64,000 bases of DNA, taken from NCBI RefSeq assembly GCF_008065375.1, contig NZ_VJYI01000005.1, positions 496,001-560,000 on the forward strand. Direction: 5' to 3'. How positions within the stretch are numbered: the first letter of the stretch is position 1; each line of letters begins with the position of its first letter. The notes beneath the pieces are model-generated. The model was not told the DNA's origin and searched no databases. It saw nothing but the letters and a program-made list of their open reading frames with translations. The position numbers and the translations under genes were made by a program. The DNA is from Nonomuraea sp. SYSU D8015. Its GTDB lineage: Bacteria; Actinomycetota; Actinomycetes; Streptosporangiales; Streptosporangiaceae. Shown here piece by piece: positions 1 through 64,000 of this stretch.

Positions 1-240
1 GAAGGAGGCGAGGGACACTCCGACCGCGCCCAGACTGTGCTCGAACTCCCGGTCCAGCGCCTCCCTGATGGTCTGCCGCCCGAGGTCCTCCGCGGTCAGG
101 ACGCGGTGCGCGGCGGTGCCCTCGATGGCGGCGATCGCCAGCAGGAGGTGATGGGCCTCGGTCGTCGCGGAGCCTTCCTCCTGCGCCTCGGCCCCGCCCC
201 GGATGATGATGTCGTTGATGTAGTGGTCGATCCTGCTCAC
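1..240 (-). CDS. Clp N-terminal-domain protein, partial
   Basis: Eighty codons are visible from a GTG start at 240-238; the gene runs off the left edge. The translation (SRIDHYINDIIIRGG, EAHHLLLAIAAIEGTAAHRVL) has the helical repeat pattern of the Clp N-terminal domain, which binds substrates or adaptors in ClpA/ClpC. No AAA module is visible, and stand-alone Clp-N proteins are common in actinomycetes. The GTG overlaps the TGA of the upstream HTH gene (GTGA), so the two are probably translationally coupled and co-transcribed from the operator region at 475-517. Inference: the HTH partner controls the pair. Substrate unknown. Confidence 0.7.
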   Translation of the reverse strand, partial: MSRIDHYINDIIIRGGAEAQEEGSATTEAHHLLLAIAAIEGTAAHRVLTAEDLGRQTIREALDREFEHSLGAVGVSLASF

Positions 241-470
241 TGTCGTCTCCTCAGCACGACGCCGGCGGCGATGAGCCGCTTGGCGTGCTTCTTGTGGACC
301 GCCTGGCGGGTGACGCCGAGCGCCTCGGCGACGTCCGGCCAGCTCCAGCCCGCGCGCATGGCCTGCTCCACGGCGGCGTCCTCCAGTTGGTCGGCCAGGC
401 GTCGCAGCGCCACGACGGCCGCCAGCGCGTCGGCGGGGTCCTTGGGAACGGGTACGTCTTCTGCCGGCAT
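237..470 (-). CDS. Small helix-turn-helix protein paired with Clp-N gene
   Basis: 77 residues. A helix-turn-helix is clear at about residues 41-66 (SWPDVAEALGVTRQAVHKKH), preceded by a helical segment (AAVVALRRLADQLEDAAVEQAM) that may dimerise. The ATG lies only 4 bp from a long inverted repeat and has no Shine-Dalgarno; a TACGGT -10 box ends about 7 bp before the ATG, so the transcript may be leaderless. It overlaps the downstream Clp-N gene by 4 bp. Small HTH plus Clp-N pairs are a recurrent actinobacterial arrangement. Role as an autoregulator of the pair is inferred from the operator. Confidence 0.8.
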   Translation of the reverse strand: MPAEDVPVPKDPADALAAVVALRRLADQLEDAAVEQAMRAGWSWPDVAEALGVTRQAVHKKHAKRLIAAGVVLRRRQ

Positions 471-474
471 GCAA

Positions 475-517
475 GCAACCGTAGTTGACTAATTCGGCAA
501 TAGTCAACTGCGGTTGC
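475..517. promoter_or_regulatory. 17-bp inverted repeat overlapping HTH promoter
   Basis: Arms GCAACCGTAGTTGACTA (475-491) and TAGTCAACTGCGGTTGC (501-517) are inverted with one mismatch and a 9-bp spacer. On the minus strand the element contains TTGACT followed after 18 bp by TACGGT, a good -35/-10 pair. A dimeric regulator bound here would cover the whole promoter. The HTH protein of the next gene is the obvious candidate binder. Confidence 0.7.
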
Positions 518-522
518 TAAAG

Positions 523-1554
523 TCAGGTGCCGGAGGCGCGGGTGAGCCCGCCGTCGTGGGCGATGACGGCGGCGGCGGAGGGCTTGGCGAGCGGCGGGAC
601 GGCGGTGGCGTACTGATGCGTCTCGACCAGCCGCAGCGTACGGCGCAGCACCGGATCGCTGATCGCCCACCGGGCCGAGTCGGGCACCGGGAGCGGGTCG
701 TCCTCGGCCGTCCTGGTGGTCGTGGTCGTCGTCCGCGACAGTGAGTATTGGATCAGTGCTCCGCCGTCCGCGGTCCGCAACGCGTACACGGGGAAACTGT
801 CGGCGCTGAAGATCGAGTCGTAGCTGTAGCCGCTGAGTTTGGCCTCTTTCCGCAGGTCGGCGATCTGCTCGGCCACCTCGGTCGTGTAGGGGCCCGGCGC
901 GAGGAGGCCCGCCGTGACCCCGGCCGACCCCGTCTCGGCCACGCTGGCGTGCACGGGCTGCATGAACTGCGGGCTGATCGTGACGGTCTTGTCGTCGGGC
1001 GCCAGCGCCGTGGCGTAGCCCTCGGAGTCCACTTGGATCTCCGGCACCTGCTGGTCGGGCAGCAGCTGCGCGACGGAGCTGAGCCGCCAGAGGTCCGACT
1101 TGGCGAACGTCAGCAGCGCCGGTCGGCCGTCGCGCGTCGCCAGCGCGCTGAACCAGGGCGCCTGCTCGCCCGGCGGGAACCTCGGCACGTAGAGCGTCGG
1201 CGTCCCCCACCGGTAGCGGGGCGGGGCGTAGCCGGTCGACAGGAACGCCGCCTGGGTCAGGGGCGTCCGGCCGCCGGTGGTCAGCCCCTCCACCTCCAGC
1301 TTCAGACGGCCTTCCAGGCTGCTCTCGCCCCGTAGGCCGTCGGCCCGCAGCACGTTGTCGCCGAGGGTGATCTCGGTGAACACCTTGGCCGCCTCGGCCC
1401 GCGTGACGGCCACCGCGCTCGCGGAGGGCGAGGGCGTGGAGGAGGCGGCGGCGGGCTTCGTGGACGGCGGCGCGGCACTGCTCGTGCAGGCGGTCGCCGC
1501 GGCCAGCACGCCGGCGGCGAGCGCCAGCACCTTCCGCCGCCCGTATGCACGCAC
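523..1554 (-). CDS. Putative lipoprotein of unknown function
   Basis: 343 residues from a GTG start. The N-terminus (RRKVLALAAGVLAAATACTSS) is a lipoprotein signal peptide with the lipid-accepting Cys at residue 23, followed by a Ser/Pro/Ala-rich linker, so the mature protein should be anchored outside the membrane. The rest is a soluble extracytoplasmic domain with no motif I recognise. A run of six Thr (SLSRTTTTTTR) lies near residue 275. It does not overlap the HTH/Clp-N pair and has its own upstream region, which holds two hairpins (1572-1667) shared with the prfB promoter side. Function unknown; confidence is for a real gene. Confidence 0.75.
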   Translation of the reverse strand: MRAYGRRKVLALAAGVLAAATACTSSAAPPSTKPAAASSTPSPSASAVAVTRAEAAKVFTEITLGDNVLRADGLRGESSLEGRLKLEVEGLTTGGRTPLTQAAFLSTGYAPPRYRWGTPTLYVPRFPPGEQAPWFSALATRDGRPALLTFAKSDLWRLSSVAQLLPDQQVPEIQVDSEGYATALAPDDKTVTISPQFMQPVHASVAETGSAGVTAGLLAPGPYTTEVAEQIADLRKEAKLSGYSYDSIFSADSFPVYALRTADGGALIQYSLSRTTTTTTRTAEDDPLPVPDSARWAISDPVLRRTLRLVETHQYATAVPPLAKPSAAAVIAHDGGLTRASGT

Positions 1555-1571
1555 GTGGCCATGTTATTCGG

Positions 1572-1667
1572 GCCGAGGAGGCGTAGCCGCCTCGGCGGGC
1601 ATTACGTCCGCGAAGCAGTCCTTGGTTTTGGGTTTTGGGGGGTGCTCGGAGGGCGTAGCCCCCCGAG
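1572..1667. repeat. Two GC-rich hairpins, dispersed REP-like element
   Basis: Two stem-loops with GTA loops: GCCGAGGAGGC/GCCGCCTCGGC (1572-1596) and CTCGGAGGGC/GCCCCCCGAG (1645-1667), each with one mismatch. The second, with its GGGGGGTGCTCGG flank, reappears inverted at 56361-56397. They lie between the divergent lipoprotein and prfB genes, so they are not simple terminators of either; a dispersed palindromic repeat is the better explanation. Confidence 0.6.
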
Positions 1668-1675
1668 GGGTCGCG

Positions 1676-1690
1676 TACGCTAGGGAGGCG
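1676..1690 (+). promoter_or_regulatory. prfB -10 box, leaderless start
   Basis: TACGCT at 1676-1681 ends 8 bp before the GTG at 1690. The only purine-rich stretch (GGGAGG) ends one base before the GTG, too close for a Shine-Dalgarno. This geometry fits a leaderless transcript. Confidence 0.5.
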
Positions 1691-2808
1691 TGGCAGGCAT
1701 CGATCCGGCAGAAGAGATCAACGAGCTCGCGGGCACGATCCGCAGCATTCAGGACGTGCTCGACCTCGACGCGATGCGCAAGCACATCGAGGAGCTGGAG
1801 CAGCAGGTCGCCGCGCCCGACCTCTGGGACGACCCTGAGCAGGCCCAGAAGGTCACGAGCAAGCTCTCGCACCTCCAGGGCGAGCTCAACCGCGTCGAGG
1901 GCGTCGCGCGCCGCCTCGACGACCTGAGGGTCCTCTACGAGCTGGCGGCCGAGGAGAGCGACGACGACACGCGCGCCGAGGCCGACAAGGAGCTCGAGAC
2001 GCTCAAGTCCGACGTCGGCGCCCTTGAGGTGCGCACCCTGCTGTCGGGCGAATACGACGCGCGCGAGGCGCTCGTCACGATCAACTCGCAGGCCGGCGGC
2101 GTCGACGCCGCCGACTGGGCCGAGATGCTGCTGCGGATGTATCTCCGGTGGGCCGAGCGCAAGGGCTTCCCGACGGAGGTCTACGAGACCTCCTACGCCG
2201 AGGAGGCCGGCATCAAGTCCGCCACGTTCACCATCAAGGCGCCTTACGCGTACGGCACGCTGCGCGGCGAGCACGGCACGCACCGCCTGGTCCGCATCAG
2301 CCCGTTCGACAACCAGGGCCGCAGGCAGACCTCGTTCGCCGGGGTCGACGTCGTGCCGGTCGTCGAGCAGACCGACCACATCGACATCAACGAGGACGAG
2401 ATCCGCGTCGACGTCTACCGTTCGAGCGGCCCCGGCGGCCAGGGGGTCAACACGACCGACTCGGCCGTGCGCATCACGCACCTGCCGACCAACATCGTCG
2501 TCTCCTGCCAGAACGAGCGCTCGCAGCTGCAGAACCGGGCCACCGCCATGGCCGTGCTCCAGGCCAAGCTGCTGGAGCGCAAGCGGCAGGAGGAGGCGGA
2601 GAAGATGTCCGAGCTTCGCGGCGCGACGACCACGTCATGGGGCACGCAGATCCGCAACTACGTGCTCCACCCCTACCAGATCGTCAAAGACCTGCGCACG
2701 GGCACCGAGGCCGGCAACCCGTCGGCGGTGCTCGACGGCGACCTCGACCAGTTCATCGAGGCGGAGATCCGGTGGATGCGGCGGCAGGAGTCGGGCAACG
2801 CCGACTAA
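1690..2808 (+). CDS. prfB: Peptide chain release factor 2
   Basis: 372 residues, normal for RF2. It recognises UGA and UAA in the ribosomal A site and triggers peptidyl-tRNA hydrolysis. Visible hallmarks: the RF2 tripeptide SPF (residues 204-206), which reads the stop codon, and the universal GGQ (249-251), which enters the peptidyl-transferase centre. The N-terminal helical domain is intact. The reading frame is continuous, with no internal UGA, so the programmed +1 frameshift that autoregulates prfB in enterobacteria is absent. The ftsE-ftsX-smpB genes follow on the same strand, as in many actinomycetes. Start chosen as GTG because it follows the -10 box at leaderless distance. Confidence 0.96.
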
Positions 2809-2874
2809 CCCCCGACCGGCCTCATCGCGCTCCTTGTGATGTCGGCGTGGAGCGGGCCGGGCGGAGGAGCCGGG

Positions 2875-3066
2875 CTAGCGGCCGGCCAGGTGATTGACCG
2901 CCAGGGTGACGAAGAGAAGGGCGATCAGGAGCAGGGCGATGAGGGCGGGGGACAGCCCGGCGAAGCCGTGGCTGTGCATCCGCTCCCTGTTGGCGCGGCA
3001 GAGGGGGCAGCGTCCCTCGATCACGGGGTGGGCGCACTGCGCACATACGAGGTGTTCACAACTCAT
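2875..3066 (-). CDS. Small zinc-ribbon membrane protein
   Basis: 63 residues. The N-terminus has CxxC pairs at C8/C11 and C20/C23, plus C3, which looks like a small zinc ribbon. Residues about 38-60 (LSPALIALLLIALLFVTLAV) are one membrane helix, leaving the zinc-binding part probably cytoplasmic. It sits on the minus strand between prfB and ftsE. A TAGACT -10 box (3082-3077 on the minus strand) lies 10 bp before the ATG. I do not recognise the family; no partner is evident. Confidence 0.7.
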   Translation of the reverse strand: MSCEHLVCAQCAHPVIEGRCPLCRANRERMHSHGFAGLSPALIALLLIALLFVTLAVNHLAGR

Positions 3067-3076
3067 GACAGCCCCA

Positions 3077-3249
3077 AGTCTAGCCGCACAATCGTTTTGT
3101 TTCCGTTATGGACGTTCCATGCCAGTCTTCCCCCTAGACTGTGCTCTGGCCAATCGGAACGTCGATCATCAGTAAAGCCGATGTCCCCGGTCGGCCAGCG
3201 GCGGGAAGTGGGCATGTGCCACCCTCGCTTCCGTCCTGACCCCTAGACT
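3077..3249. promoter_or_regulatory. Divergent promoter region with three TAGACT -10 boxes
   Basis: TAGACT occurs at 3082-3077 (minus strand, toward the zinc-ribbon gene) and at 3135-3140 and 3244-3249 (plus strand, toward ftsE). Both plus-strand copies share the context CCCCTAGACTG, suggesting tandem ftsE promoters. The distal one would give a leader of about 120 nt and the proximal one a leader of about 13 nt. Confidence 0.45.
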
Positions 3250-3268
3250 GGCATGCCGTGATGCTCTC

Positions 3269-3958
3269 GTGATCCATTTCGATAATGTCACCAAGGTCTA
3301 CGCGAACCAGAACCGGCCCGCTCTCGACCACGTATCCGTAGACGTGGACAAGGGTGAGTTCGTGTTCCTCGTCGGCCCTTCGGGGTCAGGCAAGTCCACG
3401 TTCCTGCGTCTGATCCTCAAGGAGGAGCGGCCCAATTCCGGCGCGATCCACGTCGCGGGGAAGGACCTGGCCCGCCTCTCCAACTTCAAGGTGCCTCACC
3501 TGCGCCGCCGCATCGGCTGCGTGTTCCAGGACTTCAGGCTGCTCCCGAACAAGAACGTCTACGAGAACGTGGCGTTCGCCCTCGAGGTCATCGGCAAGCC
3601 CCGGCGGTTCATCCGCAAGGTGGTGCCCGAGGTCATCGAGCTGGTCGGCCTGGAAGGCAAGGCCCACCGCATGCCCGACGAGCTGTCCGGCGGCGAGCAG
3701 CAACGCGTCGCCATGGCCCGCGCCTTCGTCAACCGGCCGATGATCCTGCTGGCCGACGAGCCCACGGGCAACATCGACCCCGCGACGAGCATCGGCATCA
3801 TGAAGGTGCTCGACCGCATCAACAGGACTGGCACCACGGTCGTCATGGCCACGCACGACGCGGCCATCGTCGACTCCATGCGCAAGCGTGTCGTGGAGCT
3901 GGAGGACGGCAAGATCGTCCGTGACCAGTCGCGTGGCGTTTACGGCCAGGCGTACTGA
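3269..3958 (+). CDS. ftsE: Cell-division ABC ATPase FtsE
   Basis: 229 residues, full length. FtsE is the cytoplasmic ATPase that powers FtsX to activate peptidoglycan hydrolases at the septum. Walker [10 protein letters not shown] is at residues 36-44, the ABC signature LSGGEQQR at 139-146, and Walker B ILLADEP at 159-165, with the following H-loop THD. The GTG at 3269 gives the family N-terminus ([11 protein letters not shown]); two nearer upstream starts are out of frame. No clear Shine-Dalgarno is present. ftsX follows after 20 bp, so the two form one transcription unit. Confidence 0.96.
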
Positions 3959-3978
3959 CAGGGAGCTGTAGACAGAAC

Positions 3979-4887
3979 ATGCGGGCGAACTTCATCTTCT
4001 CCGAGGTCTGGATCGGCCTCCGTCGCAACCTGACCATGACGATCGCGGTGGTCATCACCGTGGCGGTCGGAATGGCGATGCTGGGCGTCGGCTTGATGAT
4101 CAACGCCCAAGTCGGCTTGATGAAGGGCTACTGGGGCGACAAGATCGAGGTCTCGGTCTTCCTGTGCAGCAAGGGATCGGCCATCCCGGCCTGCAACGGC
4201 AAGGCGATCACCCAGGCCCAGATCAAGGCGCTGGAGACCCACATCGACGGGGTCCCGGGGGTCAAGGAAGTGTTCTTCGAGAACCAGGCCACGGCGTGGC
4301 AGAACTTCCAGGAGGCCTACGCCTCCAACAAGGCCCTCCTGACCGCCACCAAGGTCGAGGACATGCCCCAGTCGTTCCGGATCAAGGTGGACGACCCCAA
4401 CAACTACCAGTCCGTCATCCAGGCCATCCAGGGCCAGCCGGGGGTCTCCCAGGTGACCGACCAGAAGCAGCTGGTCGGCCCGTTCTTCGAGATGCTCGAC
4501 AACCTCGCCATTTACGCCACCGGCGTCGCGATCGTCCTGGTGCTGGCGGCGGCCCTGCTGATCGGCAACACGGTCCGGCTGTCGGCGTTCAACCGGCGCA
4601 GGGAGACGGGCATCATGCGCCTGGTCGGCGCGTCGAACCTGTACATCCAGCTGCCCTTCATCATGGAAGGCGTGATCGCCGGCCTGATCGGCGGCGTCCT
4701 CGCGGCGGTCATCCTGATCGTCACGAAGGTCATGCTGTTCGAGGAGCTCGGCCGCTTCTTCGGTGGCGCGACCGCGCAGCTCGGCTGGGACGCCGTGGCT
4801 CAGACGATCACGTTCACCATGATCATCGGTGTGGTCATCTGTATCCTGGCCTCGTTCGTCACGCTTCGCCGTTACCTCAGGGTGTAG
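3979..4887 (+). CDS. ftsX: Cell-division permease FtsX
   Basis: 302 residues. FtsX partners FtsE and transmits ATP-driven movement to extracellular peptidoglycan hydrolases. Topology: cytoplasmic N-terminus, membrane helix 1 at about 20-42, a large extracellular domain to about residue 170, then three helices (NLAIYATGVAIVLVLAAALLI, the IMEGVIAGLIGGV region, and TFTMIIGVVICILASF). The extracellular loop carries two cysteines (C63, C72) that could form a disulfide. The MRANFIFSEVWIGLRRN start is typical of actinobacterial FtsX. Confidence 0.95.
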   Translation: MRANFIFSEVWIGLRRNLTMTIAVVITVAVGMAMLGVGLMINAQVGLMKGYWGDKIEVSVFLCSKGSAIPACNGKAITQAQIKALETHIDGVPGVKEVFFENQATAWQNFQEAYASNKALLTATKVEDMPQSFRIKVDDPNNYQSVIQAIQGQPGVSQVTDQKQLVGPFFEMLDNLAIYATGVAIVLVLAAALLIGNTVRLSAFNRRRETGIMRLVGASNLYIQLPFIMEGVIAGLIGGVLAAVILIVTKVMLFEELGRFFGGATAQLGWDAVAQTITFTMIIGVVICILASFVTLRRYLRV

Positions 4888-4896
4888 CCGTGCTCA

Positions 4897-4928
4897 TGGA
4901 GTCACTCCACTCTGAGCGCCGGTAAAGT
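4897..4928 (+). promoter_or_regulatory. smpB promoter with 13-bp palindrome
   Basis: TGGAGT-C-ACTCCA (4897-4909) is a perfect palindrome just after the ftsX stop. TAAAGT (4923-4928) is a -10 box ending 6 bp before the smpB ATG, so a leaderless smpB transcript is likely. The palindrome covers the -35 position. Confidence 0.4.
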
Positions 4929-4934
4929 CGAAGC

Positions 4935-5402
4935 ATGCCGCGTGAGACCGGGCGGAAGGTCATCGCCCAGAACAAACGTGCCCGGCACGACTACCACGTC
5001 GAAGACACCTTCGAGGCGGGGCTCGTGCTGCAGGGCACCGAGGTGAAGTCGCTACGCGAGGGCCGCGCCTCGCTCGTCGACGGCTACGCCACCATCGACG
5101 GCAACGAAGCGTGGCTGCTCAACGTGCACATTCCCGAATACGCGCAGGGCACGTGGACCAACCACGCCGCCCGCCGCAAGCGGAAGCTGCTGCTGCACCG
5201 CAAGGAGATCGACAAGCTCGCCGCCAAGACCAAGGAGGGCGGGCTCACGATCGTGCCGCTGGTGCTCTACTTCAAGGACGGCCGGGCCAAGATCGAGATC
5301 GGCCTCGCCCGCGGTAAGAAAGACTGGGACAAGCGGCAGTCGCTGGCGGAGCAGCAGGCCAAACGGGAGATGGCCCGAGCCCTGCGCCACCGCAACAGAT
5401 GA
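4935..5402 (+). CDS. smpB: tmRNA-binding protein SmpB
   Basis: 155 residues. SmpB binds the tRNA-like part of tmRNA and carries it into stalled ribosomes for trans-translation. The OB-fold core is visible ([38 protein letters not shown] split over residues 14-50), followed by NVHIPEY and the basic C-terminal tail ([28 protein letters not shown]) that mimics mRNA in the channel. It has its own -10 box and no Shine-Dalgarno. The tmRNA gene is 2.2 kb downstream, separated by the degenerate transpeptidase gene. Confidence 0.96.
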
Positions 5403-5409
5403 GAGCGGC

Positions 5410-7263
5410 ATGAGACGGCTGAGCCGCACCCTCTCCGCGACCGTCACGCTGGCGGTGGCGTGCACGACGCTGACCGGCTGCTTCGAGGAGTCGTCGCCGC
5501 ATGACGCCGTACGCGACTTCCTCGTGGGCTGGCAGACCGGAGACTACGACCTGGCCGCGGGGCGCACCGACGGTGACCAGGCGGCGGTGCGCAAGGCGTT
5601 GTCCGACGCCACGGTAGAGCTCGACGCGGCCTCGTTCCGCTTCAAGATCAAGAAGCTCACGGTCAACGGCGACCAGTCCCAGGCCGACTTCCACGCCGAG
5701 GTCGACCTGGGCGAGAACAACCCGCTGTGGCAGTACGACGGGATGTTGCCGCTCCACCTGGTCAACGGCATGTGGAAGGTGCGCTGGTCGCCTTCCGTGC
5801 TGCATCCGCAGCTCAAGGAGGGGCAGCGGTTCGCGGTCGACACCGAGCCCATCGAGCGCCAGCCGGTGACCGACCGGACCGGCCACCCGCTGCAGACCGA
5901 CACGATGCTCTACGTCGCCGGCGTCTACCCCAACCAGCTGGGCGACCGGGCGGAGGAGGTCGTGGCCAAGCTCTCCGAGATCACCGGATACGCCCAGGAC
6001 CGGCTGCTCAGCCGCGTCAGGTCGTCGCCGCCGGACAAGTTCGTGCCGCTGGTGACGTTCGGGCGCTCCCTCTACCAGAAGATGAGGCCCAAGCCCGACG
6101 CGATCTCGGGAATCAAGGTAAATCCGGAGCCTCAGCCGGTCGGCCCCGCCGCGCCCCGGCAGATCGTCGGCACCGTCAGCGCGCTCACCCCGGACGACGA
6201 GCAGAAGCTCGGCGCGCGGGCCGGCGACTCGATCGGCAAGAGTGGCCTGCAACGTGCCTACCAGGACTATCTGACCGGCTCCACCGAGACCAAGGTGATC
6301 ACGCTCGACCTCAAGACCGGCAAGGAGGCCGCGACGCTGAAAGAGTGGCTCGGCCGGCAGAACGTCCCGGTGAGGACCACGATCGACAGCGGCATCCAGG
6401 CGGCGGCCGAGCGGGCGGTGGCCGACACCTCCACGAGCGCGCTGGTGGCGGTCGACCGCAACTCCGGCGAGATCCGCGCGGTGGCCACCAAGGGCGACAT
6501 GCACCAGGAGAAGGACGCGCTGGCCGGCAAATACCCGGCGGGCACGGCGTTCTCGATCGTGGCCGCGGACGCGCTGATCAAGGCCAAGGTGAGCCCGAAA
6601 CAGCGACTCGACTGCCCCGAGGAGCGCACGGTCGGCGGCGCCAAGTTCGTGCAGACCGGCCAGTCCGGCGGCACCACGTCGTCCGGCACGTTCCAGGAGC
6701 ACTTCGCCAAGGGCTGCGTCACCGCGCTCGCCTCCCTCGCCCGCCGCGTCAAGGCCGACGACCTGAAGAAGAGCGCCGAGGCGTTCGGGGTGGGGCTGCC
6801 TTGGGGGCTGCCGCTGAAGTCCTTCAGTGGCTCGTTCCCCGCCCTGTCGGGCGACGCCGACAAGGCCAGGGCCATCGCCGGCCAGAACGTCGAGGTGAGC
6901 CCGCTGGGCATGGCGCTGGTGGCCGCGGCGGTGTCCTCGGGCACCTGGCGCCCGCCCGTGCTCGTCACCGACCCGAAGTCGCCCGATCCCTCGGCCGAGA
7001 CCGTGCCGGTCACCCAGCCCGCCCCCGTACCCGTCGACCAGCAGGTGCGCGCGGCGCTGGTCCCGATGATGCGGACCGGTGCGGCCGGTACGCCCGCCCA
7101 GGCGGGCAAGGGCACGGTTTACGGCGTGCGGGCGAATGCGGGCAGCCAGTTGACCTGGTGGGTCGGCTGGCAGGGGGACGTGGCCATCGCGGTGCTGTCG
7201 AAGAACTACGACGCCTCGGCGGTGGCGGGCGGCTTCTTCGAGGCGCTTCGTACCTCATCGTGA
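5410..7263 (+). CDS. Lipoprotein with degenerate penicillin-binding transpeptidase fold
   Basis: 617 residues. Lipobox LTGC (Cys near residue 25) marks a lipoprotein. Next come an NTF2-like/MecA N-terminal domain (about 30-140), a dimerisation region, and a transpeptidase-type domain (about 310-615), recognisable from TTIDSGIQAAAERAV, ALVAVDRNSGEIRAVA and SPLGMALVAAAVSSG. All three catalytic motifs are lost. The SxxK box reads TAFS (379-382) after KYPAG. The SxN box reads GCV (435-437). The KTG box aligns with VRA (573-575) before WWVGW. It should therefore be unable to acylate and probably acts as a scaffold or regulator. It follows smpB by 7 bp. Confidence 0.85.
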   Translation: MRRLSRTLSATVTLAVACTTLTGCFEESSPHDAVRDFLVGWQTGDYDLAAGRTDGDQAAVRKALSDATVELDAASFRFKIKKLTVNGDQSQADFHAEVDLGENNPLWQYDGMLPLHLVNGMWKVRWSPSVLHPQLKEGQRFAVDTEPIERQPVTDRTGHPLQTDTMLYVAGVYPNQLGDRAEEVVAKLSEITGYAQDRLLSRVRSSPPDKFVPLVTFGRSLYQKMRPKPDAISGIKVNPEPQPVGPAAPRQIVGTVSALTPDDEQKLGARAGDSIGKSGLQRAYQDYLTGSTETKVITLDLKTGKEAATLKEWLGRQNVPVRTTIDSGIQAAAERAVADTSTSALVAVDRNSGEIRAVATKGDMHQEKDALAGKYPAGTAFSIVAADALIKAKVSPKQRLDCPEERTVGGAKFVQTGQSGGTTSSGTFQEHFAKGCVTALASLARRVKADDLKKSAEAFGVGLPWGLPLKSFSGSFPALSGDADKARAIAGQNVEVSPLGMALVAAAVSSGTWRPPVLVTDPKSPDPSAETVPVTQPAPVPVDQQVRAALVPMMRTGAAGTPAQAGKGTVYGVRANAGSQLTWWVGWQGDVAIAVLSKNYDASAVAGGFFEALRTSS

Positions 7264-7556
7264 AAAAGCGGTGACGGCGAGCAACCATTCGGGGCCGTGG
7301 CGGCGTCTTACAGAGTGACTGGGCCCGCTCGGGGGGTTGCGGTCCCAGTCGCCGTGATGAGATCAGGACTTCATCTCGGGGGAAGTCCTGCCGTCCGGAC
7401 CGGCTCGACCCTGCCGGTCGGCCCCCGGGAGCGCGCGCTGCTGTGCCGCGCTCCCGGGGGTTTCGCCATGGGGAATTAAGTTGGCGTTGAGGGCGTTGTC
7501 CCGTGTACATTCATGTTGCTCATCCCGCCCCGGTGGGATGTGTTGACAACTGCACA
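7264..7556 (+). other. Intergenic stretch before tmRNA
   Basis: No credible gene. It holds a strong hairpin (7422-7460) and a possible tmRNA promoter: TTGGCG at 7481-7486 and TACATT at 7506-7511 with a 19-bp spacer. A short stem CATCCC/GGGATG (7521-7540) would lie in the 5' leader removed by RNase P. Confidence 0.5.
7422..7463 (+). terminator. Terminator-like hairpin after smpB-PBP unit
   Basis: Perfect 14-bp arms CCCCCGGGAGCGCG (7422-7435) and CGCGCTCCCGGGGG (7447-7460) with an 11-nt loop, followed by TTT. It probably ends the smpB-lipoprotein transcript ahead of the tmRNA promoter. Confidence 0.65.
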
Positions 7557-7940
7557 GGGGGTGACTGGCTTCGACTTTGACCTTGCAAGCCAGGTGAAGC
7601 GGGCCGAGGACTGCGGACATAACCTCGTTAATCCTGTGACCGCAAACAATAAGTGCCAATTCCAAGAGCACTGTGGCGGCCACGGACACCCTGGCCCTCG
7701 CTGCCTAAGCAGCGAAACCACTGTCAGCCCGGGAGTGCCTTCGGCCCGGTGTCTGGCATCGCTAGAAGGCTCAACCGTTCGACCCGGCCACGGGGAAGAT
7801 CGGGAAATCAAACAGTGGCTGAGCCCGTCGGCGACTCGCCTGCGTGATCGCCGGGGCTGAGAAAAGCACAGCAGGCTGCGCCCGGAGAAGCCCTGACTTG
7901 GGGTTGAAGGACGCGGGTTCGATTCCCGCCACCTCCACCA
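7557..7940 (+). ncRNA. ssrA: Transfer-messenger RNA (tmRNA)
   Basis: 384 nt. The 5' end GGGGGTG (7557-7563) pairs with CACCTCC (7930-7936), followed by encoded ACCA. The third acceptor pair is G-U (7559/7934), the identity element for alanyl-tRNA synthetase. The T-arm GCGGGTTCGATTCCCGC is at about 7914-7930. The 5' D-like segment GACTGGCTTCGACTTT matches the tmRNA consensus. The tag reading frame starts at a GCC resume codon (7655) and encodes ANSKSTVAATDTLALAA, stopping at TAA 7706-7708. The ALAA end is the protease degron. A one-piece tmRNA acts with SmpB to rescue stalled ribosomes. Confidence 0.97.
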
Positions 7941-7946
7941 CTTCAG

Positions 7947-7990
7947 ACCGCCTCTTGGCTGCGGAAACACCGCAGGCAAGGGGCGGTTTG
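7947..7990 (+). terminator. tmRNA terminator hairpin
   Basis: Arms at 7947-7964 and 7970-7987 pair over 18 bp with one G-U wobble and one mismatch, with an AAACA loop and a following TTT. It lies 6 nt after the tmRNA CCA end. Confidence 0.75.
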
Positions 7991-8055
7991 GCGTTTGCGG
8001 GGGCGCGCCTGCCACCGGTGTCCTCGGGCGCCCCGGCGGCATCCGCCGCGCCTCT

Positions 8056-8082
8056 GACCGCCTCTTACCTGCGGAAACACCG
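8056..8082 (+). repeat. Partial copy of the tmRNA terminator
   Basis: 27 bp, 25 identical to 7946-7972, in the same orientation and 110 bp downstream. Only the 5' arm and loop are duplicated; the 3' arm diverges (CCGAAGGAATC), so this copy cannot form the hairpin. It ends just before the stop codon of the convergent secreted-protein gene. Confidence 0.7.
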
Positions 8083-8088
8083 AAGGAA

Positions 8089-8340
8089 TCAGTATTGCAC
8101 CCACAGGTGGTACAGGCCGGGGGCGTTCCAGTTGGTCGGGATGACGGTTTCGCAGTAGTACGAGCTCCAGGTGTGGTTGACCTGGCCCTGGTGGCCGACC
8201 CCGAGGCATTGGTCGGGCCAGCCGTAGGAGCCCTGCTTGACGTAGCCGGGTGCTGCCGCTTGTGCGGGTGAACCGAGACTGAATGCGGTGACGAGGGTGG
8301 CCGCGGCCAACGCGAGCGCGGCAAGGATGCGCGACTTCAT
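8089..8340 (-). CDS. Small secreted protein, unknown function
   Basis: 83 residues. A signal peptide (MKSRILAALALAAATLVTAF, cleavage near AQA-A at about residue 29) precedes a mature peptide of about 54 residues. The mature part is rich in Trp/Tyr/Gly and has two cysteines (QCLGVG, YYCET) likely to form a disulfide. An AT-rich upstream stretch contains TATTAT on the minus strand, a plausible -10 box. The family is not recognised. The gene lies in the accessory-looking gap between the tmRNA gene and the methanol-dehydrogenase operon, next to a second small secreted protein. Confidence 0.7.
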   Translation of the reverse strand: MKSRILAALALAAATLVTAFSLGSPAQAAAPGYVKQGSYGWPDQCLGVGHQGQVNHTWSSYYCETVIPTNWNAPGLYHLWVQY

Positions 8341-8397
8341 AAAGGAAAGTTAACTAATAATACGGTGACAGGCAATGCGCCCGTTCGCCGCCATGTC

Positions 8398-8428
8398 GCC
8401 CGGGTGGCCGCACTCCGGCCACCCGGGC
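8398..8428. terminator. Terminator hairpin of the 8452-8811 gene
   Basis: GCCCGGGTGGCCG (8398-8410) and CGGCCACCCGGGC (8416-8428) form a perfect 13-bp stem with a CACTC loop, 23 bp past the stop codon of the minus-strand gene. Confidence 0.65.
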
Positions 8429-8451
8429 ATTCCGTGGTTACGGCCGAGAGG

Positions 8452-8811
8452 TCACGTCAGGCAGACGCCGCCCGGCCGGACCGACAGCACGGTGTGGGCG
8501 CGGACCGCCGACTGGCTGGGGGACAGGGCGTAGTTGTAGGGCTGGCTGGTGATGCAGTACGCCACGCTGGTCCGGTTGGAGACCTCGCTGACGCGCAGCC
8601 CGCCGGAGAAGGAGCGGCTGGTCCCCTCTCTGACGAGCACGGGCCGGGCGGACGTCGAGCTCGGCTGGAGGCACAGATAGCCGGTGGGGCAGACGACGGC
8701 GGACTGGCCCGCGGCGCGCTGCTCGGCGGCGACAGCCGGCTGCGAGGTGACGGTGGCGATCGCGGTCAGGGCGATCGCGGCGGCGGCCACTGTGTGGCGC
8801 TTGATGGTCAT
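8452..8811 (-). CDS. Secreted cysteine-rich protein, peptidase-inhibitor I36-like
   Basis: 119 residues. A signal peptide ends near residue 28 (QPAVAAE). The mature part begins with a CPTGYLCL motif, the C-x5-C pattern of the actinomycete I36 peptidase-inhibitor/beta-gamma-crystallin-like family, and has four cysteines in total (VVC, YLC, AYC, GVC), which suggests two disulfides. Family assignment is moderate: the N-terminal motif fits, the rest is divergent. It is divergent from the PP2C gene, with 214 bp of shared upstream DNA. Confidence 0.65.
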   Translation of the reverse strand: MTIKRHTVAAAAIALTAIATVTSQPAVAAEQRAAGQSAVVCPTGYLCLQPSSTSARPVLVREGTSRSFSGGLRVSEVSNRTSVAYCITSQPYNYALSPSQSAVRAHTVLSVRPGGVCLT

Positions 8812-9025
8812 GTGATCTCTGTATCGAGAGAGGCTGAAATCCCGGTTAATTCCGAATTTGCGATCTTAGCCTTTCCGGGGAATTTCTTGATCAACTAGTG
8901 CGCGCACGCCGCCCGGAGCGGCTCAGGGGTGATCGATCCGGACATTTACCCAAAAAAGTGATTTTAGGTAGAATAATGGTTTCTGAGGCGCATATGTCTC
9001 TCGCTAGACGAGGGGGCGGTCAGAA

Positions 9026-11923
9026 GTGGCGGTTGCCTGGGACGACATAGACAAACTGACCGGCGCCCACGAGAGGTTCTACGACGGGCGCGAGGTCGAG
9101 GGAAACGTCAGGAGCCCCATTCTGACGTCCTGGCAGCGCTGCCGGTTGCTCGGCCTGGTCCCCGACCAGTTGGAGATTCCCTACCAGGAGGACCTGGACC
9201 TGCACGGCCGGCTCATCCACGCGGCCACGCCCGTGCTCGACAAGATGGAGACCCAACTCAGCGGAGAACGCGTGAGCGTGATCCTCTGCGACGACAAGGC
9301 GAGGGTGCTCCAACGCCGGGGCGGCGACCCCGAGCTCAACAGGAGTCTCGACGCCGTCTGCCTCGCCGTCGGATTCGCCTTCGCCGAGCAGATCGCCGGC
9401 ACCAACGGCATCGGCACGACGCTGGCGGACAGAAGGCCCAGCTACGTCTTCGGCAGCGAGCATTTCGCCGCCTGCATGCACCCCTTCGCCTGCGCTGGCG
9501 CGCCCATCCGCGATCCGCTGAGCGGGCAGGTCGAGGGGATCCTCGATCTCACCTGCCGGCGGTCCGACGCGGACCCGGCGATGATGAAGGTCGTCCGCGA
9601 CGCCGCCCGCGACATCGAGCGGCGCCTGCTGGAGCAGACCACACAACGGGAGCGGGACCTGCTCCGGGCCTTCATGCGCAGCCAGCGCGCCGCCCGGCTG
9701 CCCGGCGAGCCGCCCAGCGTCGGGTCCGAAGGAGCGCTCCCCTCGATCGACGACGTCCTGGGTCGCGCCGACCAGGCCCTGCTGCGGGCGAAGGCCGCGG
9801 AGCTGATCTCCTCCCCGCACCGGTTCATGGCCCAGGTGGAGCTCTTCAACGGCCAGATCGCCACTCTCACCTGCCGGTCGGTCGCCGGCCTCTCGGGAGA
9901 GGCCGGCATAGCGGTCGAGGCGAGCCTCCCGTACGACGCCGGCCGCGCGGACGAGGCCGGGCGCGTACGCCGCATGTCGGTCACGGCCCCCCTGGCGGTG
10001 GCGCCCTCCTCGGAGACCCTGATCATCCCGGCCCCGCGGAAGGTGGCCAAGCCGCCGGAGGCGGCCCCTGAGCCCACATCCGCACCGGTGCCCGCGGTCC
10101 CGTTCGTGTGCGGGGAGACGGCCGCTCCGGAACCCGGGACGGCCGACGGCCAGGACGCCGCCGCGGCGACCGGCGGCGGCGAGGGATGGCTGCTCCTCGT
10201 CGGTGAGCTGGGCGTGGGACAGCTCGCCCTGCGGGCACGGCAGCGCCTGGAGTTGCTGTACGACGCCAGCGTCCGCATCGGCACCACCCTCGATGTGACC
10301 CGTACAGCGGAAGAGCTGGCCGACGTGGTCGTCCCACGGTTCGCCGACTTCGTCAGCGTCGACCTGGTGGATGCCGTTCTGCGGGGGGACGAGGCGGCCC
10401 TCGAAACCGGGGAGTTCCGCCGGGTGGCGTTGGGCGCGGTCCTCGGGTCGTCCCACCTGACCGAAGTGGGGGAATCGGTCAGGTTCCTCCCGTCCACCCC
10501 GCAGGGCCAGTGCCTCGCCACCCGGGAGGCCGTGCTGGAGCCGGATCTGGCGCAGGCGCCGGGGTGGAAGGCCATCGACCCCGCGCGCACTGAGAAGATC
10601 CTCAGGTTCGGGATCCGCTCCCTCATCGCGGTGCCCATGTACGCCCGCGGCGCGACCCTGGGCGTGGTCAGCTTCTACCGCTGGCAGCAGCGCGCGTTCG
10701 AAGAGGACGACCTCCGCCTCGCCGAGGAGATGGTCGGCCGCGCAGCGCTGTCCATCGACAACGCCCGCCGCTTCACCCGCGAGCACAACATGGCGCTCGC
10801 CCTGCAGCGCAGCCTGCTTCCCCGCGGACTGCCCTCGCAGAACGCGGTCGAGGTCGCGCACCGCTACCTGCCGGCGTACGGCGGGGTGAGCGGCGACTGG
10901 TACGACGTCATCCCGCTGTCCGGCGCCCGGGTGGCGCTGGCGGTCGGCGACGTCGTCGGGCACGGCCTGCACGCCGCCGCCACGATGGGCCGCCTGCGTA
11001 CCGCGCTGCAGAACTTCGCCGTACTCGACCTGCCCGCGGACGACCTGCTCACGTGCCTCGACGAGCTCGTCGACCGGCTCGACGCCGACCAGTGCGGCGG
11101 CGACGGGATCGTGGGCGCCACCTGCCTGTACGCGGTGTACGACCCGGTGTCCAGGCGCTGCACCCTGGCCCGCGCCGGTCACCCGCTGCCCGCCCTCGTG
11201 CTCCCGGACGGAACCGTGGAGTTCCCCGACGTGCCGGCGGGTCCGCCGCTGGGCCTCGGAGGTCTGCCCTTCGAGACGGTCGACCTGGAGATCCCCGAGG
11301 GCAGCGAGCTCGTCCTCTACACGGACGGTCTCATCGAGGAGCGCAGCCGCGACATCGACGTGGGGCTCTCCCTGCTGCGGCGCGCCCTGACGCACCCGGG
11401 CCGCCCGCCAGAGGAGACGTGCCAGGCGGTCGTCGAGGCCCTGCTGCCCGGCCGTCCCAAGGACGACGTGGCTCTGCTGGTCGCCCGCATGCACGCGCTG
11501 GACCCCGACCGCGTGGCCACCTGGGAGCTGTCCGCCGACCCGGCGAACGTCTCCACCGTGCGCGGCGCGGTGACGGAGCAGCTCGAGCGCTGGGGCCTGG
11601 ACGAGCTGTGCTTCACCACCGAGCTCGTGGTCAGCGAGCTGGTCACCAACGCGATCCGCTACGCGAGGGAGCCCATCGAGGTGCGCCTGCTCCGCGACTC
11701 CGCGCTCATCTGCGAGGTGTCCGACGGCAGCAGCACCTCGCCCCGGATGCGCCGCGCCGCGACCACCGACGAGGGCGGGCGCGGACTGTTCCTGGTCGCC
11801 CAGCTCGCCTCCCGCTGGGGCACCCGCTACACGGCCAGCGGCAAGGTCATCTGGACCGAACAGCACCTGCCTGCGAGTCCCATTCCGGATCACACGGAGA
11901 GGACTGGTGATCATGCAGCTTGA
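9026..11923 (+). CDS. GAF-PP2C-HATPase sensor phosphatase
   Basis: 965 residues. The N-terminal third resembles the sensor part of AcoR-type activators, with a GAF domain carrying the GTNGIGT signature near residue 125, but there is no sigma-54 AAA or Fis domain. A second GAF domain lies at about 405-590. A SpoIIE/RsbU-type PP2C phosphatase (about 600-830; GDWYDV, GDVVGHG, DGLIE) and an anti-sigma-type HATPase (about 835-960; N-box ELVVSELVTNAIRYA) follow. Such fusions act as sensor, phosphatase and kinase in partner-switching control of sigma factors. Its 3' end overlaps the dehydrogenase gene, so it probably senses the substrate or redox state for that operon (inference). The GTG start follows a GAGGGGGCGG stretch. 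Confidence 0.88.
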   Translation: MAVAWDDIDKLTGAHERFYDGREVEGNVRSPILTSWQRCRLLGLVPDQLEIPYQEDLDLHGRLIHAATPVLDKMETQLSGERVSVILCDDKARVLQRRGGDPELNRSLDAVCLAVGFAFAEQIAGTNGIGTTLADRRPSYVFGSEHFAACMHPFACAGAPIRDPLSGQVEGILDLTCRRSDADPAMMKVVRDAARDIERRLLEQTTQRERDLLRAFMRSQRAARLPGEPPSVGSEGALPSIDDVLGRADQALLRAKAAELISSPHRFMAQVELFNGQIATLTCRSVAGLSGEAGIAVEASLPYDAGRADEAGRVRRMSVTAPLAVAPSSETLIIPAPRKVAKPPEAAPEPTSAPVPAVPFVCGETAAPEPGTADGQDAAAATGGGEGWLLLVGELGVGQLALRARQRLELLYDASVRIGTTLDVTRTAEELADVVVPRFADFVSVDLVDAVLRGDEAALETGEFRRVALGAVLGSSHLTEVGESVRFLPSTPQGQCLATREAVLEPDLAQAPGWKAIDPARTEKILRFGIRSLIAVPMYARGATLGVVSFYRWQQRAFEEDDLRLAEEMVGRAALSIDNARRFTREHNMALALQRSLLPRGLPSQNAVEVAHRYLPAYGGVSGDWYDVIPLSGARVALAVGDVVGHGLHAAATMGRLRTALQNFAVLDLPADDLLTCLDELVDRLDADQCGGDGIVGATCLYAVYDPVSRRCTLARAGHPLPALVLPDGTVEFPDVPAGPPLGLGGLPFETVDLEIPEGSELVLYTDGLIEERSRDIDVGLSLLRRALTHPGRPPEETCQAVVEALLPGRPKDDVALLVARMHALDPDRVATWELSADPANVSTVRGAVTEQLERWGLDELCFTTELVVSELVTNAIRYAREPIEVRLLRDSALICEVSDGSSTSPRMRRAATTDEGGRGLFLVAQLASRWGTRYTASGKVIWTEQHLPASPIPDHTERTGDHAA

Positions 11924-13205
11924 CACACTCTTCAGGCCGTCGCCGGTCAAGGAGTTCACACCGCTGCCCAGGGCGCTGCTGGGGCCGGGAACGCACGAAC
12001 TCGTCGGCCCGGAGGCCAAGGCGCTGGGATTCAAACGGTCGCTGGTCGTCACCTCGGGCCTGCGTGGGACCGACATCGTCCAGCGGATCATCGACCAGGG
12101 GAAGTACCACGGTGTCGACTTCGTCGTCTACGACAAGGTCGAGTCCAATCCCAAGGACTACAACTGCATGGACGCCGCGGAGGCCTTCCGGGAGAACAAG
12201 TGCGACTCCTTCGTCTCCATCGGCGGCGGTTCCTCCCACGATGCCACCAAGGGCGCTCGGCTGTCCCTCGCGCACGACGGCCGCAGCATCAACGAGTTCG
12301 AGGGCTACCACAAGGCGGAGAATCCCGACAACCCGCCGCACATAGCGGTGAACACCACTGCCGGGACGGGCTCTGAGACCACGTCGTTGTTCGTCATCAC
12401 CGACACCACGACCGATCCCGACAATCCGCACAAGTACGCGGCCTTCGACCGCTCGGCGCGCGTGACGCTGGCCATCGACGACCCGGTGCTCTTCTACGAG
12501 TGCCCGATCGACTTCACCGCGCAGTGCGGAATCGACGTGCTCACGCACGCCTCCGAGGCGTACGTGTCACGGCTGGACTTCACGCCCGCGCTCGGCCAGG
12601 CCCTGCAGGCCGTGGATATCGCGGCGCAGTACCTGCGCACCGCCACCTGGGACGGCCGCAACCTGGCCGCCCGCGAGGCCATGATGTACGGCGAGTACAT
12701 CGCGGCGCAGGCGTTCAACTCCGGCGGGCTGGGCCTCGCCCACTCGATCTCGCACGCGGTCAGCGCCTACTACGACCTGCACCACGGGATCAACAACGCC
12801 GTGCTGCTGCCCAGGGTGTGGGCCTTCAACCTGCCGGTGGCCTACCGGCGCTTCGCCGACATCGCCCGCGCCATGGGTGTGGACACCACCGGCATGACCA
12901 CGGTGCGCGCGGCCGACGCCGCGGTGGAGGAGCTCGTCCGCCTGGTGCGCGACCTCGGCATGCCCGAGAAGCTCACCGACGTGAAGCAGGACACGTACTC
13001 CAAGAACCGGCTCGGGCAGGGCCCCACCGAGTTCTACCAGCGGTCGAGGGAGATCGTCGGGGACGAGGCCGACGTCGACCGCATCACCCGGCACACCCTC
13101 GGCGACTCCTGTGTCCCGACCAACCCCAAGGAGGCCACGTACGACACCGTCCGTCCGCTCGTCGAGCACTGCATGAACGGTGACCTGGACGACCTGCTCC
13201 TCTGA
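11913..13205 (+). CDS. mdo: NDMA-dependent methanol/alcohol dehydrogenase (iron-containing ADH family)
   Basis: 430 residues. Closely resembles the decameric nicotinoprotein methanol dehydrogenases of Amycolatopsis and Mycobacterium, which hold NADP(H) tightly and oxidise methanol or other primary alcohols; NDMA is the assay acceptor. Visible features: the dinucleotide loop GGGSSHD (104-110), KDYNCMDAAE, NTTAGTGSETT, and the metal-ligand region IDVLTHASEAYVS plus SISHAVSAYYDLHHGINNAVLLP. The ATG at 11913 has GGAGAGGA 9 bp upstream and is preferred over an in-frame GTG at 11907, which is too close to it. It overlaps the PP2C gene by 11 bp. The natural substrate is not decided by sequence. Confidence 0.88.
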   Translation: MQLDTLFRPSPVKEFTPLPRALLGPGTHELVGPEAKALGFKRSLVVTSGLRGTDIVQRIIDQGKYHGVDFVVYDKVESNPKDYNCMDAAEAFRENKCDSFVSIGGGSSHDATKGARLSLAHDGRSINEFEGYHKAENPDNPPHIAVNTTAGTGSETTSLFVITDTTTDPDNPHKYAAFDRSARVTLAIDDPVLFYECPIDFTAQCGIDVLTHASEAYVSRLDFTPALGQALQAVDIAAQYLRTATWDGRNLAAREAMMYGEYIAAQAFNSGGLGLAHSISHAVSAYYDLHHGINNAVLLPRVWAFNLPVAYRRFADIARAMGVDTTGMTTVRAADAAVEELVRLVRDLGMPEKLTDVKQDTYSKNRLGQGPTEFYQRSREIVGDEADVDRITRHTLGDSCVPTNPKEATYDTVRPLVEHCMNGDLDDLLL

Positions 13206-13214
13206 GGTGATGAC

Positions 13215-14411
13215 GTGACCGGCATTTCGCACCCCGTACCCGATGCGTTCGAGTCGGTCACGGATGTGATCGAGAAGTTGGCCGCCCACGGGTACATCGC
13301 CGATCGCCGGCTGGCCATCACCGTGTACCTGCTGTTCCGCCTGGGCAAGCCGGTCCTGCTGGAGGGCCCGGCCGGGGTCGGCAAGACGGAGCTGGCGAAG
13401 GTCCTGGCCGCGGCCACCGGACGCCGGCTGCTGCGCCTGCAGTGCTACGAAGGACAGGACGAGTCGAGGGCGCTGTACGAGTGGGACTACGGAAAGCAGC
13501 TCCTGTACACGCAGCTGCTGCGCGAGAAGATCAGCGAGATCGTCGCGGACGCACCCGACCTCGCCGCCGCCGTGGAGCGCATAGGCGATCAGGACGGCGT
13601 CTTCTTCTCCGACCGCTTCCTGTCCCCTCGGCCGGTCCTCGAGGCGATCCGCAGCCGCGAGCCGGCGGTGCTGCTCATCGACGAGATCGACCGCGCCGAC
13701 GAGGCGCTGGAGGCCGTGCTGCTGGAGTGCCTGGACGAGTACCAGGTCTCGGTGCCCGAGATCGGCACCTACGTCGCGGCGGTGCCGCCGTGCGTCGTGC
13801 TGACCTCGAACAACACCAGGGACTTGTCGGCCGCGCTCAAACGGCGGTGCCTGCACATGTTCCTGGACTACCCGGACGCCGAGCGGGAGCTGGAGATCGT
13901 GCGCTCCAAGCACACGGGGCTGCCCGACGCGCTGGCCGCACAGCTGGTCGGCGTGGTCCGCGAACTACGCGGCCTGCGGCTGCGGAAGAGCCCCGGGATC
14001 TCGGAGACGGTCGACTGGGCCCGTGCTCTGGCCGTGCTGGGGGCCGCGGAGCTGGACGCGCAACTGCTCATGGAAACCGCCAACGTGGTGCTGAAATACG
14101 AGCGCGACCTGAAACGGGCGCTCGAGGCGCTGCCCCACCTGGTCCCCGGGGGGCGGGCGGCGCCTGCAGAGGAGGGCGCCGCCCACGATCCGCGACGGGC
14201 CCCGTCACCGGCGCACACCCACGCCAACGGTCACACCCACGCCGACGAGCCGGACGGCCGCGCCGTGCGGGCGGCCATGGACCAGCTCGGCCGGCACGAG
14301 GTCGGTTACCGCCTGCCGTCGGGCCCGAGCGCGGCCGAGCCCCACCGCGACGGGCGGTCCGGCCAGGGACAGCGCGCGTTCTCCGCGGCCGTGCGCCGCC
14401 GGGCACGCTGA
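13215..14411 (+). CDS. MoxR-family AAA+ ATPase
   Basis: 398 residues. Walker A GPAGVGKT is at residues 51-58 and Walker B LLIDEID at about 153-159, with sensor 1 TSNNTR; the pattern is MoxR/CbbQ/NorQ type. MoxR ATPases pair with vWA proteins to insert cofactors or remodel metalloenzymes. The C-terminal extension (about 310-395) is His-rich (HTHANGHTHADE), unusual and suggestive of metal binding. It is 9 bp after the dehydrogenase, and the vWA partner follows at 25 bp. Inference: the pair activates or metallates the neighbouring dehydrogenase. Start GTG with GAGGTGAT upstream. Confidence 0.9.
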   Translation: MTGISHPVPDAFESVTDVIEKLAAHGYIADRRLAITVYLLFRLGKPVLLEGPAGVGKTELAKVLAAATGRRLLRLQCYEGQDESRALYEWDYGKQLLYTQLLREKISEIVADAPDLAAAVERIGDQDGVFFSDRFLSPRPVLEAIRSREPAVLLIDEIDRADEALEAVLLECLDEYQVSVPEIGTYVAAVPPCVVLTSNNTRDLSAALKRRCLHMFLDYPDAERELEIVRSKHTGLPDALAAQLVGVVRELRGLRLRKSPGISETVDWARALAVLGAAELDAQLLMETANVVLKYERDLKRALEALPHLVPGGRAAPAEEGAAHDPRRAPSPAHTHANGHTHADEPDGRAVRAAMDQLGRHEVGYRLPSGPSAAEPHRDGRSGQGQRAFSAAVRRRAR

Positions 14412-14435
14412 GCGGCTCGGGCACAGGAGCGTTCC

Positions 14436-15947
14436 ATGGAAGCGACCATCCACCGCTTCGTCCGGTTGCTGCGCCTGTCGGGCGTGCCGGTCTCGGTCTC
14501 GGAGACGATCGACGCGACGAGGGCGGCGGCGCAGCCGGGCATGCTGGGCGAGCGCGACACGCTGCGCGAAGCCCTGCGCATGACGCTGATCAAGGACCGG
14601 CGCTATGACGCGGTCTTCGACGAGCTGTTCACCGCGTTCTTCACCCTCACACCGCCGAGCCCCGCCGAGCAGGGGAACGGCCATCACCACGGGCACGACG
14701 ACCTGTCCGACACCGGCGCGGCCACGTCGTTCACGCTCTCCGAAGAGCCCTCGCACCTCCCGCAGCCCGGCCACAGCCACGGCCCGCCTCGCGACATTCG
14801 CGACTACTTCGACCCGCAGGACCTCGCCCAGCGCTACAACCCCCACCAGGAGGCCAGCAAGATCGACCTTTCTGCGCTGACCCAGGAGATCGTCCTCCCC
14901 CAGGACCGGCAGCGGTCCACCGCCGGCTCCACTTTCGTCGGCAGCGTCGAGCTGGCGGCCGAACGGCTGCACAACCCCGGAACGCCCGGCCGGCTCTCCC
15001 GCGGCGACCCCCTCCGCGCGGACACCGAGATGACCGTGGCGGGACCCGCGAACGGCCGATCCGCGGAGGAGTCGGACGGGCCGGAGCCCGCCACCCCGCG
15101 CGGCCGGGCCCAGGCGGCCGACGCCCTCGCCGAGCTGCTGCTGCGCCACCTCGCCAAGCTGGCCCAGCTCGCCGCCGCCGTCGAGTCGAGAGCCGTCGAG
15201 CGGGCGCGTACGGAGGCGGTGGACGAGCAGAGCCGCCGAGAGCTGGAGGCGTCGCTGCGCCGGCTGGCCCGCACGCTGTCCGGGGCGCTGACCGCCACTC
15301 GGCGCAACAGCCCCCGCGGCCGGGCGCACCCGGCCCGCACGATGCGGCAGAACATGCGTTACGACGCGGTGCCCTTCCGGCCGGTGACCACGACCCGGGC
15401 CGAGGACGCCCCCCGGCTCGTCGTCCTCGCCGACGTCTCACTCTCCGTACGAGCCAGCGCCCGCTTCACCCTGCACCTGGTGCACACCCTCCAGTCCCTG
15501 TTCGGGCAGGTCCGCTCGTTCGCCTTCGTCGACGAACCCCACGAGATCACCGAACTGTTCGCCGAGCATCCGCTGCAGCAGGTGGCCGACCTGGTGTTCG
15601 GCGCGGTCGGCGGGCTGCTCGACGTCGACGCCGACTCCGACTACGGCCGCACCTTCGAGCTGATGCTCGCGGAGCACCGCTCGGCGCTGACCAGGAAGAC
15701 GACCCTGCTGATGCTCGGGGACGGCCGGGGGAACGGCCACGATCCGAAGCTGGAGGCGTTCGAGGAGCTCACCAGGCGGGCGAGGCAGACCATCTGGCTC
15801 ACCCCGGAGCCCCGGTATTCATGGCGGCTCGGCAGCTGTGACCTGCCCGCATACGCCGAGCACTGCGACCAGATCCACGTGGTGCCGGATCTGGCGCGGC
15901 TCGAAGGCGTCGCACACCAGGTGGCGCAGCGGTTCACGGGAAGGTGA
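14436..15947 (+). CDS. CoxE-like vWA protein, MoxR partner
   Basis: 503 residues. The C-terminal half is a vWA domain with MIDAS motif DVSLS (D333, S335, S337) and the later TLLMLGDGRGNG and LTPEPRYSW segments typical of CoxE-type proteins. The N-terminal half is helical, with His-rich stretches GNGHHHGHDD and PGHSHG near residues 75-115. Such proteins recruit the MoxR ATPase to its target metalloenzyme. It is the last gene of the 9.0-15.9 kb operon, which ends at a strong hairpin. Confidence 0.85.
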   Translation: MEATIHRFVRLLRLSGVPVSVSETIDATRAAAQPGMLGERDTLREALRMTLIKDRRYDAVFDELFTAFFTLTPPSPAEQGNGHHHGHDDLSDTGAATSFTLSEEPSHLPQPGHSHGPPRDIRDYFDPQDLAQRYNPHQEASKIDLSALTQEIVLPQDRQRSTAGSTFVGSVELAAERLHNPGTPGRLSRGDPLRADTEMTVAGPANGRSAEESDGPEPATPRGRAQAADALAELLLRHLAKLAQLAAAVESRAVERARTEAVDEQSRRELEASLRRLARTLSGALTATRRNSPRGRAHPARTMRQNMRYDAVPFRPVTTTRAEDAPRLVVLADVSLSVRASARFTLHLVHTLQSLFGQVRSFAFVDEPHEITELFAEHPLQQVADLVFGAVGGLLDVDADSDYGRTFELMLAEHRSALTRKTTLLMLGDGRGNGHDPKLEAFEELTRRARQTIWLTPEPRYSWRLGSCDLPAYAEHCDQIHVVPDLARLEGVAHQVAQRFTGR

Positions 15948-15953
15948 ACCGGT

Positions 15954-16006
15954 GAGGACCTCCGTGTGGTGCGGAATCCGGTTCCGGCACCACAGCGGAG
16001 GTCCTC
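15954..16006. terminator. Bidirectional terminator hairpin
   Basis: GAGGACCTCCG-TGTGGTGC (15954-15972) pairs with GCACCACA-GCGGAGGTCCTC (15987-16006), a nearly continuous 19-bp stem between two convergent genes. Confidence 0.75.
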
Positions 16007-16019
16007 CCCATGGACGCGG

Positions 16020-19000
16020 CTAGCGCGCCCGCGTGTAGACGATGCGCGGGGCCTCCGGGGCGGTCATGCCGTTCCCGATGAAGAAGCCCGCCTGCGGCGG
16101 CTGGTTGTAGCCGACGTTCTGCCAGGCCACCGAGAGCCGATACACGGGGTCGTGCATCAGTGTGGGGATCCTGACGTCGGTCACGTCGACGGTCGTGTAG
16201 AGGCGCAGCTTGGTGCTGTCCTGCGACCGCCAGATGATCTCCTCCCGCCAGTCTCCGACCAGGTCGGCCTGGAGCGTCGGCGTCCCCTTGGTGGAGTTGT
16301 TCGAGTAGGTGCCCTCGGCGCGGAGGATCTCCTTGCTCGCTGTGCCGTCCCACTTGGAGATCGTGCCGACGCCGACGCCCTTGGCCTGGTCGTAGGCGTG
16401 GTCGACGATCTCGCGCAGCGGGTCGCCGTCCCACCAGGCGAGGAAGTTCGCCGCCGGGATCGACTGCCCGAGCAGCTCGCCGGAGGCGGAGCGCAGCTCA
16501 CCTTGGGTGGAGTTCCACTCGCCCGTCGCGGTCACGGCCCACGCCTCGGCGCCCGGGTGCTTGGGGTCGATGTCGGCGGCGGCGGCGCGGCCCGTGTCCT
16601 TCGTGGCGGGCATCGACCACAGCACCTCACCCGTGTCGGCGTCCCTGAAGGTGGCGCCGCGGTTGCCGCTGGAGCCCATGTCCTCGTGGGCCGCGAACAC
16701 CTCGTAGCCGGGCCGGCTCGGGTCCAGGTCGGTGACGTGCAGCGCGTCGCCGTGACCCAGGCGGGTGGTGTACAGGCCCTCGCCGTCGTCGTCGACGGCC
16801 ATGGAGCCGAACACGATCTCGTCCTTCTGGTCGCCGTCGAGGTCCGCGACGGACAGGTTGTGGTTGCCCTGCCCCGCATAGGCGCCGTTGCCGGGGGTGC
16901 CCGAGTCGAAGACCCACCGCTGCTTCAGGTCCTTGCCGTCGAAGTCGTAGGCGGCCAGGACCGTGCGCGTGTAGTAGCCGCGGCTGAAGACGACCGACGG
17001 GTGCTCGCCGTCGAGGTAGGCGACGGCCGCGAGGAAGCGGTCCACGCGGTTGCCGTACGCGTCGCCCCACGCCGCCACGTCGCCGCGCGGCGGGGTGTAG
17101 TCGACGGTGTCGATCGCCTTGCCAGTGTTCCCTTCGAACACCGTCAGGTATTCCGGGCCGGACAGCACGTACCCGCTGGAGTTGCGGTAGTCCCTGCTGG
17201 GGTTGCCCAGGACGGCGCCCGCGCCGTCGACGGTGCCGTCGGCGGTCTTCATGACCACCTCCGACCTGCCGTCGCCGTCGAGGTCGTAGACCATGAGCTG
17301 GGTGTAGTGGGCTCCCGCGCGGATGTTCCTGCCGAGCGAGATCCGCCACTTCCGCTTGCCCGCCATCGTGTACGCATCCACGTAGACGAGCCCGGTGTAG
17401 CCGGCCTGGGAGTTGTCCTTGGCGTTGCTGGGGTTCCAGACGAGGACCAGGTCGAGCTCGCCGTCGCCGTCCAGGTCGCCGACCGAGGCGTCGCCCGCGC
17501 TGTAGGTGTACGGCTGGCCGTCCTTGGTGTAGTCGTCGGCCGGCTTGTCCAGCGCGATCTCCGTGTACGGCTGACTCCACACGCCGAACTCGGCCGTCGG
17601 GTCGCCCCCCACGGGGACCACCCGATAGGTGGATTGTGCGGTGCCGTCAGGGTCGAGGTGGTTCGTGGCGCCCGTGATCTCCTTGATCTTCTTTCCGTCG
17701 CGCCAGATCTCGAACGCCTGGCCGGGGTCGTCCAGCCCGAGCAGCCGCCAGCCCAGGTAGACGCCCGAGCCGGTGGCGACGGCGACCGGCGCCCGGTTCA
17801 GGCGCTCCATCTGCCGCTTCAGCTTGGCGGCCGCCCGCGAGGCGGTCGACGGGGAGGGCTCGGAGGCGCCGCCCCTGTTGACGGCGACGATTCGGTAGTG
17901 GAAGGGCACCGTCGTGAGGACCTCGTCGTCGGTGAACGACGGCTCCTGGGTGCTCCCGATCAGCTTGTACGGCCCCTCGGCCTTCTCGGCCCGCTGGACC
18001 CGGTACAGCAAGGCGTTCTCGACTCCGCTCCAGCGCAGCTCCACGCTGTCCTCCTGCACCTGGCCGAGGCGGGGCGCCTGCGGCACGGCCGGAGGCGTCA
18101 CCGAGGAGTCCACGGTGGCGACCTTGACCGCGGCCGAGGGCACCGACTCGTCCCCGGCGGGGTCGAGAGCGGTCACCGTGTAGTCGTAGCGGGAGCCGAT
18201 CTGCGCGGTCGTGTCGGTGTAGGAGGGGTCCGTCACCTTGCCGAGCAGGGTGGGCTTCGCGTCGCCCTCCTCGGCCCGGAAGATCCGGTAGCCGGCCGCC
18301 CCGTCCGTCGCGGTCCAGCTCAGCGGGACGCCGGCGGAGATCCCCTCGAAGGAGATCGTTCCGGCTCGCAGGCCCTCGGGAGCCGTCAGGATCGGGGTGA
18401 TCTCCAGGCCGTTGAGGTGGGCGGTGGTGCCCGAAATCACGACATTCAGCTGGCCGTCGGTGACCTTGATCCCGGAGATGGCGGCCGTGGCGACGCTTCT
18501 GCTGCCGGAGACGGCGACGGCGGTGCCGCCCTCCGCGGAGATGTTGGTCCGCGCGGTGCCCAGCAGGTCCCCGACGTACGCCTTCAGGCCGTACAGGCCG
18601 TTGGGCACGTCGACCTTGAACTCGTAGGAGCCGCCGAAGTAGGCCACGAAGTCCCTGCCGAGGTCGTCCAGCGCGCTGCCGCGGTCCCGGTCGATCATGT
18701 TCGCGGAGCTGGTGAGGCCGAAGCCCTTCTCAGGCGTGTAGATCGTCGCCCGCGTGACCTGGGTGTACCCGGCGGCGACCGGCCCGGTGGCGGGACCGAA
18801 GTCGTACTTGTACAGGGCGCGCTTCGTGGTGATCGTCACGGGGTCGGACGGCTCGGAGTCGCCGCGCCCGTTCACCGCCACCACGCGGAACTCGTACGTC
18901 TTGCCCTCCGCCAGACCCGAGACCGAGGCCTGCGGGATCGCCGAGGTGGTGGCCAGGGCGCCGTCGCGCAGCACCTTGTAGACGTCGGCGGACTCGGTGG

Positions 19001-20282
19001 CGTCCCACTTCAGCACGGCGCCCGCGTTCGAGATGCCGCCCGCCACCAGTCCGGTGGGCTTGGCGGGGACGGCGGCGGGCGGCTCGATCTCCCGCACCAG
19101 TCCCGACAGCGGCAGTCCCAGCGCCTTCACGCCGCCCGCGACCAGGCGCGCCATCTGGATGGCGCCGTACTCCTGGAAGTGGGTGTTGTCCGTGGCGCCG
19201 TTCGGCCAGGCGCCGTAGACGCCGGCGGGGACGTGCAGGAACACCGACTTGGCCGCCTCGGGCCCGATGCCGTCCAGGTATTCCCTGCTCAGGGTGGACA
19301 GGTCGACCAGGGCGACGTTCTCCTCCTGGGCCAGCTTCTTCATCTTCGCCACGTACTCCGGGAAGGAGACGTTGAACGTGCCGGTCGTGGCGTTGTAGTC
19401 GAGCCGGGAGACGGGCGTGACGAGGATCGGGGTCGCGCCCCGCTGCCTGGCGCCGTTGACGTAGACCTTCAGGTACTCCTTGTAGTCCGCGGGGGAGGCG
19501 TACCGGTCGGGGATGCTGACCGTCGCGTCGTTGTGCCCGAACTGGACGAAGAAGTAGTCGCCGGGCCTGATGGCGCGCAGGACCGTGTCGAGGCGGCCCT
19601 GGGTGATGAAGTTCTTGGAGCTGCGGCCGCCGATGGCGTGGTTGTCGAAGGCGACGCCGGTGGTGAAGAACTGCTCGATCATCTGACCCCACCCGGCCTC
19701 GGGCGCCCAGAACGGATCGTAGGTCTGGACGGTCGAGTCGCCCGCGATGTAGGCGGTCGGGATCGTGCCGGGGGTGCGGTCGGCCTGCCGCGTGATCACC
19801 AGCGAGTTGATCTTGGGGGCGGTCCCGGAGAAGGTGAAGTCCATCTTTCCGTCCACCAGGGCGATGCCGAACGACATCTCCAGGTACTGGCCTGCCGCCT
19901 TGGCGGTCTGCTGCACCTTGGCCATCGACTCGACCGTGATGGCGACGTCCGTCGCCTCGGCGGCGTCACCGGCGATGAGTGAGACGGTGTAGTCGCCGTT
20001 GGGCAGGTCGACGCTGAAGGTGGCGCCGCCGGTGGCGACGAAGTCGGAGCGGAGGGCGTCTCCCGTGGCTCTGTCGGCCGAGCTCACACCTGAGGTGTCG
20101 GCGAAGCCGTATCCCTGGGCGGAGGTGTAGCCGGTGGTCTCGGTGACGCGGGTGTAGCCCTCCTGCAGAGGGCTGTCGGAGGTGCCGAAGTCGAAGGCGC
20201 GATCGGCCTCCCCGGCCTGGGCCGGGATCGGCGTTAGCGCTAACAAGCCCAGAAGGAGGGCAATGGCCGCGGTCTTGCGCAT
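16020..20282 (-). CDS. Secreted rhamnogalacturonan acetylesterase-PL11 lyase fusion
   Basis: 1420 residues from the ATG at 20282, which begins a clear signal peptide (RKTAAIALLLGLLALTPIPAQAG). In order: galactose-binding-like domain (30-170); SGNH esterase of the CE12 type (GDST near 180, GHND near 249, DNTH near 365); FN3 domain; second galactose-binding-like domain; two FN3 domains; then a PL11 rhamnogalacturonan lyase (about 820-1420) with calcium-type DLDGDGELD and DLDGDGRSE loops. It should de-acetylate and cleave the pectin rhamnogalacturonan-I backbone outside the cell. One polypeptide carrying both steps is unusual. A TTA codon lies in the signal peptide. A longer frame to 20558 lacks signal-peptide logic and is rejected. 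Confidence 0.9.
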   Translation of the reverse strand: MRKTAAIALLLGLLALTPIPAQAGEADRAFDFGTSDSPLQEGYTRVTETTGYTSAQGYGFADTSGVSSADRATGDALRSDFVATGGATFSVDLPNGDYTVSLIAGDAAEATDVAITVESMAKVQQTAKAAGQYLEMSFGIALVDGKMDFTFSGTAPKINSLVITRQADRTPGTIPTAYIAGDSTVQTYDPFWAPEAGWGQMIEQFFTTGVAFDNHAIGGRSSKNFITQGRLDTVLRAIRPGDYFFVQFGHNDATVSIPDRYASPADYKEYLKVYVNGARQRGATPILVTPVSRLDYNATTGTFNVSFPEYVAKMKKLAQEENVALVDLSTLSREYLDGIGPEAAKSVFLHVPAGVYGAWPNGATDNTHFQEYGAIQMARLVAGGVKALGLPLSGLVREIEPPAAVPAKPTGLVAGGISNAGAVLKWDATESADVYKVLRDGALATTSAIPQASVSGLAEGKTYEFRVVAVNGRGDSEPSDPVTITTKRALYKYDFGPATGPVAAGYTQVTRATIYTPEKGFGLTSSANMIDRDRGSALDDLGRDFVAYFGGSYEFKVDVPNGLYGLKAYVGDLLGTARTNISAEGGTAVAVSGSRSVATAAISGIKVTDGQLNVVISGTTAHLNGLEITPILTAPEGLRAGTISFEGISAGVPLSWTATDGAAGYRIFRAEEGDAKPTLLGKVTDPSYTDTTAQIGSRYDYTVTALDPAGDESVPSAAVKVATVDSSVTPPAVPQAPRLGQVQEDSVELRWSGVENALLYRVQRAEKAEGPYKLIGSTQEPSFTDDEVLTTVPFHYRIVAVNRGGASEPSPSTASRAAAKLKRQMERLNRAPVAVATGSGVYLGWRLLGLDDPGQAFEIWRDGKKIKEITGATNHLDPDGTAQSTYRVVPVGGDPTAEFGVWSQPYTEIALDKPADDYTKDGQPYTYSAGDASVGDLDGDGELDLVLVWNPSNAKDNSQAGYTGLVYVDAYTMAGKRKWRISLGRNIRAGAHYTQLMVYDLDGDGRSEVVMKTADGTVDGAGAVLGNPSRDYRNSSGYVLSGPEYLTVFEGNTGKAIDTVDYTPPRGDVAAWGDAYGNRVDRFLAAVAYLDGEHPSVVFSRGYYTRTVLAAYDFDGKDLKQRWVFDSGTPGNGAYAGQGNHNLSVADLDGDQKDEIVFGSMAVDDDGEGLYTTRLGHGDALHVTDLDPSRPGYEVFAAHEDMGSSGNRGATFRDADTGEVLWSMPATKDTGRAAAADIDPKHPGAEAWAVTATGEWNSTQGELRSASGELLGQSIPAANFLAWWDGDPLREIVDHAYDQAKGVGVGTISKWDGTASKEILRAEGTYSNNSTKGTPTLQADLVGDWREEIIWRSQDSTKLRLYTTVDVTDVRIPTLMHDPVYRLSVAWQNVGYNQPPQAGFFIGNGMTAPEAPRIVYTRAR
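20233..20244. promoter_or_regulatory. Intragenic LacI-type palindrome
   Basis: GTTAGCGCTAAC is a perfect 12-bp palindrome 38 bp inside the pectinase gene. The AGCGCT core is shared with operators of LacI-family regulators such as CebR. It forces the rare TTA and CTA leucine codons, which suggests it is kept as a DNA site. Confidence 0.45.
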
Positions 20283-20319
20283 GGGGCGTCCATTCGGGGG
20301 TGGTGCTTGGGGGAGTGGG

Positions 20320-20360
20320 GTTTCGGCCCGATTGAATCGTTTTAATAGAAGGTCCGAAAC
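20320..20360. promoter_or_regulatory. LacI-type operator cluster upstream of pectinase
   Basis: TTGAATCGTTTTAA (20332-20345) matches a TGAAACGTTTCA-like LacI operator at 10 of 12 core positions. It is flanked by an inverted pair GTTTCGG (20320-20326) and CCGAAAC (20354-20360). All lie within 80 bp upstream of the pectinase ATG. Confidence 0.5.
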
Positions 20361-20388
20361 CAAGTGTGATCGGAAACTCACTTCAATG

Positions 20389-21537
20389 TCAACGGGGAGG
20401 TGATGACGCCCCTGATGTCCGCCTGCGAGCGGCCCTGCGGTAGCCGTCGAGCACGTCCTGCCGCAACAGGTGCCCGAACCCGGCCCGCTCCAGCCGCAGC
20501 CCCAGTTCGGCGGCGCTGGTCCTGAGGGTGGCCGCGGCGGCGGGCAGGCTCCAGTCATGAGCGGCCAGCGTGCTCAGCAGGTGCCCGCGCCGGGTCTGCG
20601 CCTCCGACAGCCGGAAGGTCTTCAGGTACGCCAGCCGCCCGTCCTCATCGAGGATCGTCTCGCCGATGTGGTTCTCGGACTTCCGCTCGAACGCCGGCAG
20701 GAAACGGCTCAGCGTGAACCGGCCGAGCCGGTGGACCTCCTGCACGTGTCCGGGGGCGCGGAGCAGACCGGCGGCCATGACGGAGTCGTGGAAGGCGGCC
20801 CACTGCCGCTCCTGCCGTACGGCCTGGGCCCGCAGGTCGGCGAGCGAGGAGACCGCCGATTCGTCGATGACCGCGGGGAAGTCTCTCGCCGGATAGAAGA
20901 GCGCGTACTCGTGGACGAGTTCGCCGTACAGGTCCCTGACCAACGTCGGGTGCAGCGCCCGGTAGTCCTCGGGGTGCGGCACCACGAAGGCGGCGGCCAG
21001 CGTGTCGCCCGCGTACAGCAGCAGCCCGCACTGCCCCGGGTAGATCTCGAAGATCTTGAGTGCGTCGTCGAGCCCGCGTACCTCGGCTCCCGTGTAGGCG
21101 TCCTCGCACCGCGGGGACAGGCCGTGCGCGATGGCCTGGCGCGACCACTCCTCCCAGGCGATCACGGGCCCGCCGAAGTGCAGCGCGAGGAAACCCTCCA
21201 TGGCCAGGTGCAGCGGCAGGAACCGCAGCCGGTTCTCGTCCGCGCGCCGGGCCATGCGGCGGTGGAACCGCACGGGCATGTGCCGCGGCGGCTCCCCGAG
21301 CTGGGTGCCGTACGCCGCCGCCGGGGTGCCGTCGCCGGTCCACGACGCGACGAAGGCGTGCGGCACGTACGCGGTGTAGAAGGTTTTGTCGGGCAGGGAC
21401 ACCCCGGACGGCTCGTCGCCGTACACCCTGGCGTGCAGCCGCAGGTCCTCGATGGGCTCGCGGCGCACGAGCGGCACCAGCCGCAACCCGCCCCAGGTCT
21501 GCGCGGGCCGCGTGTCGAGCCCGGCCAGATCGATCAT
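20389..21537 (-). CDS. Conserved protein, ARPP-2-like with Fis-type C-terminal helix
   Basis: 382 residues from the ATG at 21537, which overlaps the TGA of the upstream vWA gene (ATGA). The sequence (AQTWGGLRLVPLVRREPIEDLRLHARVY, in two parts, then RLRFLPLHLAMEGFLALHFGGP, AYTGAEVRGLDDALKIFEI, FERKSENHIGE) matches, from memory, an actinobacterial family named ARPP-2, found with ADP-ribosylglycohydrolase and phosphatase genes. The last 60 residues (AAHDWSLPAAAATLRTSAAELGLRLERAGF) look like a Fis-type HTH. No function is established to my knowledge. Strict coupling to a TROVE/vWA-like gene suggests a shared RNA- or protein-remodelling role (inference). Confidence 0.75.
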   Translation of the reverse strand: MIDLAGLDTRPAQTWGGLRLVPLVRREPIEDLRLHARVYGDEPSGVSLPDKTFYTAYVPHAFVASWTGDGTPAAAYGTQLGEPPRHMPVRFHRRMARRADENRLRFLPLHLAMEGFLALHFGGPVIAWEEWSRQAIAHGLSPRCEDAYTGAEVRGLDDALKIFEIYPGQCGLLLYAGDTLAAAFVVPHPEDYRALHPTLVRDLYGELVHEYALFYPARDFPAVIDESAVSSLADLRAQAVRQERQWAAFHDSVMAAGLLRAPGHVQEVHRLGRFTLSRFLPAFERKSENHIGETILDEDGRLAYLKTFRLSEAQTRRGHLLSTLAAHDWSLPAAAATLRTSAAELGLRLERAGFGHLLRQDVLDGYRRAARRRTSGASSPPR

Positions 21538-22925
21538 CGTGCCTCCAGCCCGGCCGCCCGATCCGCCAGGTACGCCCGAAGATCCGCGACCCCCGTCCGG
21601 CCCTCCGCGAACCTGGCCAGCTCCACCAGCGCCGGCAGGTCCTCGGCGTCGCGGATGCCGGCCGTCGGCACCATCGGCGACAGCCGCCGCACGTCGAAGT
21701 GGTCGGCATCGTAAACCGGGTTCACGTGCACGATGCCCACCTCGCCTCCGGGATCGAGCTTGCGCCGCCAGACGCGCAGCACCTCGCCTGCCAGCCCGGG
21801 CGGCGCGTTGTCCCAGCCGTCGGAGACGATGACCAGCAGGTCCGGCCGCGTCTCCAGCGCGTCGAGGATGCGCCGGCCGAGCGGCGTCGGCCCGGACGGC
21901 CGCGTCTGGAGCGGGTCGGTCCGGCGCGACAGCCACAGGCCGCGGTAGCCGCCGGCCAAGGCCTCCAGCAGGTAGTGGCAGGCCAGCGCGACCGCCAGCG
22001 GGCGGCGTCTCTTCACCGGCGAGCCGAACGAGGAGAAGCTGTCGTCGAGCACCGCCGCCACGCTTCCCCAGGTGCCGGCCCGTGTCCCGGCCACGCGGGC
22101 GGCCGCGGCCCGCAGCGCGCCCACCAGCTCGGCGCGGCGCCGGGTGCGGGTGTCCGCGGGCAGCGCCAGCACGTACGAGGCCAGCCGGACCAGCGGCATC
22201 GAGGCCAGGTCCGCCTCCGTGTCCAGGCCGCCCTTGCCCGCCGACTCGGCGAGACGCAGCCGCTCCAGCCTGGTCAGCTTGGGGGCGATGCGTTCGAGGA
22301 ACAGGGTCCTGCTGATGCCGTGGCGGGCGGCGAAGCCCTCGGCGACGGTGTACGGCAGCTCGTACAGCGCCCCTTTGTCGTAGTGCGCGCGCCGCCACGC
22401 CTCCAGCACCGGCGTGTCGTACCGGGCGCGGCTGAACGGCGCGAACAGGAAGTCGCCGAGCTCGCCCGGCAGCCGTAGATGCGCGTGCCGGACCGCGGAC
22501 TTCAGCGCCGAACGGTATTTGACGGCGTCGAAGGCCAGGTCGGGGCGGCCGGCGAGCCAGTCGCGGATGAGGGCGCGGGTGCGCCGGTTGTTGACGCCGT
22601 CGTGGCGGAGTCGCCGGAAGAGCCGGTAGACGCGGGGCGGGCTCATGCGCTTCAGCCGGCGCGCGATGAGCTCGCCGTCCCCTTGGCCCGGCCGCGCGAG
22701 CAGGTTGGCGATGATCAGCGCGGCGTTGTGGTCGTTGATGTCGAGGGCCAGCGTCGCGGCGTACAGGTCGGGGTAGTTGCCCTCGATGTAGCGGTGCAGG
22801 AAGTCGAGGGAGAGCCGCTGCTCGCCGGCCGCGCTGTGGAACTCGCGCTGGCCGGTCGAGGTGATCGCCGCGTTCGCGAAGAGCAGCACGTCCTCGCACT
22901 CGATCAGGTCGGCGTAGGTCTCCAT
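21534..22925 (-). CDS. TROVE/vWA-like protein (Ro60-related architecture)
   Basis: 463 residues from the ATG at 22925, chosen because GGGGGAG lies 4 bp upstream; an in-frame ATG at 22967 lacks this. Residues 1-270 are helical repeats with a KYRSALKSAVRHAHLRLPGE segment reminiscent of TROVE modules. A vWA-like domain follows (about 285-430), with LDDSFSS near 293-299 as a MIDAS candidate and DLLVIVSDGWDN. Ro60-type proteins bind small non-coding RNAs for RNA quality control. No Y-RNA-like gene is evident in the 150 bp upstream. The family call rests on architecture and is moderate. Confidence 0.7.
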   Translation of the reverse strand: METYADLIECEDVLLFANAAITSTGQREFHSAAGEQRLSLDFLHRYIEGNYPDLYAATLALDINDHNAALIIANLLARPGQGDGELIARRLKRMSPPRVYRLFRRLRHDGVNNRRTRALIRDWLAGRPDLAFDAVKYRSALKSAVRHAHLRLPGELGDFLFAPFSRARYDTPVLEAWRRAHYDKGALYELPYTVAEGFAARHGISRTLFLERIAPKLTRLERLRLAESAGKGGLDTEADLASMPLVRLASYVLALPADTRTRRRAELVGALRAAAARVAGTRAGTWGSVAAVLDDSFSSFGSPVKRRRPLAVALACHYLLEALAGGYRGLWLSRRTDPLQTRPSGPTPLGRRILDALETRPDLLVIVSDGWDNAPPGLAGEVLRVWRRKLDPGGEVGIVHVNPVYDADHFDVRRLSPMVPTAGIRDAEDLPALVELARFAEGRTGVADLRAYLADRAAGLEAR

Positions 22926-23074
22926 GGACTCCCCCGAGGTCGCGGACTGGCCGGGGAATGGGGGCACGAGCTGCGAAGCATCGCGATTAAGGCGGGTTCC
23001 GGAAGTCGCGCCGAAGTCCCGCGGCCAGTCTGATTCCGGACCTTACCGGGCCGTCACGGGCATGGCGACGGGAT

Positions 23075-23914
23075 TTACGCGGCGGCGCGCTCGCTGTCGT
23101 GCGCGCGCAGGAACTGCTGGAGCCCCGCCAGGTCGTCGGTGTTGATGTGATCCACGTCCGCCGCGACCAGCTCCCGCCAGATGGCCTCCCGCGCCGGCCC
23201 GGCCGCGTCGGGCGTGGCCCAGAACCGCACGCGCTGCCCGTCGCGGTGTGCGGCGGCCACGATCCGCCGCAGCTTGTCCCGCTCCGCGGCCGGCATGTCG
23301 CCCTCGCCGCGCCAGGTGAAGTGGTTCGTCCAGTTGTCGCTGATCAGCGGGATCAGGGACGGGTTGCCCTGCCCGAGGTCGGACATCCGGCCGTCGTAGA
23401 AGGCGTACCGGCGCTCCTGCGCGGCCATGAGGTCGCGCGGCCGGTCCCCGCTGATCACCACGGTCACCGCGCCGGGCTTCACCTTGCCCTTGTGGTAGGC
23501 GGTGAGCATCTTCCTGTACGCCCCCAGCACCTTGTCGAGCTCGGTGTACGTGGCCGCGCCGTTGTTCTTGATGTCCACGAGGAGCTGGAGCTGCTGCCGG
23601 CTGCGCGGGAAGACGCGGCCGTGGCCCTCGCGTACGCGCTGGGCGAGGGGGTCGAGGTAGAGGGACTGGAGCGTGCGCCCAGGCCGCAGGTCCTCCGGGT
23701 CGTGCCCGACGCGCAGCTCTCCGTCCACCAGGTAGATGTCGGCCTCGACGCTGGTGAATCCGTGGTCGAGTGCGTCGAAGAGGGGGCGTTCGTGCTCGTA
23801 GTCGTTGTGGGCGTGCGCCCGGGGAAGGGGCTCGGCGCGGTCGGCGGCGGCGGGCAGGGACGTCAGCAGCACGGCTCCGGCGGCGATCAGCACGCCCAGG
23901 GCTCGACGCAACAT
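23075..23914 (-). CDS. Secreted glycerophosphodiesterase/PI-PLC-like protein
   Basis: 279 residues. A signal peptide (MLRRALGVLIAAGAVLLTSL, cleavage near PAAA) is followed by a TIM-barrel phosphodiesterase of the GDPD/PI-PLC superfamily. Candidate catalytic and metal residues are H34 and H36 of HAHND, E57 and D59 of VEADIYL, and H71 of GHD. The strand end WATPD and DHINTDDLAGLQQFL match the C-terminal barrel. It probably hydrolyses phosphodiesters of lipids or wall polymers outside the cell, perhaps for phosphate scavenging. AAGGAGA lies 6 bp before the ATG. Confidence 0.82.
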   Translation of the reverse strand: MLRRALGVLIAAGAVLLTSLPAAADRAEPLPRAHAHNDYEHERPLFDALDHGFTSVEADIYLVDGELRVGHDPEDLRPGRTLQSLYLDPLAQRVREGHGRVFPRSRQQLQLLVDIKNNGAATYTELDKVLGAYRKMLTAYHKGKVKPGAVTVVISGDRPRDLMAAQERRYAFYDGRMSDLGQGNPSLIPLISDNWTNHFTWRGEGDMPAAERDKLRRIVAAAHRDGQRVRFWATPDAAGPAREAIWRELVAADVDHINTDDLAGLQQFLRAHDSERAAA

Positions 23915-24043
23915 CGCATCTCCTTACGAGGTCAGGGATGCATGTCACGTTATTTGCGCAAGGTGTGACAGGAGTGAAGTTCAGCCTAACTATGCGTGGT
24001 GCCAGGTGCGGGGACGTTGAGGACCTGTTGAGCCGGTGTCCGG

Positions 24044-24472
24044 TCAATGGGCGCAGCCGGCGTACTCGTCGAGGCGGCGGAACATCGCCGCCAGCATGAG
24101 CGGGAACATCGCCACGTGCGCGACCATCATCAGCGTGCCGCCGTCGATCATGCCCAGCCACAGCAGCGGGAAGAGCGGCACGACCGGGACGAACATGGCC
24201 GCGCACATCTCCAGGGTGGAGGCCCAGCCGTGCCCGCGGATCCGCATCCACACGGCCATGCCGACGGACATGTTGAACGCCATCACCAGGTAGCCCAGCT
24301 CGGGATACTCGGAGTGGGAGATGCCGAGGCCGAGGACGTCGAGAAGGGCGCCGAGGGCGAACATCCCGACGAACATGGCGATGATCATCTCGATGTAGTG
24401 GAGGGTGAACCTGCCCCAGCGGCGGCGGGGCTTCGCGTTCGTCGTCGTCATGGTGACGACTGTGGCGGTCAC
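24044..24472 (-). CDS. Four-helix integral membrane protein, unknown
   Basis: 142 residues with four hydrophobic segments (HYIEMIIAMFVGMFALGALL; LGYLVMAFNMSVGMAVWM; EMCAAMFVPVVPLFPLLWLGM; LMMVAHVAMFPLMLAAMF). It is Met-rich, and its membrane helices carry His and Glu (HYIE, EMCAAM, VAHVAMF) in positions that could bind a metal or heme, but no known motif is completed. A second in-frame ATG at 24451 is a possible alternative start. It is divergent from the GlxA-type regulator, sharing about 80 bp of upstream DNA. Function unknown. Confidence 0.75.
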   Translation of the reverse strand: MTATVVTMTTTNAKPRRRWGRFTLHYIEMIIAMFVGMFALGALLDVLGLGISHSEYPELGYLVMAFNMSVGMAVWMRIRGHGWASTLEMCAAMFVPVVPLFPLLWLGMIDGGTLMMVAHVAMFPLMLAAMFRRLDEYAGCAH

Positions 24473-24553
24473 CGTGGTCGCCCGGCCAGGGGTGAGCGGG
24501 CAGGAGGTCAGGAAACTTGGGCTCTTGGTCCTTCGGACCTACAGTCGAGAGCC

Positions 24554-25522
24554 ATGGAGGTACGAAGGGTCGTCGTGGTGGCGTACGACGCGGCGGAGCT
24601 GCTCGAGATCGCCAGCGTGACCACGACGCTGGAGAGCGCCAACTGGCACGGCGCCTTACCGTACTACGAGTATCGCGTGGCCACGCCCGGCGGCCATGCG
24701 GTCACCACCGCCACCGCTCTCGTCATGCAGGCGCAACTGACCCTCGAACGGGTCACCGGGCCGCTCGACACCCTTGTGGTGGTGGGCGGGATCGGCTACG
24801 AGAACGCCGCCGCCAACCCGCTGATCGTCGGTCACGTTCGCCGGCTGGCCCGCGAGAGCCGCCGGGTGGCGTCCGTGTGCACAGGGGCGTTCGTCCTCGC
24901 CGCCGCCGGTCTGCTCGACGGGCGGCGCGCCACCACGCACTGGGAGCGGGCGCCGCTGATGGCGGCCCGCTACCCCGACGTCGTCGTCGACCCGGATCCG
25001 ATCTTCATCCGCGACGGCAACGTCGCCACGTCCGCCGGCATCACCGCCGCGCACGACCTCATGCTCGCCTTCGTCGAGGAGGACAGCGGCCCGGAACTGG
25101 CCAGGACCGTGGCCAGGAACATGGTCACCTACCTGCAGCGGCCCGGGAACCAGGCGCAGATGAGCATGTTCGTCAGCGCGCCGCCACCCGCGAACGGCCT
25201 GGTCAAGCGGACCGTCGACTACATCGGCGGCCACCTCGCGGAAGACCTGTCCACGCTCGCCCTCGCCGAGGCCGCCGGCGTCAGCGAGCGGCATCTCACC
25301 CGGCTGTTCCTCAAGCACCTAGGGCAGACGCCCGGCCGGTACGTCCGCCAGACCCGCGCCGAGGCCGCCGCCCGCCTGCTGGCCTCCACGTCGCTGCCGA
25401 TGGCGTCCATCGCGCTCCGGTGCGGGTTCGGGACGGCCGAGACGCTGCGTCAGGCCTTCATCGACCGGTACGGCATCCCGCCCTCCCGCTACCGCCTGAC
25501 CCAGAGCTCGGCCACCGGATGA
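24554..25522 (+). CDS. GlxA-family transcriptional regulator (GATase-like plus AraC HTH)
   Basis: 322 residues. The N-terminal DJ-1/PfpI-like amidotransferase fold (about 1-175) has the nucleophile-elbow Cys at residue 109 (VASVCTGAFVLAAAGLLDG) and RATTHW. The C-terminal AraC HTH domain (about 215-315) ends in CGFGTAETLRQAFIDRYGIPPSRYR. Such regulators respond to small metabolites; the ligand is unknown. TACAGT at 24539-24544 ends 9 bp before the ATG, and there is no strong Shine-Dalgarno, so the start may be leaderless or nearly so. It could regulate the divergent membrane-protein gene. Confidence 0.9.
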   Translation: MEVRRVVVVAYDAAELLEIASVTTTLESANWHGALPYYEYRVATPGGHAVTTATALVMQAQLTLERVTGPLDTLVVVGGIGYENAAANPLIVGHVRRLARESRRVASVCTGAFVLAAAGLLDGRRATTHWERAPLMAARYPDVVVDPDPIFIRDGNVATSAGITAAHDLMLAFVEEDSGPELARTVARNMVTYLQRPGNQAQMSMFVSAPPPANGLVKRTVDYIGGHLAEDLSTLALAEAAGVSERHLTRLFLKHLGQTPGRYVRQTRAEAAARLLASTSLPMASIALRCGFGTAETLRQAFIDRYGIPPSRYRLTQSSATG

Positions 25523-25541
25523 TCTGGCTAATGTGGCTGCG

Positions 25542-27479
25542 ATGAACGGTGAGCGGGTCATAGGCGGGTACGCGCTGCGGCGCCTGCTCGGCCGCGGTGG
25601 CATGGGGGAGGTGCACCTCGCGGCCACGCCCACCGGCGGCCTGGCCGCGGTCAAGGTCATCCATCCCGCGCTGGCCCGGGATCCGGCGTTCCGGCGGCGC
25701 TTCGAGCGCGAGGTGGCCGCGGCCCGCCGGGTCGCGCGGTTCTGCACCGCTCCCGTGCTGGACGCCGGGATCGACGGTGACGTGGCCTATCTCGTCACGG
25801 AATACGTCCGGGGTCCCGATCTGGCGCAGGCCGTACGGGATCAGGGCCCTTTGTCCGGCGGGAACCTGGAGGCGCTGGCGGTCGGGATCGCCACCGCGCT
25901 GAGCGCCATCCACGGGGCCGGGGTGATCCACCGCGACCTGAAACCCTCCAATGTGCTGCTCTCGCCGCTCGGGCCACGCGTGATCGACTTCGGCATCGCC
26001 CAGCTCGTGGACCACGACAGCCTGGCCAGCCAGGCGATTCTCGGCACGCCTGCCTTCATGGCGCCCGAGCAGGTGCGCGGCGAGGCGCTCACGCCCGCCA
26101 TCGACGTCTTCGCCTGGGGCGGGGTGATCGCGTACGCGGGGACGGGGCGGCTGCCGTTCGGGGGCGGGGCGCCTGGTGAGGTGCTGTACCGGATCATGCA
26201 GGAAGGGCCCCGGCTGGACGGGCTGGACGAGGGGATCAGGGAGGTGGTCTCGCGTGCCCTCGCCAAGGACCCCCAGCTGCGGCCCACCGCGCAGGGCCTG
26301 CTGTCGGAGCTGGTCGGCGGCACTCGCCTGACCACGGCCACCGAAGTCGTGGAACGCACCTGGACGGGCACGGTGACGGCCGACCTGCGCCCGGACCCCG
26401 GCGGGTCCGCCCCCGACACCGGATCGCCCACCACTGGGCCGCGCGGTGCCGCATCACTCGGTGCCGCATCACTCGGTGGTGGGCCGCCGCCGGCACCGCC
26501 GGACGGGGTGGTGATGCGGCCGGACGGGGCGGCAGCGGGGTCTATGGACAGGTCAGCGCCCGTGCCGACGAATGCGCCCATCCCTGGAGCGGCCGCTGAG
26601 CAGATGCACGGGCCTCGGACAACGGGTGGGATGACGTCGGCCTCGACGGATCGCTCGACGCCGGGCGCGGACGGCAGGCCACAGGGCGGGGGGCCGGGGC
26701 CGTCGTCCGCCGATGGGCCGTGGGTGCCCTCTGCCACCGATGGGCCGTGGGTACCGTCTGCCGCGGATGGGACGATGGTGGCGCCGCCGCCGGATGGGGC
26801 GGCGCCGGGGGCGGCGGGTCGTCCGGTGAGGGCGGGACGGCGGCGGTGGCCGTGGGTCGCCGGTGCCGCCGCCGCGGTGGCCGTCGTCGTCGGCGTGGCA
26901 CTGGCGGTGCCCAGGTTCTGGGGCGAGACCTGGCCGTACGAGGCCGGTTTCGGCGACGCCTGGGCGGTCGGCGCGTCGGATGGCGGCGACGCGCGCCTGG
27001 CGGGCACCGCCTACGAGCTCACCGTCAATCCCGGCTGGCGCCTGTGGAAGTCGGCACCGAGACGGGAGCCCGACGGCGGCGTGATCGTCAGCGCGAAGGC
27101 CGCCCTCACAGGCGGAACCGGCGAGTACGGTGTGTGGTGCCATGGCTCGGCGGCCTCCAGAGACCGCTACGAGTTCGGCGTGTCAGGCTCGGGCAAGGTC
27201 ACGATCGTCAAGCGTGGCGCGGGCAGCACGGATGGCAAGACCCTGTACGGCCCAGGGAACGCGCAGTCCGCGGCCGTCAACCGGATCGTGGCGGAGTGCG
27301 GCCGAAGCGGGAACAAGGTGACGTTACGCATGTGGCTGAACGAACGCCTGGTCGCGGAGGCATCCGACGCCGACGCGCCGTACGGCCCCGACGAGGCGGG
27401 CGTCTACGCGACCGCCGCCGCCACGGGAGAGGTACGCGTCCGCTTCGACTCGTTCGCCCTACGGCTGGTGAGCCGGTGA
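25542..27479 (+). CDS. Transmembrane serine/threonine protein kinase
   Basis: 645 residues from the ATG at 25542. The kinase domain (1-260) has the glycine loop GRGGMGEV, Lys in AAVKVI, HRDLKPSN near residue 130, DFGIAQL near 148 and the APEQ segment. A Pro/Gly/Ala-rich linker (about 290-430) includes a 27-bp repeat encoding DGPWVPSA units. One membrane helix (about 437-460) is followed by an extracellular lectin-like sensor of about 185 residues. TAATGT at 25529-25534 ends 7 bp before the ATG, supporting a leaderless start; an in-frame GTG at 25533 is the alternative. The AfsR-like target gene is 64 bp downstream, recalling AfsK-AfsR. Confidence 0.9.
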   Translation: MNGERVIGGYALRRLLGRGGMGEVHLAATPTGGLAAVKVIHPALARDPAFRRRFEREVAAARRVARFCTAPVLDAGIDGDVAYLVTEYVRGPDLAQAVRDQGPLSGGNLEALAVGIATALSAIHGAGVIHRDLKPSNVLLSPLGPRVIDFGIAQLVDHDSLASQAILGTPAFMAPEQVRGEALTPAIDVFAWGGVIAYAGTGRLPFGGGAPGEVLYRIMQEGPRLDGLDEGIREVVSRALAKDPQLRPTAQGLLSELVGGTRLTTATEVVERTWTGTVTADLRPDPGGSAPDTGSPTTGPRGAASLGAASLGGGPPPAPPDGVVMRPDGAAAGSMDRSAPVPTNAPIPGAAAEQMHGPRTTGGMTSASTDRSTPGADGRPQGGGPGPSSADGPWVPSATDGPWVPSAADGTMVAPPPDGAAPGAAGRPVRAGRRRWPWVAGAAAAVAVVVGVALAVPRFWGETWPYEAGFGDAWAVGASDGGDARLAGTAYELTVNPGWRLWKSAPRREPDGGVIVSAKAALTGGTGEYGVWCHGSAASRDRYEFGVSGSGKVTIVKRGAGSTDGKTLYGPGNAQSAAVNRIVAECGRSGNKVTLRMWLNERLVAEASDADAPYGPDEAGVYATAAATGEVRVRFDSFALRLVSR

Positions 27480-27543
27480 TGGGCGGCGGCCGATCTCCGC
27501 GCGCTCGGTTCGGGTGTGAGCGGGGCGCGATGCCGAAGGGCGG

Positions 27544-30500
27544 GTGAAGGTGCGGTTCGGCGTGCTGGGGCCGCTGCGGATCGAGGGAGGCCGGGCGCCG
27601 GGACCGGCCAAGCACCGTACGCTGCTGGCCGCGCTCCTGCTCTCGGCCCCGGAGCGGGCGCCGGTCGAGCGGCTCATGTCCGTGGTGTGGGACGACCGGC
27701 CGCCGGCGTCCGCCGAGTCGGTGCTCAGGGTGTACGTCAGCGCGCTGCGCAAGCTCGTCGACGGCATCCGCACGGTGCCCGGCGGCTACGTGATCGAGAT
27801 CGATCCGGACGACGTCGACTGCCATCGCTTCGAACGGCTGGTCGGCGAGGCGCGGCAGGCCAGGGCGGAGGGACGGGTCGCGGAGGCGGCGGACGGGTTC
27901 AGGACGGCGCTGGGGCTCTGGCGGGGGCAGGCCCTGGCCGACGTCGAGTCGTCGGTGCTGCGCCGGGCGCACGCCGTACCGCTGGAGGAGTTGCGGCTCA
28001 CCGCGCTGGAGGAGCGCGTGGAGCTGGACCTGGGGCTGGGCAGGGGCGCGGAGGTGGTCGGCGAGCTGCGGGCGCTGGTGGCCGCCCACCCGCTGCGCGA
28101 GCGGGCCTGGGTACGCCTCATCGACGCCCTTCACCAGGCAGGACGCCGGTCGGAGGCGCTCGCCGCCTACCAGGACGCGCGCCGGACGCTGGTCGAGGAG
28201 CTCGGCCTGGAGCCGGGCGCCGAGCTGAACGCCGCCCAGCAGCGGGTGCTGTCCGAGGCCGATCTCCCTGCCGCGCCACGGGATTCGCGGTCCGCGGATG
28301 GCGGCGGGCAGTGGGCGGGGAGCGGTGACGCGCGGCGGCGTACCGGCGTGGTCGACGAACTGCCGCCGGATATTTCGGACTTCGCCGGGCGGCGACAGGT
28401 GCTCGACTGGATCCGTCGCGCCGCCGCCGAGCAGGCGCCGGCCCCCGTACACCTGGTCGTGCACGGTCCGCCCGGATGCGGGAAGTCAGCCGTGGCCGTG
28501 CACGCCGCCACCGGCATCGACCGCCCGGACGGCCGCCTGTACGCCTATCTCGGCGCGAGGCCGCCCAGCGCCGTGCTGGAGGATCTGTTGCGCTCGCTGG
28601 GCTGCCCGGACGGCGCGGTGCCGCCGACGCTCGACGACCGCGTACGCCTCTACCGCAGCACGACGGCCCGCAGAAGGCTGCTCGTCGTGCTGGACGCCGC
28701 CGCCGACGAGGCGCAGGTACGCCCCCTGCTGCCGACCGGTCCGGGCAGCCTCACCCTGGTGACCAGCCGGTCGTCGTTGCCCGGGTTGGAGGCGGCGCGG
28801 GCGTACGAGCTGGGGGTGCTCGACGAGGACGAGGCCGTGGCCATGCTCGGGGGCGTGGCCGGGCATGAGCGGATCCGCGCCGAGCCCGAGGCCGCCCGGC
28901 GCATCGTCCGGCTCTGCGGCGGTCTCCCGCTGGCACTGCGCATCGCCGGATCCCGGCTGGCCAGGAAGCCCGGGTGGACGCTCGAACACCTGGCGGGCCG
29001 CCTCGGCGACGAGCGACGCAGACTCGACGAGCTCAGCGCGGGCGACCTGGCCGTCCGCGGCAGCCTGGCGCTCGGCTACCGCGGCCTGCCCGACCCGGAA
29101 CGCCGGCTGCTGCGTGAGCTCGGCGCCCTGTCCGCCCCCGACTTCGCCTCCTGGGCGCTCGGCGCCGATCTGGAGCCGCTGGCGGCGGCCGGGTTGCTGC
29201 AGTCGCGCGGGCTGGACGAGGCGGGGCAGGAGCGGTACGGGTGGCACGACCTGACCAGGCTCTACGCCGCCGAACGGCTGGCCGAGGAGGACGGCGGGGC
29301 GGCAGGCGTGCTGGCGGTCAGGGCCGAGGCGATCCTGGAGCGTACCCGGCGGGCGAGGGCGGCCCTCCTCCCCGCCGAGCCCGGCACCGGCCGCACCGAG
29401 GTCCACCTGCCCGGGAACGAGCCGGTCGGTGACGGGCTCCACTCCGGGGACGATCAGGCGCTCCGGACGGGATGGTTGCGGCAGGAGGCGCGGTGGCTGA
29501 GCGCCGAGCGCCGCTTCCTGGTCGCGACGGTCGAGGACCTCCACCGGGCCGGCCTGTACGAGGCCGCCTGGCGCCTGGCGTTCTACCTGACGCCGCTGTT
29601 CGAGCTGGGCGCGCACCACGACGACTGGCACGCCACCACGGCGATCGGCCTGGACGCGGCCAGGGCGGCGGGCCACCGGCGCGGCGAGGCGCTCCTTCTG
29701 CGCGGCCTGGCCGATCTGCACCGCATCGAGGGGCGAACGGAGGCCGCCGCGGCCGCGCTGCGAGCTGCCCAGCCGCTGGCGGAAGGCCTGGAACTGGCCA
29801 GGATCACCCTCCGCCTCGGCCTCGTCCAAGCCCGCCAGGCGGAGATCGAGTCGCCTCACCCCCACGGCTGGGGACCGGCCGGCGTCATGCTCCCGACGCC
29901 GGGTGAGCGGCCGGCCGGGTCAGGGCAGATGACGTCCGGTGCGCGGCCCGCCGAGCGTGCGGGGACGGCGCCCGGGGCGGGACAGCCCGGTCCGGCGGAG
30001 TCACGGCGTGCGGGACAGGCCGGCGCGGCGGAGCCGGGGCCTACGGGGCAGGCCGGTGGGCTTACGGGGCAGGCCGGTGCGAGGGAGCCGGGGCCTGGTG
30101 AACGACCGGCCATGGCCGCCGAGGCCGTGCCCGGGGCGCCGCCGAGCGGACCCGGTACACCCTCGATCGGAGCCGGTACACCGCCAGGCGGATCCGCGGC
30201 GCGGCCGACCGGATCCGGGGGGCGGCTGAGCGGATCCGGGGGGCGGCTGAGCGGATCCGGGGCGGCGGGGCCTGCTGAGCGGCCGGGCGGATCCGGAGAG
30301 GCGGTGGGGGCCCGTGTGGCGCGGTCGCCGCATCTCGCGCAGGCCGAGCAGGCGTTCCTGCGGGCGCTGCGGGCCTTCGAGGAGGCCGGGGATCGGCGGG
30401 GGCGGGCGGACGCGTTGCGGGCGCTCGGCGCCCTGCGCCGGGACGAGGGCCGGCTGGAGGAGAGCCTCGAAGCGTACCGGGAGCTGGGCGATCTCCGGGG

Positions 30501-30921
30501 CGAGGCGGAGGCGCTGCTCGACCTGGCCAGGCTGCACCTCGCCGCCCGCCGCCATCCCCAGGCCCGCGGCTGCGTGGAGCGCCGGCTGCGGATCAACCGC
30601 CGCCTCGGCGACCCCCTGCCCGAGGCCGCGGCCCTGCTCGTGTCGGCCGAGCTGGCCAGGGCGGAAGGCGACCCCGGCGCCGCGGCGGCGGCCGCGCAGG
30701 CGGCCCGGGAGACGTTCACCCGGTACGGCGACCGCCGGAACGCCGCACACGCCCTGCTGGCGCTGGCCCACGCCGCACTCGACAGGCATGATCCCGATGG
30801 CGCGGTTGAGACCGTCACGGGCGCTATGGAAGAGTTCGACCGCCTCGGTGACGCGGACGGCAAGGCCGAGGCCGAAGGGCTCGCGAAGGAGGCCCGCAGG
30901 CAGAGTGGTCAGCCGATATAG
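27544..30921 (+). CDS. AfsR-like SARP regulator (wHTH-BTAD-NB-ARC-TPR)
   Basis: 1125 residues. Winged-helix DNA-binding domain (about 1-90), BTAD (95-240), NB-ARC ATPase with P-loop GPPGCGKSA (about 307-315), and C-terminal TPR repeats. The TPR region is split by a disordered linker (about 775-925) rich in Gly/Pro/Ala, containing perfect 21-bp DNA repeats. AfsR-type proteins bind direct repeats and activate secondary metabolism after phosphorylation by AfsK-type kinases; the kinase gene next door makes it the likely substrate. A lipoprotein gene follows 75 bp downstream, though it does not resemble AfsS. Start GTG at 27544; an in-frame GTG at 27550 is possible. Confidence 0.9.
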   Translation: MKVRFGVLGPLRIEGGRAPGPAKHRTLLAALLLSAPERAPVERLMSVVWDDRPPASAESVLRVYVSALRKLVDGIRTVPGGYVIEIDPDDVDCHRFERLVGEARQARAEGRVAEAADGFRTALGLWRGQALADVESSVLRRAHAVPLEELRLTALEERVELDLGLGRGAEVVGELRALVAAHPLRERAWVRLIDALHQAGRRSEALAAYQDARRTLVEELGLEPGAELNAAQQRVLSEADLPAAPRDSRSADGGGQWAGSGDARRRTGVVDELPPDISDFAGRRQVLDWIRRAAAEQAPAPVHLVVHGPPGCGKSAVAVHAATGIDRPDGRLYAYLGARPPSAVLEDLLRSLGCPDGAVPPTLDDRVRLYRSTTARRRLLVVLDAAADEAQVRPLLPTGPGSLTLVTSRSSLPGLEAARAYELGVLDEDEAVAMLGGVAGHERIRAEPEAARRIVRLCGGLPLALRIAGSRLARKPGWTLEHLAGRLGDERRRLDELSAGDLAVRGSLALGYRGLPDPERRLLRELGALSAPDFASWALGADLEPLAAAGLLQSRGLDEAGQERYGWHDLTRLYAAERLAEEDGGAAGVLAVRAEAILERTRRARAALLPAEPGTGRTEVHLPGNEPVGDGLHSGDDQALRTGWLRQEARWLSAERRFLVATVEDLHRAGLYEAAWRLAFYLTPLFELGAHHDDWHATTAIGLDAARAAGHRRGEALLLRGLADLHRIEGRTEAAAAALRAAQPLAEGLELARITLRLGLVQARQAEIESPHPHGWGPAGVMLPTPGERPAGSGQMTSGARPAERAGTAPGAGQPGPAESRRAGQAGAAEPGPTGQAGGLTGQAGAREPGPGERPAMAAEAVPGAPPSGPGTPSIGAGTPPGGSAARPTGSGGRLSGSGGRLSGSGAAGPAERPGGSGEAVGARVARSPHLAQAEQAFLRALRAFEEAGDRRGRADALRALGALRRDEGRLEESLEAYRELGDLRGEAEALLDLARLHLAARRHPQARGCVERRLRINRRLGDPLPEAAALLVSAELARAEGDPGAAAAAAQAARETFTRYGDRRNAAHALLALAHAALDRHDPDGAVETVTGAMEEFDRLGDADGKAEAEGLAKEARRQSGQPI

Positions 30922-30996
30922 GCCAACTATGCGGATCCTGAAGGTCGCCTCCGTAAGGTGTGGGCCACATCCCCGACAAACGAAGGTGATCACATA

Positions 30997-31578
30997 ATGC
31001 GAAGGACGATCGCGCTGCTCGCCGCGGCCGTCGCACTGGCGGGCTGCGGCATGGTCCCCGGTCAGCAGGGCGGAGGCGGCGAGGAGAGGCAGTCGCAGGC
31101 CGTCGCCGACACGACCCCCGCCCAGGCCCCGGAGCAGGAGCAGCAGACCGCGCCGCCGCAGGAGGGCAAGGTCATCGCCAGCCGCGAGACCAAGGTCGCG
31201 GCCGGCGACATGTACGGCCAGGCCCGCGTCGAGATCACCGCGCTCAAGCGCCAGGGCAAGACCGCCATGCTCAACTGGACGGTCACCGCGACGGACGGCA
31301 AGGTCAACCTGCACAACAGCATGGGCGACGGCCCCACCGACAGCACCGTCTCCGCCGTGTCCCTGATCGATCCGGTCAACGCCAAGCGTTACCGCGTGGC
31401 CCGCAACAACAACGGCCCGGGCGCGGCCTGCGTCTGCTCCGGCACCCTGGGCCAGTTCCTGGAGAAGGGGGAGGCCTCGACGTTGTACGCCGTCTTCGCC
31501 GCCCCACCCGCGGACGTCACGAAGGTCAATGTGGAGATGCCCATGTTCGGCGTGCTCACCGATGTTCCGATCTCTTAG
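30997..31578 (+). CDS. Lipoprotein of unknown function
   Basis: 193 residues. Signal peptide MRRTIALLAAAVALAGCG with lipobox LAGC (Cys 17), then a Gln/Glu-rich linker and a beta-rich domain of about 140 residues containing CVCSG. CGAAGGTGAT lies 7 bp before the ATG. The mature domain (VEITALKRQGKTAMLNWTVTATDGKVNLHN in pieces; TTLYAVFAAPP-like end) resembles DUF4352-type beta-sandwich lipoproteins in general shape only. It overlaps the OmpA-domain gene by 17 bp, so the two are translated together and probably act at the cell surface. Confidence 0.85.
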   Translation: MRRTIALLAAAVALAGCGMVPGQQGGGGEERQSQAVADTTPAQAPEQEQQTAPPQEGKVIASRETKVAAGDMYGQARVEITALKRQGKTAMLNWTVTATDGKVNLHNSMGDGPTDSTVSAVSLIDPVNAKRYRVARNNNGPGAACVCSGTLGQFLEKGEASTLYAVFAAPPADVTKVNVEMPMFGVLTDVPIS

Positions 31579-32104
31579 CGTGGCCCTCGCCCTCGTCCTG
31601 TCCCCGACCCCGGCGCCGAGCCCGCCGGCCGACGCCTATCTCCCGGTCGAGGACCTCGTCATGCCCGTCGAGGACATCGTGGGCGAGGTCGAGTCGATGG
31701 ACGGCACCGAGAGCGAGACCAAGCAGGGGCGGCAGGTGACGCTGGCGGTGACCAGCGATGTGCTGTTCGCCCTGGACAAGTGGCAGCTGACCGCCAAGGC
31801 CCGGCAGCGGCTGGCGAAGGTGGCCGAGAAGGTGGGCGCCGAGGGCGCGGGCGGCGTGGTCAAGATCGAGGGGCACACCGACGACCAAGGGAGCGACGCG
31901 TACAACCTGACGCTGTCGCGGCGCCGGGCACAGGCCGTGGAGCAGGCCATGCGCACCCTGCTGACCGGCCCGGGCGTGACCCTCCATGCCTCCGGGTACG
32001 GCGAGAGCCGCCCCAAGCTGCCCAACATCGTCGACGGCAGGCCGGTCGACGAGAACCGGGCCAAGAACCGTCGCGTCGAGATCATCTTCACCGCCAAGCA
32101 GTGA
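31562..32104 (+). CDS. OmpA-family peptidoglycan-associated protein
   Basis: 180 residues from the ATG at 31562. A hydrophobic N-terminus (FRSLSVALALVLSPTPAPS) serves as a signal peptide. The OmpA C-terminal domain spans about 60-178: SDVLFALDKWQLTAKA, IEGHTDDQGSDAYNLTLSRRRAQAV, GYGESRP and NRAKNRRVEIIF. The domain binds meso-diaminopimelate in peptidoglycan, with the conserved Asp and Arg of GHTDD and NRRVEI present. Its start lies inside the lipoprotein gene. In a monoderm it would tether something to the wall; the lipoprotein partner is a candidate. Confidence 0.88.
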   Translation: MFRSLSVALALVLSPTPAPSPPADAYLPVEDLVMPVEDIVGEVESMDGTESETKQGRQVTLAVTSDVLFALDKWQLTAKARQRLAKVAEKVGAEGAGGVVKIEGHTDDQGSDAYNLTLSRRRAQAVEQAMRTLLTGPGVTLHASGYGESRPKLPNIVDGRPVDENRAKNRRVEIIFTAKQ

Positions 32105-32146
32105 CGGACGGCAGCGTGGTGACAAGTCGGGGCGGCTCCCGGGGTG

Positions 32147-33232
32147 CTATTCGCCCGGTAGCTCGCCGAGCGTGACGGTCACCGTCTCCCTGGCGCCGTC
32201 GGCGCGGATCAGGCCCACCCGGGCCTGATCGCCGGGCTTGAGCGTGGCGATGATCTCGACCAGCAACGCCATGGTCGGCGTCTGCCGGCCGTTGAGCGAG
32301 ACGATCGTGTCCCCGGCTCGGATCCCCGCCTTCTCCGCGGCGCCGCCGGGCTCCACCTGGACCACGCTCACACCGGCGGACTCGCCGTCGAAGCCGATGA
32401 CCGTGCTGCCCCTGATGCCCAGCGCCGCCCGGCGGGTGTTGGTGACCTTGCCGTCCTTGACGATCTGGGCGGCGATGTCGATGGCGGTGTTGCTCGGGAT
32501 CGCGAAGCCGATGCCGGGGGCGGTGCCGCCGCCCAGGGTCGGGTCCGTGGCCGCGAGCGTCGGGATGCCGATCACCTGGCCTGACAGGTCCACGAGCGCC
32601 CCGCCGCTGTTGCCCGGGTTGATCGCGGCCGAGGTCTGGATCGCGCCCGCGATCGTGGCGCCGGGAGAGCCCGGGTTCTGCGGCTCGGTGACGGTACGGC
32701 CGAGCGCAGAGATGATCCCGTTCGTCACGCTGCCTGACAGCCCGAGCGGGTTGCCCATGGCGAGCACGATCTGCCCGACCCGTAGCTTCGACGAGTCCCC
32801 GAACCTGGCCGGGCGCAGCCCGTCGGGATCCTCCACCTTGATCACCGCCAGGTCGCCGGCGCTGAACGAGCTCACCAGCCGGGCGCGCCGTGGCGCTCCG
32901 CCGGTGGCGAGGGTGACGTTCATCGACGTGGCCTCGCCGACCACGTGGGCGTTGGTGACGATGTGGCCCGCGGTGTCGAAGACGACGCCGGAGCCGAGCC
33001 CCACCCTGGTGTTGATCTGGACGATGGAGGGCAGGACGTCCGCGATGACCTTCTCGAACGCGGCCTCCAGCGGCTGCACGGGCGCGGCCGGCCCCGTGGG
33101 GGAGGGCGAGGCCGTCGTCGCCGTGGGAGAGGGCGACGGTGTGGCGGTGCCGGCGGAGGTAAGGGGGCCGCAGCCGGTGAGCAGCGCGACAGCGGCCAAT
33201 CCCGCGATGATCTCCCTGATGGGCTCCCTCAT
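32147..33232 (-). CDS. Lipoprotein HtrA/DegP-like serine protease with PDZ domain
   Basis: 361 residues from the ATG at 33232 (AGGAA 7 bp upstream); a frame opening at 33346 lacks a sensible signal. The signal peptide ends in LLTGC, so the protease is lipid-anchored. The trypsin-like domain has His near residue 95 (TNAHVV), Asp near 126 (SAGDLAVIK) and Ser near 209 (GNSGG), a complete triad. One PDZ domain (about 275-355) follows (GVSVVQVEPGGAAEKAGIRAGDTI). A role in envelope protein quality control is expected. It is convergent with the OmpA-domain gene. Confidence 0.93.
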   Translation of the reverse strand: MREPIREIIAGLAAVALLTGCGPLTSAGTATPSPSPTATTASPSPTGPAAPVQPLEAAFEKVIADVLPSIVQINTRVGLGSGVVFDTAGHIVTNAHVVGEATSMNVTLATGGAPRRARLVSSFSAGDLAVIKVEDPDGLRPARFGDSSKLRVGQIVLAMGNPLGLSGSVTNGIISALGRTVTEPQNPGSPGATIAGAIQTSAAINPGNSGGALVDLSGQVIGIPTLAATDPTLGGGTAPGIGFAIPSNTAIDIAAQIVKDGKVTNTRRAALGIRGSTVIGFDGESAGVSVVQVEPGGAAEKAGIRAGDTIVSLNGRQTPTMALLVEIIATLKPGDQARVGLIRADGARETVTVTLGELPGE

Positions 33233-33452
33233 GCGGGGTTCCTGCCCACCTCGATGTGAAAGATACGCTTCCCTGACGTTCCGCCTGCTCAGCTTCCCCG
33301 GTGGGCGTGCGGATGGCGGAGGAAAGGGCTTCTGCCACGCACTCAAACGACCACCGTTGCCAACCGTTCATTGCCGGAAGACCTTACAGAATTAGATTCT
33401 GCACGGGCCATAGGGGAAATATCCCTGGCTGTCGTGACGTAACCTCAAGGCC

Positions 33453-34517
33453 ATGGCGGACGGACGCGACCAGAGACCTTCGTTTGAATCACGATCACCC
33501 ACCACCCCGTTCCGCAAGGTCGTCCTGCCCGCTGAGGAGACGATCAAGATCCCCAAGCCGCCCAAGCCAGGCCCGTCCGTGCCGGTGCGGCCCCAGGGGC
33601 AGCAACCGCCGGCTCAAGAGGCCCCCGCGCAGCAGCCGCCTGGACAGCAGCCCCCTGGGCAGTCCTCGCGGCAGCAGTCGCCGGCGCAGGCGCCCGTGCC
33701 GCCTCCCGTACAGCCGCCCATGCCGCCGTTGCCCGTGGTGCCGCCCAAGCCGTCCCGGGGCATCGGCGACATCCCGATCAAGGTCGTCTACCTGCTCGGC
33801 GCCATCCTGGCCACGGTCGGGGCGGTCGTGCTGGTCTTCGTCGTCTTCTCCGGGGACGTGCCGGCCAACAACGAGCCGAGCGAGCAGGTCGTCCGGGTGG
33901 CGCCCGTGCCGTCGGCCTCGGCGACCCCCACGGCGACGGTCAGTCCCACGCCCACCGAGACCCCGATCGTGCTGCCGCCGGTGCCGGAGAGCAAGGCGTT
34001 CAAGAACCTGTCGGGCACGGCGTCCGCGGTCACCAGCACCATCACCGACAACGCGGTCGGCATCACCTATCCTCGGCTGGCCTCGCCGTGGAAGGCCAGG
34101 TCGTTCTCGCCGTACTCGATCGCGCAGCGGATCGGCAAGGTCAAGACGCCGTTCACGGTGATCGGCTCGGCCATGCTGCCCGAGAGCTACGCGCCGACGA
34201 CGAAGCCCGACTCGAACGCCGACTACCGCGAGATCGCCACGAACGCCGTGCGCTGGTCGATCCGTACGCAGTTCCCCGAGGGCGCCACGGTCGCGGAGTG
34301 GACGGCCTCCAAGAAGATCCCGGTCGGCAAGGGCTGGACGCTCGGCTACAAGGTGACCTACCCCAACGGCGGCAAGCAGGAGACCGCCCAGGCCATGGTG
34401 ACCATCGTCGAGGTGGGCAAGAACAGGCCCGCGATGCTCGTGGCCTCGATCCCGGAGTCCAACAAGAGCCGCTGGCGCGACCTGAACACTCTGGCCCAGC
34501 AGGTACGGCCCATCTAG
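33453..34517 (+). CDS. Membrane protein with Pro/Gln-rich cytoplasmic N-terminus
   Basis: 354 residues. Residues 1-105 are disordered and rich in Pro/Gln (APAQQPPGQQPPGQ). One membrane helix follows (about 108-131, IKVVYLLGAILATVGAVVLVFVVF), then a Ser/Thr/Pro linker and an extracellular domain of about 170 residues (FTVIGSAMLPESYAPT, WTASKKIPVGKGWTLGYKVTY). This bitopic design is common in actinomycete membrane proteins of unknown function. TAACCT at 33440-33445 ends 7 bp before the ATG, so a leaderless start is likely. No family is recognised. Confidence 0.8.
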   Translation: MADGRDQRPSFESRSPTTPFRKVVLPAEETIKIPKPPKPGPSVPVRPQGQQPPAQEAPAQQPPGQQPPGQSSRQQSPAQAPVPPPVQPPMPPLPVVPPKPSRGIGDIPIKVVYLLGAILATVGAVVLVFVVFSGDVPANNEPSEQVVRVAPVPSASATPTATVSPTPTETPIVLPPVPESKAFKNLSGTASAVTSTITDNAVGITYPRLASPWKARSFSPYSIAQRIGKVKTPFTVIGSAMLPESYAPTTKPDSNADYREIATNAVRWSIRTQFPEGATVAEWTASKKIPVGKGWTLGYKVTYPNGGKQETAQAMVTIVEVGKNRPAMLVASIPESNKSRWRDLNTLAQQVRPI

Positions 34518-34619
34518 TCCCGCAGCCGATCACGTGAAGAGCGGGTAGGCCGCTAGGCCAGAAGCATCCTCTAGAATATGGTTCTGGGTGTCGACTCGGA
34601 CCTGGCTGGAGGATGAGCA

Positions 34620-36797
34620 ATGGCGATCGGTTTGAGCGAGGAACACGAGGCGCTCCGCGAGTCGGTGAGCGGCTGGGCCGAGCGGAACGTCCCCTCCGAG
34701 CTGCTCCGCGCCGGGGGAAGCGGGCGTCCGCCGTTCTGGGCGGGCCTCGCCGAGCAGGGGTTGCTCGGCCTGCACCTGCCTGAGGAGTCGGGCGGCTCCG
34801 GCTATGGCCTGCTGGAGACGGCGGTCGCCGTGGAGGCTCTGGCCGAGCGCATGGCGCCGGGCCCATACGTGCCGACCGTGCTCGCCAGTGCGGTCATCCA
34901 CGCCTCGAAGCGCCACGAACTGCTCGAACCGCTGGCCGACGGCACGCTCACCGGCGCCGTCGCCCTGACCGGCGCGCTGACGGGCACCCGCGCGGCGGAC
35001 GGCTCCCTCGTCGTGTCGGGCAGGGCCGAGCCCGTGCTCGGTGGCTCGCTGGCCGACGTGCTGGTCCTGCCGGTGACCACGCCGGACGGCGAGGAATGGA
35101 TCGCCCTGGACGCCTCCGCCGCCACCGTCACCGAGCTCAAGTCGCTCGACCCGACCAGGCCGGTGGCCAAGGTGGAGATCGCGGAGGTCTCCGTGCCGAC
35201 CGAGCGGGTGCTTGACGGCGTCGAGGGCCCGGACGTGCTGGATCTGGCGGCGATCCTGCTCGGCGCCGAGGCCACGGGCCTGGCCTCGTGGTGCGTGACG
35301 GCCGCCGCCGACTACGCCAAGGTACGCGTCCAGTTCGGCCGTCCCATCGGCCAGTTCCAGGGCATCAAGCACAAGCTCTCACGCATGCTGGTCGCGCTGG
35401 AGCAGGCCCGCGCCACCGTGTGGGACGCCACCCGCGCGGAGGGCAAGGAGCTGGCGTTCGCGGCCGCCGTCGCCGGGGTGATGGCCCCCGACGCTGCCGT
35501 CCAGTGTGCCAAGGACGCCATCCAGACGTTCGGCGGCATCGGCTACACCTTCGAGCACGACGTGCACCTCTACTACCGCCGCGCGCTCACCCTGCGCGCC
35601 CTGCTCGGCCCGTCGGCCGAGTGGGCCGCCACGGTCGCCTCGCTGGCGCTGCAGGGCGTCTCCCGCGAGATGGAGATCGACCTGCCCGAGGACGCCGAAG
35701 AGCTGCGCGCCTCCATCCGCGCCGAGATCGCGGAGATCGCGCAGTTGGAGGGCAAGGAGCAGAAGCGGGCGCTGGCCGAGCGCGGCTTCGTCATGCCCCA
35801 CCTCCCCCGGCCGTGGGGCCGCGACGCCAAGCCTCTGGAGCAGGTGCTCATCGCCCAGGAGCTGAAGGCAGCCAAGGTACGCCCGCCGATCCTGATCATC
35901 GGCGCGTGGGTGGTGCCGTCCATCGCCGTGTATGGCACCCCGGAGCAGCAGGAACGCTTCCTCCCCAAGACACTCAGCGGCGAGATGATCTGGTGCCAGC
36001 TGTTCTCCGAGCCCGGCGCCGGGTCCGACCTGGCCTCGCTGCAGATGAAGGCGGAGAAGGTCGAGGGCGGCTGGAAGCTCACCGGTCAGAAGATCTGGAC
36101 GTCGGTCGCGCACGTGGCCGAGTGGGGCATCTGCATCGCCCGCACCTCCAGCGACGGCACCAAGCACGAGGGCATCACGTACTTCCTGGTCGACATGAAG
36201 TCCCCGGGCGTCACCGTCAGGCCGCTCACCGAGATGACCGGCGAGAACCTGTTCAACGAGGTCTTCTTCGACGACGTCTTCGTCCCGGACGACCTCGTCG
36301 TGGGTCAGGTCGGCGAGGGCTGGAAGGTCGCCCGCAACACGCTGTCCAACGAGCGCGTGTCGCTGTCGTCCGGCTCCGGCGGCACCGGCGCGTCCGTGAC
36401 CGACCTGCTCGGCCTCGTCGGGCGGCTCGGGCGTGAGCTGACGCCGGTCGAGGCGCAGAAGGTGGCCGCGGTCGTCTGCGAGGGGCACTCGATCAGCGCC
36501 CTGTCGCTGCGGGTCACGCTCAAGCAGCTGGCCGGGACCGAGCCGGGGGCGGACGCGTCCGTACGCAAGCTGCTGTCCACCTCGCATGCTCAGCACGTCT
36601 CCGAGACGGCGGTCGAACTGCTCGGCCCCGCCGCCACGGTGGCTGCCGACGTCAAACTGGGCGACGCCGGCTACTGGAACCGGGCGGTGCTGGCGACCAG
36701 GGCCATGACCATTTACGGCGGCACCACGGAGGTGCAGCTCAACATCATCGGCGAGCGCATGCTCGGGCTGCCCAGGGATCCGGAGCCCGGCAAGTAA
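34620..36797 (+). CDS. Double-domain acyl-CoA dehydrogenase (FadE34-like)
   Basis: 725 residues, about twice the usual length: two tandem acyl-CoA dehydrogenase domains. The first (1-345) has FGRPIGQFQGIKHKL and QTFGGIGYTFEHD. The second (about 385-725) has CQLFSEPGAGSDLAS, GQKIWTS and YGGTTEVQLNIIGERMLGLPRD. Mycobacterial FadE34 (ChsE3), a steroid side-chain enzyme, has this layout; FadE6 is the alternative. It oxidises an acyl-CoA to the 2-enoyl-CoA using FAD. GGAGGA lies 7 bp before the ATG. A loose AGAA-N5-TTCT repeat (34574-34586) lies in the promoter region but fits KstR poorly. Confidence 0.88.
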   Translation: MAIGLSEEHEALRESVSGWAERNVPSELLRAGGSGRPPFWAGLAEQGLLGLHLPEESGGSGYGLLETAVAVEALAERMAPGPYVPTVLASAVIHASKRHELLEPLADGTLTGAVALTGALTGTRAADGSLVVSGRAEPVLGGSLADVLVLPVTTPDGEEWIALDASAATVTELKSLDPTRPVAKVEIAEVSVPTERVLDGVEGPDVLDLAAILLGAEATGLASWCVTAAADYAKVRVQFGRPIGQFQGIKHKLSRMLVALEQARATVWDATRAEGKELAFAAAVAGVMAPDAAVQCAKDAIQTFGGIGYTFEHDVHLYYRRALTLRALLGPSAEWAATVASLALQGVSREMEIDLPEDAEELRASIRAEIAEIAQLEGKEQKRALAERGFVMPHLPRPWGRDAKPLEQVLIAQELKAAKVRPPILIIGAWVVPSIAVYGTPEQQERFLPKTLSGEMIWCQLFSEPGAGSDLASLQMKAEKVEGGWKLTGQKIWTSVAHVAEWGICIARTSSDGTKHEGITYFLVDMKSPGVTVRPLTEMTGENLFNEVFFDDVFVPDDLVVGQVGEGWKVARNTLSNERVSLSSGSGGTGASVTDLLGLVGRLGRELTPVEAQKVAAVVCEGHSISALSLRVTLKQLAGTEPGADASVRKLLSTSHAQHVSETAVELLGPAATVAADVKLGDAGYWNRAVLATRAMTIYGGTTEVQLNIIGERMLGLPRDPEPGK

Positions 36798-36871
36798 CGC
36801 ATGTGAGGTTGCGGCCCGCTACGCTCCCCTGTGCCTGGAATGTCCGGGAGCAGGGGAGAGGCGGTGCTTCG

Positions 36872-38842
36872 GTGGATGCCGACCGGTCGTCGTCCGCACA
36901 ACCGAAGCCCGCACGCCCGGACGGCGAGCCGCCCGTGAGACCCGAATCCGGCCCCTTGAAGCACATGCGCCTGGACCCCGAACGCGCCGGATCCGACCAG
37001 ACGGAGATCGTGCCCCCGGGACCCGAGTGCCCCGACTCGTCGGATCGGCCGGTGCCCGACCAGCCTGAGCACGTGCGCCCAGGAGACGAGCGCCCGGAAG
37101 GCGAGCCCATGGGACATGTGCCCCCGGGACGCGACCGCGCGGAAGGCGACCGCCCGGAAGACGAGCGGCCCGGAGGCGTGCCGCGGGGAGGCATGCCCTC
37201 GGGAGGCGTGCGCCCTGAGCGTGTGCCCCCGGAAGCCGTCCGCGCGGGGGGCGAGCGCCTGGAGTGGGTGCGGTTGGGGCTTTGGCGGGTGGCGCCTGCC
37301 GTCCTCGGCCTGGGGTTGGCGGTGCTGGCGCTGGGGCCGGCACTCGGCCAAGGGCTCGTGCTCCGCTACGACCTGGTGTTCGTGCCCGACCCGCCGCTGC
37401 TGCCCGATCGCGGCGGTTTCCCGCGCGCCGTGCCCAGCGATCTGGTGGTGGCGCTGCTGTCCCGGGTGCTGCCCGTGGAGGTCGTGCAGAAAGGCCTGCT
37501 CGTCGGCGTCTTCGTGCTGGCCGCGACAGGGGCGGCGGCGCTGGTGCCGCCGGAGCGCAGGCTCGCCCGGCTGGTCGCCGCCGCCTGCTACGCCTGGAAC
37601 CTCTATCTCGCCCAGCGGCTCCTGCTCGGCCAGTGGGCGCTGCTGCTCGGCGTGGCCGGGCTGCCGTGGGCGGTGCGGGCCGTGGGCATGTCCGGGACCC
37701 GGCCCGCGTCCGGGGCCCGGCCCGCGTCTGGGGCCCGGCTCATGTCCGGCGCGCGGGCCACGCGCCGGGCCCGGTTCGCGCCCCTGACGCGGCTCGGGGC
37801 GGCGTTGCTCCCGGCCGCGGTCGGCGGGTTCCAGGCGATGCTGGTCTCGGCGCTCACTCTGCTGCCGATCGCCGTCGCGCGGCGCAGGGTGACCGTGGTC
37901 GCCGGCGTCCTCGCCCTGTTCAGCCTGCCCTGGGCGGTCCCCGCGCTCGGATCGGGCGCGGTGACGGACCCGGCGGGGGTGGACGCGTTCGCCGCCCGCG
38001 CCGACGGGCCCTTCGGCGTGCTGGGCAGCCTGCTGTCCCTCGGCGGCATCTGGAGCGCCGACGCCGGGCTCCCTGGTCAGGAGTCGTGGTGGCTCGCCAC
38101 CGCTCGCCTGCTCATGGTCGGCGTCGGTCTCTTCGGCTACGTGCGGCTCCGTTCCGATCCCGATCGGCCGGCGTGGTGGGGCGGGCTCGCCGTGGCCGCG
38201 GCGGCCGGGTTCGGGCTGGCCGCGCTGGGGGCGTTCCAGCCGGGGCGCGAAGCGCTCAAATGGCTCGTGGCGCTGTGGCCGGGATTCGGGCCGCTGCGCG
38301 ACGGCCAGGTCTATCTGGCGCCGCTGGTCCTGCTGGTCGCCGTCGGCCTGACCGCGGCCCTGCGGTCGGGCGTGTCCGCGTCGGTGGGGGTCGTGGCGCC
38401 GGTGCTGGTGCTGCCCACGCTCGCGTTCGGGGCGTTCGGCCGGCTGGCGGCGGTCACGTACCCGCCGGACTGGACGGCCGTGCAGCGGATCGTCAACGCC
38501 GATCCCGCGCCCGGGGCGCTGCTGTCACTGCCCTGGGGCGCGCACCGGGCCTTCGCCTGGAACGGCGGCCGGATCGTGCTCGATCCGGCCACCAAGCTCT
38601 TCGAGCGCCGGGTGCTCTGGGACGACACCCTGTACGTCGGGCTGCCGGACGGCGGCCGGCTGCGGGTGCGCGGCGAGGACCCCCTCAACCGGCGCGCCGG
38701 AGAGCTCCTGGCCGCGGGTGACCTTGCGCGGCTCCCTGCCAGGTACGTGCTGGTGGCGGCAAGTCAGAACGGGTTCCTACTTGAGCGGGCCGGCTTCAAG
38801 ACCATTTTCCGCGGAAAAGACCTTCACTTGCTGCGGCGTTGA
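36872..38842 (+). CDS. Polytopic membrane protein, GT-C-like, with disordered N-terminus
   Basis: 656 residues from the GTG at 36872 (GGAGAGG 10 bp upstream); a frame opening at 36803 is possible. The first 130 or so residues are charged and Pro-rich with quasi-repeats (RPEGEP, RPEDERPGG, GGVPRGGMPSGG). About 10 membrane helices follow. The GARPASGARLMSGAR stretch in a loop is encoded by short DNA repeats. The last 120 residues are soluble (DWTAVQRIVNADPAPGALLSLPWG), the layout of GT-C-type envelope glycosyltransferases. It precedes the DUF2613, GT4 and AftD genes, so a role in arabinan or other glycan export or assembly is likely, unproven. Confidence 0.7.
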   Translation: MDADRSSSAQPKPARPDGEPPVRPESGPLKHMRLDPERAGSDQTEIVPPGPECPDSSDRPVPDQPEHVRPGDERPEGEPMGHVPPGRDRAEGDRPEDERPGGVPRGGMPSGGVRPERVPPEAVRAGGERLEWVRLGLWRVAPAVLGLGLAVLALGPALGQGLVLRYDLVFVPDPPLLPDRGGFPRAVPSDLVVALLSRVLPVEVVQKGLLVGVFVLAATGAAALVPPERRLARLVAAACYAWNLYLAQRLLLGQWALLLGVAGLPWAVRAVGMSGTRPASGARPASGARLMSGARATRRARFAPLTRLGAALLPAAVGGFQAMLVSALTLLPIAVARRRVTVVAGVLALFSLPWAVPALGSGAVTDPAGVDAFAARADGPFGVLGSLLSLGGIWSADAGLPGQESWWLATARLLMVGVGLFGYVRLRSDPDRPAWWGGLAVAAAAGFGLAALGAFQPGREALKWLVALWPGFGPLRDGQVYLAPLVLLVAVGLTAALRSGVSASVGVVAPVLVLPTLAFGAFGRLAAVTYPPDWTAVQRIVNADPAPGALLSLPWGAHRAFAWNGGRIVLDPATKLFERRVLWDDTLYVGLPDGGRLRVRGEDPLNRRAGELLAAGDLARLPARYVLVAASQNGFLLERAGFKTIFRGKDLHLLRR

Positions 38843-38913
38843 CCGGCTGTTTCGTGATATACCGGAGGGTAACTTGCTTTATCACGGTTTGACCAATGTT
38901 ATGGATTCAAGGC

Positions 38914-38927
38914 GAAACACGTTCTAG
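38914..38927. promoter_or_regulatory. KstR-like palindrome before the DUF2613-GT4-aftD operon
   Basis: GAAACACGTTCTAG has the AAC-NN-GTT core of the TetR-family KstR operator; its decamer AAACACGTTC differs from GAAC-NN-GTTC at one position. TAGTCT, a possible -10 box, overlaps its end (38926-38931). Confidence 0.5.
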
Positions 38928-38967
38928 TCTCGGCACACTGCGCCACTGATCGGAAGGGAGTGCTCTG

Positions 38968-39099
38968 TTGTTGCGACTTCTCGTGGCCCTGGCCATCGGA
39001 GCTCTGCTGGCGGTCGGAGCCTCTGTCGCCGTGGTCAATGTGGCATCACCTTCTCTGACCCCGCCGAACCAGCCGCTCTACAACTACGGCACCAGGTGA
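38968..39099 (+). CDS. DUF2613 micro-protein, single membrane anchor
   Basis: 43 residues from the TTG at 38968, with GGAAGGGAG 7 bp upstream; a TTG at 38971 is the alternative. Sequence: LRLLVALAIGALLAVGASVAV, then VNVASPSLTPPNQ and PLYNYGTR. One signal/anchor helix plus a short extracellular tail ending in a Tyr-Gly pattern fits DUF2613, whose mycobacterial member Rv0236A adjoins aftD (Rv0236c). Here too it precedes the GT4 and AftD genes. Function unknown; the conserved linkage suggests an accessory of the arabinosyltransferase (inference). Too short for usual gene-finding cut-offs. Confidence 0.75.
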   Translation: MLRLLVALAIGALLAVGASVAVVNVASPSLTPPNQPLYNYGTR

Positions 39100-39191
39100 T
39101 GATCCTCCCCGCTTGACGGGGCCCATACCAAGCTCAGCAAGCACGGAGCGTGGCTCTGCCATGCCCGCATGCCCGCTGACGAGGAGTGACG

Positions 39192-40406
39192 GTGGTCTTT
39201 ACCGGAGAGCACCAGGCGGAGGCGGCACGCCTGGCGAGGCTGACCCATTCCGGGGGGGACGAGCGGCCGCTCGCGGGGATCCGCGTCGCCATGCTCAATT
39301 TCCGCGAGCCCCGGCAGTCGACCGCCGGGGGCGCCGAGGAGTACGCCTGGCAGGTCAGCCGCTTCCTGCTGGCGCAGGGGGCGAAAGTGGTCTTCGTGAC
39401 CGGCCGCCAGCGGGGGCAGCGCCGGGTGGAGGTCCTGGAGGACATCCAGCTGCGAAGGATGGGCAATCCGTATCTGGTCTATCTGCTGGTGCCGCTCTGG
39501 CTGCTGCTCCACCGGCGCCGCGTCGACGCCGTGATCGACACGATGAACGGCATCCCGTTCTTCTCCCCGCTCGTGGTGCGTCGCGGCACGCCCGTGCTCT
39601 GCCTCGTGCACCATGTCCACGACCGGCAGTTCCACGCCTTCCTCCCGCATTGGCTGGCCAGGATCGGCTGCTTCGTCGAAGGGCCCGTCGCCCGGCTGCT
39701 CTACCGCCGCTGCCTGACGATCACCGTCTCGGAGTCGTCCAAGCAGGAGCTCATCAGGAAGCTGCGCTGGCTCGCGCCGATCACCGTCGTGCCCAACGGC
39801 TGCGCCGAGCCCGCGGAGGTCGCGCCGGAGCCCGTCCAGGGCGACCCGACGATCGTGTACGCCGGCCGCCTGGTCGGCCACAAGCGCATCGAACGGGTCG
39901 TGGACCTGGCCGCCGAGCTGGAGACGGCGTGGCCCGAGCTGACCGTGCACGTCGTGGGCCGCGGCCCCGAGCAGGGCCCGCTGGCCCGGCGGATCGTGGA
40001 CAAAGGGCTGTACGGACGGGTGGTGCTGCACGGATTCCTGCCCGATGCGCGCAAGAACGCGCTGCTCGCCGCCGCGTGGCTCAACGTGACGGCCTCGGAG
40101 TTCGAGGGCTGGGGGTTGACCGTGATCGAGGCGGCCGCCCTGGGGGTGCCGACGGTGGCCTACGACGTGGCGGGGTTACGCGACTCCGTACGCCACGGCG
40201 TCACCGGATGGCTGGTGCGGGACGGGGAGAGACTGGCGGACGTCGTGGAACGCGCGCTCAAGGAGCTGGCGGACCCGGCCCGCCGGGCCGAGGTGGCCGA
40301 CGCCTGCCGCGCCTGGGCACGGGAATTTACGTGGACCCGAACAGGGGCTAGCATAACCGGACTCATCCTGGCGAACCTCCAAGATCGCGGCGGAGCCTAT
40401 CAGTGA
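39192..40406 (+). CDS. GT4-family glycosyltransferase
   Basis: 404 residues. GT-B fold: the N-terminal acceptor domain has STAGGAEEYAWQVSRFL, and the C-terminal donor domain (from about 225) has VYAGRLVGHKRIERVV, the VGRGPEQG segment and ASEFEGWGLTVIEAAALGVPTVAYD, the EX7E motif of retaining GT4 enzymes. It probably transfers a sugar from a nucleotide donor on the cytoplasmic face. GAGGAG lies 5 bp before the GTG at 39192; a GTG at 39186 overlaps that site and is less likely. Its TGA overlaps the aftD start (GTGA), so the genes are coupled. Confidence 0.88.
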   Translation: MVFTGEHQAEAARLARLTHSGGDERPLAGIRVAMLNFREPRQSTAGGAEEYAWQVSRFLLAQGAKVVFVTGRQRGQRRVEVLEDIQLRRMGNPYLVYLLVPLWLLLHRRRVDAVIDTMNGIPFFSPLVVRRGTPVLCLVHHVHDRQFHAFLPHWLARIGCFVEGPVARLLYRRCLTITVSESSKQELIRKLRWLAPITVVPNGCAEPAEVAPEPVQGDPTIVYAGRLVGHKRIERVVDLAAELETAWPELTVHVVGRGPEQGPLARRIVDKGLYGRVVLHGFLPDARKNALLAAAWLNVTASEFEGWGLTVIEAAALGVPTVAYDVAGLRDSVRHGVTGWLVRDGERLADVVERALKELADPARRAEVADACRAWAREFTWTRTGASITGLILANLQDRGGAYQ

Positions 40407-43400
40407 CCCAAGCCTCGCCTGGACTCCGGGGGGAGTTCGCGGAGTCCACCGCCGAGAGCTACGAGACACGGATCAGACACAGGCTGCGACTGCTCGCCTC
40501 CTGCCTCCTGCTCGGCGCCATCGCGTTCAACACCTCGACCGAGAAGATCATCCCCGAGACCAAGCTCGACATGGCGGTCAACCCGCTGGGATTCCTCGGC
40601 CGAGCCCTGCACCTGTGGGACGGCGCCTACTTCGGCCACCTGCAGAACCAGGCCTACGGCTACCTCTTCCCGATGGGCCCGTTCTACGCGCTCGGCCTCA
40701 AGCTGGGCATGGAGGCGTGGACGGTCCAGCGGCTGTGGATGTCCCTGGTGTTGTGCACCGCGTTCCTCGGCGTGGTCCAGCTGGCCCGCGCTCTCGGCAT
40801 CGGCGGCCCGCACACCCGCGTGATCGCCGGCTTCGTGTACGCGCTCGCGCCCCACGCCCAGGCGCTGATCGGCATCAACTCCTCGGAGTTCCTGCCCAGC
40901 GCCGTCCTGCCGTGGATCCTGCTCCCCCTGGTCAAGGGGGCCAGGCGGGAGCTGTCGCCGCGCCGGGCGGCGGCGTTGTCCGCGCTCGCCTTCCTCTTCT
41001 GCGGCGGCGTCAACGCCGTGGCCGAGGCCGCCGTGCTCCTCGTCCCGCTGGTGTATCTGCTGACCAGGGCGGGCGGGGCGGACAAATGGCGGCTGATCGC
41101 CTGGTGGCTGCCGCTCATCGCGCTCGCGTCGATGTGGTGGGTCGCCCCGCTGCTGACGTTGGGCGGCTACATCTTCTCGTTCCTGCCCTTCATCGAGACG
41201 GCCAGCGCGACGACCGGCGTCACTTCGCTGGTCAACGCGTTGCGCGGCACGTCGAGCTGGCTCAGCTTCCTGACGGTGGACGGGCAGACCTGGCTGCCCG
41301 ACGCCCATCAGCAGTCCACGGTCCCGTGGCTCATCGTGGTGACCGCGGCCGTGGCGGCGCTCGGATTCGCCGGCCTCACTCTGCGCAGGCTGCCGGAGCG
41401 GCCGTTTCTCCTGATCAGCCTGCTGTGCGGGGTCGCCATCATCACGACGGGCCACCCGGGCACCCCGCACCACGAGCTGATGATCCAGCTGCTGGACGGC
41501 CCGCTGGCGGTCTTCCGCAACCTGCACAAGTTCGACGCGCTGATCAGGCTGCCCGTGGCGCTCGGCGTCGCCGGGCTGCTGTCACTGGTCCGGGTGCGCT
41601 GGCGGCGACCCCTGACCGTCGCCGCGGTCGGGCTCATGGGGTTGTCGAGCCTGCCCATCCTGTACGCGGGTCTCGCGCCGCCCGGCGGCTTCACCGCCAT
41701 CCCCGATCACTGGAAGCAGGCCATCTCCTGGCTCAACCGCAACGCCGGGGACGGCATGGTGCTGGCCGTGCCCGGCGCCAAGCGCGGCGAGTACCTCTGG
41801 GGGCGCCCGCTGGACGAGCCGCTGCAGGCGCTCTCGCAGGCCCGCTGGGCCACGCACACCATCGTGCCGTGGGGGTCGGCCGGCATCTCACGCCTCATGG
41901 CGGCCATCGACGATCGCCTGGCCACCGGCGAGGGGTCCGCCGGGCTCACGGCCACGCTGCGCCGCATGGGCGTCACCCACCTGGTGGTCCGCAACGACCT
42001 GGACCGCGCCACCATCGGCACGGCCTGGCCGGTCCGTGTGCACCAGGCGCTGGAGGAGTCGCCCGGCATCTCGCTCGTGGCCCAGATGGGGCCCGGCGTC
42101 GGCATCGCCCAGTACGGCAAGGCCGCCGCCTGGCTCGACCAGCCCTACCACGCGGTCGAGATCTACCAGGTGTCGGGCGCCGCGCCGCTCGTCGGCACCG
42201 TCGACGCCACCCGCCCGCTGCGCGTGGGCGGCGCCCCCGAGGCCGTGCTCGACCTGGCCGAACAGGGACTCCTGGACGACGACCGCCCGGTCCTGCTCAA
42301 CGACGACCCGGGCCAGGTGGAGGTGCCCGCGCAGGACACCGTGCTGACCGACACCCTGCGCCACCGCGAGCTCTCCTATCCCGACCTGCGCCGCAACGCC
42401 AGCGCCACGCTCACCGCCGGCGAGCCCCTCCGCGGCGACTCGCCGGCGAACGACATCCTCGACCCGGGATGGCGCAGATACCTGGCCACGGCCACGTTCA
42501 GCGGCATCGCCAAGGTCACGGCCTCCAGCTCGGAAGCGGACGTCACGGCGGCCCCCCAGACCCGGGAGCCCGGCCATCAACCCTTCGCCGCGCTCGACGG
42601 CGACCGGCGCACCAGCTGGCGCTCCACGGGCTGGAACGGCGCGGTCGGCGAATGGCTGGAGGTCACCTTCACCGAGCCGCTGACCGTCTCCACGATCCAG
42701 GTGGCCTTCGAGAACTCGCCCATCGGCCCGGCGCCCAGCGAGGTCGTGGTCGAGACCGACACCGGCTCCCTGCGCCAGCGGGTACGCGCCACCGCCGACC
42801 CGCAGGAGCTGGTGGTGCCGAAGGGCCCGATCAGCCGGCTCCGCCTGGAGGTGGCCGCCACCTCGCACAAGCCGGCCACCAGGCTCGGCGGCCGCGTCGG
42901 GATCACCGAGCTGACCATCCCCGGCGTCCAGGCCGGGCGCTCGATCACTGTGCCCGACCCCGACCCCGGCGCCGGCTCCGGCGAGCCCGCCGCGATCGCG
43001 CTCAGCAGGACCGGCGACGTCGCCGGCTGCGTGAAGGGCTCGCTCGCCTGGAGCTGCGCCAAGGGCCACGAGGTCCTGGGCGACGACGGCACCGGATTCG
43101 ACCGCTCCTTCACCGTCAGGAAGGACGGCTCCTACGGCGTCACCGGCCGTACCGTGCTCACCGATCGCACCGCCATCGAGCGGCTCAGCACGCTGCCCGG
43201 CGACACCGTCAAGGTGCAGGCGTCCTCGACGGCGGTCGAGCACGGCGCGGCAGGCGGGCGGTGGGCGTTCGACGGCGACCCGAAGACCGCCTGGTTCGCC
43301 GACCCGCTCGACCCGCGGCCCACGCTGAGCGTCGAGCTGGCCCGCAGGATGCGGCTGTCGCAGATCCGCGTCGTGACGCCCGACTCCTACCTCGGCGCCC

Positions 43401-44548
43401 CGCCCATCCGGGTGACGATCCGCGCCGAAGGCGGGGTCAGGCAGAGCTGGGTGGGCAAGGACGGCCTCATCAGCTTCCCCGCCATGTCCGCCCAGAAGCT
43501 CAAGCTGGAGTTCGGCGCGTCGGGGGGCCGGTCCATCGAGATCAGCGACATCGCCTTCCCCGGGGTGCGTCCGCTCGGCCCGTTGACCGGCTTCCCGCTC
43601 AGGATGCCCTGCGGGTTCGGTCCCACGTTCACCGTGAACGGCGAGGCCATGCACACCGAGATCGTCGATGGCACGCTCGACGACGTGGTCACCGGCGAAC
43701 CCGTCACGTTCAGGAGTTGCGAGCCGTTGCGGCTGGAGGCCGGGCCGTCCCGGATGGCGGTGCGGCCGGGCGAGGCCTACCGGATCGAGTCCGCGATCAT
43801 CCGACCCGAGCCCGGCGGCCGGGCGGCCGCGCCCGTGGAGATGCGCGAGACGCTCGTGGAGTCGTGGGGCGCCGGCGAGCGCGTGGTCAAGGTCAGCGTC
43901 ACCGACGACTCGTACCTGGTCGTCAACGAGAACTTCAACTCCGGGTGGCGGGCCGAGCTGGGCGTCGTCGAGCTCAAGCCGGTCCGGCTCGACGGCTGGC
44001 GGCAGGCCTGGTTCCTCCCCGCGTACACGGCGGGCACCGTCACGCTCACGTACGAGCCCGACGCGTCCTACCGCGCGGGACTGGCCGTGGGCGGCGTCCT
44101 GGCGGTGCTGGTCGCGGTGCTCGCGCTGGTCAGGACGGGCCCGACCGCGCGGCACTTCGCGCCGATGCGGCCCGCTCGCCTGCGTGCCGCGCACGTCCTG
44201 CCGTTCGCCGTCGCCCTGGGGTTCTGGGTCGGCGGAGTGCCGGGCGCGGCGGTCGTGGGCGCGCTCTACGCGCTGGGAGCGTGGCTGCGACCGCTGCGCG
44301 AGGCCGAGCACGTACGCGCGGGGCCCCGCAGGCGGCTGCTGTTCGGGCCGGCGGCCGGCGTCGCGCTCTACCTGGTCGCCGCGGCCCTCGTGGCGGCGGG
44401 CATGGGGGGTCTCTGGCCGCAGCTCCTCTGCCTGCCCCTGCTCGCGCAGCTGCTCGCCGAGATCCCCGCCCGGCGGGCGCCGGCGCGACAGGCTGAGATC
44501 CCCGTCCCCGTCGCCGCCGGCGGCCCGACCATGACGAGTGTTCCGTGA
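40403..44548 (+). CDS. aftD: Alpha-(1->3)-arabinofuranosyltransferase AftD homologue
   Basis: 1381 residues, close to mycobacterial AftD (about 1400). The N-terminal GT-C membrane region (about 35-430, 10 or more helices) begins NTSTEKIIPETKLDMAVNPLGFLGRALHLWD, given here in two parts of the family start, with acidic residues in the first periplasmic loop. Large extracellular parts contain two discoidin-like carbohydrate-binding modules (near 700-790, HQPFAALDGDRRTSWRSTGW; and near 935-1010, GGRWAFDGDPKTAWFADP). Further helices occur at the C-terminus. It should add branching arabinofuranose from decaprenyl-phosphoryl-arabinose to arabinan. It overlaps GT4 and the next GT-C gene by 4 bp each. 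Confidence 0.92.
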   Translation: MTQASPGLRGEFAESTAESYETRIRHRLRLLASCLLLGAIAFNTSTEKIIPETKLDMAVNPLGFLGRALHLWDGAYFGHLQNQAYGYLFPMGPFYALGLKLGMEAWTVQRLWMSLVLCTAFLGVVQLARALGIGGPHTRVIAGFVYALAPHAQALIGINSSEFLPSAVLPWILLPLVKGARRELSPRRAAALSALAFLFCGGVNAVAEAAVLLVPLVYLLTRAGGADKWRLIAWWLPLIALASMWWVAPLLTLGGYIFSFLPFIETASATTGVTSLVNALRGTSSWLSFLTVDGQTWLPDAHQQSTVPWLIVVTAAVAALGFAGLTLRRLPERPFLLISLLCGVAIITTGHPGTPHHELMIQLLDGPLAVFRNLHKFDALIRLPVALGVAGLLSLVRVRWRRPLTVAAVGLMGLSSLPILYAGLAPPGGFTAIPDHWKQAISWLNRNAGDGMVLAVPGAKRGEYLWGRPLDEPLQALSQARWATHTIVPWGSAGISRLMAAIDDRLATGEGSAGLTATLRRMGVTHLVVRNDLDRATIGTAWPVRVHQALEESPGISLVAQMGPGVGIAQYGKAAAWLDQPYHAVEIYQVSGAAPLVGTVDATRPLRVGGAPEAVLDLAEQGLLDDDRPVLLNDDPGQVEVPAQDTVLTDTLRHRELSYPDLRRNASATLTAGEPLRGDSPANDILDPGWRRYLATATFSGIAKVTASSSEADVTAAPQTREPGHQPFAALDGDRRTSWRSTGWNGAVGEWLEVTFTEPLTVSTIQVAFENSPIGPAPSEVVVETDTGSLRQRVRATADPQELVVPKGPISRLRLEVAATSHKPATRLGGRVGITELTIPGVQAGRSITVPDPDPGAGSGEPAAIALSRTGDVAGCVKGSLAWSCAKGHEVLGDDGTGFDRSFTVRKDGSYGVTGRTVLTDRTAIERLSTLPGDTVKVQASSTAVEHGAAGGRWAFDGDPKTAWFADPLDPRPTLSVELARRMRLSQIRVVTPDSYLGAPPIRVTIRAEGGVRQSWVGKDGLISFPAMSAQKLKLEFGASGGRSIEISDIAFPGVRPLGPLTGFPLRMPCGFGPTFTVNGEAMHTEIVDGTLDDVVTGEPVTFRSCEPLRLEAGPSRMAVRPGEAYRIESAIIRPEPGGRAAAPVEMRETLVESWGAGERVVKVSVTDDSYLVVNENFNSGWRAELGVVELKPVRLDGWRQAWFLPAYTAGTVTLTYEPDASYRAGLAVGGVLAVLVAVLALVRTGPTARHFAPMRPARLRAAHVLPFAVALGFWVGGVPGAAVVGALYALGAWLRPLREAEHVRAGPRRRLLFGPAAGVALYLVAAALVAAGMGGLWPQLLCLPLLAQLLAEIPARRAPARQAEIPVPVAAGGPTMTSVP

Positions 44549-46395
44549 CCGAGACGACCAAGCCGCGCACCGGGATCGTCCTCACCGTCCCGGGGCCGAT
44601 GGCCCGCACCGCCGGGGCGGTGTCCCGGTGGGCGCGGCGGCGCGGCGTGCTGCTGGCCGCGCTCGCGCTCGTCGGCGCGGCCATGGCGTGGAAGGCGGCC
44701 ATCGTCCAGAGCGCCTATTTCAAGGAGGACGACTTCGAGTTCGTGGCCAGGGCGATGGAGAGCGATCTCTCCTTCGACTACCTGACCCGGCTCCACGTCG
44801 GCCAGTTCATGCCGGGCGGTTTCCTCCTGGTGTGGCTGTCGTCCAGGCTCGAGCCCTTCGGCTGGGAGTACGCGGCGGGCGGGATCCTGCTGATGCACGC
44901 CTTCGCCGCGCTCGCCGTCCTGCGCATGCTGCGAGTCGTGTTCGGCGAGCGGCCGGCGATACTCGCGCCGCTCCTGGTCTTCCTCGTCGCGCCGGTCACC
45001 GTGCCCGTGCTCGTGTGGTGGGCGGCGGCGCTCAACACCGTCTTCCTGCAGGTCGCCCTGCCCATGGCGATCGCCTCGCACTGGCACTACCTGCGTACCG
45101 GCCGCCTGCGGCACGCCGTGGCGGCGGCGCTGTGGGTGCTGTTCGGGCTGCTGGGGTTCGTCAAGGGCTTCGCCGTGCCGCTGGTGTTGTTCGCGCTCAC
45201 GGCGATCTACCACGGCGGCCTGGTCACCGCGCTGCGGCGGCACCTGGTGGCCTGGGCGATGTACGTGGTCCCGGTGGCGGCCTTCGGCGTGTTCTACGTC
45301 GAGAGATCGATGTCGTCGACCAGCGTCGGGGGACTGCCGACCTTGGGCCAGACCGCGGGCTTCCTGTGGGAGCTGCTCGGCAAGACCTTCGCCACCACGG
45401 TGCTCGGCGGCCCCTGGCGGTGGTTCGCGGGCGGCGACTGGGGGGTGGCCTCGCCGCCGCTGCCGGTGGTGATCGCCTCCCTGGTGACCTTGGCGGCCAT
45501 GATGGCGGTCACCGTGTACTACCGCAGGCGGGCCGCCTGGGCCTGGGTGACGCTGATCGGATACATCGTCGTCGCCGACGCCGTGCCGGCGCTGTGGGGG
45601 CGGGTCTACCTGATCGGCTCGTTCGCCGGCACCAACACGCATTACATCGCCGACGCCGTCCCGCTGATGGCGCTGGTCGTCGGGCTCGTGGTGCTGGCGC
45701 TGCCGGAGGAGGCGGAGCCGTACCGGAAAGCGCTGCCCGGCAGGGAACGGGTGACCGGGGTCTGCGGCGCGGCGCTCGGACTGTTCGCAGGCGCGTCGCT
45801 GGTGACGGTCACGATCTTCGCGGGTTACCTGGGCAGCGACCGGCGCGAGCGCTACATCGAGACGGCCCGCGCCGAGCTGGCCAGGGTGCCACCGGGCACC
45901 GTGATCTACGACCGGGTCGTGCCGGCCGAGGTGATGCCGAGCAGCTACCAGGCCTACAGCCTGACCTCCAGGGTGCTGGGCGCGATGGCCTCGCCGCGGC
46001 TCAGGGCCACGATGAAGGCGCCGCCCGCGGCGCTCGACGGCATGGTCTTCGACGACCAGGGCCGCCTGCGGCCCGTGGACGTCGACGGCATCCCGCTCGC
46101 CCCGGCCACGTCCGACCGGTGCTGGCCGATCACCGGCGGGACGGTGCAGGTGCCGCTGGACAACCGCGTCAGCCGGGTGGAGGGCACGCTGGTCAGGCTG
46201 GGGTACGCCGCCCGCGCGGACACGAAGATCACGTTGTGGATGGGCGACCGCGCCACCGACGTGAAGCTGCGGGCGGGCCTGGGCCAGGTGTTCATGGTCG
46301 CGACCCCGGGCGCCGACCGCATCGTCGTGCACGACATGCCGGAGGGCGTGTGCCTCGGCGACGTGAAGCCGGGACGGGCGGTGCCGCGACCGTGA
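44545..46395 (+). CDS. GT-C-like polytopic membrane protein (paralogue A)
   Basis: 616 residues, ATG overlapping the aftD TGA (ATGA). About 10-11 helices. An acidic EDD motif (AYFKEDDFEFV) in the first extracellular loop matches the catalytic Asp position of GT-C glycosyltransferases, and a soluble C-terminal domain (about 440-616) carries a Cys pair (RCWP, GVCLGD). It is paralogous to the protein at 48166-49998 (RAYFVEDDFLFV, same layout). Resembles the mycobacterial Rv0226c-type membrane protein by neighbourhood and size. Probably a lipid-linked sugar transferase in the arabinan cluster; substrate unknown. Confidence 0.8.
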   Translation: MTETTKPRTGIVLTVPGPMARTAGAVSRWARRRGVLLAALALVGAAMAWKAAIVQSAYFKEDDFEFVARAMESDLSFDYLTRLHVGQFMPGGFLLVWLSSRLEPFGWEYAAGGILLMHAFAALAVLRMLRVVFGERPAILAPLLVFLVAPVTVPVLVWWAAALNTVFLQVALPMAIASHWHYLRTGRLRHAVAAALWVLFGLLGFVKGFAVPLVLFALTAIYHGGLVTALRRHLVAWAMYVVPVAAFGVFYVERSMSSTSVGGLPTLGQTAGFLWELLGKTFATTVLGGPWRWFAGGDWGVASPPLPVVIASLVTLAAMMAVTVYYRRRAAWAWVTLIGYIVVADAVPALWGRVYLIGSFAGTNTHYIADAVPLMALVVGLVVLALPEEAEPYRKALPGRERVTGVCGAALGLFAGASLVTVTIFAGYLGSDRRERYIETARAELARVPPGTVIYDRVVPAEVMPSSYQAYSLTSRVLGAMASPRLRATMKAPPAALDGMVFDDQGRLRPVDVDGIPLAPATSDRCWPITGGTVQVPLDNRVSRVEGTLVRLGYAARADTKITLWMGDRATDVKLRAGLGQVFMVATPGADRIVVHDMPEGVCLGDVKPGRAVPRP

Positions 46396-47369
46396 ACGTC
46401 ATGAGCCGCAGGAACCTCGCGCTGGTCCTGGCCGGCGTGGGCGCCTTCCTGCTGACGCTCATCCCGCTGACCCGCCTGTACGTCTACGGCCAGGTGCTCA
46501 AGGCCCCGCTGGAGCAGCAGAGCATGACCAGGTCCGTGGCCGAGTCGGCGACGTACCTGGACCCGGCCACGATGCGTCCGGCGGTGGGGGACCTCGTGCA
46601 GACCCGCTGGCTGATCGGCGACGTGCTGGCCGGCGACGACGACCGCGCGGTGTGGGGCGAGTCGGTCTCCATGGCCACGCGGGAGGACGAGCGGCTGGAC
46701 TACCACGAGCGGCGCCTGGCCTTCGACCGGCGGACGGGCGCCATCGTCAACTGCTGCGGCGAATACCTCGACGAGGACACCACGATCAAGCAGTCGGGGC
46801 AGGCCTTCCGCTGGCCGTTCAACGCCGAGCGCCGCGACTACACGCTGTTCGACCTGCGGCTGCGCCGGCCCGTCACGGCCGCGTTCGACGGGGTCGAGCA
46901 GGTCCGTGGCGTCGAGACCTACCGCTACGTCCAGCGCACGCCGCGCCAGCTCGTGCCGGGGGAGACGGCGCCGCTGCCACGCCACCTCCTCGGGCTGCCG
47001 GGGAAGGGCGACGTCGGGCTGGCCCGCCACGCCGAGATCCGGCGCACGTACTGGGTCGAGCCGGTCAGCGGCCAGCCCGTCAAGACGCTGGACGAGGTCA
47101 AGGAGACGCTGGTCACGGCCGACGGACGCGGCCGGCTGACCGCGCTGGACGCGGTGTTCCGTACCACGGAGGCCGACGTCGTGGCGGCGCTGAACACGGC
47201 GGCTGCCTACCGCCGCTGGATCCTGCTGCTGGGGACCGTGGCCCCGGTGGGCGGCGGCCTGCTCGGCGCGGGCTGCGTGGCGACCGCCCTGTGGCTCGCG
47301 CGGCGGCGCTCATCTGCGGCGCAGGACGAGGAGCAGGTTCCAGGTGACCAGCTCGCGGATGCCAGGTAG
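46392..47369 (+). CDS. DUF3068 membrane protein (paralogue A)
   Basis: 325 residues. An N-terminal helix (LALVLAGVGAFLLTLIPLTRL), an extracellular domain of about 230 residues with an INCCG motif (adjacent cysteines), and a C-terminal helix (WILLLGTVAPVGGGLLGAGCV). Matches DUF3068 (mycobacterial Rv0227c type). The GTG overlaps the TGA of the preceding gene; an ATG at 46401 is possible. The last 19 codons are antisense to the 3' end of the methyltransferase gene (overlap 47310-47369). Function unknown; linkage to arabinan genes is conserved. Confidence 0.85.
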   Translation: MNVMSRRNLALVLAGVGAFLLTLIPLTRLYVYGQVLKAPLEQQSMTRSVAESATYLDPATMRPAVGDLVQTRWLIGDVLAGDDDRAVWGESVSMATREDERLDYHERRLAFDRRTGAIVNCCGEYLDEDTTIKQSGQAFRWPFNAERRDYTLFDLRLRRPVTAAFDGVEQVRGVETYRYVQRTPRQLVPGETAPLPRHLLGLPGKGDVGLARHAEIRRTYWVEPVSGQPVKTLDEVKETLVTADGRGRLTALDAVFRTTEADVVAALNTAAAYRRWILLLGTVAPVGGGLLGAGCVATALWLARRRSSAAQDEEQVPGDQLADAR

Positions 47370-48050
47370 GTGGACGACATGCCGGGCCCAGCGGGGATGG
47401 TAGCGAGGGATCGCATCCAGGATCTCCGCGTCGCGGCACCGCCGGGCCCAGGCCAGCGGCTTGGCCACCCCGATGGCGTACATGCTCTCGCCGTAGACGT
47501 TCTTGGGCGGCTTGCCGTGCCTGCGCGCGTACCGGCGGGCGGCGTAGTGGCCGCCCAGGTAGTGCCAGGGAGAGGTCTCGTGGCCGCCCCACGGGGAGAG
47601 CCAGACGGTGTACGACAGGTAGACGATCCCGCCGGGGCGGGTGACCCTGACCATCTCGTCGGCCATCCGGAGCGGGTCGGGGACGTGCTCCAGCACGTTC
47701 GAGGAGAAGCACACGTCCACCGAGCCCGTGGCGAGGGGCAGGTCGAGCGCGCTGCCCAGCACCGCGTCCTGGGGCAGGACGCCGTCGCGCAGGCGCATCT
47801 CGCCGGCGTCGCAGTCCACGCAGACGGGCCGCGCGCCGACGGCCCGCAGGGCGTCGGCGAAGTAGCCGGGGCCGCCTCCGATGTCGGCCACGGTGGCGCC
47901 GGCGAGGTCCGTGTAGGTGGCGAGCTGGGCGACCGTGTCCTGGGCCAGGGTGCCGTAGAAGAAATCCGGATCGCTCTGCTCGAGGCGGAAGGCACGCAGC
48001 AACCGGACGGATCTACCGAGATCCGCTCGGAACGGTACGGGGGTGTCCAC
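47310..48050 (-). CDS. SAM-dependent methyltransferase (Rv0224c-like)
   Basis: 246 residues. Class I methyltransferase: motif I VADIGGGPGYFADAL (about 50-64), acidic residue in VCVDCDAGEM, LDLPLATGSVDVCFSSNVLEHVPDP, and TRPGGIVYLSYTVW. The C-terminus (IPRYHPRWARHVVHLPGIRELVTWNLLLVL) strongly resembles mycobacterial Rv0224c, which lies in the same gene neighbourhood. It may methylate a cell-surface sugar or lipid; the acceptor is unknown. Start GTG at 48050: TAAAGT on the minus strand ends 9 bp before it and there is no Shine-Dalgarno, so leaderless. Its 3' end overlaps the convergent DUF3068 gene by 60 bp. Confidence 0.85.
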   Translation of the reverse strand: MDTPVPFRADLGRSVRLLRAFRLEQSDPDFFYGTLAQDTVAQLATYTDLAGATVADIGGGPGYFADALRAVGARPVCVDCDAGEMRLRDGVLPQDAVLGSALDLPLATGSVDVCFSSNVLEHVPDPLRMADEMVRVTRPGGIVYLSYTVWLSPWGGHETSPWHYLGGHYAARRYARRHGKPPKNVYGESMYAIGVAKPLAWARRCRDAEILDAIPRYHPRWARHVVHLPGIRELVTWNLLLVLRRR

Positions 48051-48074
48051 GGGGGTGGACTTTACCAACAAGAA

Positions 48075-48088
48075 ACCTGCTCGCAGGT
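48075..48088. promoter_or_regulatory. Perfect palindrome between divergent genes
   Basis: ACCTGC-TC-GCAGGT, 6-bp arms, lies 25 bp upstream of the methyltransferase start, near its -35 position, and 77 bp upstream of the GT-C gene at 48166. Possible operator; no regulator assigned. Confidence 0.35.
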
Positions 48089-48165
48089 CTGCCGCCCCAC
48101 TGTCGTGCGAGGTCAAGGCCGTAGCGGCAGTGGGCGCAGATTTCTTATTGGGGAAGGACCCGACC

Positions 48166-49998
48166 ATGGTTGACGACGTCAAGCGCGCGGAACCCCTGCA
48201 GATCACGCTGCCCGCGATCCGGACCGGCCCGGTCGTGGGCGTCGGCCTGCTGCTCATCCTCATCTCGCTGGTCTTCCGGGCCGGCGTCCTCAGCAGGGCG
48301 TATTTCGTCGAGGACGACTTCCTCTTCGTGGCCGGCGCCGCCGACAGCGGGCTCACCTGGGACTACCTGACCCGGGTGCACAAGGGCCACCTCATGCCGG
48401 GCGCGCTGGCCGTGGTGTGGCTGCTCACGTCAGTGGCGCCGTACAGCTGGACGCTGGTCTCGGTCGTGACCCTGGCGGTCCAGGCGGCGGCCTCGATCAT
48501 GTTCCTGGTGCTGCTGCGGCGGCTGTTCGGCGACCGCGCGGTCGTGCTGGCCGCGCTGGCCGTCTACGTCTTCGCCCCGCTCACCGTGCCCGCCATGAGC
48601 TGGTGGTCGGCCGCGCTCAACGCGGTGCCGCTACAGCTCGCGCTGGTCGGCGCGCTGGCCGCGCACATCAGGTACGTACGCGAGGGCAAGGGCCGCTGGC
48701 ACGCTCTGATCTGGACCGCCGTCGGCATGGCCTTCTCCACCAAGGGCGTGTTCATCCCCTTCGTGGTGCTCGGCATCACCAGCGCCTACCTCGGCAAAGG
48801 CTTATGGGCCCGCGCGGCGCTCACCGAGCTGCGCAGGCCCGTCTGGTGGGCGCACGGCCTGCTGCTGGCCGGATACGGCGTGCTCTACTGGCTGCGCCGC
48901 GACAGCGCCGGCTCCGACGCGCTGACCGGGCCGAAATCAGAGGTCGTCCCCGGGCTGCTGCGCCGGCTGCTGGGCGAGACCTTCCCGACGGGCGCCGTAG
49001 GCGGCCCGCTGCGCTGGGGCGGGGTCACCTCCACCGGAGGGCTGGCCGACCCGGCCTCGGCCACTGTGGTCGCGTCATGGACGCTGATCGCGCTGCTGGT
49101 CGTGGTCACGTGCGTGTACCGCCGGCGGGCCTGGCGGGCGTGGGCCGTCCTGGCCGCCTACGTCGTCGTGGCCGACGCGGTCCCCACCGTGATCGCGCGG
49201 GCGACCGCGTGGGACCTGGTGGGCGCGGAGACCAGGTACGTCGCCGACGCCGCGGTGCTGGCCGCCCTCTGCCTGGCGCTGGCCTGGCAGCCGGTCGAGG
49301 GCGAGCCCGAGGACGCCCGGCGCAGGCCGCTGCCGGGCGGGCTGTCGCTGGCCGCGGGCGGGCTGACGATCGTCTACCTGGTCGTGTCCGTGCTCTCGAT
49401 CAACGCCTTCCGCGACACGCTCAGCGGCGACAAGGTCAGGACCTACCTGGACAACGCGCGCGCCTCGCTGGCCACCGCGTCGCCGGACGCCGACATCTAC
49501 GCGCGTCCCGTGCCGCAGGAGATCGTCCTGCCCTGGAACGGGCCCCGGCGGCTGACGTCGTACGTGCTCGCGCCCTTGGCCGACCCCGACACCAGGGAGC
49601 GCATGCGCGATCCGCGCCCCTCCGCCGAGCCGTACGTCTTCGACGCCACGGGCAAGCTCGTCCTGGTGGGCCGGGTCACCCCGTACTTCGACGGGGTCAA
49701 GGGCAGGAAGTGCTACCCCGCGGGCAAGGTCTTCCCCGTCGAGTCGTTCGGCGGGCCCGGAATGGTGGTGGCCATGGCCTATGTCAGCCCCCAGCCGGTG
49801 CACGTCGTGGTGGATCTCGGCGGCACCGAGCGGGCGGCCACGCTGCCGGCGACCGGCGTCATGGGAGCGCTGTACTACGTCCCGCACGACGGGGTCGGCA
49901 AGGGCCTGAGGATCGCCGCGGCCGGCGGTCAGGGTCAGGCGTTCTGCCTCAAGGCGGTGGCGTTCGGCGAGCCGGGGCCCGCGCCTCCGGCGCCCTGA
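48166..49998 (+). CDS. GT-C-like polytopic membrane protein (paralogue B)
   Basis: 610 residues. Same architecture as the protein at 44545-46395: N-terminal helix, EDD motif in SRAYFVEDDFLFV, about 10 helices, and a soluble C-terminal domain with a Cys pair (KCYP, AFCLKA). GGGAAGGA lies 7 bp before the ATG. It is divergent from the methyltransferase, sharing 115 bp of upstream DNA. Its last 64 bp overlap the convergent acyltransferase gene. Likely a lipid-linked sugar transferase of the arabinan cluster; substrate unknown. Confidence 0.8.
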   Translation: MVDDVKRAEPLQITLPAIRTGPVVGVGLLLILISLVFRAGVLSRAYFVEDDFLFVAGAADSGLTWDYLTRVHKGHLMPGALAVVWLLTSVAPYSWTLVSVVTLAVQAAASIMFLVLLRRLFGDRAVVLAALAVYVFAPLTVPAMSWWSAALNAVPLQLALVGALAAHIRYVREGKGRWHALIWTAVGMAFSTKGVFIPFVVLGITSAYLGKGLWARAALTELRRPVWWAHGLLLAGYGVLYWLRRDSAGSDALTGPKSEVVPGLLRRLLGETFPTGAVGGPLRWGGVTSTGGLADPASATVVASWTLIALLVVVTCVYRRRAWRAWAVLAAYVVVADAVPTVIARATAWDLVGAETRYVADAAVLAALCLALAWQPVEGEPEDARRRPLPGGLSLAAGGLTIVYLVVSVLSINAFRDTLSGDKVRTYLDNARASLATASPDADIYARPVPQEIVLPWNGPRRLTSYVLAPLADPDTRERMRDPRPSAEPYVFDATGKLVLVGRVTPYFDGVKGRKCYPAGKVFPVESFGGPGMVVAMAYVSPQPVHVVVDLGGTERAATLPATGVMGALYYVPHDGVGKGLRIAAAGGQGQAFCLKAVAFGEPGPAPPAP

Positions 49999-51221
49999 GG
50001 GATGAAGCGGATCAGCCGCCTGGCGGGCTCCTCCACGTAGCGGTAGGTGAGCCCGGACAGCGCGATCGTGAGCGCGCCGATCGCGACCAGGTTGACGAGC
50101 AGGTTGCCGGTCCACGGCTTCTGGCCGGTGAAGTCGTACCAGAGGTAGATGACCACGAACTGCCACAGGAAGACGCCGTAGGAGATCCGGCCGAGGTAGC
50201 TCATGACCCGCCCGCCGAGCAGTTCGCGCACCCGCGTGGGCCGCTCGGGCTCCAGTGCCGCGGGCGCGACCAGGCAGAAGGCGATGAGCGTGTAGAGCGC
50301 CTGCTCGTAGAGGGCGGTCCAGATGCCGCCGAGGCCGACGAAGCGGGGCCCGGTCACCGGGGTGGCGGCGATCAGGTAGGCCAGCCCGGCGATCGTCCAC
50401 AGGGTGGCCCAGGAGGACGCCAGGGCCGCGCACAGCCGCCGGACGCGGCCGTCCTCGGCCCTGGCCCACACGGTCAGGACGGCCAGCGCCATGCCCGGCA
50501 CGAAGAACGTCCACGAGCGCGGCAGCCAGACGTTCATCCACGGGCGGTACTCGGGGAAGTACTCGAAGATCGTGTACACGTACGACAGGGCGCCGAAGAC
50601 CGCCAGCCCGATGAGCAGTCGCCTGGCCCTGGCCCGCAGGTCCGGCCCCGCGGCCAGGGCGAAGCGCCGCAGCGCGGCCGCCATCAGCGGGAGCGTGAGG
50701 TAGAAGGTCAGCTCGACCGCAAGGCTCCACATCTGTCCGAGCCCTTTGGGGCCGAGGCCGAACCACCACGGGGCGAGGTCGTAGATGTGCACCAGGAACA
50801 ACATCTGCGCCCACGTCCACGGATCGGACCGGTGGGCCTCGCCCCACAGCAGCAGGGCCACGGCCACCACCAGCCAGTACGCGGGGATGATGCGGAGGAA
50901 CCGCCGCCACAGGTAACGGCGCGTGTCCGGAGCCCGGTCGCCGGTCAGGACCTCGGCCGCCCACGGGCGGTACAGCAGCAGGCCGGACAGCGTGAAGAAG
51001 ATCGGAACGCCGATCTCGCCCCTGGACAGCACGCCACCCAGGAACCCCGGCTCCAGCGCCGTCCCCGCCTCCATCGCGACGTGGAAGAGCAGCACGGCGA
51101 AGGCGGCCACGGCGCGTATCCCGTCGAGCGACGCCTGGTGCCCGGAGATCACCGGAGCCGCCGTCGATGTAGAACCTGTTTCGGTCACGTTTCCGCATCC
51201 CTGGTGACGTTGGTCACTCAC
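49935..51221 (-). CDS. Membrane acyltransferase, acyltransferase-3 family
   Basis: 428 residues. Family start HQASLDGIRAVAAFAVLLFHV with the catalytic His in LLFHV, RRFLRIIPAYW, and about 10 membrane helices; the end TYRYVEEPARRLIRF is typical. These proteins O-acylate envelope glycans or lipids, often acetylating or succinylating; in arabinan-bearing relatives a similar gene (Rv0228) lies in the same neighbourhood. Start GTG at 51221: TATGTT on the minus strand (51233-51228) ends 6 bp before it, so leaderless; a GTG at 51188 is the alternative. The KstR-like palindrome 51244-51253 overlaps its -35 position. Confidence 0.85.
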   Translation of the reverse strand: MSDQRHQGCGNVTETGSTSTAAPVISGHQASLDGIRAVAAFAVLLFHVAMEAGTALEPGFLGGVLSRGEIGVPIFFTLSGLLLYRPWAAEVLTGDRAPDTRRYLWRRFLRIIPAYWLVVAVALLLWGEAHRSDPWTWAQMLFLVHIYDLAPWWFGLGPKGLGQMWSLAVELTFYLTLPLMAAALRRFALAAGPDLRARARRLLIGLAVFGALSYVYTIFEYFPEYRPWMNVWLPRSWTFFVPGMALAVLTVWARAEDGRVRRLCAALASSWATLWTIAGLAYLIAATPVTGPRFVGLGGIWTALYEQALYTLIAFCLVAPAALEPERPTRVRELLGGRVMSYLGRISYGVFLWQFVVIYLWYDFTGQKPWTGNLLVNLVAIGALTIALSGLTYRYVEEPARRLIRFIPQGAGGAGPGSPNATALRQNA

Positions 51222-51227
51222 CGCAAT

Positions 51228-51266
51228 AACATACCGGCGAGTAGAACTAGTTCCAGTCACTTAACC
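51228..51266. promoter_or_regulatory. Divergent promoter with KstR-like palindrome
   Basis: GAACTAGTTC (51244-51253) is a perfect palindrome within TAGAACTAGTTCCA. On the minus strand TATGTT (51233-51228) is the acyltransferase -10 box, and the palindrome covers its -35. On the plus strand TTAACC (51261-51266) is a -10 candidate for the DUF3068-ubiA-dprE operon, placing the palindrome in its spacer. One regulator could control both directions. Confidence 0.55.
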
Positions 51267-51305
51267 ACCCAGACAGGCGTCCGTGCACCTGCACATGGAG
51301 GGTCC

Positions 51306-52226
51306 ATGAACCGGGTCGTCGTTGGCAGCGTCCTCATCGCCGTCGGGGCATTCCTCATCGTTCTGTCTCCCCTGCTGCGCTTCCAGGTGGCGCCCGCGCT
51401 CATCGCCGCCGCGGGCGACCACTACGGCATCAGCAAGCTCCGGGCCACCGGCGCTCAGTACTTCAGCATCCCCGACGGCAAGGTGCTGACCGCCGACCTC
51501 GACATCATCGTCACCACGCGTGGCGACGTGAAGGAGGCGGCGGGTGACCGCGTCGTGTGGGACGAGTTCACCGCCGTGAACGACGTCACCAACGGCAAGC
51601 CCGGCATCAACTACACCGAGCGGCGCAGCGCCTTCGACAAGCGCTCCGGGGTCGGGCTCAACTGCTGCGGCGTGAGCATCGACAAGGCTCCGGTGCAGCT
51701 CCAGGGGCAGATCTACAAGTTCCCGTTCGACGTGGAGAAGAAGAGCTACCTGGTCTTCAACTCCACCACGGGCAAGGCGTACGAGGCCAAGTTCGTCGGT
51801 GAGGAGCAGGTCAACGGGCTGAACACGTACAAGTTCGAGCAGGTCGTCCCCGAGACGAAGACCCAGACGCTGAACGCCCCGGCCGCCTGGTTCGGCATGG
51901 GCGACTCGGGTGACGTGCAGCTCGACCGCTACTACTCCGGCACCAACACCTTCTGGATCGAGCCCACCACCGGCGCGCCCGTCCGCCAGGAGCAGCAGCG
52001 CAACGAGGTGCTCAAGAGCCAGGACGGCGTCGAGCGCTCCAAGGCGTTCGTGGCCACGGCCAAGATGACCGACGACACCGTCAACGGGCTCGTGGACAGC
52101 GCTCGCGAGGGCAAGAGCCAGATCACGCTGATCAGGACCACGTTGCCGATCGTGCTGGCGGTCGTGGGCGTCGTGTTGTTCGTGGGAGGCATCCTGCTGA
52201 CCGTCCGGGGCCGCAGGGCGGCATGA
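51306..52226 (+). CDS. DUF3068 membrane protein (paralogue B)
   Basis: 306 residues. N-terminal helix (VVVGSVLIAVGAFLIVLSPLL), extracellular domain with LNCCG, and C-terminal helix (TLPIVLAVVGVVLFVGGILL). Same family as 46392-47369 (INCCG), with shared YTERRSAFDKRSG/YHERRLAFDRRTG-type blocks and TFWIEPTTGAPV. GGAGGG lies just upstream of the ATG. It begins the operon DUF3068-ubiA-dprE1-dprE2, each joined by 4-bp overlaps, which ties this unknown family to arabinose-donor synthesis. Confidence 0.88.
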   Translation: MNRVVVGSVLIAVGAFLIVLSPLLRFQVAPALIAAAGDHYGISKLRATGAQYFSIPDGKVLTADLDIIVTTRGDVKEAAGDRVVWDEFTAVNDVTNGKPGINYTERRSAFDKRSGVGLNCCGVSIDKAPVQLQGQIYKFPFDVEKKSYLVFNSTTGKAYEAKFVGEEQVNGLNTYKFEQVVPETKTQTLNAPAAWFGMGDSGDVQLDRYYSGTNTFWIEPTTGAPVRQEQQRNEVLKSQDGVERSKAFVATAKMTDDTVNGLVDSAREGKSQITLIRTTLPIVLAVVGVVLFVGGILLTVRGRRAA

Positions 52227-53113
52227 GCCAGGACGTGATCACGCGGCCCAGGACGGCGATCTCGCCCGTGCTGGCGCTGGTCAAGGCGGCCAGGCCGCGC
52301 CAGTGGGTGAAGAACGTGCTGGTCCTGGCCGCGCCCCTGGCCGCCGGGGTGCTGGGCCAGCCGCGCAGTCTGCTCGCCGCGCTGCTGGTCTTCGCCGCGT
52401 TCTGCCTGGCCGCGAGCGGCTCCTACCTGATCAACGACGCCTCCGACGTCGAGGCCGACCGGCTGCACCCGCGCAAGCGGCGGCGGCCGATCGCGGCAGG
52501 CGAGGTGTCGGTGCGAACGGCCCGGGTGACCGGCGTCGGCCTGCTCGTCCTGGCGCCCGCGGTGGCCGCGTTCACCGGGGGCTGGGAGGCGCCCGCCGTG
52601 GTCGCCGGGTACGTCGCCCTCACGTTGTCGTACACGCTGTGGCTCAAGCACCAGGAGGTCGTGGACCTGATCGCGGTCGCCGGGTGCCACGTGATCAGGG
52701 CCTACGCCGGGGCAGTGGCCGTCGACGTGCCGGTGACCGGCTGGTTCCTGGTGGTCGTGTCGCTGGCCGCGCTGCAGATCGTGGCCGGCAAGCGCGAGGC
52801 GGAGCTGCGGGCCCAGGGCGCCAACGGGACGCGCGCGACGCTGGCCGCCTACTCTCCCGCCTATCTGGCCCAGGTCCGGATCATGTGCTCGGGCGCGATG
52901 ATCGTGACGTACTGCCTGTGGGCGCTCAACGCGCACGCCGACCTCTTCTACGGGCTCAGCATCATCCCGTTCCTCCTGCTCGTGCTCAGGCACAACCTGC
53001 TGGTGGACCGGGGGAGGGGCGAGGAGCCGGAGGAACTCGTCCTACGCGACCGGCAGACCCTGCTCTTCGCCGCCGGGCTCGTTACCCTGGTGGCCTTGGG
53101 GATCTACAGATGA
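52223..53113 (+). CDS. ubiA: Decaprenyl-phosphate phosphoribosyltransferase (UbiA family)
   Basis: 296 residues, about 8-9 membrane helices. The UbiA motif NDASDVEADRLHPRK begins at N71-D72, and a second Asp-rich loop appears later. Mycobacterial UbiA (Rv3806c) joins decaprenyl phosphate to phosphoribosyl pyrophosphate, the first step to decaprenyl-phosphoryl-arabinose. The assignment is strengthened by immediate linkage to DprE1 and DprE2 homologues. The polyprenyl chain length here is unknown. ATGA overlaps with both neighbours. Confidence 0.92.
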   Translation: MSQDVITRPRTAISPVLALVKAARPRQWVKNVLVLAAPLAAGVLGQPRSLLAALLVFAAFCLAASGSYLINDASDVEADRLHPRKRRRPIAAGEVSVRTARVTGVGLLVLAPAVAAFTGGWEAPAVVAGYVALTLSYTLWLKHQEVVDLIAVAGCHVIRAYAGAVAVDVPVTGWFLVVVSLAALQIVAGKREAELRAQGANGTRATLAAYSPAYLAQVRIMCSGAMIVTYCLWALNAHADLFYGLSIIPFLLLVLRHNLLVDRGRGEEPEELVLRDRQTLLFAAGLVTLVALGIYR

Positions 53114-54429
53114 CGACGTTCCTGACCGGCTGGGGACGCACCGCGCCCACGCCGGCCGAGCTCGCGCGGCCGCGTTCCGTCGCGGAGCTGTGCGAGCTGG
53201 TCGCGGCCGCGCCCGGGCGCGGCGTGGTGGCGCGCGGCCTGGGCCGGTCGTACGGCGACGCCGCGCAGAACGCCGGAGGCCTCGTCCTCGACTGCACCGG
53301 CCTCGACACGTGGACCTTCGACGAGAGCAGTGGCCTGGTGACCGCCTCCGGCGGCGTCAGCCTGCACGACCTGATGACCGCGCTCGTCCCCCGCGGCTGG
53401 TTCGTCCCCGTCAGTCCCGGCACCCGGCACGTCACCGTCGGCGGCGCCATCGCGGCCGACGTCCACGGCAAGAACCACCACCGCGACTCCTCCTTCGGCG
53501 CACACGTGCGCTCGATCACACTGGTGACCGCCGACGGGACGGTCCGGACCCTCCGCCCCGGCGACCCCCTCTTCCCGGCCACCGTCGGCGGCATGGGGCT
53601 GACGGGGGTGATCGCCGAGGCCACATTCGGCTGCGTGCCCGTCGAGACCTCCTTGATGCGGGTGGACGTGCAGCGCACCGCCGACCTGGACGAGACGCTG
53701 GCGACCATGGCGGCCACCGACGACCGCTACCGCTACACGGTGGCCTGGATCGACCTGCTCGCCAGGGGCCGCCGGATGGGGCGCAGCGTGCTCACCAGAG
53801 GCGACCACGTGACGCGCGCGGAGGAAAAGGAGTCCCCGGCCTTCGCGCCCGGCGCGCTGCTGCGCGCGCCCGCGTGGGCGCCCGGCGGGCTGCTCAACGG
53901 CGTGAGCGTGCGCGCGTTCAACGAGCTCTGGTACCGCAAGGCGCCGCGCCGCAAGACCGTCGTGCAGGGCATCGCGCCGTTCTTCCACCCGCTCGACTTC
54001 GTCGACGGCTGGAACCGCATGTACGGCTCGCGCGGCTTCGTCCAGTACCAGTTCGTGGTCCCCTTCGGCGCGGAGGACACGCTGCGCGGCATCGTCGGGT
54101 CGCTGTCGGCGCACGGCACCGTGTCGTTCCTGACCGTGCTGAAGAGGTTCGGCCCCGGCTCCGGCGGGCTGCTGTCCTTCCCCATGCCCGGCTGGACGCT
54201 GGCCCTGGACATCCCCGTCGGGCAGCGCGGTCTCGGCGGCCTGCTGCGCGGCTTCGACCGGCGCGTGGCCGCGGCCGGCGGCCGGGTCTACCTCGCCAAG
54301 GACGCGCGGCTGCGCGCTGACATGATGGCGGCGATGTATCCCGAGCTGGAACGGTGGCGGCGGATCAGGGACGAGGCCGACCCCGCCGGGCTGTTCCGCT
54401 CCGACCTGGCCAGGAGGCTGCGGTTGTGA
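53110..54429 (+). CDS. dprE1: Decaprenylphosphoryl-beta-D-ribose oxidase DprE1
   Basis: 439 residues (461 in M. tuberculosis). FAD-binding oxidase of the VAO type: GRSYGDAAQNAGG (from residue 45), the HGKNHH motif (119-124), and the C-terminal YLAKDARL. It oxidises C2 of polyprenylphosphoryl-ribose to the keto intermediate. At the position of the cysteine attacked by benzothiazinones (C387 in M. tuberculosis, in NICVDF) this protein has Ala365 (TLALDI). That residue is not needed for catalysis in known variants. Coupled to ubiA and dprE2 by 4-bp overlaps. Confidence 0.93.
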   Translation: MTTFLTGWGRTAPTPAELARPRSVAELCELVAAAPGRGVVARGLGRSYGDAAQNAGGLVLDCTGLDTWTFDESSGLVTASGGVSLHDLMTALVPRGWFVPVSPGTRHVTVGGAIAADVHGKNHHRDSSFGAHVRSITLVTADGTVRTLRPGDPLFPATVGGMGLTGVIAEATFGCVPVETSLMRVDVQRTADLDETLATMAATDDRYRYTVAWIDLLARGRRMGRSVLTRGDHVTRAEEKESPAFAPGALLRAPAWAPGGLLNGVSVRAFNELWYRKAPRRKTVVQGIAPFFHPLDFVDGWNRMYGSRGFVQYQFVVPFGAEDTLRGIVGSLSAHGTVSFLTVLKRFGPGSGGLLSFPMPGWTLALDIPVGQRGLGGLLRGFDRRVAAAGGRVYLAKDARLRADMMAAMYPELERWRRIRDEADPAGLFRSDLARRLRL

Positions 54430-55166
54430 AGAACGCTCTCGGCGCGGTGGACACGGTGCTGCTGCTCGGCGGGCGCAGTGAGATCGGCCTGGAGATCGTC
54501 CGGCTGCTGGTGGGGCTGGGCGCGAGCCGGGTGGTGCTGGCTGTGCGGGGCGGGTTCGACCCGCCGGAGCTGGGCGGCGCGGAGGTCCACGTCGTGCCGT
54601 TCGACGCGCTCGACGTCCAGGGCCACGGCGCCGTCTTCGCCAAGGCGGCCGAACTGGTGGGCGACCTCGACGTGGTGATCTCTGCGTTCGGCGTCCTCGG
54701 GTCCCAGGCCGGCTACGACGCCGACCCCGCGGCCGCCGCCGAGGCGGTCGCGGTCAACTACGGCGCCCACGTGTCCGTGGGCCTGCACGCCGCCAGGGTG
54801 CTGCGCGAGCAGGGACACGGCACGCTCGTGGTGCTGTCGTCGGTGGCGGGCGCGCGGGTGCGCAAGGCCAACTTCGTGTACGGCTCCGCCAAGGCCGGCC
54901 TCGACGGCTTCGCCCAGGGGCTCGGCGACGCCCTGCACGGGTCGGGCGCCAAGGTGCTGATCGTGCGGCCGGGCTTCGTGATCGGGCGGATGACGAAGGG
55001 GCTGACCCCCGCGCCGATGTCCTCGACGCCCCGGCAGGTGGCGGTGGCCACGGTGGGCGCGCTCCGCGAGGGCAGGTCGTCCGTCTGGGTGCCGCGCGCG
55101 CTCGGGCCCGCCTTCGGCCTGCTGCGGCTGCTGCCCCGCCCGCTCTGGCGGAGGCTCCCGCGCTAG
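54426..55166 (+). CDS. dprE2: Decaprenylphosphoryl-2-keto-ribose reductase DprE2
   Basis: 246 residues, close to the 254 of M. tuberculosis DprE2. Short-chain dehydrogenase: nucleotide motif LLGGRSEIGLEIVRLL (about 11-26), catalytic Ser in VVLSSVAG and YxxxK in YGSAKAGLD. It reduces the keto intermediate of DprE1 to decaprenylphosphoryl-arabinose, the donor for AftD-type enzymes. GTG overlaps the dprE1 TGA. The stop codon lies inside the KstR-like palindrome at 55166-55175. Confidence 0.92.
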   Translation: MKNALGAVDTVLLLGGRSEIGLEIVRLLVGLGASRVVLAVRGGFDPPELGGAEVHVVPFDALDVQGHGAVFAKAAELVGDLDVVISAFGVLGSQAGYDADPAAAAEAVAVNYGAHVSVGLHAARVLREQGHGTLVVLSSVAGARVRKANFVYGSAKAGLDGFAQGLGDALHGSGAKVLIVRPGFVIGRMTKGLTPAPMSSTPRQVAVATVGALREGRSSVWVPRALGPAFGLLRLLPRPLWRRLPR

Positions 55167-55244
55167 AACTCGTTCCATCAGGATGACCGACCAAAGGTTC
55201 TAGAGTAGAACGCGTTGCAGTTTGCTGGGTCCGCGGCTTATCGT
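55164..55244 (+). promoter_or_regulatory. Two KstR-like palindromes and promoter of the flavin gene
   Basis: GAACTCGTTC (55166-55175) and GAACGCGTTG (55208-55217) have centres 42 bp apart, four helical turns. Between them GTTCTA-GAG-TAGAAC (55197-55211) is another perfect inverted repeat. The second palindrome overlaps a -35 box TTGCAG (55215-55220); TATCGT (55239-55244) is the -10 box, 6 bp before the ATG at 55251. Confidence 0.55.
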
Positions 55245-55250
55245 CGGCTC

Positions 55251-56357
55251 ATGCGGACACGTGTCACGGACATGTTCGGAATCGAGCTCCCGATCTTCGC
55301 GTTCAGCCACTGCAGGGACGTGGTCGCCGCCGTCAGCCGGGCGGGCGGCATGGGGGTCCTGGGGGCGCTCTACTTCACGCCTGAAGAGCTCGAGATGGAG
55401 CTCAAATGGATCGACGACCACGTGGACGGCAAGCCGTACGGCGTGGACGTCGTCATGCCGGCCTCCTACGAGGGCGCCGACTTCGCCCCCGACGAGCTGG
55501 TGGGCCGCCTGCAGTCGATGATCCCCGAAGGGCACCGCGCGTTCGTCGAGAACCTGCTGGCCAAGCACGGGGTGCCGCCCCTGTCCTCGGACGCGGACTC
55601 GGGCAAGGTGCTGCTCGGCTGGACGGACGTCACGGCCCGTCCTCAGGTCGAGGTCGCCCTGCGCCACCCCATCGCCCTCCTCGCCAACGCGCTGGGCCCG
55701 CCTCCCGCCGACGTCGTGGAGCTGGCCCACGCGCACGGGGTCAAGGTCGCCGCCCTCGCCTCCACGCCCCGCCACGCGCTCAAGCAGGTCGAGGTGGGGG
55801 TGGACGTGGTGGTCGCCCAGGGCACGGAGGCCGGCGGGCACACCGGGGAGATCTCCACGATGGTCCTGATCCCGCAGGTGGTGGACGCCGTGGACGTGCC
55901 CGTCCTGGCGGCGGGCGGCATCGGCAACGGCCGTCAGATGGCGGCCGGGATGGCCCTGGGGGCCGAGGGCGTGTGGACGGGATCGTTGTGGCTCACCGTC
56001 GAGGAGGCCGACACGCCGGAGATGGCCAAGCGCCGCATCCTGCAGGCCACCTCCCGGGACACGGTCCGCTCACGCAGCTGGACCGGCAAGCCGGCGCGGC
56101 TGCTCAAGAACGAGTGGACGGACGCCTGGGAGTCGGAAGAGTCGCCGGGGACGCTTCCGATGCCGTTGCAGTTCATGCTGGTGTCGGACGCGCTGCGGCG
56201 CATCGGCCGCTCGGACGCCTCCGAGCTGTCCACGTTCCCCGCCGGCCAGATCATCGGCATCACCAACCAGGTCCGCTCCACGAAGGACGTGGTCTTCGGC
56301 CTGGTGGAGGAGTACGGAGAGGCGCTGGAACGCCTCTCCCGCATCACCCAGGACTGA
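55251..56357 (+). CDS. Nitronate monooxygenase-family flavin oxidoreductase
   Basis: 368 residues. TIM-barrel FMN enzyme of the 2-nitropropane-dioxygenase family: SRAGGMGVLGALYFTPEEL, GTEAGGHTGEISTMVLIPQVVDAV and VPVLAAGGIGNGRQMAAGMALGAEGVWTGS form the FMN phosphate site. Family members in steroid loci (IpdC) oxidise ring-degradation intermediates, but this sequence is not close enough from memory to call it IpdC; a housekeeping nitronate detoxifier is the alternative. The ATG is leaderless by geometry. The KstR-like palindromes upstream favour a sterol link. Confidence 0.82.
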   Translation: MRTRVTDMFGIELPIFAFSHCRDVVAAVSRAGGMGVLGALYFTPEELEMELKWIDDHVDGKPYGVDVVMPASYEGADFAPDELVGRLQSMIPEGHRAFVENLLAKHGVPPLSSDADSGKVLLGWTDVTARPQVEVALRHPIALLANALGPPPADVVELAHAHGVKVAALASTPRHALKQVEVGVDVVVAQGTEAGGHTGEISTMVLIPQVVDAVDVPVLAAGGIGNGRQMAAGMALGAEGVWTGSLWLTVEEADTPEMAKRRILQATSRDTVRSRSWTGKPARLLKNEWTDAWESEESPGTLPMPLQFMLVSDALRRIGRSDASELSTFPAGQIIGITNQVRSTKDVVFGLVEEYGEALERLSRITQD

Positions 56358-56360
56358 CAC

Positions 56361-56397
56361 CCTCGGGGGCTGCGCCCCCCGAGCACCCCCCAACCCT
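56361..56397. repeat. Hairpin, inverted copy of the 1.6-kb element
   Basis: CTCGGGGGC-TGC-GCCCCCCGAG with flanking CACCCCCCAA. Its reverse complement matches the element at about 1635-1670 with few mismatches. It lies 4 bp after a stop codon and could also terminate that gene. Confidence 0.55.
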
Positions 56398-56577
56398 GCC
56401 CCCGGGGGCTGCACCTCCTTCCGAGGCGGGACACCCGCGGGTGCCTCGTGATCGGGCACGATATAGGCGATCAGGGCCTTCTGTGTCATGCTCCCCTCCC
56501 CCTGCCGGACGGCCGGACAAGGGGAGGCTACGAGGTGGCGGCGGCCCGTCGCGTCGGGGACGCCCCCGGGAAATCTC

Positions 56578-57387
56578 TCAATGGCCCTCGTAACGCGGCG
56601 CGCGCTTCTCGCGGAAGGCGCGGGAGCCCTCCTTGGCGTCCTGTGAGCCGATGACCGGCCAGCCGAGCTCGTCCGACACCTTCAGCGCCTCCGGCTCCGA
56701 CAGACCCAGGGTGTCCCGGTACGTGCGGAGGATCGCCTGGACCGCCAGCGGGCCCGAGGCGGCCACGTCGTCGGCGAGCTCGCGGGCCGCCGTCAGCGCC
56801 TGGCCGTCCGGGACCACGCGGTTGACCAGGCCCATCGACAGGGCCTCCGCCGCCGTGATGGCGCGCCCGGTCAGCAGCAGGTCCATGGCGTGGCAGTACG
56901 GGATCTGCCGGGGCAGCCGGACGGCGCTGCCGCCCATGGGGAACAGGGCGCGCTTGGCCTCGAAGAGCCCCAGCGTGGCAGACTCCGCCACCACCCGCAG
57001 GTCGGTGCCCACCAGCAGCTCGGTGCCTCCGGCGACCGCGTAGCCCTCCACCGCGCAGATGATCGGCTTGGTGGGCAGGTCCTCGCGCAGGAGGCCCTTC
57101 CAGTGGAAGTTGGGGATCTGGGCGGCCCTGGCCTGGACCTCCGGGTCCGTCGAGGGTTGTCCCATGGCCTTCAGGTCGGCGCCGGAGCAGAACGTGCCCT
57201 CCGCGCCGGTCAGGATCGCCACCCGGATCCCGGGCTCCGTCGACGCGTACGCCCACGCCGAGGCCAGCCCGATCAGCATGTCCGAGGAGAGCGCATTGCG
57301 GGCCTCCGGCCGGTTCATGGTGACGATGAGGACGTGGCCGTCGCGTTCGACCCGGCAGTGGGGGGTGCTGATCGGCAGGAGCTCCAC
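56578..57387 (-). CDS. echA19: Enoyl-CoA hydratase, EchA19-like
   Basis: 269 residues. Crotonase fold: oxyanion-hole segments FCSGADLKAMG and EGYAVAGGTELLVGTDLRV; the second has the catalytic Glu region TLGLFEAKRALFPMGGSAVRLPRQIPY. The C-terminus EGSRAFREKRAPRYEGH matches EchA19 (Rv3516), which hydrates steroid side-chain enoyl-CoA in mycobacteria. GTG start with GGAGG 6 bp upstream. Divergent from the fadD operon; a perfect KstR2-type palindrome lies 22 bp upstream of the start. Confidence 0.87.
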   Translation of the reverse strand: MELLPISTPHCRVERDGHVLIVTMNRPEARNALSSDMLIGLASAWAYASTEPGIRVAILTGAEGTFCSGADLKAMGQPSTDPEVQARAAQIPNFHWKGLLREDLPTKPIICAVEGYAVAGGTELLVGTDLRVVAESATLGLFEAKRALFPMGGSAVRLPRQIPYCHAMDLLLTGRAITAAEALSMGLVNRVVPDGQALTAARELADDVAASGPLAVQAILRTYRDTLGLSEPEALKVSDELGWPVIGSQDAKEGSRAFREKRAPRYEGH

Positions 57388-57408
57388 GGACGCCTCCGAA
57401 GGTGTCGA

Positions 57409-57422
57409 ATCAAGCGCTTGCT
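57409..57422. promoter_or_regulatory. KstR2-type palindrome
   Basis: ATCAAGCGCTTGCT matches the KstR2 operator AnCAAGnnCTTGnT at every specified position. It lies between divergent echA and fadD, 22 bp from the echA start. Confidence 0.65.
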
Positions 57423-57460
57423 ACACATTGCGCCCCAGGATACGCTCCCACCAGCAAACG

Positions 57461-57478
57461 AGAACAGGTTCCTATTTT
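57461..57478. promoter_or_regulatory. KstR-like palindrome at the fadD promoter
   Basis: GAACAGGTTC (57462-57471) is a perfect GAAC-NN-GTTC palindrome, directly followed by TATTTT (57473-57478), a likely -10 box for the fadD-ltp operon. Confidence 0.55.
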
Positions 57479-57503
57479 TTGCTGCCTGACCTCAGGAGTT
57501 CAG

Positions 57504-59048
57504 ATGGGCACGCTCGGTTTCTGGAGGCTCGCGCAGGCGGATCCCGAGTGGATCGCGGCCGTGGACCCCGACGGCACGCAGCACCGCGCCGGCGACCTCC
57601 TGGCCAGATCGAACCGCCTCGTACACGGCCTGCGCGACCTCGGGCTCGAGGCCGGCGACGGCATCTGCGGCCTGGTGCCCAACGGCGCCGACGGCCTGGT
57701 GCTCTACCTGGCCGCGCTGCAGGCCGGCTGGTACTACACGCCGATCAACTGGCATCTCACCGGACCCGAGATCGCCTACATCGTCTCCGACAGCGAGGCG
57801 AAGGCGTTCTTCGTCCACCCGCGCTTCCTGGCCGAGGGCGCCCGCGCGGCCGAGGCCATCGCGCCCGAGCGCCGCTTCGTGTTCGGGGAGGCCCCGGGGT
57901 TCCGGTCGGTGAGCGAACTCGTCGACGGCCGCCCCGACACCGCCCCGGAAGACCGCACCGCCGGCGCCACCATGCACTACACCTCGGGCACCACCGGCAA
58001 GCCCAAAGGCGTCAAACGCCCGCTGAACGGCCTGGACCCGGACGACTCCGCCGAGCTGATGACGTTCCTGCTCGGCTTGTTCGGGATCACGCCGGGCCGC
58101 CCGAACGCCCACCTCATCACCTCCCCGTGCTACCACACCGCCGTCACCCAGTTCGGCGGCACCGCCCTGCACATGGGGCACACGCTGGTCTACATGGACC
58201 GCTTCGACGCCGAGGAGATGCTGCGGGTCTGCGAGCGGCACCGCGTCACCAACTCCCACCTGGTGCCGACGCACTTCAAGCGCTTGCTCGCGCTGCCGGA
58301 GAAGACCAGGGAGAGCTACGACCTGTCCTCGCTGAAGTGGATGATCCATGCCGCCGCCCCCTGTCCAGTGCCGGTGAAATGGGCCATGTTGGAGTGGTGG
58401 GGCGACTGCGTGTACGAGTACTACGCGGCCACCGAAGGCGGCGGCACCTTGGCCACGCCCGAGGACTGGAAGGCGCACCCGGGCACGGTGGGGAAGGCCT
58501 GGCCGATCAGCGAGCTGCTCATCGTGGACGAGCAGGGGGAGCCGGTGCCGACCGGCACCCCGGGCACGATCTACATGAAGATGATGGGCGTCCAGTTCGA
58601 GTACAAAGGCGATCCCGAGAAGACCGCCGCGAACCGGCTCAAGGACTACTTCACCGTCGGGGACATCGGCTACCTGGACGAGGACGGCTTCCTGTTCCTG
58701 TGCGACCGAAAGGCCGACATGATCATCTCCGGTGGGGCGAACATCTACCCGGCCGAGATCGAGAACGAGCTCATGATCCACCCCAAGGTGGCGGACGTGG
58801 CCGTGTTCGGCATCCCGGACGAGGAATGGGGCGAGCAGATCAAGGCCGTCGTCGAGCCGGCGCCGGGCGTCGAGCCGGGCCCCGAGCTGGCCGCGGAGCT
58901 GCTGGCCTCGCTGGAGGGCAGGCTGGCCAGGATGAAGTGGCCCAAGAGCATCGACTTCATCGCCGAGATGCCCCGCGAGCCGAACGGCAAGCTGCTCAAA
59001 CGCAAGCTCCGCGACCCGTACTGGGAGGGACACGACCGTGCCATCTGA
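57504..59048 (+). CDS. Acyl-CoA synthetase (FadD family, FadD17-like)
   Basis: 514 residues from the ATG at 57504 (CAGGAG 5 bp upstream). ANL adenylating enzyme: P-loop YTSGTTGKPKGVKRP (about 159-173), YYAATEGGG, VGDIGYLDEDGFLFLCDRKADMIISGG, and the C-terminal Lys region EMPREPNGKLLKRKLR. It activates a carboxylic acid to its CoA thioester with ATP. Position in a sterol operon suggests a steroid side-chain or fatty acid substrate; FadD17 of the mycobacterial cholesterol locus is the nearest by length. First gene of the five-gene operon; overlaps the DUF35 gene by 11 bp. Confidence 0.88.
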   Translation: MGTLGFWRLAQADPEWIAAVDPDGTQHRAGDLLARSNRLVHGLRDLGLEAGDGICGLVPNGADGLVLYLAALQAGWYYTPINWHLTGPEIAYIVSDSEAKAFFVHPRFLAEGARAAEAIAPERRFVFGEAPGFRSVSELVDGRPDTAPEDRTAGATMHYTSGTTGKPKGVKRPLNGLDPDDSAELMTFLLGLFGITPGRPNAHLITSPCYHTAVTQFGGTALHMGHTLVYMDRFDAEEMLRVCERHRVTNSHLVPTHFKRLLALPEKTRESYDLSSLKWMIHAAAPCPVPVKWAMLEWWGDCVYEYYAATEGGGTLATPEDWKAHPGTVGKAWPISELLIVDEQGEPVPTGTPGTIYMKMMGVQFEYKGDPEKTAANRLKDYFTVGDIGYLDEDGFLFLCDRKADMIISGGANIYPAEIENELMIHPKVADVAVFGIPDEEWGEQIKAVVEPAPGVEPGPELAAELLASLEGRLARMKWPKSIDFIAEMPREPNGKLLKRKLRDPYWEGHDRAI

Positions 59049-59937
59049 TCCGCTGGTAACTCAGCACGTCCTGGAGTTCCCCGGCGGCTACACCCGTTCC
59101 ACCGGGCCGGTGGTCGGCCGGTTCCTGAGCGAGCTGCGCGCCCGCCGCATCGTCGGGGTGCGCACGGCGGAGGGCCGGGTGCTGGTGCCGCCCCTCGAGT
59201 ACGACCCGGCCACCGGCGAGCCCGTCACCGGCGAGTACGTCGAGGTCGGCCCGGCCGGCACGGTCACCACGTGGAACTGGGTGCACGAGCCGCTGGACGG
59301 ACACCCGCTCGACCGCCCCTTCGCCTGGGCGCTGATCAAGCTCGACGGCGCCGACACGGCGCTGGTGCACGCGGTGGACCCCGAGCACGTCAAGGCGATG
59401 CGGACCGGGATGCGCGTATGGCCGGTCTGGCGCGACCAGCCCACCGGCCACATCACCGACATTTCGCATTTCGTCCCCGAGGTCACGAAGATCGTCTCCA
59501 ACGTGCGCGGCGAATACCGCATCCAGGCCGGTGGCGCGCTCCGCGTCTTCCTGGAGGGCATCGAACGCGGCGTCTTTCTCGGCGGCCGCTGCGACCGGTG
59601 CGACAAGGTGTACGTGCCCTACCGCGCGGCCTGCCCCGAATGCGGAGGCGTCATCCCGGACACGCTCGAACTTCCCGACACCGGGACGATCACCACGTTC
59701 GCCATCAACAACCTGCCCGACCCGCGCGCCCCGCAGGTGCCCTTCGTGTCGGCGTACATCCTGCTCGACGGGGCGGACATCCCCATGATCGCGCTGATCG
59801 GCGACGTGCCCGCGCACGAGGTGCGCCAGGGCATGCGGGTCAAGGCCGTCTGGGTCCCCGAGAGCGAGCGCACGGCGTCCATGGCGAACATCCGCTGGTT
59901 CGCCCCCACCGGCGAGCCCGATGTGGAGCTGTCATGA
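59038..59937 (+). CDS. DUF35 double OB-fold/zinc-ribbon partner of Ltp4/Ltp3
   Basis: 299 residues (Rv3521: about 303). Two OB-like halves. The second has a zinc ribbon CDRCDKVYVPYRAACPEC, with cysteines in CxxC pairs, then the DUF35 OB fold (TLELPDTGTITTFAI, FVSAYILLDGADIPMIALI). DUF35 proteins form complexes with thiolase-like lyases and bring the acyl-CoA; the ChsH2 DUF35 domain with Ltp2 is the studied case. Gene order DUF35-ltp4-ltp3 equals Rv3521-Rv3522-Rv3523. GTG start with GGAGGG 7 bp upstream. Confidence 0.88.
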   Translation: MPSDPLVTQHVLEFPGGYTRSTGPVVGRFLSELRARRIVGVRTAEGRVLVPPLEYDPATGEPVTGEYVEVGPAGTVTTWNWVHEPLDGHPLDRPFAWALIKLDGADTALVHAVDPEHVKAMRTGMRVWPVWRDQPTGHITDISHFVPEVTKIVSNVRGEYRIQAGGALRVFLEGIERGVFLGGRCDRCDKVYVPYRAACPECGGVIPDTLELPDTGTITTFAINNLPDPRAPQVPFVSAYILLDGADIPMIALIGDVPAHEVRQGMRVKAVWVPESERTASMANIRWFAPTGEPDVELS

Positions 59938-60953
59938 GAGAGGTCGCGATCGTCGCGTTCGCCCAGACGCGGCACACCCCCCACGACACCGGGCTGAGCG
60001 AGCCCGAGCTGATCCTGCCCGTGATCAACGAGGTCAAGGAGCGCACCGGGCTCGACAGGTTCGGCTTCACCTGCTCGGGCAGCTGCGACTACCTCGCCGG
60101 CGCGCCGTTCTCGTTCGTGTCGGCGCTCGACGCGCTGGCCGCCTGGCCGCCCATCTCGGAGAGCCACGTGGAGATGGACGGTGCCTGGGCGCTGTACGAG
60201 GCGTGGGTGCGCCTCCAGCATGGCGACGTCGACTCCGCGCTGGTCTACGGCTTCGGCAAGTCGTCGCTCGGCGACCTGCGTACGATCATGACGCTCCAGC
60301 TCGACCCCTACTACCTGGCCCCCCTCGGCCTCGACCAGCTTTCCTACGCCGCGCTCCAGGCCGCCGCCGTCGGCGCGGACCGGAAGGAGCTCGACGAGAT
60401 CGTCCGCCGTAGCCGGGCCGACGGCCGGGCCAACCCGTACGCGCTCGACCTGCCCGACCCCGAGGGCGAGGACTTCGCCGTCCAGCCGCTGAAGCAGACG
60501 GACGTGCCGCCGATCACGGACGGCGCGGCCGCGATCGTGCTCGCGGCCGGAGACCTGGCCACGGAGCTGTCCGACAGTCCCGCCTACATCAGGGGCATCG
60601 CGCATCGCATAGAGCCCCACTACCTGGGTATGCGGGACCTGGGCCGGTCGGCCTCCGCGGCCGATGCCGCACGTGCCGCGGGGGTCGGCAAAGGTCCCGT
60701 CGAGGTGGCCGAGCTGCACGCCCAGTTCCCGCACGAGGAGATCATCCTGCGCGAGGCGCTGGAGCTGACCGGCGACACGGTGATCAATCCGTCGGGCGGC
60801 CCGCTGGCCGCCAACCCGGTCATGGCCACCGGGCTCATCCGCATCGGCGAGGCGGCCAGGCGCATCCTCGACGGCCACGCGCGCCGCACCGTCGCCCACG
60901 CCGCGGGCGGCCCCTGCCTGCAGCACAACCTCGTGACGGTCCTGGAGGCGTGA
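59934..60953 (+). CDS. ltp4: Thiolase-like steroid-CoA lyase Ltp4
   Basis: 339 residues. Thiolase fold of the SCP-x/lipid-transfer-protein class. The usual nucleophile position reads ISESHVEMDGAWALYEAW with no Cys, while GGPCLQHN is kept near the C-terminus. Loss of the nucleophile fits the aldolase (lyase) activity of Ltp2, Ltp3 and Ltp4 rather than a true thiolase. In Rhodococcus, Ltp3 and Ltp4 are needed for C-24-branched sterol side chains. ATGA overlap with the DUF35 gene; 1 bp before ltp3. Confidence 0.87.
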   Translation: MREVAIVAFAQTRHTPHDTGLSEPELILPVINEVKERTGLDRFGFTCSGSCDYLAGAPFSFVSALDALAAWPPISESHVEMDGAWALYEAWVRLQHGDVDSALVYGFGKSSLGDLRTIMTLQLDPYYLAPLGLDQLSYAALQAAAVGADRKELDEIVRRSRADGRANPYALDLPDPEGEDFAVQPLKQTDVPPITDGAAAIVLAAGDLATELSDSPAYIRGIAHRIEPHYLGMRDLGRSASAADAARAAGVGKGPVEVAELHAQFPHEEIILREALELTGDTVINPSGGPLAANPVMATGLIRIGEAARRILDGHARRTVAHAAGGPCLQHNLVTVLEA

Positions 60954-60954
60954 C

Positions 60955-62103
60955 ATGGGAAACCGTTGTGCGGTCATCGGCGTCGGGCAGACGCACTACA
61001 CGACCCGGCGCAGGGACGTGTCGATCGCCGGGCTGGTGCGCGAGGCGGCGCTGCGGGCGCTGGAGGACGCCGGCCTGACGTTCAAGGACATCGACGCCGT
61101 CGTCATCGGCAAGGCGCCGGACCTGTTCGAGGGCGTGATGATGCCCGAGGCGTACCTGGCCGACGCGCTCGGCGCGGCCGGCAAGCCCATGATGCGGGTG
61201 CACACCGCGGGCAGCGTGGGCGGCTCCACGGCGCTGGTCGGCGCCAGCCTCGTCCAGGGGGGCGTGCATGACAGGGTGCTGGTCGTGGCGTTCGAGAAGC
61301 AGTCGGAGTCCAACGCCACCTGGGCCCTCTCCACGCACCTGCCGTTCAGCTCATCGCTGGTGGTGGGGGCGGGCGGCTACTTCGCGCCGCACATCCGCGA
61401 GTACATGCGCAGGTCCGGCGCCCCCGGCCACATCGGCACGCTCGTGGCGGTCAAGGACCGGCTCAACGCGCTCAAGAACCCCTACGCGCACCTCAAGATC
61501 CCCGGCATCGACCAGAAGATGGTCGAGTCCACGCCCATGCTGTGGGAGCCGATCCGCTACCTGGAGACCTGCCCGTCCAGTGACGGCGCGTGCGCGATGG
61601 TCCTGTCGTCGGAGTCCGCGGTCACCGGCGTTCCGGCCTGGGTGCACGGCACCGCCATGCGCTCCGAGCCGATCTTCCGCGCCGGGCGCGACATGGTCAC
61701 CCCGCAGGGGGGCAAGGACTGCGCGGCCGACGTCTACCGTCAGGCCGGCATCGCCGACCCACGGCGGCAGATCGACGTCGCCGAGACGTATGTGCCGTTC
61801 TCCTGGTACGAGCCGATGTGGCTGGAGAACCTGGGGTTCGCGGCGGAAGGGGAGGGATGGAAGCTCACCGAGTCGGGCGCCACGGCGCTCGACGGTGACA
61901 TTCCGTGGAACGCCTCGGGCGGGGTGCTGTCCAGCAACCCGATCGGGGCCTCCGGGCTGATCAGGTTCGCCGAGGCCGCGCTGCAGGTCCGCGGGATGGC
62001 CGGCGAACACCAAGTGGACGGCGCCCGCACGGCGCTCGGCCACGCCTATGGCGGGGGAGCCCAGTTCTTCGCGATGTGGATCGTCGGACGGGAGAAGCCC
62101 TAA
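60955..62103 (+). CDS. ltp3: Thiolase-like steroid-CoA lyase Ltp3
   Basis: 382 residues (Rv3523: about 394). Thiolase fold: AVIGVGQTHYTTRR start, DIDAVVIGKAPDLFEG, and the nucleophile region HTAGSVGGSTALVGASLVQGG, where a thiolase would have Cys; here it is absent. The C-terminal DIPWNASGGVLSSNPIGASG and GHAYGGGAQFFAMWIV are present. Expected to work with the DUF35 protein and Ltp4 in aldol cleavage of branched sterol side chains. Its TAA overlaps the fadD19 ATG (TAATG). Confidence 0.88.
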   Translation: MGNRCAVIGVGQTHYTTRRRDVSIAGLVREAALRALEDAGLTFKDIDAVVIGKAPDLFEGVMMPEAYLADALGAAGKPMMRVHTAGSVGGSTALVGASLVQGGVHDRVLVVAFEKQSESNATWALSTHLPFSSSLVVGAGGYFAPHIREYMRRSGAPGHIGTLVAVKDRLNALKNPYAHLKIPGIDQKMVESTPMLWEPIRYLETCPSSDGACAMVLSSESAVTGVPAWVHGTAMRSEPIFRAGRDMVTPQGGKDCAADVYRQAGIADPRRQIDVAETYVPFSWYEPMWLENLGFAAEGEGWKLTESGATALDGDIPWNASGGVLSSNPIGASGLIRFAEAALQVRGMAGEHQVDGARTALGHAYGGGAQFFAMWIVGREKP

Positions 62104-63689
62104 TGGAGTTCAACCACGCGGACCTCTTCGAAGGGCTCGCGGACGCGATCGGGGAACGTACCGCGGTGATTTGCGGCGATGACCGCCGCACCTACGCCGA
62201 GCTGGACGCCGAGGCGAACCGGCTCGCGCACTATCTGATGGACCTCGGCATCCAGCCGGGGCAGCACATCGGTATCCAGCTCTACAACGGCGTCCCGTAC
62301 ATCGCCGGCATGCTGGCCGCCCTCAAGATCCGGGCCGTGCCGATCAACGTCAACTACCGGTACGTGGAGTCCGAGCTGCTCTATCTCTACCGGGACTCCG
62401 ACATCCGGGCGCTGATCTACGACGTCGAGTTCGACGCGCGGGTGGCCGCCGTCGCCGACCAGGCGCCGCTGCTGGAGCACCTGATCTCGGTGGGCGGGCC
62501 GTCGGCCATCGGGTCCGCGGTGCCGTACGAGACCGCTCTGGACCGGGGCAAGCCGGAACGGGGCTTCCCGCCGCGCTCCGGCCAGGACGTGTACATCATC
62601 TACACCGGCGGCACCACCGGCATGCCGAAGGGCGCGATGTGGCACGTCGAGGACCTCTTCATGGGCTTCGGCGGCGGCAACCCGGGCGGCGAGCCGCGCG
62701 CCACCCCTCAGGAGGTGATCGACGCGGCCGTCGCGTCAGGTCCTCTCTTGATGTTCCCCGTCGCGCCGCTGATGCACGGCGCCGCTCAGATGGCCACGTT
62801 CATCAGCTGGTGGATGGGCGGGAGCGTCGCGTACATCCGCAAGTTCGACGGTGCCGAGGTGTGGCGGACGGTCGAGCGCGAGCGCGTGAACACCATCAAC
62901 ATCACCGGCGACGCCATGGCCCGGCCCATGGCCGAGGCGCTGGCGGAGGGCTCCTACGACGTGTCGTCACTGATCGTGATCAGCTCGACCGGGGCCATCC
63001 TGAGTGGCGCGGTCCGGGACCGTCTCCAGGAACTGCTCCCGAACGTCATGATCGTCGACAACTTCGGGTCCACCGAATCCGGTTACACCGCCTCCGGCGT
63101 GGCCGGCTCGACGCCGGAGAAGGGCCTGCGGTACCAGCCGAACTCCGTGGTCAAGCTGGCCGTGCTCGACGAGAAGGGCCGGCCCGTCGAGCCCGGGTCC
63201 GGGCAGCTCGGGACGGTGGCCAGGTCGGGGCGGGTGGCGTTCGGCTACTACAACGACCCCGAGAAGACCGCCCGCACGTTCGTCACGGACGAGAACGGCA
63301 CGCGATGGCTGCTGACCGGCGACCTGGCGACCGTCGACACCGACGGCACCGTGAACGTGCTCGGCCGGGGCTCGCAGTGCATCAACACCGGCGGGGAGAA
63401 GGTGTTCCCCGAGGAGGTCGAGGCCGTGCTCAAGGGGCACCCTGCCGTGTTCGACGCGGTGGTGACCGGGGTGCCGGACGCGCGGTGGGGCAACAAGGTG
63501 GCGGCCGTGATCGAGCCGCGGCCCGGCGTCGAGGTCACGGCCGAGGAGCTGGACACGCACTGCAGGAAGCTCCTGTCGGGCTACAAGGTGCCCCGCTCGT
63601 ACGCGTTCGTCGCCGAGATGGTGCGCTCGCCGGCCGGCAAGGCCGACTATCGGTGGGCGCGGGAGACGGTGGAGGCCGCGGGGTCCTGA
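62103..63689 (+). CDS. fadD19: Steroid-CoA ligase FadD19
   Basis: 528 residues. ANL ligase: P-loop YTGGTTGMPKGAMW (from residue 167), FGSTESGYT, LLTGDLATVDTDGTVNVLGRGSQCINTGGEKVFPEEVE, and the catalytic Lys in AGKADYRW. The sequence strongly resembles FadD19, which activates the C26 carboxylate of sterol side chains and is essential for C-24-branched sterols in Rhodococcus. Last gene of the operon; convergent with the TPR gene 10 bp away. Confidence 0.9.
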   Translation: MEFNHADLFEGLADAIGERTAVICGDDRRTYAELDAEANRLAHYLMDLGIQPGQHIGIQLYNGVPYIAGMLAALKIRAVPINVNYRYVESELLYLYRDSDIRALIYDVEFDARVAAVADQAPLLEHLISVGGPSAIGSAVPYETALDRGKPERGFPPRSGQDVYIIYTGGTTGMPKGAMWHVEDLFMGFGGGNPGGEPRATPQEVIDAAVASGPLLMFPVAPLMHGAAQMATFISWWMGGSVAYIRKFDGAEVWRTVERERVNTINITGDAMARPMAEALAEGSYDVSSLIVISSTGAILSGAVRDRLQELLPNVMIVDNFGSTESGYTASGVAGSTPEKGLRYQPNSVVKLAVLDEKGRPVEPGSGQLGTVARSGRVAFGYYNDPEKTARTFVTDENGTRWLLTGDLATVDTDGTVNVLGRGSQCINTGGEKVFPEEVEAVLKGHPAVFDAVVTGVPDARWGNKVAAVIEPRPGVEVTAEELDTHCRKLLSGYKVPRSYAFVAEMVRSPAGKADYRWARETVEAAGS

Positions 63690-63699
63690 AGGCGACGGG

Positions 63700-64000
63700 C
63701 TAGCGGGTCCTGAGGTTGCGCAGGTCCTCCTCGATCTGGCGCGCCTCGGCGGCCCTGCCCGCCTTCTCCAGCAGCTTCAGCCTGCCCTGCAACACGTCGC
63801 GCAGCAGCTCGGCCAGGCTCTCGTCGTCGTCATCGGCGATCAGCTCGCGCAGCAGGACCGACGCGACCCGCAGCGCGGCGTCGGCGGCGTCGTCCCTCCC
63901 CAGCTCCTGCTGGCAGAAGCCGAGCCGGGCGTGCGCCAGCGCCTTGGAGAGCATGTCGCGCGTCACCTGCGTGCCCCGGTGGAAGACCAGGCCGGCCTCC
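63700..64000 (-). CDS. TPR-like helical protein, partial
   Basis: The frame is open to the right edge (EAGLVFHRGTQVTRDMLSKALAHARLGFCQQ), so the GTG at 63966 is probably internal and the gene starts outside the window. About 100 residues are visible, all helical with TPR-like spacing (ALAHARLGFCQQELGRDDAA; LLEKAGRAAEARQIEEDL). Function unknown. Confidence 0.65.
   Translation of the reverse strand, partial: EAGLVFHRGTQVTRDMLSKALAHARLGFCQQELGRDDAADAALRVASVLLRELIADDDDESLAELLRDVLQGRLKLLEKAGRAAEARQIEEDLRNLRTR

Follow-up and report, generated by a model that had tools for sequence, protein, structure and literature searches.

The gene at positions 5410–7263 of the window, that is, of the whole 64,000-nucleotide stretch of Nonomuraea sp. 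SYSU D8015 DNA that was analysed, encodes a predicted lipoprotein with the architecture of a class B penicillin-binding protein (PBP) in which the catalytic motifs SxxK, SxN and KTG are all missing. Judged from the sequences, it is almost certainly a pseudoenzyme, and the probable explanation is that it is a conserved one, a non-catalytic class B PBP of the MecA_N type that is kept for another job. That job would rather likely be to scaffold or regulate peptidoglycan synthesis. The gene and its parts are as follows:

5410–7263, forward strand: pseudo-transpeptidase lipoprotein gene, with the domains of a class B PBP but none of its catalytic motifs, 617 amino acids
5410–5481, forward strand: signal peptide and lipobox LTGC (residues 21–24), lipidation expected at Cys24 (inspection)
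5494–5826, forward strand: MecA_N (NTF2-like) domain, which evolves more slowly than the rest of the protein (Pfam and divergence)
5854–6309, forward strand: PBP_dimer (pedestal) domain (Pfam)
6442–7176, forward strand: Transpeptidase domain, fold kept (Pfam, model, structure matches)
6544–6555, forward strand: SxxK site, TAFS (residues 379–382; alignment with active homologues)
6712–6720, forward strand: SxN site, GCV (residues 435–437; alignment with active homologues)
7126–7134, forward strand: KTG site, VRA (residues 573–575; alignment with active homologues)

The domain assignments come from Pfam, which finds MecA_N at residues 29–139 (38.7 bits) and PBP_dimer at residues 149–300 (42.4 bits), both above the curated cut-offs, and Transpeptidase (PF00905) at residues 345–589 (57.6 bits against a cut-off of 22.1). 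This order of domains is that of the MecA_N-type class B PBPs, while no NCBIfam model scores above its cut-off for the protein. An earlier note on this DNA, made from the letters alone, had stated that the gene is free of stops and that the three motifs read TAFS, GCV and VRA. The open frame of 617 residues bears out the first statement, and the alignment with active homologues agrees with the second: the serine and lysine columns of SxxK correspond to T379 and S382, SxN to G435-C436-V437, and KTG to V573-R574-A575. The lipobox was read by eye and the protein is thus expected to be a bacterial lipoprotein; the lipobox cysteine is present in 88% of 122 orthologue rows and invariant in a nine-row alignment that includes three active homologues.

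The note had also claimed that the fold is intact, and here Pfam, the predicted structure and the structure matches all point in the same direction. The AlphaFold2 model (nine sequences) has a mean pLDDT of 68.8 and a pTM of 0.63, with much of the transpeptidase (TP) domain at pLDDT 80–95 and lower values for the pedestal and for MecA_N, which is weak. The active-site helix (378–391) and the β-strands 570–577, 581–588 and 591–598 are present in the model. The top Foldseek match is Enterococcus faecium PBP5 (6mka, E 7.9e-27, TM 0.59), and VIA-align gives a Z of 36.9 over 332 residues (rmsd 3.0) to 4qjg_B, an Atopobium parvulum protein, in a run that mainly covers residues 138–617 and says little about the MecA_N part. 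According to the model, the transpeptidase fold is kept.

The same three-domain order is found in E. faecium PBP5, Bacillus subtilis PBP3 and Staphylococcus PBP2a. By sequence, PBP5 and its relatives are the best match in the PDB (residues 33–361 of the pseudo-transpeptidase), B. subtilis PBP3 and staphylococcal PBP2a are among the closest PDB proteins, and Mycobacterium tuberculosis PbpA matches residues 370–574. However, PBP5, PBP3 and PBP2a are transpeptidases that are acylated by penicillin, whereas the present protein lacks SxxK, SxN and KTG.

We now consider how widely the gene and its motif losses are distributed. The gene is present in all 36 host-genus genomes, at 62–100% identity, and at E ≤ 1e-60 in 248 of 250 host-family genomes, which are an even draw from a larger group. 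Named carriers include Nonomuraea fuscirosea, N. deserti, N. turkmeniaca and Sphaerisporangium fuscum. The two absences we read as assembly gaps and not as losses; in one genome (G113) the contig stops 195 bases past smpB, and in the other (G161) smpB was not found either. At least one copy was fetched for 67 of the 68 sampled host-family genera, the missing one (g77) being that of G113. From these, 122 distinct sequences were aligned and tallied (66 family genera, S. fuscum and the order-mate G036), and two more were read by eye, L191 and L189, the latter adding the 67th genus (g45). The motif tally is therefore one of 122 plus 2 orthologues, out of 248 host-family copies matched.

Lysine is absent from both of its catalytic columns in all 122 sequences: the SxxK column has Ser in 83, Thr in 27, Gly in 11 and Gln in one, and the KTG column has Val in 68, Gln in 33, Ile in 20 and Leu in one. 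Twelve different residues occupy the position of the SxxK nucleophile (Thr 65, Glu 14, Met 12, Ser 11, Gln 5, others 15), and in SxN the serine is found in 25 sequences and the asparagine in one, never both together. No row has a gap at any of these columns. The two sequences read by eye show the same losses, and intact motifs thus occur in none of the 124 orthologues, which answers the check on orthologues that the earlier note had proposed. The order-mate sequence L055 reads SVFQ and SCT, with the nucleophile serine still in place, and a K/R/H-[TS]-G string occurs near the KTG strand, off the aligned column, in 5 of the 122. All 122 rows begin by query residue 35, and 121 of them extend to residue 600 or beyond; an in-frame stop was flagged once in the matches to G124 and G248, and the G124 row is near full length. 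A sequencing error or a pseudogene is ruled out by these near full-length frames, and a strain-specific loss by the fact that the motif loss spans the whole clade.

Outside the clade, all three motifs are found in 22 of 24 unbroken homologues. One exception, L063 (G051:C1:4084040-4097617, with the copy at G051:C1:4090040-4091617), is a second MecA_N-type PBP copy that reads TAFK, SCN and TTG, a separate and partial motif loss; the other, L005 (also L072; G000:C6:310052-310687), is a transpeptidase-domain protein of the host genome with STFK but SCE and ETA. In the host-family genome G089 there is an additional, weaker match (L190, G089:C299:61-1833) at 32% identity with STFK, SCN and KTG intact, which from its sequence is probably a paralogue and not an orthologue of the clade.

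The origin of the clade was examined with a tree that covers 109 of the 148 rows and omits the motif columns (a quick IQ-TREE run with SH-aLRT support only and no inferred root). The 85 clade rows fall on one side of a single branch with SH-aLRT 100, which speaks against several independent losses inside the clade. The family f3 proteins, with motifs intact (L056–L058), and L059 and L060 are their nearest neighbours, joined at a support of 82. The f3 genes and L060 occupy the same place, after smpB; an intact STFK/SCN/KTG homologue follows smpB in all three f3 genomes and in G045, and the arrangement in the order-mates is ftsE-ftsX-smpB-pbp. These syntenic homologues (G037, G038 and G039, of the same order, and G045) are 33–35% identical to the pseudo-transpeptidase over most of its length but differ from it in having STFK, SCN and KTG intact. 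Since an intact homologue stands at the same locus in order-mates, the clade most likely descends from an active class B PBP in which catalysis was lost once, before the host family and G036 split. The clade would accordingly be one of pseudoenzymes in the usual meaning of the word, with the catalytic residues gone across all orthologues of an active ancestor.

It is important to point out that the constraint on this protein is inverted, having moved from the TP domain to the MecA_N domain. In ten host-genus genomes its mean identity is 70%, compared to 78% and 70% for two catalytic paralogues, and the distribution over the domains is very different. The identities in the pseudo-transpeptidase are 80% for MecA_N, 70% for the pedestal and 68% for the TP domain, while the corresponding values are 69, 77 and 82% for paralogue 1 and 56, 53 and 79% for paralogue 2. 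The ratio of TP to MecA_N divergence is 1.62 for the pseudo-transpeptidase (column bootstrap 1.27–2.21), 0.59 for paralogue 1 (0.47–0.75) and 0.42 for paralogue 2 (0.33–0.52 with nine genomes; the ratio is 0.48 with all ten), and the bootstrap range of the former does not overlap with those of the paralogues. In deeper sets matched for total identity the ratio is 1.13–1.31 in the clade compared to 0.68–0.75 in active homologues, with pairs that are non-independent and a top active bin of nine pairs. The column entropies, calculated for 81 thinned clade rows and 14 picked active rows, two sets that differ in depth and breadth, are 1.89 vs 1.34 for the TP domain and 1.60 vs 1.97 for MecA_N. For the β3 strand, which carries KTG, the values are 2.16 vs 0.72, and this strand is no longer conserved in the clade.

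The motifs are intact in all ten genomes for paralogue 1 and in nine of ten for paralogue 2. The odd copy of the latter (L176, G031:C1:1899947-1902906) reads STFT, ACD and KAG; it lies far from the usual place, its orthology is doubtful and it may be a different paralogue. A catalytic paralogue of the MecA_N type is located ca 27 kb upstream of the pseudo-transpeptidase on the same contig (G000:C5:474342-475307), and many host-genus genomes likewise show both on the same contig, about equally far apart. The host genome has 17 transpeptidase domains in total; a regular-expression survey of these missed the motifs in several class A and B proteins, and no count is drawn from it.

Taken with the retention of the gene, the shift of constraint between the two domains argues for a pseudoenzyme whose working surface is mainly MecA_N. 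That MecA_N is so highly constrained marks it as the probable main contact surface, and because the β3 strand varies freely, the pocket would no longer dock the stem peptide and the TP domain would probably be a structural platform. The scenario that we propose is the following. Catalysis would have been lost once, in the ancestor of the host family and one order-mate, and the protein retained thereafter. Anchored as a lipoprotein on the outer face of the membrane, it would be acylated neither by penicillin nor by the stem peptide and would act through binding, scaffolding or tuning active PBPs or the septal machinery. It is probably made from a transcript shared with smpB and ftsEX. That selection had favoured a non-catalytic role was already proposed in the earlier note, and the proposal gains from the complete absence of intact motifs in the 124 orthologues and from the lack of a conserved relocated Ser/Lys pair. 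Further support comes from the reading frames, which have stayed long and open, and from the constraint having shifted to MecA_N. Some observations speak against this explanation. Some orthologues retain single catalytic serines, that of SxxK in 11 and that of SxN in 25 of 122, and the faster evolution of the TP domain than in the paralogues fits a partial relaxation equally well as a new role.

An option that has to be weighed is that the protein is a peptidoglycan sensor, in which the dead pocket binds the stem peptide without reaction and signals via the other domains. Residues of the fold that line the pocket (G378, F381, C402, C436, T438, S497 and P498) do have low entropy in the clade, and the PDB contains an entry described as PBP2a whose allosteric site is occupied by a peptidoglycan analogue (3zg5). 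However, the substrate-docking β3 strand varies more than most other parts of the protein, and the SxxK and SxN columns, which a pocket that binds D-Ala-D-Ala should keep, are no longer conserved. This makes such a sensor unlikely, with the reservation that the counter-argument bears on binding in the pocket and not on binding through MecA_N.

We now turn to the neighbourhood of the gene, which bears on a second alternative. The relevant genes are:

3269–3958, forward strand: ftsE (Pfam ABC_tran; the name rests on the place before ftsX)
3979–4887, forward strand: ftsX (Pfam FtsX_ECD and FtsX)
4935–5402, forward strand: smpB (Pfam SmpB), directly upstream of the pseudo-transpeptidase
7557–7940, forward strand: ssrA (tmRNA; ARAGORN), downstream of the pseudo-transpeptidase

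The co-location with ftsEX that had been noticed is thus real, with ftsE, ftsX and smpB upstream on the same strand and only 7 bases between the end of smpB and the start codon of the pseudo-transpeptidase. Further upstream, also on this strand, is a peptide-chain-release-factor gene with PCRF and RF-1 domains, here called prfB. A promoter and terminator scan gave a single promoter-like site, at 3065–3092, where shuffled sequences average 0.4. In the clade, smpB is found upstream on the same strand in all 126 loci (29 + 97, with a few genomes counted twice), and it is preceded by ftsX in every locus where the retrieved sequence extends far enough upstream. The gap between smpB and the pseudo-transpeptidase, measured between tblastn matches, ranges from −1 to 1238 bases and is at most 150 in 109 of the 126 loci. 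In 11 loci, all from Nonomuraea, the host genus, the two matches overlap by one base, which suggests translational coupling to smpB. The tmRNA lies downstream in all 11 host-family loci scanned, farther away in L060, and it was not found at the four order-mate loci scanned (L055–L058). In L055 and several host-family genera an open reading frame of ca 400 amino acids stands between ftsX and smpB (L055, L099, L121, L123 and L124), a place that is vacant in the window; the one that was tested, from L121, encodes a Peptidase_S41 protein with a PDZ domain. Farther along the window, at 9026–15947, four genes stand in a row on the same strand, encoding a SpoIIE phosphatase (GAF and HATPase), an iron-containing alcohol dehydrogenase, an AAA ATPase and a CoxE-like VWA protein.

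This arrangement could be taken to mean that the protein is an FtsEX adaptor, linking the outer domain of FtsX to a cell-wall hydrolase or synthase, and the constant place after smpB, behind ftsX where visible, and the presence of FtsX_ECD would fit. But the intact homologue in f3 and G045 has the identical gene order, and because intact homologues share it, the ftsEX neighbourhood is no evidence for a new job specific to FtsEX. In addition, in some genera the Peptidase_S41 gene between ftsX and smpB is an equally close neighbour. We regard the adaptor as quite unlikely.

A further possibility is slow decay, that is, a redundant PBP that drifted into inactivity while chance, or translational coupling to smpB, preserved its frame. 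The genome does contain catalytic MecA_N-type paralogues, and constraint on the TP domain is weaker than in the two paralogues analysed. The pairwise dN/dS of the pseudo-transpeptidase has a median of 0.46 and a range of 0.20–0.95 (NG86, 43 sequences, 903 pairs), compared to 0.41 for ftsX (902 pairs) and 0.18 for smpB (898 pairs) at the same loci; NG86 is crude at high G+C and only the comparison between genes counts, by which the constraint on the gene falls somewhat short of that on ftsX. However, frames near full length persist in 122 sequences, from 66 family genera and the order-mate, after an apparently single and old loss, the gene is kept in 248 of 250 host-family genomes, and in the ten genomes MecA_N is 80% identical compared to 69% and 56% in the paralogues. 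Decay is hence strongly disfavoured by the conservation, and we hold it to be very improbable.

Finally, the TP domain was searched for other residues that could support catalysis. It contains no conserved lysine among the 122 orthologues, the best Lys column reaching 48%, and the best Arg column is R555 (87%); D326 is kept at 89%. The near-invariant polar residues are T323, T324, C402, C436, T438 and S497. All of them except T323, which is more conserved in the clade, are conserved in active homologues also, and the only near-invariant serine, S497 (99%), is invariant there too. The two cysteines, C402 and C436, are invariant in both the clade and the active homologues, which suggests a retained disulphide. 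We reject a relocated Ser/Lys pair, as there is no conserved lysine, and the displaced pair that the earlier note had named as evidence against its reading is not conserved among the orthologues; catalysis elsewhere in the protein appears unlikely from the alignment. The idea of a working enzyme whose catalytic residues have moved or been replaced, such as a hydrolase or an acyltransferase of another kind, could invoke the serine at the nucleophile column in 11 of 122, the near-invariant T323 (better conserved than in active homologues), T324, T438 and S497, and the well-kept R555 and D326, but with no Lys column above 48%, twelve different residues at the nucleophile column, and T324, C402, C436, T438 and S497 not being new, it is barely credible.

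Two systems from the literature can be compared with a conserved non-catalytic PBP. PBP-lipo of Mycobacterium abscessus (MAB_3167c) is described as a class B PBP and predicted lipoprotein that is used at the septum; it binds Bocillin FL and needs its catalytic serine, since the S364A variant fails to rescue (PMC9170245). By this description it resembles the pseudo-transpeptidase in being an actinobacterial class B lipoprotein, although it may not be an orthologue, and it differs in that its serine is essential and that it binds penicillin. In B. subtilis, catalytically inactive PBP 2B (S309A) is reported to sustain division provided that the activity comes from PBP 3, which is related to S. 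aureus PBP 2A (PMC5656894). As described, this is a divisome PBP with a structural role apart from catalysis, as proposed here; PBP 2B S309A is, however, a laboratory point mutant, whereas the pseudo-transpeptidase represents a natural family of pseudoenzymes. In the titles and opening parts of abstracts on inactive or pseudo-PBPs and on actinobacterial PBPs we recognised nothing on the clade, which may still have been published, and the passages seen of two reviews of actinobacterial PBPs held nothing on it. Ogawara is said to have published a comparative paper on actinobacterial PBPs in J. Antibiot.

Put more broadly, and tentatively, the clade may represent a natural, family-wide conversion of a penicillin-binding enzyme into a binding protein, over at least 67 genera in which hardly a member lacks it, with MecA_N at its core: a membrane-tethered regulator of the septal or spore wall that would not be acylated by β-lactams. 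If true, such an old, widely kept and naturally dead class B PBP would give direct access to the scaffold function of PBPs, with the catalytic paralogues of the same type in the same genomes as a matched control, and the inverted constraint singles out the domain to test first. It would also mean that annotation by Pfam alone, which makes the protein a penicillin-binding transpeptidase, sets the count of PBP targets in these actinobacteria one too high.
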